Shown here: piece by piece, positions 1 through 41,857 of the stretch
Position numbering within the stretch: the first letter of the stretch is position 1
Layout: the number at the start of each line of letters is the position of its first letter
DNA from: Clostridiales bacterium
GTDB taxonomy: Bacteria; Bacillota; Clostridia; Christensenellales; Pumilibacteraceae
DNA: 41,857 nucleotides
NCBI GenBank assembly: GCA_031286385.1
Contig: JAITUJ010000093.1
Span: forward strand, 1-41,857
Direction of reading: 5' to 3'
Position numbers and translations under genes: made by a program
Notes under the pieces: generated by a model
The model's input: the letters and a program-made list of their open reading frames with translations, nothing else
The model's database searches: none
What the model was told of the DNA's origin: nothing

Positions 1-52
1 TGACCATCACTAGACAATCTCATATCCCATATATCATGCAAGCAAGCTCTTT

Positions 53-151
53 TTAAACAAAAAAACACCCACTCAAACTTGACAGTGCTACAAGTATTAA
101 CAGTGTTGTTAATGCTATACTTATTCTCTTCCCCACAATACTTTTAGACAT
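53..151 (-). CDS. 32-residue lipoprotein-like peptide (mini-lipoprotein)
   Basis: Reading from an ATG at 151 gives 32 residues: a basic N-terminus (MSKSIVGKR), a hydrophobic core and the lipobox-like end LSGC, then only FFV before the stop. If processed as a lipoprotein, the mature part would be a four-residue lipopeptide CFFV. The gene is supported by an AAGGGGGG Shine-Dalgarno-like run 7 bases before the ATG and a strong promoter upstream. A T7 run on the coding strand follows the Cys codon. One extra T would open the frame to the window edge, so it could be a truncated or slippage-prone longer lipoprotein. The gene is seen directly; its role is unknown. Confidence 0.55.
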   Translation of the reverse strand: MSKSIVGKRISIALTTLLILVALSSLSGCFFV

Positions 152-175
152 TTATGTACCCCCCCTTATGTATTC

Positions 176-205
176 ATTATATCAAATGTTTTGTAACACT
201 GTCAA
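176..205 (-). promoter_or_regulatory. sigma-A promoter of the mini-lipoprotein gene
   Basis: On the minus strand TTGACA (205-200) and TATAAT (181-176) are both perfect consensus hexamers with an 18-bp spacer. The expected transcript starts about 18 bases before the peptide ATG and includes its purine-rich ribosome binding site. The rest of the stretch from 206 to 414 is very AT-rich, and I see no other gene in it. Confidence 0.7.
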
Positions 206-414
206 CAATTTATACCCTCCACTTACAAAATAAATCTAATTAAAATAGATATTATTCATTGTGTTTATTTTAATTAATTATATCAATATTTTAATTATTT
301 AAGTATTATTAATATTATTTAAACAACCCACACCCTCTCACTTACCCCTATTCCTTCAACTCTATGTATCGCTTAAAAAAATCGACATTATTCTACATTA
401 TCCTGCTATATAAC

Positions 415-711
415 TTACAATGCATCGGTATTATTCTTACCATTTCTCATGATGGTTTGCAAGTTGGACAACACCATAACTGCCATAACCGCTGTCATAA
501 TATTAATCGTTATATCCAATAACATACTGTCTGGCAAAAAATTGGACAAAAACTGCATAGCTCCACTGTCCAATACCCCCAACAATATATTTACATAGCT
601 CACCCACCACGCATCGCCAAAGTTGTATGTCATTGCAGCTTTCAAATAGTCTGTCGTGGCTACTCCTCCAATAGCCGTAGATTGTATATTAAATACTCCA
701 CTACCCAACAT
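415..711 (-). CDS. small membrane protein of unknown function, 98 aa
   Basis: Not recognised. The 98-residue product has two likely membrane segments, roughly residues 36-58 and 64-83. A Gly-Gly at residues 15-16 precedes VATTDYLKAAM, superficially like a double-glycine leader cleavage site. It lies 41 bases after the stop of the CPBP protease gene on the same strand and is probably co-transcribed with it. There is no clear ribosome binding site before the ATG at 711, and the frame stays open upstream for 12 codons without a start. It could therefore be a 5'-truncated remnant. CPBP proteases sit near bacteriocin genes in some Firmicutes, but the link here is only inference. Confidence 0.45.
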   Translation of the reverse strand: MLGSGVFNIQSTAIGGVATTDYLKAAMTYNFGDAWWVSYVNILLGVLDSGAMQFLSNFLPDSMLLDITINIMTAVMAVMVLSNLQTIMRNGKNNTDAL

Positions 712-752
712 GTCATTGTCTTGCAGTTTACTATTCTTGGTAAGCTATAAAG

Positions 753-1724
753 TTAAGCTATACTAGTACCAAAGACAATTAGCCACATGAAAACACAAAA
801 TACCATTGTACATATGTAAAACACTGTTCCGTTAGTGTTGCTATTGGTAAAACTATTTTTTGCAAACTCATCATGTACAGTTTGCAACTTGCTCTGTGTT
901 TGAGTGTCAAGTGACAAAGAAGCATCCGTTTTCATCACTTTTTGACACAAGACACCCAATCTATATATTAAATATACACCACTTACAAACAATACAATTG
1001 CTATGATGACAAACCAACTTTGTCCAAACATGTCAGATAAAGTATTGTCAAATTGGTCACTAAAACCCAAAAATAATGATACAATATTATTTGCAGAGTG
1101 AATCAGTATACTTGGTACAATACTGTTTGTTTTGATGGCTATATAAGCACAAACTGCGCCCAAAAAAAACTGATAAAAGGTCTGTTCTGGATTCATATGC
1201 ATCAAAGCGAACGCTGACGCTGTCAGAAATATTGCTTTTATATTGGACTTACATTTGTAACCTTCCAACATGCCAAATCTAAAAACAAGTTCTTCACAAA
1301 TTGGAGCAACAATACCAATTGTCAAAATTCCCAAAATAACTTCTGAAAAAGTCACAATCTGTAAATCTGACGACTTATAGCCAATGGTTTGTAAAAACAT
1401 ACCAAAGTAAATATTTGTAGAAATAAAAGCCACAAATGCTACTACCCAAATCAGTAAAGATAACATTACAACTTTAAAATTACAGTGTAAACGCTCCTTG
1501 ATACGCAAAAGAGGCTTTGAACCACTTGACAAAACAGCTACAAAAAAAGCAACTTGCATGAGCAACATTCCCAAAAGATTAAACACTGTACTTTGCAGCG
1601 CATTTTGATTAGCTAAAATAAATGGTGCAATGATAAACTGCACAGCTACAACTAGTGCGATAGCTTTAAAGTACAAAAATGCACTTTGCCGTTGCGTATA
1701 TATGTGTGAATTAGACTGTGTCAA
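753..1724 (-). CDS. CPBP/CAAX-type intramembrane metalloprotease
   Basis: This is a polytopic membrane protein of about 323 residues with the three CPBP (Abi/CAAX, PF02517) motifs in order: EELVFR (EExxxR), FALMH (FxxxH) and HSANN (HxxxN). The Glu and His residues would bind the catalytic metal within the membrane. Family members cleave prenylated or other membrane substrates, and some confer bacteriocin self-immunity. I place the start at a TTG at 1724 because AGAGGAG lies 5 bases before it; a GTG at 1730 is the alternative. The extra C-terminal hydrophilic stretch (TQSKLQTVHDEF) and last membrane helix go beyond the core domain. Its substrate is unknown. The gene lies between walJ upstream and the 98-residue membrane protein downstream. 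Confidence 0.8.
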   Translation of the reverse strand: MTQSNSHIYTQRQSAFLYFKAIALVVAVQFIIAPFILANQNALQSTVFNLLGMLLMQVAFFVAVLSSGSKPLLRIKERLHCNFKVVMLSLLIWVVAFVAFISTNIYFGMFLQTIGYKSSDLQIVTFSEVILGILTIGIVAPICEELVFRFGMLEGYKCKSNIKAIFLTASAFALMHMNPEQTFYQFFLGAVCAYIAIKTNSIVPSILIHSANNIVSLFLGFSDQFDNTLSDMFGQSWFVIIAIVLFVSGVYLIYRLGVLCQKVMKTDASLSLDTQTQSKLQTVHDEFAKNSFTNSNTNGTVFYICTMVFCVFMWLIVFGTSIA

Positions 1725-1760
1725 TTTCACTCCTCTCAATTCTTTACAAATAATTTTAAC

Positions 1761-2534
1761 TTAGAGTTGATACAAACTTGACAATCTATTTTGCATAGCA
1801 ACTTCTAAATGAACGTCTTGACCTTCTTTTATACCTTTTTCTTGCAATTTATTTACAACGCTACTAAAAGCCAATTCTGGATAATTATTACTTTCTGACA
1901 AATGAGATAATACAAAATTTTTTGTCCCAAAGTTAACCAAACTTTGTATTAAATCACCACAAGCATTGTTGGACAGGTGACCTTTTTTTGACAGTATTCT
2001 TTTTTTTAAAAATTCTGGATAAGAACCTTGTTGCACCAATTGTACATCATGGTTACTTTCTACAAAACACAAGTCACTGCCCTGCATTGCATCGATTGCA
2101 CCTTGTGTCGCCTGACCCATGTCGGTTGCAATGCTTACTTGTTTTGTGTTGGATATAACTGCAAAACCTACACAGTGAACGTCATGTTCTACTTTAAATG
2201 GAGTTATAGTCAAATCTTTTAAATAAAAGCTGTCATCAAAAAACTCAACAATTTGACCGTCACTGTGTTTGCTCATAAAATCAGCAATAGCTTGATGACA
2301 AAAAACTGGTACACTATACTTCTTGCACAAAGCGGCAACTCCACATGTGTGGTCACTATGTACATGACTAATCAGCACACCATCTAGTTTGCTTGCATTT
2401 GTGCCAAATAATTTTAAAGATTTTTCTATAAGCAACAAGTTTACGCCTGCATCTACAATTATATTGGCTTGCTGGGATCCAATATACATACAATTGCCTT
2501 TACTTCCACTTGCTATACTGCACGCTCTCAACAT
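1761..2534 (-). CDS. walJ: MBL-fold metallo-hydrolase, WalJ/YycJ family
   Basis: The product is a metallo-beta-lactamase fold protein of 257 residues. It carries the metal-binding SHVHSDHTCG motif (HxHxDH), the N-terminal SIASGSKGNC strand and the family-typical KGHLSN segment. WalJ/YycJ proteins are nucleases or phosphodiesterases linked to cell-wall regulation and DNA replication in Bacillus, usually encoded with walRK, which is absent here. I start at the ATG at 2534 (MLRACSIASG). The more upstream in-frame TTG at 2573 is the -35 box of the promoter, not a start. There is no Shine-Dalgarno, and the promoter ends 10 bases before the ATG. Confidence 0.85.
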   Translation of the reverse strand: MLRACSIASGSKGNCMYIGSQQANIIVDAGVNLLLIEKSLKLFGTNASKLDGVLISHVHSDHTCGVAALCKKYSVPVFCHQAIADFMSKHSDGQIVEFFDDSFYLKDLTITPFKVEHDVHCVGFAVISNTKQVSIATDMGQATQGAIDAMQGSDLCFVESNHDVQLVQQGSYPEFLKKRILSKKGHLSNNACGDLIQSLVNFGTKNFVLSHLSESNNYPELAFSSVVNKLQEKGIKEGQDVHLEVAMQNRLSSLYQL

Positions 2535-2544
2535 AATATGGATA

Positions 2545-2573
2545 ATTGTACCAAATTTCAAGCTACTTTGCAA
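2545..2573 (-). promoter_or_regulatory. promoter abutting the walJ start codon
   Basis: TTGCAA (2573-2568), a 17-bp spacer and TACAAT (2550-2545) on the minus strand, with only 10 bases to the ATG at 2534. The predicted leader is about three or four bases, too short for a ribosome binding site. Confidence 0.6.
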
Positions 2574-2948
2574 GCGTTTTAACTACATTTCAAATTAGTA
2601 AATTTTACTTTGTCATTTTATCCAACAGTATTATTTTTAATAAAGTTAAATTTGTACAGTAATACAATTCTTTTTTATAATCTATCGTTACATAATTTTT
2701 ATTTTAGTTTTTGCTTTTACCTTGCTTTTTCAAAGTCATTATAGATTATACGAATGGCAATCTGTGTTTATGCTTAGATAGGAGACATAAAACATACATT
2801 TAGTATGCTGTCATTTTATATTTTTTTTGAATATTAAATGCAAAAACACTTGATTTTTTAAGCAATTTTTGGTATAATTTTGTTAGTGTGATTGATTATC
2901 AACCGCAGGTACAATGTTATTGATTGTGGTGTAATTTGAAAGGAGTTT
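2574..2948 (+). promoter_or_regulatory. divergent intergenic region with gyrA promoter and leader
   Basis: The stretch between the divergent walJ and gyrA genes holds a clear sigma-A promoter for gyrA: TTGATT (2850-2855), a 17-bp spacer and TATAAT (2873-2878). The predicted leader is about 64 bases, ending in AAAGGAG just before the ATG. A second, weaker plus-strand promoter-like pair is TTGTAC (2652-2657) with TATAAT (2676-2681), spacer 18. What it would drive is unclear; no small ORF or terminator convincingly follows it. I see no tRNA or structured RNA here. Confidence 0.7.
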
Positions 2949-5738
2949 ATGGCTAAAAAAGACGACAAAAAACCAAAAAGTGATTCTGTTGAAGATATCA
3001 AAAAAAAGGATAAAAAGTCTACTGACAAAGAGAGTACGGTAGACTCAACTCCTCCTAAAAATCAAGACAAGGCTGACAGTGCATCAAGTTCAAAAACTGC
3101 TACTGGACAACTACCCAAAAAACCGGAAAGAATTTCACTGTCTAGGTCAAAGTCTAATGGACAAAAACAGCAAGCACTCTCAATAGATGAAAACTCCATT
3201 GATGCTGAAAATAGCGAAAATTTAAAAGCAGTCAAAGCTTTTAAAAAAGACAAGAAAGATGCGCGCAATTATGACAACACAAAATTTGTAAAAGTTCAAG
3301 TAGAAGATGAAATGAAAAAGTCTTTTATTGCTTATGCAATGGCAGTCAATGTAAGTCGTGCAATACCTGATGTAAGAGATGGTCTAAAACCAGTGCATAG
3401 GCGTATACTCTATGCAATGAGTGAGCTAAATTTATTCTCGGATAAACAGTATCGCAAATGCGCTAGAATTGTAGGTGATGTTTTAGGTAAGTACCACCCA
3501 CATGGAGATTCTGCTGTCTATCAAGCGTTGGTGCGACTTGCACAACCTTTTACTATCCGTTACCCACTCATTGACGGACACGGAAACTTTGGTAGCGTAG
3601 ACGGTGATGCGCCAGCAGCACAAAGATATACAGAAGCAAAGTTGTCAAAAATAGCCGGTGAAATGTTAAAAGACATTGACCGTGAAACGGTTGATTACTA
3701 TCCAAACTTTGACGACACAATGGAGCAACCTACTGTGTTGCCAGCACGCATACCAAATTTACTTGTCAATGGGTCTGATGGCATCGCAGTAGGTATGGCA
3801 ACCAATATCCCCCCTCACAACTTGACAGAAGTAATTAACGGTATTTTTGCTTTAATTGATAACAGTGACATCAGTATAGATGAATTGATGCAGCATATAC
3901 CAGCTCCTGACTATCCAACAGGCGGTGTGATAATGGGTCGTATGAACATTAGACACGCATACCATACAGGTCATGGAGGCGTAGTCTTGCGAGCAAAAGT
4001 GGACATTGAAGAATACGGCGCAAACAAAGATGGTCAAGGTGCAAAATTTAGAATAGTAGCGACAGAATTGCCTTTTCAAGTCAATAAAATGCAGTTAATC
4101 GCTCACATAGCAGAGCTCGTTAAAGATAAAAAAATAGAAGGTATAGCTGGTATTCACGAAGAATCTGATAGAGATGGTATGCGAGTAGTGATAGAAGTAA
4201 AGCGCGACGCACAACCACAGGTTGTCTTAAATCAGCTTTACAAGCAAAGCAACTTTCAAGTTAGCAATGGGATTACATTTTTGGCATTGGTTAATGGTGA
4301 ACCTAAAATTCTAAATCTAAAAGAGATGCTCTATCATTACTTAGAGCATCAAAAAGAAGTCGTTACAAGGCGTGCAAAATATGATTTGGAGCGTGCAGAA
4401 GAGCGTAGTCATATTTTAGAAGGTTTGGTAAAAGCACTTGCAAATATAGACAGAGTTATCGCAATCATTAAGCAAAGTCGAGATAAGTTTGAAGCCGCAG
4501 AAGCTTTGACGGCAGAGTTTTATCTTTCTGATAAACAGGCAAATGCAATTTTAGAAATGCGTCTATCGCGTTTAACTAGTTTAGAAGTAGAACATCTAAA
4601 CAATGAGTTTAATGAGTTGCAAATAAAAATAGCAGATTTGAAAGATATTTTAGCTACACCAAGTAGAGTGCTTGATATAATAAAAACAGAGTTGGCAGAA
4701 GTCAAAGAAAAATTTGGCGACACACGCCGCACAGTCATGGAAGTCAACTATGACGAAATTGATGTCGGTGACATGATTGATGTTGAAGACGTCGTCATTT
4801 CTTTGACTCACTTTGGCTATATAAAACGCTTACCAACTTGTGAGTATCGAACACAGCGCCGCGGTGGCAAAGGCGCTTCGTCACATAGACCCAAAGAAGA
4901 AGACTTTGTAGTAAAAATGTTTGTAGCTAGTACGCACGCTGACATTTTATTCTTTACCAATTTTGGCAAAGTGTATAGTATAAAAGGTTACGAAGTTCCA
5001 GAAGCTAGCCGTATAGCCAGAGGGCGTGCAATTGTCAATCTTTTAAACTTAGAAGAAAATGAAAAAGTGTCCGCTGTAATTCCCCTACCTACTGACAGTA
5101 AAGGCTACTTAATGATGGCTACTAAAAAAGCTTTAATCAAACGCACAAGTTTGGATCAATTTTCATCTATACGCAAAGGAGGAAAGATTGCAATCAAGCT
5201 GGTAGAGGATGACGAACTTATTTCTGTACAGTTAACGGGGGGTAGAGATGAGATATTGCTAGCGAGTAGTGAAGGTAAATGTATAAGATTTGCCGAAGAT
5301 AATGTAAGGCCATTGGGTAGAGATACGCAAGGTGTACGCAGCATAAAATTAAATACCAATGACTACTGTGTAGACATGACAGTGCTACAACCAGGCTATG
5401 AAATTTTAACAATCAGTGAAAATGGATATGGGAAACGCTCAAATCCAGATGATTACCGTTTGCAATCGCGCGCTGGGAAAGGTATTAAAGCAGGAATATT
5501 CAATCAAAAAACAGGCAAACTGGTGAATTTAAAACAAATCAATCCAGAAAATGATATCATGATAATATCAGATAATGGTACATTTATACGCATTAAAGCC
5601 ACCGAGGTATCTAAAATTGGCAGAGATACGCAAGGTGTACGCATGATGAAACTTAAAAAGAGTGGTAAGATAGCAAGTGTTAGTCTAGCAGAGCCTGAAG
5701 AGATAATTATTGAAGATGAAAGTATCTCAACAGAATAA
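2949..5738 (+). CDS. gyrA: DNA gyrase subunit A
   Basis: This is the breakage-reunion subunit of type IIA topoisomerase that, with GyrB, introduces negative supercoils. The core starts near residue 113 ([17 protein letters not shown]). The catalytic tyrosine is Tyr227 in AAQRYTE. The GyrA-box QRRGGKG at 636-642 identifies gyrase rather than ParC. Several beta-pinwheel repeats follow ([15 protein letters not shown]), then an acidic tail. Two oddities stand out. About 110 residues of Lys/Asp/Ser-rich, probably disordered sequence precede the core, and the usually acidic residue four after Ser188 in HGDSAVY is Gln192. The start has AAAGGAG with a short 3-base spacing. smpB follows 3 bases after the stop; gyrB is not adjacent. 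Confidence 0.95.
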
Positions 5739-5741
5739 TTT

Positions 5742-6179
5742 ATGAAGATAATAACAGACAATAGAAGAGCTTATTTTGAGTACCACATATTGGATACATT
5801 TCAAGCAGGTATATGTCTAAAAGGTAGTGAGGTTAAATCTGCAATGAATGGTCATATGAGTTTAAGTGATGGCTTTTGTCGAATCGAAAAAAGAGAAATT
5901 TATTTAAAAAATGCCTACATTAAGCCATATGACAAAGGTAGTCACTTTAACAGTTTGGATAGAAGAGATAGAAAGCTTTTGTTGCATCGCAGTGAAATAA
6001 ATAAAATAAGCTCAAAACTTAGAGACAGTGGGATAACGATTATTCCATTAAAAGCATATTTTTTAAAAGGTAAAATAAAAATAGACATAGCAATAGTCAA
6101 AGGTAAAAAGCTCCATGATAAAAAACAATCCATAAAAGAAAGAGATATCATCAGGAGTGTTGAAAGAGAATGGAAGTGA
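5742..6179 (+). CDS. smpB: SsrA-binding protein SmpB
   Basis: SmpB binds tmRNA and brings it to stalled ribosomes for trans-translation. The 145 residues match the usual family length. They show the diagnostic N-terminal RRAYFEYHILDTFQAGICLKGSEVKS barrel, KNAYI and LLLHRSEI, and a basic C-terminal tail (KGKKLHDKKQSIKERD) that inserts into the decoding channel. It starts 3 bases after the gyrA stop with no ribosome binding site of its own, so it is probably translated by coupling. A gyrA-smpB pairing is unusual. No ssrA (tmRNA) gene was recognised in the window. Confidence 0.95.
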   Translation: MKIITDNRRAYFEYHILDTFQAGICLKGSEVKSAMNGHMSLSDGFCRIEKREIYLKNAYIKPYDKGSHFNSLDRRDRKLLLHRSEINKISSKLRDSGITIIPLKAYFLKGKIKIDIAIVKGKKLHDKKQSIKERDIIRSVEREWK

Positions 6180-6252
6180 TTTGCCAGAAATTTAAAAGTC
6201 TTGTTTATAAGCAAGCTTTTTACAATAAAAATTTTATACAAAGACAATAATC

Positions 6253-6294
6253 AAAATCCACTATATTTGCCAATCTGCAATTATAGTGGATTTT
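6253..6294 (+). terminator. terminator between convergent smpB and ftsQ
   Basis: A 13-bp perfect stem (6253-6265 with 6282-6294) encloses an inner 4-bp TTGC/GCAA stem. Flanking A and T runs on both sides suggest it works in both directions between smpB and ftsQ. Confidence 0.75.
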
Positions 6295-6335
6295 ATAATA
6301 TTTAAGGAAATTATCAAACAACAAATAAAAAGCAA

Positions 6336-7091
6336 TTACTGCCTTTGACCATCTTTTATGACTATATCAGAACCTCTAATAGCGTCATCCAAATACTGCA
6401 TAGCCAATTTAACACTAGAATACACGCTCTGCAAATCATATATCTTTATGATTCCCTGCGATGATGAATGTAAATTTATGGTAAAGTATTGTTGCGTATA
6501 GATTTGATTTAAATCTATACTGTATATTATCTCACTTATGTCATGACCTATGCCATTTTCGTACAAAGAAGTTGCCGCTTGTGAAGCTATCAAAAAGTTT
6601 GAATCTTGTATTTGATAACCTCGTGTAGCGCTGTTCCCCATGTCATTCCAAAGTACTCTTATAAGCGAATTTGTATTATCAGTGGCTTGACTATACTGTG
6701 TATCACTTAAAACTCTGCCGTGATTACTGACTTGAAAGTACTTTGTACCATTGAATATCTCCAATTGTTTAACTTGCAATTCATACTGAATGTACAAAAT
6801 ATTCGGATATGATTTTTCTATATCAATTACTCTGACATCGTCAAATTTTTCTTCTATATTTTTAGCCAATGTAGAGAGATTAAGTGTAAACATACTCCTA
6901 CCCTTTTTGATTATATCAGACTCAACAATGATTTGTTCAACCTCTTTTTCTCTGACTGCATTGTCTCCTTCCAAATAATAGGCACTGTATGGTATTACTT
7001 GTCGAACACTAAAAAAAATGTTGCCAAACACCAAAACCAATATAAAGGCAACCGTTGCACTTACAATAATAAACATTTTACGATTTGTCAT
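6336..7091 (-). CDS. ftsQ: FtsQ/DivIB-type cell division protein
   Basis: This is a bitopic division protein of 251 residues: a short cytoplasmic basic start (MTNRKM), one membrane helix (about residues 7-27), then an extracellular POTRA-like domain. The signature stretch is IKKGRSMFTLNLSTLAKNIEEKFDDVRVIDIEKSYPNIL, as in DivIB proteins, which recruit FtsL/FtsB and activate septal wall synthesis. The start is the ATG at 7091. The in-frame TTG at 7127 is part of the promoter -35 box. No ribosome binding site is present, and the promoter abuts the ATG. It stands apart from any division or cell-wall cluster in this window. Confidence 0.8.
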   Translation of the reverse strand: MTNRKMFIIVSATVAFILVLVFGNIFFSVRQVIPYSAYYLEGDNAVREKEVEQIIVESDIIKKGRSMFTLNLSTLAKNIEEKFDDVRVIDIEKSYPNILYIQYELQVKQLEIFNGTKYFQVSNHGRVLSDTQYSQATDNTNSLIRVLWNDMGNSATRGYQIQDSNFLIASQAATSLYENGIGHDISEIIYSIDLNQIYTQQYFTINLHSSSQGIIKIYDLQSVYSSVKLAMQYLDDAIRGSDIVIKDGQRQ

Positions 7092-7098
7092 AATATAT

Positions 7099-7127
7099 AT
7101 TTTAACATATATGCAATAAAATTGCAA
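7099..7127 (-). promoter_or_regulatory. leaderless-type promoter of ftsQ
   Basis: TTGCAA (7127-7122), a 17-bp spacer and TAAAAT (7104-7099), then 7 bases to the ATG. The expected transcription start coincides with or adjoins the start codon. Confidence 0.65.
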
Positions 7128-7165
7128 CTTTTTTGCTACAATTTTTAAAAAAAACTAGACAAATA

Positions 7166-7702
7166 TCAAAAAGTAGTTGCTCTATTTATCAACTTTACAA
7201 GTGGTGCTAACAATATTGATACAATAACTGCATTGCTTACAATTTGAGTTGCAAAAAATGGGAAACCTGACACATATCTAAAATAAAAAGCATTCCAAAA
7301 CTGGTAATCAAAAATTTTAATTACCATAAAAACTTCAATGAATGTAGAAAACAGCCCAAAAAAAATAGTAAAAATCACAGATATCAGTACAGTAAAAATA
7401 ATTTTTACTTTTTCTGATTGCTTTGGCAATAAGCTTACAACTACAACTAAAAGTGGCCAATAAACTATGTATAGAAATACCCACCAAAGCCAAAATCCAT
7501 AAATCACAATTTCTACACCTACAAACAGTACACTAATCAACAGTGCATCCATTCTATTTTGTGTCAAAGCAAATGTACAAAATAACAAAGTGACAACTTC
7601 TACATTGGGAATAAAACTAAATGCCCACTTTGAACTATTTAGAAGAGCCACACAAATAGCTATCGTTGCAATTCGTTTTGATTTGGATTGATTTAGTGAC
7701 AT
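7166..7702 (-). CDS. ECF transporter S component (substrate-binding membrane subunit)
   Basis: The product is a very hydrophobic protein of 178 residues with about six membrane segments. It has the early motif FSFIPNVEVVTLL, typical of energy-coupling-factor S components, which bind vitamins or queuosine/thiamine precursors. The substrate cannot be read from sequence. No EcfA or EcfT genes are nearby, so it would use a shared (group II) energising module encoded elsewhere. It lies 55 bases after the ATP-grasp gene on the same strand, and a link to the thiol pathway is possible but unproven. Confidence 0.65.
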   Translation of the reverse strand: MSLNQSKSKRIATIAICVALLNSSKWAFSFIPNVEVVTLLFCTFALTQNRMDALLISVLFVGVEIVIYGFWLWWVFLYIVYWPLLVVVVSLLPKQSEKVKIIFTVLISVIFTIFFGLFSTFIEVFMVIKIFDYQFWNAFYFRYVSGFPFFATQIVSNAVIVSILLAPLVKLINRATTF

Positions 7703-7757
7703 AAATTTTATGTGTAATATTTAAATTATCAACTTACAAAGCTTTACATAGAAAAAA

Positions 7758-9107
7758 TCAACTTTCTACCAAAACGCTCACAGTTACTCTGCCCTCATCT
7801 TGTTTTGTGGTAACTCTGCCCAACATTTGCCTGCTGTAAAGTCCAGCAACTTTACCATTGTATAGGTATATGCCTGTCATATTATTGTATTGGTTGCTCA
7901 CTTGATTGCCTTGGTCATCAAAATACATATTTAAAGTCTTAAAAGGTGGACAATATTCTTGCAGTACAAAATCACTGTCAATATAATTGTCTATCAACTT
8001 CTGCCATTCTTTTATGCTATAATCACCGCCAGTTGCAACACCTTGTGAACCATATCTATCAGCCGGTTTTATCAACCATTTGTCTTTGTCTGCAATAATT
8101 TCATCATAATCAAATTCACCCCTAATCAACCTTAGTGTTTTTGGTATATGTTGTTCTACAAAAGCATTTTGCACATCTGATAACAGTCGCTTTGTATAGG
8201 GTAAGCGCAAAATTCTAAACAAATTTTTATCGTGTATTATTTGTGTTCTAAAATGTCCTATCAAACATATCACATTAGATTTTACAGCCGCTAAAAAATC
8301 TTTTATACTGTCCAATTTTTGCATACATTCGCTTGTAACTGCCCTTCTGTATACTGCATCTATTTTTATTCCATTTGCTGAATATAAAAATTTATTAAAT
8401 TTTAAGGTAGTTATATCCTCTATTATACACTCAAAACCATGCTTTTTAAAAGTTTGTCTAAAAACTTCAAACTCTGACTTTGTACCAATATCCAAAAAAT
8501 CAACGATTGCAATGGTCGGCTTTTTTGGTCTTTTTAATTTATTCGTTTGCAAATATTCAGAGTATAAACTATCAAACTCTTGCACCCAACTGTCAAACAA
8601 TTCAAATCTTTTAATAGTTTTACTTTTAGCAAATTTTAACCAAGTGGAACTTTGTGCCCAAGCATTGCCAAGCTCTCTATCTTCGTTCATTGCACTAGCC
8701 CCATCTGCATTGAATTCACAAAATTTAAAATCAAGTGTTTCCTCATTCAAAAAAATGTCAATCCTTGCTATTGGTAATTTACGGGTATAGCCTGACTGTA
8801 AAAGTATCAAATCTTGTAAAATGTCGCAAAAGCCAAAAAATTTTCTAAATTCAATGTCCTCTAAATATTGACTGATGACTTTATCCAATATACTGTCTAG
8901 AACTGCAATTTTGGATTTTATCATTTCATATGCAACTTTATCAAAAAACTTTGGTGCTACTAAAAACAGTAGATTTCCCCTAGTAAAAATTGCACTGGAA
9001 TTTTTAATATAACTTTTTGCAGTCACAAAATCTTTTGCAACTGCATTTGTGTCACTTTTGACACACTCTAAAAACTCTCTATTAAGCTCTACTATTTGTG
9101 ATTTCAT
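7758..9107 (-). CDS. ATP-grasp ligase, possible second enzyme of a glutathione-like thiol pathway
   Basis: A protein of 449 residues with ATP-grasp features. FCEFNADGASAMNEDRELG resembles the acidic metal/substrate loop of glutathionylspermidine-synthase-like proteins. KWLIKPADRYGSQGVATGG looks like the ATP-binding loop, and DSDFVLQEY follows as a metal-ligand region. It is not a canonical GshB or the GshAB fusion. It starts 20 bases after the gamma-glutamylcysteine ligase stop, so the simplest reading is that it adds a second amino acid or amine to gamma-Glu-Cys. Product identity is inference. An upstream TTG at 9122 is an alternative start; no good ribosome binding site decides. Confidence 0.6.
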   Translation of the reverse strand: MKSQIVELNREFLECVKSDTNAVAKDFVTAKSYIKNSSAIFTRGNLLFLVAPKFFDKVAYEMIKSKIAVLDSILDKVISQYLEDIEFRKFFGFCDILQDLILLQSGYTRKLPIARIDIFLNEETLDFKFCEFNADGASAMNEDRELGNAWAQSSTWLKFAKSKTIKRFELFDSWVQEFDSLYSEYLQTNKLKRPKKPTIAIVDFLDIGTKSEFEVFRQTFKKHGFECIIEDITTLKFNKFLYSANGIKIDAVYRRAVTSECMQKLDSIKDFLAAVKSNVICLIGHFRTQIIHDKNLFRILRLPYTKRLLSDVQNAFVEQHIPKTLRLIRGEFDYDEIIADKDKWLIKPADRYGSQGVATGGDYSIKEWQKLIDNYIDSDFVLQEYCPPFKTLNMYFDDQGNQVSNQYNNMTGIYLYNGKVAGLYSRQMLGRVTTKQDEGRVTVSVLVES

Positions 9108-9127
9108 CTTTTTATCTGTCAAAATTT

Positions 9128-10456
9128 TTAAAATAAATAAATTGGTCGTTTTTTTGTAACATCAAATAGTGGAGATAAATAATTTAAATAAATATTATCC
9201 TCATCATTTTTCAATGCAGTTTGTGCCATTTGCCATAGCTCTTGCAAAAATATTGTAATATTTTTATTGTAAACGATAGCAGCAAAACCATCTTTTAACA
9301 ACACTTCAAAAGCAAGTTCGGCATCTGTTTGATTGCAATTATCAAATAAGTTGTACAGTGTTTGCAAATTGTCAGAGTTGTACATCAAAGCTTTAATCAG
9401 TGCTACATAACCAAGTGCAAAGTTTATGGGCATGCTATCAGCAACTCTAAACTCTAAGTAATGTTTTAATCTTGTAAAAGGAAAAAAAGTACTCAATATA
9501 TGAGCAATATCTTCATTTGTAGGCAATTTTTCACTAAAAATTTGTGATACAGTTTTATCCGTTTTTTGTAAAGTATTTTGACTGTCATACACAAAAAGCG
9601 GACATCTTTGCAAAACATAGTCAGCGTAACTTTCAAAACTAAAATCTCTATCAAAGCTATTTGGAACAAAACAAGAGCGTTGCCTGTCCGTATTTAGCCA
9701 CACATGAGCACGCGTCATACCTGTCGCTTTTGTTGATTCAAAAATTGGAGAGTTATCAAAAAGAAAAGCAAAAATTGGCGTCAAAAAGTTTGAAACTCTG
9801 TACTTTGTTGCAAAGTCAGTTTGGTCTTTATAATCAAAAGTTACATGGGTAGCTGCCGTACCACGCATCATACATTTACCCAAATCTCCTAAATTTTGAA
9901 AATGTTCATCCATGAAGTGATAACGAACTTTTGGCAATAATGGGATATCAGCTACTTTTGCATGAGGGTGATAACCGCAGTTGAGTAACATCAATCCAAA
10001 TGAATCTAATATCGGTTTGATTTCTCTACTAAATTTTGAATATTCACTTGCAATTTTACTGACAGACAAAAACTTGCCTATGCTAGTTTCAAATTGAGCA
10101 CCTGGTTCCAAAGTTAAGTCAATGTTTTGTCGAGATAATCCTATCAGATACTCATTAGAAAAAACACTGTCACTGTATAAATTCTGTAATTTATACAAAA
10201 TATCTTGAACGCCACAATCGCCAAAAAACGGTATAACATTACTACCATGTTTTTGCACTACAAAATGTTCAAGCTCTAATCCTAAAAAATTCTGCTGACT
10301 GCAACCACTGATGAAGTAATCTACAAACACTTTTTTTACTTCTTTGTAGTTACTACTTTCATTGATTTTCGCATCTATGATTATTCTAGACTTACTAACT
10401 GCTTCAATTTTTTTTTCGCTCGTTTTTCTAGATTTTTTCTTCTTAGAAGTTGCCAA
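9128..10456 (-). CDS. gshA: glutamate-cysteine ligase (GCS2/GshA type)
   Basis: This enzyme forms gamma-glutamylcysteine from Glu, Cys and ATP. The 442 residues carry an ExE-containing strand (LGLELEHFVV), SRQNIDLTLEPGAQFETSIG, NCGYHPHA, and MMRGTAATHVTFDY followed by NFLTPIFAFLFDNSPIFE, all features of the plant/proteobacterial-type GCS2 family (PF04107). EgtA-like ligases share the fold, so the product could feed another thiol. The start is a TTG at 10456, set by GGGAGG 8 bases upstream, and overlaps the end of the HIT gene by 14 bases, implying coupling. A Lys/Ser-rich leader of about 25 residues precedes the core. Confidence 0.75.
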   Translation of the reverse strand: MATSKKKKSRKTSEKKIEAVSKSRIIIDAKINESSNYKEVKKVFVDYFISGCSQQNFLGLELEHFVVQKHGSNVIPFFGDCGVQDILYKLQNLYSDSVFSNEYLIGLSRQNIDLTLEPGAQFETSIGKFLSVSKIASEYSKFSREIKPILDSFGLMLLNCGYHPHAKVADIPLLPKVRYHFMDEHFQNLGDLGKCMMRGTAATHVTFDYKDQTDFATKYRVSNFLTPIFAFLFDNSPIFESTKATGMTRAHVWLNTDRQRSCFVPNSFDRDFSFESYADYVLQRCPLFVYDSQNTLQKTDKTVSQIFSEKLPTNEDIAHILSTFFPFTRLKHYLEFRVADSMPINFALGYVALIKALMYNSDNLQTLYNLFDNCNQTDAELAFEVLLKDGFAAIVYNKNITIFLQELWQMAQTALKNDEDNIYLNYLSPLFDVTKKRPIYLF

Positions 10457-10787
10457 ATTCTTTGCCTCCCAATATATGAAAATGGAGATGAAATACAGTC
10501 TGACCAGCAGATTTACCTTGATTGATAATAATTCTAAAATCATCAATCTGTAAAACTTGTTTTAGTTGTGGTATAGTTTGCAAAATTTTACCCAAAACTG
10601 TGCTTTGGGTATCCGTACAATGTGCAAGAAACGCAAAGTGCTCTTTGGGGATTGCCAAAAAGTGCTTTGGTGCTTGAGGATTGATATCCTCAATGATAAT
10701 AAAGTCATCACAATTATAGAGTATCTTTGATGGTATTTTGCCATTTATTATATCACAAAATATGCATGTTTGTTCATTATTTCCCAT
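10443..10787 (-). CDS. HIT family (histidine triad) hydrolase
   Basis: A protein of 114 residues, the normal Hint/HIT length. It has the N-terminal CIFCDIINGKIPSKI segment and the catalytic triad HLHFHILGG (HxHxHxx). These enzymes hydrolyse adenosine 5'-phosphoramidates or related nucleotide conjugates. In many Clostridia a HIT gene follows mtaB, as here, 90 bases downstream. Its 3' end overlaps gshA. No obvious promoter or ribosome binding site sits directly before the ATG at 10787. Confidence 0.9.
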   Translation of the reverse strand: MGNNEQTCIFCDIINGKIPSKILYNCDDFIIIEDINPQAPKHFLAIPKEHFAFLAHCTDTQSTVLGKILQTIPQLKQVLQIDDFRIIINQGKSAGQTVFHLHFHILGGKEFGNF

Positions 10788-10876
10788 TGTTTTTTCTGCT
10801 TAAATATTATGTTGCTATATCTTAGTCTAATAAAAATAGCATTGTTATATTTTATAAAAATCATTCCCTAGTTTGT

Positions 10877-12193
10877 TCAAATAATTTCACACTGCAAAAT
10901 ATCACCTTGTATACCTAAAATCTTGACTTCTTGTAAGCTGTTTTTTGTAGCGTACTTTGACTCAACTTTGCAATAGTTCCTTGTAAATCCCTGTGGCACT
11001 CCCCCATTGTTTGTATTTTCAAAGCAAACTTGATGAGTCAAATTTATCTGACCTTGTAAAAACTTTGTCTTACTTTTTTGAACGACTTGGTTTAACTCTC
11101 CGAATCTACCATCTACAACATTACTTGGCAACGGTTTCAACTTTGCTGCTGCCGTATGTGGGCGTGAGCTATACTTAAATAGATGTGCGTCACCAAATCC
11201 AATTTGTTGGGCAAATTGCAGTGTTTCTCTGTGGTCACAGTCTTGCTCTGTTGGATAACCCACTATGATGTCTGTACTTATACAGGTGTTGTCACCAAAT
11301 ATTCTTCTTATCATGTCGACTTTGCTTGCAAATTGGTAAGTTGTATACTTGCGGTTCATAGCAGACAACACATTATTTGAACCACTCTGCAACGACAAAT
11401 GAAAATGATTGCAGAAATTTTTATCCAACATCACTTTTAAAAGTGGTTCATCAATTACGCTACAACCAAGAGAACTCAGTCTTATTCTTGCAGTGGTATC
11501 AATTTTTGATACCAATTGAAGTAAACTTGTGCCATTGTCCTTACCAAATGCTGTAACATTTATACCTGTCAAAATTATTTCGTGTGCTTTTGTATCAGAA
11601 ATCTCTGCAACGATTTCCTCAATATTGCGACTTTTACTTCTACCTCGCAAATATGGGATAATACAAAACTTGCAAAATTCATCGCAACCATCTTGTATTT
11701 TTATATACTTTCGAGCCATACGCAACGAGCTGTTGGACACTTGCACACAATCTTTTACAATTTTACTGTCTTTTAAAACGCTTTGCAAGTTATGATTTTT
11801 TAAAACAATGTCAACTATTTTCTCTTTTTGTGTAGCACCTGCTATGATTGTAGCTCCCGCAAAATTAGATTCACCAAACTTTACAGAACATCCACAAACA
11901 TATATTTTTGCTGATGGATTTAAGCTGCTTGCCCGTCTACAAAATTGCCTTGACTTGCGGTCTGCTTCACAGGTAACACTACAAGTGTTTATGACATAAA
12001 CTTGTGCAACTTGCATTTTATCACTAGCACTTACTCCCCTTTTGATAAATTCCTTTACCAATGTTTCACCTTCATATTGATTGGTTTTACAACCCAAAGT
12101 GTACACCACCACTTGCACATCGGCAGTGTTTTTTGCACCAGTTAAATCACAATGATAATCTGCTGATAAAGTATTTTTTGTTAAGTATTCCAT
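10877..12193 (-). CDS. mtaB: tRNA threonylcarbamoyladenosine methylthiotransferase MtaB
   Basis: MtaB is a radical-SAM methylthiotransferase that converts t6A37 to ms2t6A37 in ANN-decoding tRNAs. The product has the N-terminal UPF0004 iron-sulfur cysteines (LGCKTNQYEGE, NTCSVTCEADRKSRQFC), the radical-SAM CxxxCxxC (CDEFCKFCIIPYLRGRS), the family motif LSSLGCSVID and a C-terminal TRAM-like part. The ATG at 12193 gives 438 residues. A TTG at 12220 that touches the rsmE stop is an alternative. It is the last gene of the heat-shock/translation cluster. Confidence 0.9.
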   Translation of the reverse strand: MEYLTKNTLSADYHCDLTGAKNTADVQVVVYTLGCKTNQYEGETLVKEFIKRGVSASDKMQVAQVYVINTCSVTCEADRKSRQFCRRASSLNPSAKIYVCGCSVKFGESNFAGATIIAGATQKEKIVDIVLKNHNLQSVLKDSKIVKDCVQVSNSSLRMARKYIKIQDGCDEFCKFCIIPYLRGRSKSRNIEEIVAEISDTKAHEIILTGINVTAFGKDNGTSLLQLVSKIDTTARIRLSSLGCSVIDEPLLKVMLDKNFCNHFHLSLQSGSNNVLSAMNRKYTTYQFASKVDMIRRIFGDNTCISTDIIVGYPTEQDCDHRETLQFAQQIGFGDAHLFKYSSRPHTAAAKLKPLPSNVVDGRFGELNQVVQKSKTKFLQGQINLTHQVCFENTNNGGVPQGFTRNYCKVESKYATKNSLQEVKILGIQGDILQCEII

Positions 12194-12216
12194 TTTTTGT
12201 TTAATTCGTTTTAATA

Positions 12217-12942
12217 TCAAATATTTAGTGTCAATGACAGCAAACTCATCACTGCAATACTGGCAGTCTCTGCGCGTAAAATTCGTTGCCCAAGTTTTAT
12301 AGGGACAATATTTTTATGGTTCAGCTTTGCAATCTCCTCTACATCAAATCCGCCTTCACTGCCAACCACCACAGATATTTGCGTCGCATTTAAAAAAATA
12401 TCTGTTTGCAGTTTTTCACAAATTGGAAATGTAGCTTTTTCATACGCAAACATCACTGTTTCCTGTGATGACAGTTGTTCTAAAACATGCACAAAACTAC
12501 AAGGTTCATCTATTGGTACAAGCACGCTCCGTCCACATTGCTTGACAGCATTTAAAACAATTTTATTCATTCGACTGACATTGACATATTTTGCCACACT
12601 ATTTTTAGAAATAAATGGGACAATCTTTGAAACACCCAATTCTATGCACTTTTGAATTGCAAACTCCATTCGGTCAGTATTTTTCAAAATACCCATGTAC
12701 AAAGTGACATTTATTTTAGGCTCTGCCAATGTCTTTGATTTTTGTACTATGTCCACAACGGTATGTGATTTTTTTATTTCCACTACAACACCGTGATAAT
12801 CAAAACCATCACCGCACCACACTACAACAGCATCACCAACTTTACATCTCAATACAACAGAAATGTGTTTATGTTCGTCACCTTCAATAAAAACTAGTTT
12901 ACTCTCTATTTTTGGACAAAATACTCGTCTAGCACTTGACAT
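12217..12942 (-). CDS. rsmE: 16S rRNA (uracil-1498-N3)-methyltransferase RsmE
   Basis: A SPOUT-fold methyltransferase of 241 residues with an N-terminal PUA-like domain and the trefoil-knot motifs VVGSEGGFDVEEI and LGQRILRAETASIAVMSLL. It methylates U1498 of 16S rRNA. It lies 140 bases after prmA and has its own promoter in that gap, so it may be uncoupled from the heat-shock operon. The mtaB gene begins close to, or overlaps, its stop. Confidence 0.92.
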   Translation of the reverse strand: MSSARRVFCPKIESKLVFIEGDEHKHISVVLRCKVGDAVVVWCGDGFDYHGVVVEIKKSHTVVDIVQKSKTLAEPKINVTLYMGILKNTDRMEFAIQKCIELGVSKIVPFISKNSVAKYVNVSRMNKIVLNAVKQCGRSVLVPIDEPCSFVHVLEQLSSQETVMFAYEKATFPICEKLQTDIFLNATQISVVVGSEGGFDVEEIAKLNHKNIVPIKLGQRILRAETASIAVMSLLSLTLNI

Positions 12943-12955
12943 AACTTTTAAAACT

Positions 12956-12984
12956 ATTATACCATATTTTCAATCAAATGTAAA
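12956..12984 (-). promoter_or_regulatory. promoter of rsmE-mtaB
   Basis: TTTACA (12984-12979), a 17-bp spacer and TATAAT (12961-12956), with 13 bases to the ATG. The leader would be only about six bases, without a Shine-Dalgarno. Confidence 0.6.
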
Positions 12985-13082
12985 GCGTAAAATATAAACT
13001 GTTAAAATCTGATGTTTCATTGCCATTTAAATATGTCAACAAAATACAAAAAATCATGCGTATTTAAAATTTGATACACACT

Positions 13083-13991
13083 TTAAAAGTCCTTTTTAAA
13101 AATACACAATGCCCAATCATCTGCTATCTTTGTATCTATCAAATTGTACATTTTGGACTTGTAAACGGCCTTTAATTCGTCTAATCTATCCAGTATTATA
13201 CCACTCACAATTAATTGTGAGTGGGCATGCATGTTTTCTTTTGCACTGTCAGCAAACTGAATCAAAGTACTTGCCGTCAAATTGGCTATGATTAAGTCAT
13301 ACTTTTTTTTGTCATCATGTAAAAGATTACTTGAACAAACTTGATACAGACTAGTATCAACTTGGTTTAGATTTAAGTTGTATTGAGTTACACTGGTTGA
13401 CTGTGTGTCAATGTCACAAAATTTCACAAATTTTGCTCCCAAGCTCAAAGCAACTAGTCCCAATATACCACTTCCACATCCTACATCCGCAACAACAGAT
13501 TTTTGTCCTAGATGGCTTTGCAACGCCTCAATGCACATTCTTGTAGTCTGATGCTGTCCCGTCCCAAATGCGGCTGCTAGCTGTAATTTGACAGTAGGCT
13601 TGTCAAACTTACTGTCGTTCCACTCAGGCACAACGACAACTTTTCCATAGTCAGCGTCCACAAAATATTTTTTGAAATCTTCTATCCAATTGTATTTAAC
13701 TTCGCAAATTTCTAAATCGAATGTACCTATATCCCAAATACAATTTTCCGAAAGCTTTGCAAATTCACAGATTAAATTTTGTTGCACTCCTTTTATACAT
13801 TCAAAAAAACCACTAACAACAACATCGCACTTTGTGCATTGCATTAGCAGTTTTTGATCTAAATAATCATAATCCACTTCACTACTGTCAAAGGGTTGAT
13901 CTATTGAAACGCCACAAGCTCCTACATCCCACAGTATACTGGATACGATGTCAATTGTCGGCTGAGTGGTACTGACTTTAATTTGATACAT
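13083..13991 (-). CDS. prmA: ribosomal protein L11 methyltransferase PrmA
   Basis: PrmA methylates ribosomal protein L11 using SAM. The 302 residues have the N-terminal L11-binding domain with YNWIEDFKKYF, then AFGTGQHQTTRMCI, the SAM-binding loop VADVGCGSGILGLVAL and the catalytic-region motif DLIIANLTAS. The start is 10 bases after the dnaJ stop with no ribosome binding site, so coupling is likely. This position after dnaJ is standard in Clostridia. Confidence 0.92.
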   Translation of the reverse strand: MYQIKVSTTQPTIDIVSSILWDVGACGVSIDQPFDSSEVDYDYLDQKLLMQCTKCDVVVSGFFECIKGVQQNLICEFAKLSENCIWDIGTFDLEICEVKYNWIEDFKKYFVDADYGKVVVVPEWNDSKFDKPTVKLQLAAAFGTGQHQTTRMCIEALQSHLGQKSVVADVGCGSGILGLVALSLGAKFVKFCDIDTQSTSVTQYNLNLNQVDTSLYQVCSSNLLHDDKKKYDLIIANLTASTLIQFADSAKENMHAHSQLIVSGIILDRLDELKAVYKSKMYNLIDTKIADDWALCIFKKDF

Positions 13992-14001
13992 ACACTAGTT
14001 G

Positions 14002-15078
14002 CTATTTTGCGTTTTTCATATTGTCTCTTGCGTTGACAAACTGTTCTGGTTTTAGAGTGTCATTCAATTTTTTTATCAGTTCTTTTTGTTCACTGGTAAG
14101 ATTTTTTGGCATTTCAACATCAACTGTAATGAGTATATCTCCTTGATTTCTGGAATATTTTATCCCTTCCCCTCTTATTCTAAAAGTTGAATTTGTCTGC
14201 GTACATTCGTTGATGGTGATAACTTTGCTTTCTTTGAGTGTAGGTACAGAAATCTTTCCGCCAGTTAGAGCTTGTGTAAAAGGTATAGACAAGCTTGCAT
14301 ACAAATCTAGGCCTTTTCTTTTAAAGAACTTGTGTTCCATAACTCTAATGCCTATAATCAAATTTGTTAACTGTTTACCCATTCGGTGTCCCTCACCTTG
14401 TACAGTCATAGCTTGATTATTATCGACACCAGAAGGAATAACGACACTCAACTTTACATTTTTCTTAGTAGCTTTCTCACCTTTGCAAGCGGAACAACGT
14501 TCTTTGACAATTTGACCTGTGCCTTTGCAGTTGCTGCAAGTACGCTGTTGTACAATTCTGCCAAATGGCGTATCTTGTGCTACACGCAACATACCAGACC
14601 CATTACAAGTACTGCATTTTGTCATGCCAGAACCGGGTTTTGCACCTGTACCTTTGCACAATGTACAATTTTCCAGTCTGTTTAAATTTATATCTTTTGT
14701 GACACCAAAAGCCGCTTCTTCAAAAGTCAAAGTAATCGTTGTAGTTATATCGCCATAAGGACTGTTTGATGCTGCACCATGATTGAATATATTGACGAAG
14801 TCATCAAAAAAGGAGCCTCCAAAACCACCAAATCCGCCAAAACCGCCAAATCCACTGCCGTCCATATCAGACATAGGGTTGTCGTATTCTTTACGCTTAT
14901 CTGGGTCAGATAAAGTGTCGTAAGCTTCATTAATTTCTTTAAACTTTTGTGCAGCAGTTTCGTCACCAGGATTTAAATCTGGGTGATATTGCTTTGCAAG
15001 TTTTCTAAACTCTTTTTTTAAAGTTGCTTCATCGGCATCCTTAGGAACACCTAAAATTTCGTAATATGATTTAGCCAT
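14002..15078 (-). CDS. dnaJ: chaperone DnaJ
   Basis: DnaJ is the J-domain co-chaperone of DnaK. It has the J domain with HPD (QYHPDLNPGDE), a Gly/Phe linker (GFGGFGGFGGFGG, residues about 76-90) and a zinc-finger region with CxxCxGxG repeats (CTLCKGTG, CSTCNGSG, CSNCKGTG). The fourth repeat reads CSACKGEK, so its last Gly is replaced. The C-terminal substrate-binding domains follow, for 358 residues in total. A TAAAAT box 6 bases before the ATG hints at its own leaderless start, but no convincing -35 accompanies it. dnaK lies 153 bases upstream, separated by a hairpin. Confidence 0.95.
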   Translation of the reverse strand: MAKSYYEILGVPKDADEATLKKEFRKLAKQYHPDLNPGDETAAQKFKEINEAYDTLSDPDKRKEYDNPMSDMDGSGFGGFGGFGGFGGSFFDDFVNIFNHGAASNSPYGDITTTITLTFEEAAFGVTKDINLNRLENCTLCKGTGAKPGSGMTKCSTCNGSGMLRVAQDTPFGRIVQQRTCSNCKGTGQIVKERCSACKGEKATKKNVKLSVVIPSGVDNNQAMTVQGEGHRMGKQLTNLIIGIRVMEHKFFKRKGLDLYASLSIPFTQALTGGKISVPTLKESKVITINECTQTNSTFRIRGEGIKYSRNQGDILITVDVEMPKNLTSEQKELIKKLNDTLKPEQFVNARDNMKNAK

Positions 15079-15160
15079 AATATTATTTTAAAAGTAGTTT
15101 CATTAGCAAAAATGTAGATGCTAAAAAGAATATTGCTTTCTGAATAAAAACTTAAAGAAA

Positions 15161-15213
15161 GTTAGTCAATAGAGTGATGCAGGTAGATTTTCTGCAATCA
15201 ATCTATGACTAAC
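15161..15213 (-). terminator. hairpin between dnaK and dnaJ
   Basis: The outer 8-bp stem pairs 15161-15168 with 15206-15213, and several inner helices (TAGA/TCTA, TGAT/ATCA, GCAG/CTGC) make a long imperfect hairpin. The downstream tract is T-rich but interrupted. It may attenuate transcription, mark an RNA processing site or protect the dnaK message. Confidence 0.5.
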
Positions 15214-15231
15214 TAAACTGTTAATAAAGAA

Positions 15232-17046
<1,815 letters not shown>

Positions 17047-17094
17047 CTAAAAATTTTTATTATATTTATATTTAGTTATTAGAAAAAATCTAAT

Positions 17095-17763
17095 TTACTT
17101 TTTATAGCTTCCCACTTTAACAGATGTATGCCTCACTATCTTTTCATCAAGTTTATAACCTTTTTGCAAAACTTCTAACACTATCTCATCAAGTTTCATA
17201 TTGTCTACCACTTCGTTCACCAAAGCGTTGTGAAAACTTGGATTGAAGTGATCACCTGGTGTACACGGAATTTCCGTTATACCCATTGATGCGAATACGC
17301 TCTCAAACTTGCGTGCAATCATAGAAACTCCCTCTTTTATCTTTTCATCTTTTATCAATGTAATTGCACTGTACACAGCATCCGCTATGGGCACTACCTT
17401 TGTTATAGCCGATATCGTACCTTCTGACAGCTTACTGTTCATAGCTTCTTCACTGCGTTGACGGTGATTTTTAAAATCATTTCGTTCTGTTTCTAAAAGA
17501 TTTTGCTTTTCATCATGCTTTTTTGAAAGCTCATCAACAAGCAATTTGTGCCTACCCAACTCATCTTGCAGTTCTTCAATCTTGCCTTGGTACTCCATAG
17601 ATTTTTGATTTTCTATATCCAAATTTGATTTTAAAACTTCATGATTATTGGCTAACGCTCTGTATTGCTCATTCAAAGATTGTAGTTGTTGATACAAACT
17701 TTCATAGCTCATTTGATTTTGCTGTTGTTGATTGTACTGGTCATTTGAATTGTTGTTGTACAT
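17095..17763 (-). CDS. grpE: nucleotide exchange factor GrpE
   Basis: The DnaK exchange factor, 222 residues. A long N-terminal coiled coil (about residues 20-100) leads to DFKNHRQRSEEA. The C-terminal head carries PCTPGDHFNPSFHNAL and VLQKGYKLDEKIVRHTSVKVG, the GrpE signature. The first 20 residues are unusually Asn/Gln-rich. A good AAGGAG lies in front of the ATG. It sits 65 bases after hrcA. Confidence 0.95.
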   Translation of the reverse strand: MYNNNSNDQYNQQQQNQMSYESLYQQLQSLNEQYRALANNHEVLKSNLDIENQKSMEYQGKIEELQDELGRHKLLVDELSKKHDEKQNLLETERNDFKNHRQRSEEAMNSKLSEGTISAITKVVPIADAVYSAITLIKDEKIKEGVSMIARKFESVFASMGITEIPCTPGDHFNPSFHNALVNEVVDNMKLDEIVLEVLQKGYKLDEKIVRHTSVKVGSYKK

Positions 17764-17828
17764 TACTGCTCCTTAAAAGTATTGTAGAATAAAAAATTTT
17801 ATTAAATCTTCTACAAAAGTTTTTTTAA

Positions 17829-18845
17829 TCAACGGTTTAAAGTTTTCCCTATATAGTCGAGTAAAGAAATTATCTTTGGATAGTCCATTCGCATAGGACC
17901 GATTACACCGGCATTGCCTATATTCTTGCCTCCTATTGTATAGGTAGCTGTCACAATTGCACACTCCGGCATATTGTCTTTAAGTTGAATATCTTGTCCA
18001 ATTTTTATACTAACACTCATTTGACCATTGTTTTTTAAGACGGGTATAAGTTCTTTTTTTGACTCCAATATTGACAACATAGCTTTTGCTTTTTCTATGT
18101 TGGAGAATTCTGGTTGTTCCAAAATCTTGCTACTTCCCTCAAAAACCAAATCACTCGTTTCACTTTGCAAAGCATACTTTTTTAAAACTTCTAGCACACT
18201 GTCAAAAAAATTTTTAAAGTTTTCTTTTACCTCTGCAACAAATTTTTGCGTATCAGCAATTTCTGCAATTGTGTGACCCTGAAAAATACTACTTACAAAC
18301 TGACTGGCATTTAGCAGCTCAAAGTCATTGATATCACTGGATATGTCCATTGTTGCATTGTCCAACATCCCTCCATCTGTCATCACAATTACAAGACACT
18401 TTGTATTTTCCAATTTAACAAACTTAATCGTCTTAACCATCAAGTCACTTTTCTTTTGTGCATACGCAACACTGGTAAGATTGGTAATTTGACTGATAAT
18501 TTGAGCAGTACTCTTCAATAAGTGTTCTATCTCAAAAATTTTGTTGTCAAAGTAACGATTGACAATTTTCAACTCATCTGTACTCAAACTGTGCTTAGGC
18601 ATCAATTTTTGCACGTAAAGTCTATATGCATCCGCTGTCGGAATGCGCCCTGCAGACGTATGAGGCTGAGTCAAATAACCCATTTCTTCAAGCGAAGCAA
18701 GCTCATTCCTTATTGTAGCACTGCTGACACTAGGCAAATGTTTGTCTCTTATCTCTTGACTACTTATTGGCTCACAACTGCTGATATAACTGTTTATGAC
18801 AGCAGATAGTATTTTTTCTTTACGAATAGATAGTGCCATTTTCAT
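17829..18845 (-). CDS. hrcA: heat-inducible transcription repressor HrcA
   Basis: HrcA represses the dnaK operon by binding CIRCE. The 338 residues begin with a winged helix containing QEIRDKHLPSVSSATIRNELASLEEMGYLTQPHTSAGRIPT, the hallmark of the family, and end with the GPMRMDYPKIISLLDYIGKTL motif. It is the first gene of the operon and lies directly after a CIRCE-like operator, so it is probably self-regulated. The ATG at 18845 or the one two codons later (18839) could be used; neither has a strong ribosome binding site. Confidence 0.95.
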   Translation of the reverse strand: MKMALSIRKEKILSAVINSYISSCEPISSQEIRDKHLPSVSSATIRNELASLEEMGYLTQPHTSAGRIPTADAYRLYVQKLMPKHSLSTDELKIVNRYFDNKIFEIEHLLKSTAQIISQITNLTSVAYAQKKSDLMVKTIKFVKLENTKCLVIVMTDGGMLDNATMDISSDINDFELLNASQFVSSIFQGHTIAEIADTQKFVAEVKENFKNFFDSVLEVLKKYALQSETSDLVFEGSSKILEQPEFSNIEKAKAMLSILESKKELIPVLKNNGQMSVSIKIGQDIQLKDNMPECAIVTATYTIGGKNIGNAGVIGPMRMDYPKIISLLDYIGKTLNR

Positions 18846-18871
18846 TTTTTAGCAGTCATCTGTATCAACTA

Positions 18872-18908
18872 CTAGCAATAGTATAACACGAGTGCTAAAA
18901 AAAGTCAA
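18872..18908 (-). promoter_or_regulatory. hrcA operon promoter overlapped by a half-degenerate CIRCE operator
   Basis: The promoter is TTGACT (18908-18903), a 17-bp spacer and TATACT (18885-18880). The CIRCE arm TTAGCACTC (18898-18890) is perfect and lies in the spacer. After 9 bases the second arm reads TATTGCTAG (18880-18872), matching GAGTGCTAA at 6 of 9 positions. Bound HrcA would cover both the spacer and the -10 box. Confidence 0.75.
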
Positions 18909-18930
18909 GTGTTTTAGAAAAATCTTTTGC

Positions 18931-18970
18931 AAAAAAAACAAATTAACAGACAACAATAGCTGTTAATTTG
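18931..18970 (-). terminator. terminator of the metallophosphoesterase gene
   Basis: An 11-bp perfect stem (18939-18949 with 18960-18970) is followed on the minus strand by eight T residues, a strong intrinsic terminator just before the hrcA promoter. Confidence 0.85.
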
Positions 18971-18984
18971 AAACTTTATCTACG

Positions 18985-19674
18985 TCAATCAACAAGCACC
19001 ACTTTATGCCCTACTGTATCACAAGATGTCAGGTAAAATTGTGTGTTATTTATTGTTACAATGGCAGGTGTTGTAATTGCTTTACCGTGCAAATGACCAT
19101 ATATAACCTTTGATACTCCATATTGATTGTACAAATCAGTAAAGGGCGTTGCTTTTATCAAAGAGTTGAATGGAGGGTAGTGTGCCATTGCGATGACAAA
19201 TTGTCCAACTTGCCTTTTACTTTGCATATTTTGCAGTGACAGCTTCAATCTTTCTACTTCCCTATTGTATATTTTTTTGTCATGTGCACCTTGATGTCTC
19301 TCTGGAACTGTCCACCCTCTCGTACCACATATCAAGTAGTTGCCAATCATCACACTGTCATTTTGTAAAGCGTACATTTTTGATGGCAAACTCTGTCTAA
19401 GTGTTGTAATAGACTTCCACCAATAGTCGTGATTGCCCCGAATCAAAACTTTATGTCCTGGCAAATCAGCTAAGAAATTGATGTCAGGCATTGCATTTTG
19501 CAAGTCAATAGCCCAGCTTAAATCGCCGCCCAACAACACAATGTCATCATCACACACTGTTTGCAACCATGATTGAACGATACGGTTAATGTGATTGTCC
19601 CAGCCTTTAAAGATATCCATGGGCTTGTTTACAGCACTTGACATATGCAAATCACTTATAGCATAAACACTCAT
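18985..19674 (-). CDS. calcineurin-like metallophosphoesterase
   Basis: A protein of 229 residues with all the motifs of a two-metal phosphoesterase: DLHM at the N-terminus, LLGGDLSWAID, RGNHDYWW, AHYPP and YGHLHG. The small single-domain form with WTVPERHQGAHDKKIYNRE is common in Firmicutes, where its substrate is generally not established. The ATG at 19674 has no ribosome binding site, and the -10 box ends 6 bases upstream. Confidence 0.85.
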   Translation of the reverse strand: MSVYAISDLHMSSAVNKPMDIFKGWDNHINRIVQSWLQTVCDDDIVLLGGDLSWAIDLQNAMPDINFLADLPGHKVLIRGNHDYWWKSITTLRQSLPSKMYALQNDSVMIGNYLICGTRGWTVPERHQGAHDKKIYNREVERLKLSLQNMQSKRQVGQFVIAMAHYPPFNSLIKATPFTDLYNQYGVSKVIYGHLHGKAITTPAIVTINNTQFYLTSCDTVGHKVVLVD

Positions 19675-19680
19675 ATGGAC

Positions 19681-19709
19681 ATTATAACATGTTGTTTACC
19701 AAATAGCAA
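19681..19709 (-). promoter_or_regulatory. leaderless-type promoter of the metallophosphoesterase gene
   Basis: TTGCTA (19709-19704), a 17-bp spacer and TATAAT (19686-19681), with exactly 6 bases to the ATG. The first base of the start codon is at the expected +1. Confidence 0.65.
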
Positions 19710-19728
19710 CACCAAATGAGTAATTTTG

Positions 19729-20223
19729 TTAAAATCTTTCTGTCAATCTTACAATCAAGTTTGCAACCATTGTCAGCATTTGTTTTTCTGTATCTTCTAT
19801 TGGTTTATCGTTGATTGCCATCAATACACCATAAGAATCCATACCTATAACTGGTTGCAATAAAATTTCCAGTCCATACTCATCTTTGTCTGTCACAACT
19901 TTTTTTGTAGCAATAGACGAAACTGCTCGTTGATTGATTACCTTGTCCATATACTTGTCTTTATGTGGACCGGCGCCTACACGCCAACGCAAACCATCAC
20001 TAGCCAGTATTGCAAAAGGTGCAAGTATACTGTCTATAACAATGGAGGCGTTGTTTATGTACTCCGACTCCAAGCCAATTTTTTTCAGCATAATTTCGCC
20101 TTTTTCTGTTGCTAAAATTTCCATAGGGTCACCTATGTTAATTCGGTGCATTTTGCGATACTCCATTGGTATTACAATTCTACCAAGTTCGTCTATCCTA
20201 CGAACTATACCTGTGTTCTTCAT
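19729..20223 (-). CDS. spoVT: stage V sporulation protein T (AbrB-type regulator)
   Basis: A transcription regulator of 164 residues. The N-terminal swapped-hairpin AbrB domain is MKNTGIVRRIDELGRIVIPMEYRKMHRINIGDPMEIL, nearly the SpoVT consensus, followed by a GAF-like C-terminal domain. SpoVT tunes sigma-G genes in the forespore. The ATG at 20223 has AAGGAG 10 bases before it. Unlike its Bacillus relative, which is forespore-expressed, it has a consensus vegetative promoter upstream. Confidence 0.88.
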   Translation of the reverse strand: MKNTGIVRRIDELGRIVIPMEYRKMHRINIGDPMEILATEKGEIMLKKIGLESEYINNASIVIDSILAPFAILASDGLRWRVGAGPHKDKYMDKVINQRAVSSIATKKVVTDKDEYGLEILLQPVIGMDSYGVLMAINDKPIEDTEKQMLTMVANLIVRLTERF

Positions 20224-20568
20224 AAAAACATAACTCCTTATTATTTTCAAAAAAATCAATTTGACTATTCAACTTGTATATGCTATTATATAACAAATAG
20301 TATATTTTGTCAAGTATTTTTACACAACATTTACAATTTAGCCATAATTTGTTTGATGTCAATATATGGATATTAACCAAAGTTTGCCAGTTTTGGTTTA
20401 TTGTGCACAAATATAGTATACTAAACTACCATCATTGTTATTACTAATATGGATATATTTAGTATGTGATTTGAAACAATAATTTTATGTAATAAAATAC
20501 CAATGAGTTGAGTTGTAGTAATTTTATTATAACCAACGAATTTTAGAGTAACCATAATAAATGGACAG
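20224..20568 (-). promoter_or_regulatory. spoVT upstream region with consensus sigma-A promoter
   Basis: The minus-strand promoter is TTGACA (20313-20308), a 17-bp spacer and TATAAT (20290-20285): consensus at every position. A leader of about 55 bases ends in AAGGAG. From 20314 to 20568, up to the ykvI-like gene's stop, the sequence is AT-rich, and I see no gene or clear terminator. Confidence 0.75.
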
Positions 20569-21582
20569 TCATTTACACTTGCAATCTTTGTTTTTTTGTC
20601 TGTACATACTCAAAATACATGCTATAATAAATACAATACCCACTACACCAATGGCTGGATAAAATATAGTCACAATATTTTTAAATCCCAAACCGGATAT
20701 AGCAAATGCTACACACAAGGCAGATAATCCAGTCAAAAATCTGCTTTTTGTAAACTTAAAAAACTCTACTATATTATAAATTGCTATGATTAACGAAGTA
20801 AAAATACAGCTTACCAAAGTACAGTTAATGACAATGTTTGCAAAATAGTTATACTGTTTTGCAATTATCAAAATGGGCATTGAAGAGTTAAACGCTTGGG
20901 GATTCCCGTTTAATGCAAGCACTAACAAAGTCAACAGTATTCCAAAAATCATACTGGCAATACTAGCAGAAGTTATAGTCTGTCTTTTTGATAAATTCAT
21001 CTTAAACAGAGCATTGGAAGCCAAATACATATTTAAGCCAACATATACAATACTTTGACTTATGTGTGATATGGCAAAGTTTAAACTAAAATCAAATCGC
21101 TTAATTGCAAAAATTGGTACAACAGTCAATGAAATAATCACAAAAGGAACAAGTATAGTATTTATCCTAATTAATCCTTCTATACCCAATTTTGCTATTA
21201 GAACACCCAAAAATCCAATAGCCAAACTGGCTATGTGCACACTCCCCCACGCCGTTTGTAATTTGACATTAGAGAAAGCTGCAAAAGCTGACAACATTGC
21301 TGCAAAAATTACAAAACTGTTTATCAATGAAAACACATCAGCGACACAACCAAACTTACCAAATAAAGCTTGATTATAGTTCAAATTACCGCATTTGTGT
21401 ACATTGCGTGAGATTGATAAAAATAACAAGCTAATAAAAAAAATTAGAATAATACATATAGGAATTATCCAAAAAGGCAACTTACCTTGCATGCCAAAAA
21501 TAGCAACAATTTCTCTACCACTGGCAAATCCCACACCGACAATCGAACTTACAATCAACATGGCCACACTTAAACTTTTCAT
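20569..21582 (-). CDS. YkvI-like multi-pass membrane transporter
   Basis: A membrane protein of 337 residues with about ten helices. The first helix carries VGVGFASGREIVAIFG, the signature of the YkvI family, which has an APC/LeuT-like transporter fold. The substrate is unknown. It sits between holA upstream and spoVT downstream without a clear operon link. A weak promoter-like pair (TTGTCT with CATACA, 17-bp spacer, 7 bases to the ATG) lies upstream. Confidence 0.75.
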   Translation of the reverse strand: MKSLSVAMLIVSSIVGVGFASGREIVAIFGMQGKLPFWIIPICIILIFFISLLFLSISRNVHKCGNLNYNQALFGKFGCVADVFSLINSFVIFAAMLSAFAAFSNVKLQTAWGSVHIASLAIGFLGVLIAKLGIEGLIRINTILVPFVIISLTVVPIFAIKRFDFSLNFAISHISQSIVYVGLNMYLASNALFKMNLSKRQTITSASIASMIFGILLTLLVLALNGNPQAFNSSMPILIIAKQYNYFANIVINCTLVSCIFTSLIIAIYNIVEFFKFTKSRFLTGLSALCVAFAISGLGFKNIVTIFYPAIGVVGIVFIIACILSMYRQKNKDCKCK

Positions 21583-21640
21583 ATTTAAATGTATGATTGT
21601 ATTTTAAAATATAGACAAGTTACTTTAAAAGCAAAAATTA

Positions 21641-22639
21641 TTAAACTTGGTTAAATATACACAGCATGCAGTGTTGTACTGCCCAATCCAAAGAAAACTT
21701 GCCTGCTCTAAAATCTTGATCCATCTGCCAAAAAATTGACAAAATTTTTCTCAATTGTCTAGCACTAAACAATGTAGCTTGACGCTTTAATGCTGCAACT
21801 GCATAATCTTTCAACCCCAAATGTAAACGGATGTTTGCATCATTTTGACCCAAAACTACACATGCTAGGCGCCTAAAATGGGCGTACAGCAATCCTAACA
21901 GTGCAACGGGTTCTTCACCATTTATTAAACAATACTGCAAAATTTGCATTGCCCTATCCCTGTCTTTTTGAGCGACAGCTTGACTCAATTCAAAAATTTT
22001 AAAGTTCACATCAGGCCTGACAAGCAAAGACACATCTTCTTGCGTTATTGTTTCATCTTTTTTAAAAGCGGATAATTTGTCTAATTCTAAGCTTATGCGT
22101 TGTAAACTATTATCACAATAATCTATTAAAATCTTTGCAGTGTCTAGTTCAATTTTGCAATTTGATTGGATACATTGGCGCTGCACCCATGCAATTAGCT
22201 TATCAGTATCCAATTTATTGCAATCAATCTCAATACATTTCAAAATGACATCACTGCTAACATCACAGTCAACAAGTAAAAGTATTGTAGTCTTGTTTGG
22301 TTTTGATAAGTAATCCAAAAATATATTTAACTCTATGTCTTTATCTTTAAGATTTTTTTTAGATGTAACCTTTGTACTTGTACTCTTTGCTCTGGACTTT
22401 AATGTCATATTTTTTGCTATTACCAATTTAAAATCACTGCCAAAAGGCATGCCATTGCATTCATCAATTAGTTGAGCGACAGTCGGAGAGTGCAACCTAA
22501 CTAAATTTATATCAGGTAAAGTTACTTTTAAAAAAAACTGCTGAATAGCATTTTGCAAAAGATATGCATCATCACCAAATAAGAAATAGCAATTGTCAAC
22601 AGTGTTAGTCAAATATTTTTTTAAATCCAAAAATCTCAT
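21641..22639 (-). CDS. holA: DNA polymerase III subunit delta
   Basis: The clamp-loader subunit that opens the beta clamp. The 332 residues show NCYFLFGDDAYLLQNAIQQF at the N-terminus (AAA+ fold without a Walker A), a middle PNKTTILLLVDCD strand, and the C-terminal collar with EPVALLGLLYAHFRRL and DQDFRAGKFSLDWAVQHCMLCI. The start is the ATG at 22639 (MRFLDLKKYL), downstream of a consensus promoter. It has a leader but no recognisable ribosome binding site. Confidence 0.85.
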   Translation of the reverse strand: MRFLDLKKYLTNTVDNCYFLFGDDAYLLQNAIQQFFLKVTLPDINLVRLHSPTVAQLIDECNGMPFGSDFKLVIAKNMTLKSRAKSTSTKVTSKKNLKDKDIELNIFLDYLSKPNKTTILLLVDCDVSSDVILKCIEIDCNKLDTDKLIAWVQRQCIQSNCKIELDTAKILIDYCDNSLQRISLELDKLSAFKKDETITQEDVSLLVRPDVNFKIFELSQAVAQKDRDRAMQILQYCLINGEEPVALLGLLYAHFRRLACVVLGQNDANIRLHLGLKDYAVAALKRQATLFSARQLRKILSIFWQMDQDFRAGKFSLDWAVQHCMLCIFNQV

Positions 22640-22670
22640 AATCTTAAATATTGTAAACTCTATAAATGAT

Positions 22671-22699
22671 ATTATATCCAAATATATAACTATTGTCAA
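22671..22699 (-). promoter_or_regulatory. consensus promoter of holA
   Basis: TTGACA (22699-22694), a 17-bp spacer and TATAAT (22676-22671), perfect in both boxes. There are 31 bases from the -10 box to the ATG, giving a leader of about 24 bases with no Shine-Dalgarno. Confidence 0.75.
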
Positions 22700-22788
22700 C
22701 TTGCTATTTAAATACAAAATTTTTGAGAATAATTTTTTACACAACATTTTTAATTATATTACTTATATCCACAATAATCTCCAAAAAT

Positions 22789-22834
22789 AAATCTCTTAAT
22801 CAAACTAAGATGGCTTAATTTGATTAAGAGATTT
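22789..22834 (-). terminator. terminator of the der-plsY operon
   Basis: A 16-bp perfect stem (22789-22804 with 22819-22834) with a 14-base loop is followed on the minus strand by ATTTTT. It lies just after plsY and upstream of the holA promoter. Confidence 0.8.
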
Positions 22835-22880
22835 TATATAAGACTACTTAAATTGATATTTAAATCATTTTAAAATTGTC

Positions 22881-23555
22881 TCAATTCTTAAATTTAGTTA
22901 CAACAGGCTTTTCTGTATACTTAAAGAGTTTCACAATATTTTTGTGATGTGCCAAAAAAGTAATCATGAATAGACAAAAAATCAAAATGGGAACAACAGT
23001 ACTACCCCAGTACAGTCTCTGAAAAAAAGCTTCATAAGTCATAGGTAATCCTATAACGATAAAGCTTGTGATAGAGCCTACATTTGTTATCCATATAAAT
23101 AACAATCCCACTAAAAAAGCGACAATAGTAGCCAATGGATTGGCTACGAGCAAGATGCCAATCGTTGTGGCAATGCCTTTGCCTCCTTTAAACTTATAAA
23201 AAATGGGGAATATATGTCCAATACAGACAGCTATACCAGCGGTATATAGTCCCAATTTATCAGAGTTGTCAAATCCCAAGAAACCAACTTTTAAAGTATA
23301 ATCAAAGCCAACTTGTCCACCGATTACCCACCAACCAAATAGACAAGCCAAAACACTTTTGATGATATCTAAAAAAAGCGTAAGCCAGCCCCACTTTTTA
23401 CCCAAAGTGCGGGTAATGTTCATTGTGCCAGGATTACCACTGCCTGACGCACGCAAGTCTACTTTTTTTAGCTTTGCTATTAGCAATGCATTGCTAATAT
23501 TGCCAATAGTGTATGACACAAGTATCACTAATGCAAAATAAGCAAAATTAAGCAA
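22881..23555 (-). CDS. plsY: glycerol-3-phosphate acyltransferase PlsY
   Basis: A membrane acyltransferase of 224 residues that transfers acyl groups from acyl-phosphate to glycerol-3-phosphate, the first step of phospholipid synthesis. Motifs are SGNPGTMNITRTLGKKWG (motif 1), GHIFPIFYKFKGGKGIATT (motif 2) and the late PMTYEAFF region. The start is a TTG at 23555 with GAGGAG 8 bases before it. The Shine-Dalgarno lies in the last codons of der, so the two are coupled. The usual gpsA and spoIVA neighbours are missing downstream. Confidence 0.92.
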   Translation of the reverse strand: MLNFAYFALVILVSYTIGNISNALLIAKLKKVDLRASGSGNPGTMNITRTLGKKWGWLTLFLDIIKSVLACLFGWWVIGGQVGFDYTLKVGFLGFDNSDKLGLYTAGIAVCIGHIFPIFYKFKGGKGIATTIGILLVANPLATIVAFLVGLLFIWITNVGSITSFIVIGLPMTYEAFFQRLYWGSTVVPILIFCLFMITFLAHHKNIVKLFKYTEKPVVTKFKN

Positions 23556-23560
23556 AATTT

Positions 23561-24886
23561 CTACTCCTCTTTTTTTGAATTATTAAAGTATAACTTTAAG
23601 GGCACGCCTTTAAAGTCTACCGATTTTCGTATACAGTTTTCTAAATACCTTTTATAAGTGTTGTGAACAAGTGTGCTGTCATTGCAAAATACTACAAATT
23701 TTGGTGGAAAACTCTGGGCTTGTGTTGCATAAAATATTTTCACTCTTTTGCCATGAGGTGCGTATGGCTGATTTGCTGCAACGGCTTGTCCTACAATTTC
23801 ATTTAATAAACTAGTAGAAATTCTACGATTTGCGTTATCCATCACACTGTCTACTCTATCCAAAAGCTTGTCCACTCTCTGACCTGTTTTGGCCGAAACA
23901 TACAAAGTCACAAAGTAGTGCATAAAAGCTAATTTTGATTGTAACCGTTCATTGTAAATTTTCATTGTGTTGTTGTCTTTATCCAACATATCCCACTTGT
24001 TGATAACAATGATGCTTGGCTTACCCTCTTGGTGTACCAGCCCACAAATGCGCACCGTTTGTTCGCAAAAATCCTCGCTGGCATCGGCAACTACCAATAC
24101 AATATCTGCACGCCGAATAGACTCAATTGCACGCAATGCACCATAAGCTTCTACAGTATCTTGTTGTATACTACGCTGTCGTCTCAACCCTGCCGTATCA
24201 ATGAGCAAATACAATTTTTTATCTTTTTCAAATGGAGTGTCCACAGCATCTCTGGTAGTCCCTGCCATTTGACTTACGATAACTCTGTCATATCCTAAAA
24301 TTCTATTTACTATACTTGATTTACCCACATTAGGCTTACCTACAACGGCTATTTTTGTAAACTGTGATAAATCCGCTTGACTTTTTACAAAAAATTTTAC
24401 AATCTCATCTAATAAGTCGCCCAACCCCAAAGCTTGTTCACAACTTATCGCATGTGGAGTCCCCAACCCTAGCTTAAAGTAATCATATAAAAAATCAACA
24501 GAGTTGATATTGTCAACTTTGTTGACTGCCAACACAACAGATTTACCAGATTTTTTTAAAAAGTTTGCCACATCTTGATCAGCTTGCTGTAAGCTTGCCT
24601 TGCCATCTACAACAAGCACCACTACATCAGCCAAATCTACGGCAAGTTGTGCTTGTTTTAGCATCGTTTTCCACATCTCATCTTTGCTTTTTATATCTAA
24701 ACCGCCAGTATCAACAATCCTAAAATTGAAACCACACCATTCAGCATCTGCATAAATTCTGTCCCTTGTCACACCAGGTTCATCTTTGACAATACTTATC
24801 CTACGCCCTGCTATCCTGTTAAAAAAACTAGACTTTCCAACATTGGGACGCCCTACAATTGCAACTAGTGGTAAATGACTATTCAT
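23561..24886 (-). CDS. der: ribosome-associated GTPase Der (EngA)
   Basis: A tandem GTPase of 441 residues needed for 50S assembly. The first G domain has GRPNVGKSSFFNR, DTGG and NKVD; the second has GKPNVGKSSIVNR, DTAG and NKWD. A KH-like C-terminal domain (APHGKRVKIFYATQ) follows. The ATG at 24886 has no ribosome binding site. Its promoter straddles the end of the upstream DUF512 gene, so der can be transcribed independently. Confidence 0.95.
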   Translation of the reverse strand: MNSHLPLVAIVGRPNVGKSSFFNRIAGRRISIVKDEPGVTRDRIYADAEWCGFNFRIVDTGGLDIKSKDEMWKTMLKQAQLAVDLADVVVLVVDGKASLQQADQDVANFLKKSGKSVVLAVNKVDNINSVDFLYDYFKLGLGTPHAISCEQALGLGDLLDEIVKFFVKSQADLSQFTKIAVVGKPNVGKSSIVNRILGYDRVIVSQMAGTTRDAVDTPFEKDKKLYLLIDTAGLRRQRSIQQDTVEAYGALRAIESIRRADIVLVVADASEDFCEQTVRICGLVHQEGKPSIIVINKWDMLDKDNNTMKIYNERLQSKLAFMHYFVTLYVSAKTGQRVDKLLDRVDSVMDNANRRISTSLLNEIVGQAVAANQPYAPHGKRVKIFYATQAQSFPPKFVVFCNDSTLVHNTYKRYLENCIRKSVDFKGVPLKLYFNNSKKEE

Positions 24887-24892
24887 AAAAAC

Positions 24893-24921
24893 ATTTTAAC
24901 ACAATTGCTTAAAAATGTCAA
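24893..24921 (-). promoter_or_regulatory. leaderless-type promoter of der, inside the DUF512 gene end
   Basis: TTGACA (24921-24916), a 17-bp spacer and TAAAAT (24898-24893), with 6 bases to the ATG. Most of it overlaps the last codons of the preceding gene. Confidence 0.7.
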
Positions 24922-26143
24922 TCAAAGCACCTCCATCTACTGGACAGACCGTCAACTCTTTACCCAGAGCATCACCTACTTGAGACAGCGTTAAGTCGTC
25001 CAAAAAAATATTGTCAAATTCTTTTAGCATGGTTTTAGGAATGATTACTTTATCTTGATTGGTCAAATCCAAGTCTTTGCAAGCAGAAATGATGTCCCCT
25101 CCCGTCACCAATCCAGAGCAGGAAACATCACCACCAAAAAACAAACTTTTTGCGACTACAACTTTGACATTAGCTCCCAAAGCATTGCATTTTTTTGCTA
25201 TACCTTGCATCAAGTCACCTGCCAGTGTACCAGTAATGATAGTGTAATCACCACTCAGTTTCTGAATGCCATTTAAATGTTCATCAAACTGATGGTCAAA
25301 TTGCTTTACAATGCCTACACCATTGGAAACTTGCTCAAACTCTCCATAGCTATCATAATCAGGCAGTTTTCTATTTGCTCTAAAATAGAACTCATCACTG
25401 CAATATACAGTTACTCCATTTTTTTGTAGGCGTTCAATGTCGTCTATCACCTTGTTGGCTATTTCACAATTTACAGAGACTAAATCATTCTTGCTGTATT
25501 TTGTCAATCCTACTGGCACAATAGCTGTACTCTTCACTACTTTGGCAAGTTCGCAAATAGTCTTAATATAGTCATCGTTTATCGTTGGACAGTACACTAT
25601 CTGTGCATGTATTGTTATGCCATGTGCATAGAACAATTCCAAAATTGGCATGATTGGCTTTACTTTTTTATTGCCTAATAGCATGCTTCGAACTTCATTA
25701 TCCGTACTATGAACGCTCACATATAGAGGAGATAATCCATAAGTGAGTATGCGCGTAATATCCGCATCTTTTAAATTTGTCAGTGTAACAAAGCTGCCAC
25801 TCAACATAGACATACGGTAGTCATCGTCTTTTATGTAGAGTGACTTTCTCAAATTTGGTGGGTTTTGGTCAATAAAACAAAATTTGCATTTGTTGTGACA
25901 TTGCTTAATAGAAAAATTGTCATCAAATTCTAAGCCCAAATCTTCATCACATTCTTTTTCTATTTCAAAGTCTACCACTTCATCACCTACGCTTATGGTC
26001 ATGACAAAGTGCTCTTGCGCATTAAAGTACTGATAGTCAATAAAATCGGCATTATCCTTACCATTAAATCCCAAAAGTACATATCCTGGCTGCAATCCCA
26101 ATTCTTCACCCACACTGTCACAGTTGACTGCTACAATTTTCAT
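24896..26143 (-). CDS. DUF512 radical-SAM-like iron-sulfur protein
   Basis: A protein of 415 residues with a PDZ-like N-terminus (LGLQPGYVLLGFNGK), the radical-SAM-type cluster CHNKCKFC (CxxxCxxC) near residue 90, PLYVSVHSTDNEVR, and the C-terminal DUF512 part (TGTLAGDL, CSGLVTGGDI, DGGALIDI). The reaction is not established. The family is conserved next to der in Clostridia, as here. The ATG at 26143 has no ribosome binding site and a promoter directly abutting it. Confidence 0.85.
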   Translation of the reverse strand: MKIVAVNCDSVGEELGLQPGYVLLGFNGKDNADFIDYQYFNAQEHFVMTISVGDEVVDFEIEKECDEDLGLEFDDNFSIKQCHNKCKFCFIDQNPPNLRKSLYIKDDDYRMSMLSGSFVTLTNLKDADITRILTYGLSPLYVSVHSTDNEVRSMLLGNKKVKPIMPILELFYAHGITIHAQIVYCPTINDDYIKTICELAKVVKSTAIVPVGLTKYSKNDLVSVNCEIANKVIDDIERLQKNGVTVYCSDEFYFRANRKLPDYDSYGEFEQVSNGVGIVKQFDHQFDEHLNGIQKLSGDYTIITGTLAGDLMQGIAKKCNALGANVKVVVAKSLFFGGDVSCSGLVTGGDIISACKDLDLTNQDKVIIPKTMLKEFDNIFLDDLTLSQVGDALGKELTVCPVDGGALIDIFKQLC

Positions 26144-26149
26144 ATATAA

Positions 26150-26178
26150 ATTATAGCAGTTCACTCAATAATAGTCAA
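26150..26178 (-). promoter_or_regulatory. leaderless-type promoter of the DUF512 gene
   Basis: TTGACT (26178-26173), a 17-bp spacer and TATAAT (26155-26150), with exactly 6 bases to the ATG. Confidence 0.7.
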
Positions 26179-26228
26179 ACATTATATTGCATTCCCATTG
26201 TAATTTAATGTAGGAAATTACAAAATTG

Positions 26229-26948
26229 TCAACTTTCCATTATATCCATGAACAACTGTTCTAGATTTCTATCTTGTGATTTAATATCTTTTTCAATGTC
26301 ATAAATGCCCTTTAACTCACCTGATTTCAAAATGCCCACTCTGTCACAGAGATTTTCTACTACATCTAAAACATGGCTACTAAAAAAGACTGTATTCCCT
26401 AACTTTGCATGTGTTTTCATGCACTCTTTTAGCTCATAGCAAGACTGAGGATCAAGTCCGGTCATGGGCTCATCAAGTATCCACAACTTTGGACGATGCA
26501 AAAGAGTGGCTATTACACAAATTTTTTGTTTCATACCGTGTGAATAACTTTTAATCTGGCGGTCATACGCATATTCTAGCTTAAATAATTCCAGAAATTT
26601 TTTAGCTCGCTGTTCTCTATCTTGCATAGATACGCCGTATATGTTGGCAATGTGATTGACATACTCTCGCCCTGTCAACCTTTCAAACACCGCATGGTTG
26701 TCCGGGACATATCCCATTTCTTGTTTTGCTGACATAGCATTTTTTTTGATGTCTTGTCCATTCACTTGGATTGTACCTTTTTGAAAGGGCAAAATACCTA
26801 CCACACTTTTAATCGTGGTAGATTTACCTGCTCCGTTGTTACCCAAGAATCCAAAAATTTCTCCCGGACGCAACTCAAAACTGACATCTTTTACGACATA
26901 ACTTTTTGTATTGCCATAAGATTTTGATAAGTTTGTAATTTTTAACAT
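26229..26948 (-). CDS. ABC transporter ATP-binding protein
   Basis: A single ATPase domain of 239 residues with Walker A GNNGAGKST, signature YSHGMKQK, Walker B LWILDEP and the D-loop GLDP. The subfamily resembles ABC-2 exporter ATPases (DRA/CcmA-like). It is the last gene of the operon that starts with the 545-residue permease; two anchored surface proteins are encoded between them. AGGG lies 8 bases before the ATG, a weak ribosome binding site. Confidence 0.9.
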   Translation of the reverse strand: MLKITNLSKSYGNTKSYVVKDVSFELRPGEIFGFLGNNGAGKSTTIKSVVGILPFQKGTIQVNGQDIKKNAMSAKQEMGYVPDNHAVFERLTGREYVNHIANIYGVSMQDREQRAKKFLELFKLEYAYDRQIKSYSHGMKQKICVIATLLHRPKLWILDEPMTGLDPQSCYELKECMKTHAKLGNTVFFSSHVLDVVENLCDRVGILKSGELKGIYDIEKDIKSQDRNLEQLFMDIMES

Positions 26949-26989
26949 AACTTTAACCCTAATTGATTCGTTTATATAATATTTTTAAT

Positions 26990-29686
26990 CTACGCAACAA
27001 ATTTTGAATTGATTAAATACCCTTCCACTCCACTGTATAAAGCAATTAAATCCATAACCCTAGAATAAAACAAATACTTGTCTTTTATATTTGTACCCGT
27101 CACCAGTGAGTTTAATGTATTGCTAGGCAAATCAAAATTAAAAGTAGTAAATGCAAGGTGAGGCTTTTCATCAAATGTTGAGAAAAAAACTAAATTGAAC
27201 TCATTTAATTTGTTACTGTTGTCATTGTATGAAATATTTTCCATCACTTGTTCTCTGACTTGCAGGTAATTTTCCACAGTGTTGGGTACTGCTACTTCCA
27301 CTAACTTTGGCATCATCGTATTGATTGGATTTCCAGAAGCCAATCTGCTTGTGTGCCAAGTTTCTGCATGAATATTGGCAAACATATTGCCTCCTAACAG
27401 TGTTATTGTCTGTATATTTGGTTCACTTCCATCAAAGCTAGTGCCTGGTGACCACCACTTGCTACCTCCTCTCTCAAAGTATACACTGTGTCCTCCTGAC
27501 ACGCCAAAATAATTGTCTTTGAGATTGAATATAGTACCCTTTATTCTAAAATCACTGGCAAAATTGTCCTCAAACCAACTGTTATCAATGGTAGCATCAT
27601 TGATAAATCTCAATACAGCGGCATGACCAGAATTGGTTATCTTTACATTGTTCATTGCAAAGGATGATAGAAAATTGGCAACAATAGAGGAGATATAGGT
27701 CCCATTAAACACACCCTCATTTTGAGAACCAGACACTTCAATCAAACCACCATCTTCTGCTTTATCTGTTGGTTGATGAGGTAAGTTTGTAGTTTTGTTG
27801 ATGTACCCCACATTACCATAGATTTCAAAGTCATTGATCACTACATCCCCAATAAATGGACCTTGATAGGTATTCCCATTACCCGTGCCATCCAAAGACA
27901 ATTGAGTTACCTCTTTACCTCCATCAAACACAATGAGTGCAGAGTACCAAAAAGTATTGTTGTCCGCATCATTTATGAGTCCGTATCCTGATGACTTTGG
28001 AGTCATATAGGACATTTTACTAAAATCAAGTTTATAGCCATTGCCATTTATGATTTTGCTTTGGTTGCGCACAAAAATGCGGTTTTCCAAATACTGTTTC
28101 AACATGGTCTGGTCATCACTTTTTGCAATGCTCAATTCTAGATTACTCAACAAGTTGACGGTATCTATTGTTTCATCTTCCAAAGCTGATTTAAAGTTTT
28201 GGTAATCATAAACATTGTTTCCTAAATTCAAGTCCAACTCAAATTTAGCCGTCGCTTCCAATACGCTTCCTGTATTGGAAGAAACATTGATAATAGTACG
28301 ACCTTTTGCATTTTTATCAAAGATAATTTTTTTGTTGCTTGCATCATATTCTCCAACTTGACTTTGACCATTTTCCACTGTGACTGCAAAATCCAAATGC
28401 GGTCTCGTTCCTGGTATATTTACAAAACTGAAATCAAAAGGCAAGTCAAAATCATGTCCCCAACCAAACTGTGTCTTTGCTTTTTGTTGCCAAGACTGCA
28501 ACTGCGATGATAAAACTATGCTTTGAGGAGGAACAAGTACATGCACATCTACTTGCGTTACAAATGTGGCGTAAGCTATTCTGACTTTTGCAAGTCCATG
28601 ACCCAATGGAATAAAATTGCCTGCACTGTCCAAAAGTAAATTCTCTTGCCCCTCAACTATGGTCACCGAAATATCTGATTTTGGAACATAGTAACCATCA
28701 CCGTCTAATAGCATCACCCCCAAGTCTTTGCGTTGAGGGTCATTAATATCCAAAGTGTCCGTCTGCAAAGAAAAATAGTACTGCATATCTTTTACCACAG
28801 TCAGTTTAAGTGTCCTGTAAGCGTTGTCACCTTTTGTAGCGTAAACTTCAAATTGATCCCCAATTTTTGCACCTTTGTCAATGATAAGGATATCACCTAC
28901 AAACTTTGCATTTTGATAGTTTTTGACAAAAAATTCAGCATCAGACAAAATAGTATTTGCCAATTTAGCAGACAGCTTGACTTGTTCCCCAGGCAACACT
29001 TGCGTCCTATCATATGGAAGAGAAACAGTGATGTCATTGATAACTGCAAATTCTATTAAGTTGCTTTCGATTTGTCCATTTATGACAGCTTTGACCTTGA
29101 ATGTTTGGTTTATTGCACTTTCTTTAAACGCAATGACAAAATCACTGACACGAACAACAAACTGTTCTCCTTGCAAAAATTGTAGCTCAACTGATGAAAC
29201 ACTTGCATCAATTGGGTCGAGCTGCAAGTCAAAAGTGACATTTGTGCCAAAATCCACTTCAAAATCACCGTTGTATTGTTTGATTTCAGGAGCGGATAAT
29301 TTTACTGATTGTAAAGGAATGCCCACTATTGTTATCAATTTTTGTTGATACTGATAGTTTGAAAGCGTTGCAAAGACACTCAATTGTTCACCTACAATGG
29401 CATCTGCATTTACAGTCAGCAAACCTGTATCTTGGTCAATCGTTGCATTTTTTGTATCAGACAAGTAAAACTGTGCATTGGTGGCTGGGACATCATTGAT
29501 GATAGCATTAAACTGCAATTGTCTGTTTGGCATGACAGTGTCCACAAAATCTGTTGCGTACACTTTTACTATATTTTCTTGACTTTGCTTTTTGTTTCCC
29601 AAAATCAAAGCAATAGGCAACACACTCAATGCAAATAGTATTGCAACGGTAAACCCAATACTTTTTATGATGTTTTTTTCATTCAT
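26990..29686 (-). CDS. membrane-anchored Ig-like and beta-helix surface protein, 898 aa
   Basis: Not a known named protein. One N-terminal helix (about residues 9-30) anchors it. Several Ig-like beta domains follow (about 35-500), with Big_2-like phrases such as NATIDQDTGLLTVNA and GEQVKLSAKL. From about residue 505 the pattern IINGNGYKLDFS, then repeated short strands (MNNVKITNSGHAAVLRF, ATIDNSWFEDNFAS, IFNLKDNYFGV) fits a right-handed parallel beta-helix, as in pectate-lyase-like proteins. No lipobox or sortase motif is seen. A GAGGTGAGG tract precedes the ATG. Its place inside an ABC exporter operon suggests it works with the exporter at the cell surface. Confidence 0.75.
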   Translation of the reverse strand: MNEKNIIKSIGFTVAILFALSVLPIALILGNKKQSQENIVKVYATDFVDTVMPNRQLQFNAIINDVPATNAQFYLSDTKNATIDQDTGLLTVNADAIVGEQLSVFATLSNYQYQQKLITIVGIPLQSVKLSAPEIKQYNGDFEVDFGTNVTFDLQLDPIDASVSSVELQFLQGEQFVVRVSDFVIAFKESAINQTFKVKAVINGQIESNLIEFAVINDITVSLPYDRTQVLPGEQVKLSAKLANTILSDAEFFVKNYQNAKFVGDILIIDKGAKIGDQFEVYATKGDNAYRTLKLTVVKDMQYYFSLQTDTLDINDPQRKDLGVMLLDGDGYYVPKSDISVTIVEGQENLLLDSAGNFIPLGHGLAKVRIAYATFVTQVDVHVLVPPQSIVLSSQLQSWQQKAKTQFGWGHDFDLPFDFSFVNIPGTRPHLDFAVTVENGQSQVGEYDASNKKIIFDKNAKGRTIINVSSNTGSVLEATAKFELDLNLGNNVYDYQNFKSALEDETIDTVNLLSNLELSIAKSDDQTMLKQYLENRIFVRNQSKIINGNGYKLDFSKMSYMTPKSSGYGLINDADNNTFWYSALIVFDGGKEVTQLSLDGTGNGNTYQGPFIGDVVINDFEIYGNVGYINKTTNLPHQPTDKAEDGGLIEVSGSQNEGVFNGTYISSIVANFLSSFAMNNVKITNSGHAAVLRFINDATIDNSWFEDNFASDFRIKGTIFNLKDNYFGVSGGHSVYFERGGSKWWSPGTSFDGSEPNIQTITLLGGNMFANIHAETWHTSRLASGNPINTMMPKLVEVAVPNTVENYLQVREQVMENISYNDNSNKLNEFNLVFFSTFDEKPHLAFTTFNFDLPSNTLNSLVTGTNIKDKYLFYSRVMDLIALYSGVEGYLINSKFVA

Positions 29687-29710
29687 TTAACTTTACCTCA
29701 CCTCAAATTT

Positions 29711-30616
29711 TTATACTCTTCTCATTACATTTAAATACAATAAATAAAGATTGTCGTCGCTACCCAAATACTCCGCCTTTAACTCCACAACTTGCATAGT
29801 GAGGGCTATGGTCAAAATATTACTCTCTATACTTGCAGGACCAGAAATAATTGTGAACTTAACTTCTTGGTTAGAGTTTTGTATGGATGCGTCAATTTCC
29901 GTTTTCAACTCAAACTTTTCAGTGTCAATCATTAAAACATCGGCTTGTACATCAAAACCCCAATTGATAGGATTGTGTAAAACCTCCACATGTATGGTGG
30001 TAAATACATCGTAATTTATCGTTGACCTAATGACAATTTGCACTACACCTTGTTTTTTTGCTATGATGCGATTGTATTGCATGTCTGCTATGGATTTGTC
30101 ACTTGACTCATATTGAATCCCCACTTGAACAGTATTGAGAGGCAAAAATGTAGGGGTTTTTATATCAAATTGATTGCCTGTTTTAAGCACAATATTTTTA
30201 TCAGACTCATCAACTAAAATTTCTCTTACCGGACCTCTATTGTCAATGGCTACATTTACACTGGCTGACTTTTTACCATCCATTGTGGAAACTACAATTT
30301 TTGACATACCAGAAAGTGATTTTGCCCATACAATTCCATCTCTGTCCACGGAAACATCTTCACTGCTAGAACTAAATTGTAACTCTCTATTGCTTGCATT
30401 GGCTGGCAAGACTTTAACAGAAAGTTGCATTGACTGATTCGTTTCTAAATTAAATGTAAACCCAGTCACATTGATTTCATTCCCATTAAAATCTACAAAC
30501 ACAACTCTCTCTACTGGTATATCCATTGTCTTTAAAAAGACTTGCCCAATGACACCAATCAACACGACCAAAAAAAACGGCATGGCTATCAAAACTACTG
30601 TAACAAATTTTTTCAA
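29711..30616 (-). CDS. membrane-anchored Ig-like protein, 301 aa
   Basis: Function unknown. An N-terminal helix (about residues 4-29) precedes two or three beta-rich Ig-like repeats. The phrases LQFSSSSEDVSVDRDGIVWAKSLSGMSKIVVST and YESSDKSIADMQYNRIIAKKQGVVQIVI are typical of bacterial Big_2 domains. The start is a TTG at 30616 with GGAGGT five bases before it. That Shine-Dalgarno lies in the last codons of the permease gene, so translation is coupled. It resembles the N-terminal half of the 898-residue protein encoded next, and the two may have arisen by duplication. Confidence 0.7.
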   Translation of the reverse strand: MKKFVTVVLIAMPFFLVVLIGVIGQVFLKTMDIPVERVVFVDFNGNEINVTGFTFNLETNQSMQLSVKVLPANASNRELQFSSSSEDVSVDRDGIVWAKSLSGMSKIVVSTMDGKKSASVNVAIDNRGPVREILVDESDKNIVLKTGNQFDIKTPTFLPLNTVQVGIQYESSDKSIADMQYNRIIAKKQGVVQIVIRSTINYDVFTTIHVEVLHNPINWGFDVQADVLMIDTEKFELKTEIDASIQNSNQEVKFTIISGPASIESNILTIALTMQVVELKAEYLGSDDNLYLLYLNVMRRV

Positions 30617-30617
30617 A

Positions 30618-32255
30618 CTACACCTCCAATTTTTCTATTCTCTTGATAGAATTTACAAGCCAAATGATAGACAAAGCACAGTAGACAATCACAATAGACC
30701 AAACAACTATCCAAGCAACACTTATGTTTTGTTTGTTTGCAAAAATCATATAAACAACTCCCAAAGCAATGCTTAAAGCAAAACCACACGCGATTGCAAT
30801 GCCCGTATTTTTACTCAATCTGTTCAACTCATTGCTGTCAACCCAAACTAAACTAGGCTTGTTTAAATCAAGACCAATATTAAAACAACAGTTCCCCACT
30901 GCAAATAAGAACATTATAATGCCAATTATCACAAATTCCAAAACATATTGGCTGTGTGATACAATGCAAGCGACAGTCGTAACCATCACTGCAATAAATA
31001 CTAAGGACAAGTTGAAACAAAGCTTGGATAGTATGGTAGTACTATATTGAACAGGCAAAGTTTTCATGCAATAAAAATTGCACCCTTCCAAACTGATGGT
31101 GTTTGCCGCATAGATATTGGACAGAGAGATGAATATGCACCCGCTCAACAAAAGACCACCCGGTATCATATTGGTACCAATTGCGTTGACCGTCATTGAA
31201 TACATCATTTGGGAAAACAAAACCACAAAAAAAGGCATCAAAAGAATAAATAAAAAATACGACAGTATGTTGTTTGAATTTCTAAAATTAGTCTTGTATT
31301 CTTTTATAACTAGGCTTGTAAACTGCGAATTTTTACTATACTTACCCCTACTATATTTTATGCTATTTTCCGTGCTCATGTTGATGGCCAACTTAAAGTA
31401 GTATGGTTTGACAATCGCGACCAAAATACTACACATTAAAAAAATGCTCAGTACAATAAAAGGCAGACCTTGATAAAAAAACTTCCAGCTATTTAGCTGA
31501 ATGATGATACTTTTAAAACCATGTAAAGAGTTTGCAGCCCTGTTTATTTTATTGTTTACATTGAACATTACAACACCGATATTGTTGCTAAAATCAAAAG
31601 TGTCCGACAAGCTGTTTACTAAAATAAAGTACATAAAGCAAACTGTGCACAACAACAAAAGCACTATTATGGTCTTTGCTACAATTTTGTCCTTAAACAA
31701 ATTATATAAGGCAATAATAGGCAAACTGACAATTCCGCTCAACAGAACAGTCAAAATTGGCATTAAAACCAAAAATACGATACAAGAAATAAAATAAACC
31801 CAAGATATAGAATCTGTCAAAATAGAACTGTCACCCAAAAAATTTGCAACGCCAAACCATACAAATATTGGAAAAGTCAATATAAAGTTTATCAAAAATT
31901 CTTTAACAAAAAAAGTAATTATTCTGGACAAAAAAATATCATTTTGACTAGCTGGCAACGACATGTACAGTTCGTTTTCTTTTGAAAAATAAAAACCCGT
32001 AATGATTGCACTCAGGCTATGAAAAAACAGAATGACAAAAAACATACTCATAACGACGGTTAAGAGTGAAAATGACACTTCCAATAATGGAATTTTGTTG
32101 ACAAGGTATACCAATAAAATTCCCATAGTGGATAAAAAAACGAACAACGCTAGCATCTTTACAGTAAAAATTATTTTATTTGTACTTTTAAACAGACGAA
32201 TTCTGTCATTCAACTGTAAAGCTACTAGACCACTTATTTTGCTAAAATAGGACAT
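30618..32255 (-). CDS. ABC-2-like exporter permease, 545 aa
   Basis: A large membrane protein with about twelve helices in two halves. A cytoplasmic stretch (YYFKLAINMSTENSIKYSRGKYSKNSQFTSLVIKEYKTNFRN) lies between them, and SKENELYMSLPASQNDIFLSRI near the first half resembles the coupling region of ABC-2 permeases. The substrate is unknown. It is the first gene of a four-gene operon with two Ig-like surface proteins and an ATPase. The start is the ATG at 32255. A longer reading from TTG at 32294 would use the promoter -35 box as its start codon and is rejected. Confidence 0.75.
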   Translation of the reverse strand: MSYFSKISGLVALQLNDRIRLFKSTNKIIFTVKMLALFVFLSTMGILLVYLVNKIPLLEVSFSLLTVVMSMFFVILFFHSLSAIITGFYFSKENELYMSLPASQNDIFLSRIITFFVKEFLINFILTFPIFVWFGVANFLGDSSILTDSISWVYFISCIVFLVLMPILTVLLSGIVSLPIIALYNLFKDKIVAKTIIVLLLLCTVCFMYFILVNSLSDTFDFSNNIGVVMFNVNNKINRAANSLHGFKSIIIQLNSWKFFYQGLPFIVLSIFLMCSILVAIVKPYYFKLAINMSTENSIKYSRGKYSKNSQFTSLVIKEYKTNFRNSNNILSYFLFILLMPFFVVLFSQMMYSMTVNAIGTNMIPGGLLLSGCIFISLSNIYAANTISLEGCNFYCMKTLPVQYSTTILSKLCFNLSLVFIAVMVTTVACIVSHSQYVLEFVIIGIIMFLFAVGNCCFNIGLDLNKPSLVWVDSNELNRLSKNTGIAIACGFALSIALGVVYMIFANKQNISVAWIVVWSIVIVYCALSIIWLVNSIKRIEKLEV

Positions 32256-32265
32256 CTTAATTGTC

Positions 32266-32294
32266 ATTATATAGTTTATTTTTCTCAATGTCAA
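32266..32294 (-). promoter_or_regulatory. consensus promoter of the ABC/Ig operon
   Basis: TTGACA (32294-32289), a 17-bp spacer and TATAAT (32271-32266), perfect in both boxes, with 10 bases to the ATG. The region up to 32440 is shared with the divergent M23 peptidase gene. Confidence 0.75.
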
Positions 32295-32405
32295 GTCATT
32301 TTAATAAAAATTCGACAAATAATTTAAATGTATTGCTTAATTGAATATTTTATTAAACCTTTTATAAACTGCAACACAAAAAATTTTTTTGATTTTAAAT
32401 TTCAA

Positions 32406-32434
32406 TTGTAATATATTTTAAACTTGTACAAAAT
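32406..32434 (+). promoter_or_regulatory. leaderless-type promoter of the M23 peptidase gene
   Basis: TTGTAA (32406-32411), a 17-bp spacer and CAAAAT (32429-32434), with exactly 6 bases to the ATG. The -10 box is weak, so confidence rests partly on the repeated spacing. Confidence 0.45.
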
Positions 32435-32440
32435 AATACA

Positions 32441-33412
32441 ATGACCAAAATTTTTATAAAAAAAAGAATTGCCGTTGTGTTCATTTTGCTAGCTATGTGT
32501 TGGACAGTTTTTAGTGGCTTTTATATCCCAACAGAACAACCAAACATTGAGCAACCACAAAAAAAAGAGTTTATAAAATGGATAGATTTTAATCCCACCA
32601 GTGAAGTTATAAAGAAAACTATATCACTGGTAAACCACAATCTAAAAAAAGAATCAGAGTTTGCCTTCCCAGATTTTTTTGAGATACTGGCTTTTGTTGC
32701 ACTAAAAAACAGCAACAAATTTAACAATTCCACAGACAGTAAGCTCATTGATAAATTGAAAAAATCATTGGATAATTTGGAAAACCCAATAGACAAGTTT
32801 AAAGGTAACAAGTATTTTAAATATTATGATGAGAGTTTTAGAGCTATTTTGAGCGGTATAGTAGGTTTTAAAGGTGAAGAAAAAAAAGAATTTGCAATAA
32901 TAGGACATCACCCTATTGCACGAGGGTATTGGTACGGTGATTCTGATGACTTTGGCAACAGCAGAAGTTTTGGATTTAAAAGAAAACATTTAGGACATGA
33001 CATGTTTGGCAATATCGGTACACCCATCATGGCTATGGAGGGTGGAACTATAACAGAATTGGGGTGGAATAGATACGGCGGTTGGAGAATTGGCATCACC
33101 AGTTTAGACACAAAAAGATACTATTACTATGCACATTTGAGAAATAAAATTCCCTATCCACCTGAATTTAAAATAGGTGACAAAGTAGAAAGCGGACAAC
33201 TCATTGGGTATTTAGGCAATACAGGCTATGGCAAAAAGGGCTCTGTTTTAAAAAACACATCACCCCACCTGCACTTAGGTCTACAAATCATATTCGATCC
33301 TTGTCAAATAAAAGGACCAAAAGAAATATGGGTAGACATATATCAAATTGTCAGATTACTTTGCGGAAAGAGAGTACAGTATGTAAAACCAAAACCCAAT
33401 GCAACCGAATAA
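32441..33412 (+). CDS. M23 (LytM-type) peptidase with N-terminal anchor
   Basis: A zinc endopeptidase of 323 residues predicted to cut peptidoglycan cross-links. An N-terminal hydrophobic segment (about residues 9-27) exports or anchors it. A helical region of about 120 residues follows, then the M23 domain with H183 and D187 (HLGHD, pattern HxGxD) and H276/H278 (HLHLG, pattern HxH), all metal or catalytic residues present. The segment YYYYAHLRNK matches the usual aromatic strand. It lies divergent from the ABC/Ig operon and convergent with the lipoprotein gene. A role in sporulation or daughter-cell separation is possible but not shown. Confidence 0.85.
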   Translation: MTKIFIKKRIAVVFILLAMCWTVFSGFYIPTEQPNIEQPQKKEFIKWIDFNPTSEVIKKTISLVNHNLKKESEFAFPDFFEILAFVALKNSNKFNNSTDSKLIDKLKKSLDNLENPIDKFKGNKYFKYYDESFRAILSGIVGFKGEEKKEFAIIGHHPIARGYWYGDSDDFGNSRSFGFKRKHLGHDMFGNIGTPIMAMEGGTITELGWNRYGGWRIGITSLDTKRYYYYAHLRNKIPYPPEFKIGDKVESGQLIGYLGNTGYGKKGSVLKNTSPHLHLGLQIIFDPCQIKGPKEIWVDIYQIVRLLCGKRVQYVKPKPNATE

Positions 33413-33449
33413 CAGTCATTTTTATGTACAATATACTCTCAAAATAAAA

Positions 33450-33487
33450 AAAAGACCTTACCACAAATGTATAGTGTAAGGTCTTTT
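33450..33487 (+). terminator. bidirectional terminator between the peptidase and lipoprotein genes
   Basis: A 12-bp perfect stem (33450-33461 with 33476-33487), flanked by A and T runs, between convergent genes. Confidence 0.85.
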
Positions 33488-33496
33488 GCATTTTTA

Positions 33497-34150
33497 TTAA
33501 GCATTCTGATAAGACAAGTCAAAAGCTAGTAAAGTTTTTTTATTGTTGGAAGTTGCATTAAAAAGAAAATTAAATACAACATTGACATTTTCATACTTTG
33601 TTTCTTTTTGACCATTTTCATTGGTGACATCAAAACAAATTTGTGCACGCTCTCTACCCCAAATCATAAGTGATTTTGAACTGTAATTTTTTGAATATAA
33701 AAATGCGTTGGGCAATGTACTATTTTTTTCATCAAATGGAGGTAAAGAAGTTTTACCGAGATTGATGTTCAAATTTATAATCCTTGCATTGTGGTGCCAA
33801 ATATACTGATAACCATATTCACTAGACTTTGCAACTACATAGATATTGGACAATATAATATTATTGTTTTGTACAGTAATAGTTTTGTCAGACCCATCAA
33901 TTTTATTGCCTTCAAAGTCCATGATATTGTCCATCTTATAGACGCCTTGTAAGTTTGCTGGTACTTTCCAATTGGCATCAACAGAATCCCATTCTGTATT
34001 CAATGATTGATTTTCTTCCTCAGCATTATTATTAAACCAATTTGGTAAATTGCAAGAAGTCACGGAAAATAATAAAACAAACAAAAATGCGCCTGCAAAA
34101 AATGATTTAAATATTTTGGCTACATTAAAACTTCTATTTGTACATTTCAT
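33497..34150 (-). CDS. putative lipoprotein of unknown function, 217 aa
   Basis: Not recognised. The N-terminus has a basic start, a hydrophobic core and the lipobox SVTSC, with Cys33 as the expected lipid attachment site. The mature part is about 185 residues, rich in Asn and beta-strand-like sequence, without a family motif I can name. The ATG at 34150 has no ribosome binding site; the -10 box of its promoter ends 7 bases upstream. Confidence 0.7.
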   Translation of the reverse strand: MKCTNRSFNVAKIFKSFFAGAFLFVLLFSVTSCNLPNWFNNNAEEENQSLNTEWDSVDANWKVPANLQGVYKMDNIMDFEGNKIDGSDKTITVQNNNIILSNIYVVAKSSEYGYQYIWHHNARIINLNINLGKTSLPPFDEKNSTLPNAFLYSKNYSSKSLMIWGRERAQICFDVTNENGQKETKYENVNVVFNFLFNATSNNKKTLLAFDLSYQNA

Positions 34151-34157
34151 ATTGTAT

Positions 34158-34186
34158 ATTATATCATATTTTGTAGAAAAATACAA
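34158..34186 (-). promoter_or_regulatory. leaderless-type promoter of the lipoprotein gene
   Basis: TTGTAT (34186-34181), a 17-bp spacer and TATAAT (34163-34158), with 7 bases to the ATG. Confidence 0.6.
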
Positions 34187-34524
34187 TATATAAACAACAT
34201 TTTATGACATACAATATATGACAAAAATATAAATATTCTGTTAATAGTATGCTAAAACTACCATCAATTCAAAATATAACAGATAAAAAGTGACCTAAAA
34301 TAAAATTTTAAACTTATTTTTACGCTGTATATCTTTTAGTATAAATTTAACAATATAAAATAGACTGGTCATTTGCTGACAAGTCTACAATAAAACGGCT
34401 CATATTCAATTTATTTGATTACGGTTGCTCTGCAAAATTTAAACCACTATATTTTGTATGTTTAGAGTGACCGTTAGTATAGTTTTGATAATATGAATAA
34501 CAACCAATAAAACAGCTCCAAAAT
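34187..34524. other. intergenic stretch without a recognisable gene
   Basis: AT-rich sequence between the lipoprotein promoter and the ylmC/ymxH stop. I see no tRNA, clear terminator or convincing ORF. From about 34340 to 34520 the base composition is less extreme and could hold a small RNA, but there is no defining feature. Confidence 0.4.
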
Positions 34525-35097
34525 TTATTTATTTTCACCATTCCACCTGTACGCACAGTCAAACAGCATACACTTAGAACACTGATTATCGCAGTCAATA
34601 CCTGGCCTAAATTCACTTTTTGCGTTTTGTTTCTCTCTATGCACGGTTTCTGGTGGCAAACTAGCTGTTTTGACATTGTCGCGTTTTTGTGATTTTATCT
34701 GTTGAGGTTTTTCTTTATAAAAATCATACTCGTCATCTTGCTCAAAGTCTGTAAAATTATCACTTGGCTGATTAAGTTGTGTTATGGATACTTGCCCATG
34801 ACTGTGATGCCCTCTATTGTGATGGAAGTTATTTAAAAGCGGGGACAATCTCACCAGTATAATGTCCTCACCTATTCTTTCCACTAAATCCCAGGGGATA
34901 AAAATAGGTTCACTATTTCTAAAAATAATATTTTTGCGAGCATGTGGCACTACGATTCCTCGTATCCTACCATCTCTCAATCCAAATACAATATCAATGA
35001 TTCTGCCCAAGCGCTTACCATCAATACTGTTTACCACTTCTTTGCATCTAAGTTCAGCAAAAGACAAGGCATTGTGATGTCGTGATTTCTTTGACAT
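34525..35097 (-). CDS. YlmC/YmxH-family PRC-barrel sporulation protein with long metal-binding-like tail
   Basis: The first 80 or so residues are a YlmC/YmxH PRC-barrel domain (FAELRCKEVVNSIDGKRLGRIIDIVFG...GRIRGIVVP, IPWDLVERIGEDIILV). Known homologues are about 80-90 residues, whereas this protein has 190. The extension starts with a His-rich stretch (FHHNRGHHSHGQ), continues with charged linker sequence and ends with four cysteines (CDNQCSKCMLFDC). That pattern could bind zinc or iron-sulfur. It is divergent from sigG; ylmC/ymxH genes also lie near sigG in Bacillus. The ATG at 35097 lacks a clear ribosome binding site. Confidence 0.8.
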   Translation of the reverse strand: MSKKSRHHNALSFAELRCKEVVNSIDGKRLGRIIDIVFGLRDGRIRGIVVPHARKNIIFRNSEPIFIPWDLVERIGEDIILVRLSPLLNNFHHNRGHHSHGQVSITQLNQPSDNFTDFEQDDEYDFYKEKPQQIKSQKRDNVKTASLPPETVHREKQNAKSEFRPGIDCDNQCSKCMLFDCAYRWNGENK

Positions 35098-35233
35098 AGT
35101 TTTATGAATGCATAATTTTATATTCGGCTACTACAATTTAAGTTACTGTTATGCACTGTTCTATACTATTCACCCAACTCACAAATTATTACAAAACTTG
35201 CCAAAATAAAATAAATTTTGGTATATTTTTGTA

Positions 35234-35262
35234 TTGAAAAGAAAAAACTACTTTGATAAAAT
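35234..35262 (+). promoter_or_regulatory. promoter of sigG
   Basis: TTGAAA (35234-35239), a 17-bp spacer and TAAAAT (35257-35262), a sigma-A-like arrangement, with 18 bases to the ATG and AGGAAGG as ribosome binding site. A sigma-F or sigma-G promoter would be expected for this gene. No good match to either was found, but they could overlap this sequence. Confidence 0.5.
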
Positions 35263-35280
35263 ATATGCAAGGAAGGTATT

Positions 35281-36051
35281 ATGAGCAGCAGAGTTGTAAT
35301 ATGTGGTATCAACACCGCAAATTTACCAAAGATAAGTCACAAAGAAACCATTGCACTTATAAAACAAATTAGAGAGGGAGATGACCAAGCGAGAGAACAT
35401 TTTTTGATGGCAAACATGAGATTGGTACTATCCATAGTACAAAGGTTTAATCACAAAAAAGAATGTGTTGATGACATATTTCAAGTAGGTTGTATAGGAC
35501 TCATAAAAGCAATGCAAAACTTCAATACAGACTACAACTTGCGTTTTAGCACTTATGCAGTGCCTATGATAATTGGCGAGATTAGAAGATTTTTACGCGA
35601 TAACAGTGCTGTCAGAATTAGCAGAAGCATTCGAGACAATGCATACAAGGTGCTTCAAGCAAGACAAAGTATTGAAGCAGGATTGGATAGAGAGGCGTCA
35701 CTAGACGAAATTGCAGCGGCTATTGATTTAAGTGTAAACGAAGTCGTTTACTGCCTTGATGCTATCAGTGACCCAGTATCACTGTTTGACCCTGTGTACC
35801 ATGACGATGGCGATACAGTTATGGTCATGGACCAGTTAAAAGATAACAAAAATATAGACGAAAATTGGTTAAACAGCGTCAATTTAAATGAAGCCATAAA
35901 TAAGTTGAGTTCTAGGGAAAAAGAAATTTTGATGCTTCGCTTTTATGAAGGCAAAACGCAAATAGAAGTGAGCAAAGAAGTGGGCATAAGTCAAGCACAA
36001 GTATCAAGACTAGAAAAAAACGCAATAGCTGGACTGCAAAAAAGCATATAA
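35281..36051 (+). CDS. sigG: sporulation sigma factor G
   Basis: The late forespore sigma factor, 256 residues. The N-terminal VVICGINTANLPKIS is the region that distinguishes sigma-G from sigma-F. Region 2 follows (MRLVLSIVQRFNHKKECVDDIFQVGCIGLIKAMQNF, RFSTYAVPMIIGEIRRFLRDNS), then regions 3 and 4 with SREKEILMLRFYEGKTQIEVSKEVGISQAQVSRLEKNA. The usual spoIIGA-sigE genes do not precede it; instead the YlmC/YmxH gene is divergent. Strong evidence that the organism, or its recent ancestor, forms endospores. Confidence 0.95.
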   Translation: MSSRVVICGINTANLPKISHKETIALIKQIREGDDQAREHFLMANMRLVLSIVQRFNHKKECVDDIFQVGCIGLIKAMQNFNTDYNLRFSTYAVPMIIGEIRRFLRDNSAVRISRSIRDNAYKVLQARQSIEAGLDREASLDEIAAAIDLSVNEVVYCLDAISDPVSLFDPVYHDDGDTVMVMDQLKDNKNIDENWLNSVNLNEAINKLSSREKEILMLRFYEGKTQIEVSKEVGISQAQVSRLEKNAIAGLQKSI

Positions 36052-36099
36052 TAAATCGAGGCGTCAGCAAAACGAATATTCATAGCGTATAAAATTTTA

Positions 36100-36136
36100 A
36101 AAAAGTATCACGGTTTAGTACATCGTGATACTTTTT
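36100..36136 (+). terminator. bidirectional terminator between sigG and glmS
   Basis: A 13-bp perfect stem (36100-36112 with 36124-36136) with an 11-base loop and A/T-rich ends, between convergent genes. Confidence 0.85.
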
Positions 36137-36140
36137 AATG

Positions 36141-37934
36141 TCAATCCACTGTCACAGACTTTGCTAGATTTCTTGGTTTGTCAATGTCGCAACCTCTGTC
36201 TTTGGCTACAAAATAAGAAAGTAACTGTAATGGCACAATGGCAAAAATTGAGGTCATTTTATTTTGGTCACAAATACTAAACAAAAAATCATAACAACTC
36301 AAATCAATATTTTTAATAGAACTTATCAGCAAAACAGTAGCACCTCTCGCCTTGACTTCTCTCAATGCAGATACACTTTTGTCAAGCTGTGCAAAGTCCG
36401 TGATAAAACAAACAACCAGCACATCGGGCAACACCAATGCCAGCGACCCATGTTTTAACTCTCCTGATGGATACGCCTGTGTATTGATGTACGCAATCTC
36501 TCTCACTTTTAGACTAGCTTCTTGCGCTAGCGTATAGTCTATACCCCTACCCAAAAACATAATCGTATCTTTGTTTTCAAAATACTTAGTGAGTTTTTGA
36601 ATATCTCCTATTTGAGATAAAATACTTTGACACTGCAAGTCAGAATCAAACTGACTGTCATCAAACTCAATGAGTGGATTTTTAAGTTTGGACAAATACA
36701 TACAAAAATAATAAAGCACCACCAACTGACTATTCAAGGCCTTTGTAGAAGCGACGGCTATCTCCTTGCCTGCGTTTAAATATATTAAACTGTCTACAAG
36801 TTCACAAATTGTGCTATTTTGTTGGTTGACAATGCCCAATACATAACAACCTTTTTGCTTGGTCAATTTGATTGCATTAATCGTATCCGCCGTTTCTCCG
36901 CTTTGACTTATAGCTACTATCAATGTGTTCTCATTTATACAATTTGTACCGCTAAACTCACTGGCAATTTCACATGTGCAATGGAGATTACTGTATGATT
37001 GTAAAATATACTTGCCATACATTGCCGCATGATACGCTGTTCCACAAGCCACAAACACCACGCTGTCTATTTGCCCAAAACGCTCTTTAACATTAAAATC
37101 TAGTTGCTCTAAAAAAACTTTTGTGCTATTATAAGACGCTCTTACACTGTGTGGAATATCGTGTATTTCTTTTAGCATAAAAGTGTCATAACCATTCTTA
37201 CCCGGTCTAGTTTGCTGTGTTTGGTTTGTCTTAAAATTAGGTTGTATACTCACACCTTCAAAATCAAACAACTCTACACCTTGATTGGACAGTATGGCAA
37301 TTTGCCTATCTTGCATGCAATAATAACTCTGTGAATTTATGCTCACAGTATCAATGTCACTTGCTATATAATAACTCGCATCATTTTTGCCAAATATTAG
37401 CGGGCTTCCATATTTTATACAGATCAACTTGTCAGGATAAGCCTTGGACAATACCAACAAAGCAAACGCCCCTTTCAACTGTTTGCAAGCTTCTATCACG
37501 CTTGACTTTAAATCACACCCATCTGATAAATATGACTGAATCATGTTTGGTATAATTTCTGTATCTGTTTGAGATATAAATGCAAACCCTTTATCTATGA
37601 GCATTTGCTTAATTTTATCGTTGTTATGTATAATTCCATTGTGAACAACAGCAATCGCTTTATCATTGCTAAGATGGGGGTGCGCATTGGCTTGGTTGGC
37701 CTCACCATGTGTCGCCCAGCGAGTATGACCAATACCCACCGTGCTTGACTTTTGTTCTGTATATTTTTTGAGCTCTTTTATTCGCCCTGCCTTTTTGCAT
37801 ACTTTGAGCTGATTCTCCTGTATGTATGCAACACCACAACTGTCATAACCTCTATATTCAAGGTTATCTAAACCTTGAATGATTAAATCCAAAGAAGTGT
37901 TTTGTTCTGACAAAAACCCTACTATTCCGCACAT
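36141..37934 (-). CDS. glmS: glutamine--fructose-6-phosphate aminotransferase (isomerizing)
   Basis: Makes glucosamine-6-phosphate from fructose-6-phosphate and glutamine, the entry to peptidoglycan amino sugars. The ATG at 37934 puts the nucleophile at Cys2 (MCGIVGFLSE), which decides the start. The glutaminase domain has GHTRWATHG and VVHNGIIHN. Two SIS domains (VACGTAYHAA, SQSGETADT, LGRGIDYTLAQEASLKVREIAYI) and the invariant C-terminus DKPRNLAKSVTVD follow. 597 residues. No glmS ribozyme core was recognised in the 165 bases upstream. Confidence 0.95.
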   Translation of the reverse strand: MCGIVGFLSEQNTSLDLIIQGLDNLEYRGYDSCGVAYIQENQLKVCKKAGRIKELKKYTEQKSSTVGIGHTRWATHGEANQANAHPHLSNDKAIAVVHNGIIHNNDKIKQMLIDKGFAFISQTDTEIIPNMIQSYLSDGCDLKSSVIEACKQLKGAFALLVLSKAYPDKLICIKYGSPLIFGKNDASYYIASDIDTVSINSQSYYCMQDRQIAILSNQGVELFDFEGVSIQPNFKTNQTQQTRPGKNGYDTFMLKEIHDIPHSVRASYNSTKVFLEQLDFNVKERFGQIDSVVFVACGTAYHAAMYGKYILQSYSNLHCTCEIASEFSGTNCINENTLIVAISQSGETADTINAIKLTKQKGCYVLGIVNQQNSTICELVDSLIYLNAGKEIAVASTKALNSQLVVLYYFCMYLSKLKNPLIEFDDSQFDSDLQCQSILSQIGDIQKLTKYFENKDTIMFLGRGIDYTLAQEASLKVREIAYINTQAYPSGELKHGSLALVLPDVLVVCFITDFAQLDKSVSALREVKARGATVLLISSIKNIDLSCYDFLFSICDQNKMTSIFAIVPLQLLSYFVAKDRGCDIDKPRNLAKSVTVD

Positions 37935-38099
37935 ACCACATGCTATGCCATAAATATTTTTATTGTGACAAATAAAAGTCTTTACCCAAAACAAAAATTT
38001 TACTCAAATATCAAATCGTTCCTGTCTAAATGGGCATAAAGTCTACTTACAATTTTACATAGCAAATTGCCCATAACTTGCAACAAAAACTGTCAAATT

Positions 38100-38399
38100 T
38101 TAATATGGTATCAGTTTATTCCAAATTTCTTTTATTGTCTTCCCATCTATTCTAGCATTTTCCAAAAACAACTCTGCTGTATTGAAAATAGAATAAACTT
38201 GATGTCTGCTGTCATCATTGCGATACAGTGTAAAGTACCATTTTATCCCTTTTCTTAAATCACAGTCATATTCCTCTTCTGCCCAAACTTCTACATACTT
38301 ATCATCATATTGAAAATAGCGAAAGTAATCTCCTTTCACAACTTCTGCAACAAACATGTCGTATGTAAATTTTTCTTTCTTGTAGTAATCTAAATTCAT
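38100..38399 (-). CDS. small acidic protein of unknown function, 99 aa
   Basis: Not recognised. The protein is rich in aromatic and acidic residues (DYFRYFQYDDKYVEVWAEEEYD) and has no membrane segment or signal. AGGAG lies 8 bases before the ATG, and a strong promoter lies further upstream, so it is probably expressed. It sits between glmS and the phage-derived cluster and may be a cargo gene of the prophage remnant. Confidence 0.6.
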   Translation of the reverse strand: MNLDYYKKEKFTYDMFVAEVVKGDYFRYFQYDDKYVEVWAEEEYDCDLRKGIKWYFTLYRNDDSRHQVYSIFNTAELFLENARIDGKTIKEIWNKLIPY

Positions 38400-38482
38400 T
38401 TTTTTTACTCCTAGAATTTATTTTCAAAAAAGCCATACAGTGATGTAAGTATATTACAACATAAAACCCTATCAATATCTAT

Positions 38483-38511
38483 AATATACCACAATTTTAC
38501 ATCTATGTCAA
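38483..38511 (-). promoter_or_regulatory. promoter of the 99-residue protein gene
   Basis: TTGACA (38511-38506), a 17-bp spacer and TATATT (38488-38483). It has a normal leader of about 75 bases with a Shine-Dalgarno. Confidence 0.65.
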
Positions 38512-38599
38512 GCATTTTTTAAAAAATTATTGTATTTTAATATTTTTTTTAAAAATTTTGGCAACTTTTATTGATTGTACATTTATTGTGATAATATGC

Positions 38600-38634
38600 A
38601 AAAAAGTAGAGGTTTTTTTAACAAACTCTCTACT
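38600..38634 (-). terminator. terminator of the phage-derived cluster
   Basis: A 7-bp stem (38605-38611 with 38628-38634) followed on the minus strand by a run of T. Confidence 0.65.
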
Positions 38635-38639
38635 CCTGA

Positions 38640-38670
38640 GCATAGTATTGTATCCGTCACAATACTATGC
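38640..38670 (-). terminator. 12-bp hairpin spanning the holin stop codon
   Basis: A perfect 12-bp stem (38640-38651 with 38659-38670) with a 7-base loop. The stop codon of the holin-like gene lies at the loop. It precedes the T-tailed terminator and may stabilise or end the message. Confidence 0.6.
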
Positions 38671-38992
38671 TTTCATTTGCAAACTTGTATGACTTTAAAT
38701 TTCTCAAAGTAAAATTAACTTTTTCTCTATAAAATCCATAGTCAAAATTGCGGTCATGCGTCTTGCAGTAATGCTCTACTCTCTGCATCACATAGTCTAG
38801 CTTTTCGTGCCCTTGCTTGTAGTTGCCTTCGGCTTCGCACATCCATTGCAGCAGTTGTCCATTGATGCTGTTCTCCGTTTCTATTTGTTCCAACTCTCTT
38901 TCTTTTTTTCTAATGACTGTGAGGATAGTTGTAACAGCTCCTGTAATGGCTGTGACAATGGTTATCATTGCCGTTATCCACGCTTCGTCCAT
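38657..38992 (-). CDS. phage holin-like protein, 111 aa
   Basis: A small protein with one N-terminal membrane segment (about residues 4-26) and a soluble helical tail (CEAEGNYKQGHEKLDYVMQRVEHYCKTHD). The tail resembles LL-H-type phage holins (AE...G.EK..YV pattern). AAGGAG lies 8 bases before the ATG at 38992, preferred over the GTG at 39001. Holins permeabilise the membrane for lysis, but no endolysin gene is adjacent, so the lysis module is incomplete here. Confidence 0.6.
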   Translation of the reverse strand: MDEAWITAMITIVTAITGAVTTILTVIRKKERELEQIETENSINGQLLQWMCEAEGNYKQGHEKLDYVMQRVEHYCKTHDRNFDYGFYREKVNFTLRNLKSYKFANESIVL

Positions 38993-39042
38993 ACTTTGCA
39001 CTCCTTTTTAATTTATTTGTTTGCTTCTATCATTTATTACCC

Positions 39043-40167
39043 TTACGCCGGATTGGCCACCATATCCAGTTGAGGAATTTTTTCTAGTTTGTCAGATTTT
39101 GTTTTACCAAGACTACTGATTGTTGTGATGCTATAACAATCCAGCAGTATACTATCTAGCATAGTATTGTAAGACAATCTTGTGGTCTTAAAGTAGGTAC
39201 CGTCAAAAAAAGTACACAAAACATCAGGATATGGATAATTGGTTGTAAACCGAATATATAGATTTGTATAACTTGTGACTGTATCTCTTAAATGCATAAG
39301 TTGTATCTGAACATTTTGCACACCTGTTGTGCTGCGGTCTTTAAAATAATTGTATATCTCTTTAAAAGTGATTATAGGAGTGGAAGTTGGCAAGTTCACC
39401 TCAAATACCCATTTCCCCAAATCAGGCTTTATGCCCGTCGATTGCCAATTGGAAGGCTCTACAACATATTGATGCAAGTACATTCCCTTACTTTCTATGA
39501 CATTCAATCTTTGCTCCATAGCTGTCAGTTGATTGAGCGTTTGTTGCTGGCTCAAATTAACATTGTTCAACTCACCTATCACCTCTATATTGGATTGCTC
39601 TTGTGTGCTAGCCTTGCCCGATATGCTTTGAGTGCTGTCCACATGGACATCACTAGCCGTGTGCGTGTGAATTGCGTCTGCTTTGTTACTGTCGCTTGGA
39701 TGTATGTGGTCGGACCTAGATGCTTGATTGGATTTACCAGGGGACGCCTCACCGTCCATCAAGGGCAAGTCGTTGGACAGAGAAACGCTATTCCCTGTGA
39801 CAAATTCGTAAGCTGTCACTTTAAAAGACAGCGCTAACTGCAATTTGCCATTTTCATGGATACCTACATATTCAAAGCTACCATACTGTGTATAGCCATT
39901 GTCTATCAGCACTTGTTGTACTTTTTTTAACTCAATTTCTAAATTGGCATAATCGTTACCCATCAGTGTCGCTTTGACAATTTCTATCCCGATAACTCCA
40001 CCACCCAACACACTGCGAGGCTTGTCCTCCCTTGCAATATTGGCACCACCTGCAAAGTCCAACTTACCAATAATTGCATCTGCACTGTCAGGGTAATTGC
40101 CTGCACCCATTGCAATGCCCAAATTGGCTTCTTGTAGCTTTTGTATCATTTTTTGTACTATACTCAT
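39043..40167 (-). CDS. phage tail-fibre-like protein, 374 aa
   Basis: The middle region carries the typical phage fibre phrase LPLMDGEASPGKSNQASRSDHIHPSDSNKADAIHTHTASDV. Its His-x-His motifs bind metal in trimeric fibres. A coiled-coil-like stretch follows (LNNVNLSQQQTLNQLTAMEQRLNVIES), then a beta-rich C-terminus that would be the receptor-binding tip. The N-terminal 130 residues are likely for attachment to the tail or baseplate. AGGAG lies 8 bases before the ATG. It belongs to the same minus-strand prophage remnant as the holin-like gene. Confidence 0.7.
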   Translation of the reverse strand: MSIVQKMIQKLQEANLGIAMGAGNYPDSADAIIGKLDFAGGANIAREDKPRSVLGGGVIGIEIVKATLMGNDYANLEIELKKVQQVLIDNGYTQYGSFEYVGIHENGKLQLALSFKVTAYEFVTGNSVSLSNDLPLMDGEASPGKSNQASRSDHIHPSDSNKADAIHTHTASDVHVDSTQSISGKASTQEQSNIEVIGELNNVNLSQQQTLNQLTAMEQRLNVIESKGMYLHQYVVEPSNWQSTGIKPDLGKWVFEVNLPTSTPIITFKEIYNYFKDRSTTGVQNVQIQLMHLRDTVTSYTNLYIRFTTNYPYPDVLCTFFDGTYFKTTRLSYNTMLDSILLDCYSITTISSLGKTKSDKLEKIPQLDMVANPA

Positions 40168-40473
40168 CTTTGTTTCTCCTCATTTTCTGTTCATTTAAAT
40201 TGGTTACTGTACTCTTTTTTTATAGTCAAATTGTGTCTTATATCAAATAATTATTTTTTAGATAGTTCTAGCTGTATCACTTCCCTGTCTTCACTTATAA
40301 AATTGCTTAATAAATAAATATGGTATTGCATATAGCAATGGCTATATTGGCTTTTTAAAAAAATTAAGCTAGTCTATGGGTATACCCATGGGTATGCCCA
40401 TAGACTAGCTTAATTAAACTGCGTACAATTTGTTTACATACAAACTACCTAAATTTTGTTATTTTTGAATACC
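40168..40473 (-). promoter_or_regulatory. region with fibre-gene promoter and large terminator hairpin
   Basis: Between the two fibre genes. A probable promoter for the 374-residue protein is TTGATA (40246-40241), a 16-bp spacer and TATAAA (40224-40219). The large hairpin at 40363-40414 ends transcription of the upstream gene. Nothing else is recognisable. Confidence 0.5.
40357..40414 (-). terminator. 26-bp-stem terminator / near-perfect 52-bp palindrome
   Basis: Two 26-base arms (40363-40388 and 40389-40414) are complementary except for one position, which can form a G-U pair in RNA, with no loop between them. On the minus strand seven T follow the stem. It works on paper as an intrinsic terminator after the 152-residue gene, but the stem is unusually long. 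Confidence 0.8.
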
Positions 40474-40932
40474 TTACATAAGTTTTACAAATCTAACTGT
40501 GAATCGCCTGTTGCTTGGAGGATTGTCAAGCGTTGCACCCACAACATCAATTTCATTATAATAAATCATTTCATACCCGTCCCATCTCATATTCCATGTA
40601 TATCTTTGTGCGTTGCAATAAACCAGACAATTTGTAAAAGTAAATCCCGAAGGAGCTGAAACCGTAAGATTTGGATTAGTCTGATTCCCAGGTGCAGTTA
40701 CCGTTACACTTTGTATATTATATAAAATTTTGTTACTATTAAGATTCGGTATCCTATCCGTATCTAATACTCCACTACTTACCTTGCTCGCGTCAATATT
40801 CGGTATCCTATCCGTATCTAATACTCCACTACTTACCTTGCTCGCGTCATGCTCATGATTATTAAATCTTTCAGCTGTGAGAATATCATTCTCATTTAAG
40901 TTTATTGTATCTTTGCTATTTATCTTTTTCAT
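40474..40932 (-). CDS. phage tail-fibre-like protein with tandem repeat, 152 aa
   Basis: The N-terminus has the fibre-type NHEHDASKVSSGVLDTDRIPN motif, repeated once in tandem. The rest is beta-rich (VTVTAPGNQTNPNLTVSAPSGFTF) and ends in RFTVRFVKLM. GGGAG lies 4 bases before the ATG. The repeat resembles stalk repeats in phage tail fibres. Part of the prophage remnant. Confidence 0.65.
   Translation of the reverse strand: MKKINSKDTINLNENDILTAERFNNHEHDASKVSSGVLDTDRIPNIDASKVSSGVLDTDRIPNLNSNKILYNIQSVTVTAPGNQTNPNLTVSAPSGFTFTNCLVYCNAQRYTWNMRWDGYEMIYYNEIDVVGATLDNPPSNRRFTVRFVKLM
40744..40849 (-). repeat. in-frame tandem duplication (52 identical bases, period 54)
   Basis: Copies at 40744-40795 and 40798-40849 are identical over 52 bases and code for an 18-residue repeat (DASKVSSGVLDTDRIPN plus one residue). 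Perfect identity suggests a recent duplication. Confidence 0.9.
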
Positions 40933-40997
40933 ACTACTCCCTTATTTTATAAGAAACTTATATAAGTTTCTCTTGCAAAACTTTATAATTATTTTTA

Positions 40998-41573
40998 CTA
41001 AGTTCCATTTCTCTTTACTGTTATCGTTTCAGGCTCTTGGTCTTCTATAAGCATTTTATACTTAACTATCACCCTGTTGACTATCGTCCTGCTCAATACT
41101 GGTATGCTAAAACTAAATGCATTGCTTGGACTTATCAATATATTATCCTTGTAGTCATCAACATTAAAACCTATCATCTCCCTACCTGTCGTTTTCATTC
41201 TATACCCACCACTGTCCCGTCTTATCTCATTCCTCATACACTCGTACACTTTGGGTCTATCCTCATACTGACTCTGTGCTAAAAATACACTCCCCAACTC
41301 CATGCTAGGGTCTCCCCACCATTCCGTCTCTACATATCCTACTCCGTTGCTGTACTGTCGTAACAACCCTTGCCCAAGTGTGACTATCTCATTCGGTGTG
41401 CTATAATTGGCATCAGCAACCACTGCAAACAAACTCCCATCATACTCATACTCACTCAACCCATTGTCCCTTATACTCTCCTCATCTTCCACCTCATACT
41501 CCATCTCCACCACTCTATAACTTCCATCTTCTGTAACAGGTCTTTGCAGCCTTACTCTTATTTGCTCAATTTA
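40998..41573 (-). pseudogene. 5'-truncated phage structural gene remnant
   Basis: The frame reads from a TAA at 41574-41576 through coding-like sequence (IEQIRVRLQRPVTEDGSYRVVEMEYEVEDEESI) to a stop at 40998. It has no ATG or ribosome binding site at its 5' end; the first usual start codons are GTG at 41513 and 41510. The protein resembles no family I can name, but its position and composition fit a phage baseplate or tail protein. The most likely reading is a larger gene whose front was lost when the region next to 41574 was replaced. Confidence 0.5.
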
Positions 41574-41603
41574 AAATCTTTTTATTTTTTTGTACTGTTT
41601 TAC

Positions 41604-41632
41604 TTGCACTTTTTTACATTTTATTGTATAAT
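41604..41632 (+). promoter_or_regulatory. promoter of the collagen-like lipoprotein
   Basis: TTGCAC (41604-41609), a 17-bp spacer and TATAAT (41627-41632), followed by an AT dinucleotide run and a leader with AAAGGA before the ATG. Confidence 0.65.
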
Positions 41633-41677
41633 ATATATATATATATAAATCTTAATATATTAAAAGGACTCTTATCT

Positions 41678-41857
41678 ATGAAAAAATCAATCCTGGCTAT
41701 CGTCTTAGCTTTCGTTCTCATTTTTAGTGTAAGTCTTGCTGCTTGTTCTTCCAATGGGCTACCTGGACCACAAGGTCCACCAGGTATCCAAGGGGACAAA
41801 GGTCCCAACGGGGACAAAGGTCCCAACGGGGACAAAGGTCCCAACGGGGACAAAGGT
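41678..41857 (+). CDS. collagen-like (Gly-X-Y) lipoprotein, 3' end beyond window
   Basis: Sixty codons are visible. A lipoprotein signal peptide (MKKSILAIVLAFVLIFSVSL) ends in the lipobox LAAC at Cys23. From residue 28 the sequence is Gly-X-Y triplets (GLPGPQGPPGIQ), then perfect GDKGPN hexapeptides. It should be anchored to the outer face of the membrane, with a collagen-like triple-helical stalk. Bacterial collagen-like proteins act as adhesins, spore filaments or phage fibres; which applies here cannot be told without the C-terminus. The repeat codons (GGG GAC AAA GGT CCC AAC) are GC-richer than the neighbourhood. Confidence 0.85.
   Translation, partial: MKKSILAIVLAFVLIFSVSLAACSSNGLPGPQGPPGIQGDKGPNGDKGPNGDKGPNGDKG
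41792..41857 (+). repeat. 18-bp in-frame tandem repeat encoding GDKGPN
   Basis: Three full copies (41792-41809, 41810-41827, 41828-41845) and a partial fourth reaching the window edge, with no base differences. Confidence 0.95.

Follow-up and report, generated by a model that had tools for sequence, protein, structure and literature searches.

A Clostridial ABC transporter subfamily linked to anchored Ig-like and beta-helix-type surface proteins that may serve as its extracellular arm

We describe an ABC transporter operon of uncultured Clostridia in which the permease gene is followed directly by a gene for a membrane-anchored Ig-like surface protein, and in which, among the permeases compared, this pairing is confined to one subfamily. 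The window, that is, the whole analysed stretch of 41,857 nucleotides from a Clostridiales bacterium, carries one such operon. We put at roughly 0.6 the probability that its product is a transporter of the ABC-2 fold (type V-like) equipped with an extracellular arm of its own. A broader proposal, to which we give slightly less than even odds, is that the operon represents a widespread, unnamed class of Bacillota ABC transporters whose obligate subunit would be a bitopic, beta-helix-tipped Ig protein, working outside a Gram-positive-type cell much as LptC or NosD does.

The operon is a head-to-tail set of four minus-strand genes (32294-26229) with intergenic gaps of 1, 24 and 41 nt. Its features are as follows:

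32266-32294, minus strand: sigma-A-type promoter, TTGACA-17-TATAAT, 12/12 consensus bases (a consensus match only)
30618-32255, minus strand: ABC-2-type permease of the Ig-linked subfamily, about 545 aa from ATG 32255
29711-30616, minus strand: Ig301, a bitopic protein with an N-terminal TM anchor and two Ig-like (Big_2) domains
26990-29686, minus strand: 898-aa surface protein with Ig-like domains and a beta-helix-type module
26229-26948, minus strand: ABC ATPase, 239 aa

The first-pass annotation had read the same gene order and a single consensus promoter from this DNA, and both readings were correct: the four genes are consecutive on the minus strand, and a perfect TTGACA-17-TATAAT stands upstream at 32294-32266. 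The permease ORF was called from TTG 32294; because the promoter overlaps that codon, ATG 32255 is the more likely start, with almost no leader. Ig301 begins 1 nt past the permease stop. The window genome (1.37 Mb, 87% complete) holds a single copy of the operon. The M23 peptidase and lipoprotein genes next door, which had been suggested as further parts of the system, were rejected as members, as no homologues of them occurred at E<=0.01 near 20 related operons.

We defined the Ig-linked permease subfamily in this analysis by clade membership together with an N-anchored surface protein as the next gene, and the window permease has both. Its match to PF16949 (ABC_tran_2) is below the cut-off (17.2 bits against 25.7; E 0.0025), 27/35 permease relatives match this family at E<=0.01, and the hydropathy of the window permease points to 12-14 TM segments. 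When 35 permeases were placed in a tree, 18 Ig-linked sequences and L012 formed one clade with 100/100 support, and the remaining 16 fell on the sister side. L012 is the only permease of that clade lacking an Ig301-type neighbour; its next gene encodes an apparent lipoprotein at a contig edge. A PDB sequence search with the permease profile gave chance matches only, and the plasmids searched for the permease gave no match. Two distant Desulfobulbales permeases (63-82 bits) have no anchored partner and lie outside the family.

The main evidence for a dedicated partner comes from a next-gene test, which applied profiles of the two permease groups to all neighbourhoods, with the Ig-type threshold at >150 bits and the following gene in view. 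An N-terminally anchored protein came immediately after the Ig-linked permease in 54/54 cases, a set that was partly gathered through the Ig protein and is hence biased, and 53/54 of these proteins matched the anchored-Ig or beta-helix profile, whereas the gene after a sister-group permease matched these profiles in 0/45. The linkage was likewise present in all 15 of the loci gathered by the ATPase alone, which are free of the Ig-protein bias, and in 9/9 gathered by the permease, the window included. A median of 7 nt separates the permease gene from the anchored gene, and the two often overlap. That the genes are neighbours only, with no common function, is highly improbable in view of this linkage, the congruent permease clade and the existence of fused as well as split forms, even though the genus-mate G001, which is without the 898-aa protein, would be in its favour.

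We also looked for Ig homologues occurring without the transporter. In the loci examined, contig edges apart, each anchored Ig protein lies directly downstream of an Ig-type permease. Apparent orphans in L089 and L092 were rejected on re-check, when permeases hidden by ORF picking were found. Lone beta-helix-type lipoproteins without a transporter do exist in one family (f6); these proteins of about 470-660 aa carry the same beta-helix-type module (L223:6158-7558, L224:6223-7626, L225, L226, L230 and L235) and have no Ig-type permease nearby. In f6, permeases of the sister type adjoin a ruvX-like gene (L240-L244).

Conservation of the operon extends far beyond one strain, to a second genus and to another family of the order. 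G016, from another genus of the same family, has the identical four-gene order, with a permease 40% identical and an Ig protein 27% identical to their window counterparts. Its relative of the large protein (L007:5214-11363) reaches 2049 aa, with 14 Flg_new (Listeria-Bacteroides) repeats inserted between the Ig part and the C-terminal module. The operon flanks differ between the window and G016, which has a spoIIIA cluster there, and the conservation is therefore more than shared chromosome context. In G322, from another family, the order is ATPase-permease-Ig-large protein. An Ig301-pair search of 396 genomes of the order gave matches in 266, of which many are Big_2 domains only and the best begin at residue 1, that is, at the TM anchor. 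Among 20 such neighbourhoods, most contain, in this order, an ATPase, a permease and an anchored Ig protein, and the rest end at contig edges. The beta-helix module was found in 88/248 genomes. The operon also occurs in MAGs labelled Acholeplasmataceae (L130, L134), a label that may be wrong, because sigE/sigG-like genes adjoin the operon in L130. Outside the order, the listed top matches to the anchored-Ig profile fall in internal Big_2 domains and not in anchors; the near-exception is G521, with a match from position 3 in a genome without an Ig-type permease match.

Ig301 matches Big_2 just above the cut-off (4e-5, 23.9 bits against 22.8), with relatives reaching 1e-50; Big_2 was the only family above cut-off, and no LptC family match was found in this protein. 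Its N-terminus is an MKK...P13 anchor with one predicted TM helix, and K3 and P13 are kept in 27/27 and 34/34 rows of two alignments. Within the anchored proteins, conservation is highest in this TM anchor, whose identity exceeds that of the Ig domains. Permease distances correlate with those of the TM segment at r=0.87 and with those of the Ig domains at r=0.76. We take anchor conservation and co-divergence as pointing to, without proving, a position of the helix on the permease; the co-divergence signal is modest because the TM and Ig parts show a similar excess over composition in alignment A3. Ig301 and the 898-aa protein had been proposed to be paralogues sharing an N-terminal anchor and Ig organisation. 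This proposal was rejected: BLASTP between them gave E=1.0, and anchor kinds differ among relatives, the homologues of the large protein being lipoproteins and the small protein being bitopic.

The 898-aa protein comprises an N-terminal TM helix, about five Ig-like domains (40-486) and a C-terminal module with a GN motif (about 485-800). It matches Pectate_lyase_5 (PF20585) at 5e-7, above cut-off, and the module alone does so at 2e-8 (34.8 bits, cut-off 24.3). Across 23 modules, Pfam recognised Beta_helix in 5 (E<=0.1) and Pectate_lyase_5 in 3; on these matches and on homology, a beta-helix fold of the module is likely. In the AlphaFold model of the window protein, the residues up to 486 form the TM helix and Ig strands, and the beta-helix part has a pLDDT of about 20-50 and no fold. 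A fused relative, L098, was modelled with a mean pLDDT of 87 and a pTM of 0.80 as a TM helix (2-24) and Ig-type domains, followed by many short strands at 590-730. Foldseek/VIA-align matches of the models were filled by the Ig domains, with Big_2 and S-layer Ig domains in the PDB.

The putative arm is encoded in two builds. A short bitopic Ig protein (130-420 aa) is followed by a separate gene for a large surface protein, and this large protein has a lipobox in 16/17 such split systems. The sole exception is the window copy, from which the lipobox Cys is gone (LILG, vs a lipobox such as LVAC in relatives; window 29580-29610). Long bitopic proteins (700-3000 aa) instead end in a C-terminal module of their own, which has an invariant GN motif and looks like a beta-helix. 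The two builds can be matched piece by piece: the split lipoprotein of L169 is 38% identical (E=3e-92) to the C-terminus of the fused protein of L161, from 'Candidatus Faecicola pullistercoris', and the split Ig protein of L169 matches the L161 N-terminus at E=7e-16. Judged by these sequence matches, the pair is a Rosetta-stone case. The large protein of the window matches split forms well (L127, E=2e-19; L087, 4e-40). Its beta-helix module taken against fused forms alone matches weakly (E=5e-4; hhalign 2e-4, and 0.17 against A12), and its putative tie to them runs through the intermediates.

These architectures raise the alternative that the surface proteins are self-sufficient adhesins or wall-layer proteins which the transporter serves, either by exporting a modifier or by Ecs-like clearance of peptides or lipids after secretion. 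Adhesins are commonly built as an Ig stalk with a beta-helix, the annotation of PF20585 is that of an adhesive domain, and Foldseek matched the fused model to S-layer proteins and to Ig/cadherin adhesion proteins. Furthermore, EcsAB/PptAB-type transporters are described as acting on peptides and secretion machinery (PMC2996298, PMC7564271). However, a clean-up pump needs no one-to-one, translationally close pairing with one anchored family across an order, conservation peaks at the TM anchor and not at the outer tip, and the permease has no match to EcsB (PF05975). Ig-stalk adhesins, S-layer and PF20585 proteins share with our proteins the tandem Ig domains and beta-helix-type tip of a surface protein, but here these come with strict pairing to one permease subfamily and a conserved TM anchor. 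We consider the adhesin explanation unlikely.

The ATPase has intact Walker A, SHGMKQ signature, Walker B and H-loop motifs and matches ABC_tran (PF00005) at 4e-32. It also resembles TIGR01188 and TIGR03740, the drug and lantibiotic-protection ATPases, with scores far below the curated cut-offs. This likeness could suggest an immunity or detoxification exporter, with the Ig/beta-helix proteins binding a toxic peptide or bacteriocin outside the cell. Yet such scores are generic, peptide or resistance genes were not recognised in the operons, and PADLOC gave no match for Ig301, the Ig/beta-helix protein or the permease and only generic P-loop matches for the ATPase, which makes this explanation improbable.

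One subtype of the system combines a large polytopic protein ending in a C-terminal ABC ATPase with a bitopic protein of 130-175 aa and a lipoprotein (L041:9942-12494, L130:6016-8190, L131, L132, L134, L135, L142, L143 and L222). In L041, the N-terminal part of the polytopic protein contains a TMEM164 (PF14808) domain, thus fused to the ATPase; the other loci of this subtype have the same size and TM pattern, and G322 has a separate TMEM164 gene upstream of the ATPase. The presence of TMEM164 may point to lipids, by association only, because its relatives are acyltransferases, among them the lipoprotein N-acetyltransferase LhaT (PMC12345273). As a sub-case compatible with the arm, the pump might extract or flip a lipid that the arm receives and on which the TMEM164-like acyltransferase domain acts. 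The lipoprotein nature of the large partner in nearly all split systems fits this possibility. On the other hand, the operons of most subtypes, the window's included, are without a TMEM164 gene, and the substrate is guessed by association, so that we regard the lipid sub-case as doubtful, if less so than the adhesin explanation. The window genome has six TMEM164-family genes elsewhere (L277-L282), which seem many for a genome of its size.

Comparison with known systems places the operon outside each of them. As in LptB2FG-LptC, an ABC transporter would here carry a small bitopic protein whose single TM helix is N-terminal and whose outer domain is all beta. LptC itself takes up substrate and regulates ATPase activity, and the likeness here is an analogy only: LptC is a beta-jellyroll, whereas the fold here is Big_2 Ig, with which the modelled relative aligns, and the permease is of PF16949 type, the hosts are Bacillota and no other Lpt parts are found here. 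NosDFY also has an extracytoplasmic beta-helix protein encoded with an ABC-2 ATPase and permease, and is said to transmit conformational change. The permease described here is about twice the length of NosY. NosD (PF05048) matched one of 23 modules weakly (0.028) and the window protein not at all, and none of the listed neighbourhoods was seen to contain nos genes. EcsAB, YthPQ, AlbCD and SkfEF are type V exporters, consisting of an ATPase and a whole membrane domain in one chain (PMC11466899). Our permease likewise appears to be an entire membrane domain in one polypeptide, but no dedicated anchored Ig/beta-helix partner is reported for EcsAB-like exporters, and no permease matched EcsB at E<=0.01. 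By family tests the system is thus neither Lpt, Nos nor Ecs, and its predicted build resembles LptC and NosD. The first-pass annotation knew of no named system with this composition, and a full-text literature search of open-licence papers found no name.

For the extracellular-arm reading, the mechanism might run as follows. A pair of ATPases probably powers one permease bearing both membrane-domain halves. The small bitopic Ig protein would dock on the permease through its single TM helix, with its Ig domains held over the permease. The large Ig/beta-helix protein, in most cases a lipoprotein, would extend the arm and display the beta-helix module outside. The transporter might then load a substrate onto the arm, in the way that LptFG supplies LptC, or move the arm, as described for NosDFY-type mechanotransmission. 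The surface proteins are unlikely to be cargo because they have their own Sec or lipoprotein signals. Linkage and co-inheritance alone do not prove contact; we infer physical contact, hand-over or movement, and an envelope-related substrate, perhaps lipid-linked or amphipathic. The genomic linkage speaks strongly for the first-pass proposal that the surface proteins and the two transporter halves form one machine, in which a scaffold or mechanotransmission role would be a more tentative element.

LptC has been described in a review as unique among ABC transporters (PMC10094684). The operon would provide a second, unrelated case of a permease subfamily seemingly bound to a bitopic all-beta partner, in an order of uncultured, mostly gut-derived Clostridia. 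With it, one could test clearly whether arms of this kind accept substrates or transmit force, and it gives a likely context to many long 'Ig-like domain' surface proteins otherwise read as adhesins. Additionally, a SigG-like gene lies near the operon in the window (34525-36051), and sporulation genes lie near it elsewhere, with spoIIIA genes in G016 (L007:14956-16474) and sigE/sigG-like genes near L130 (14947-17139).
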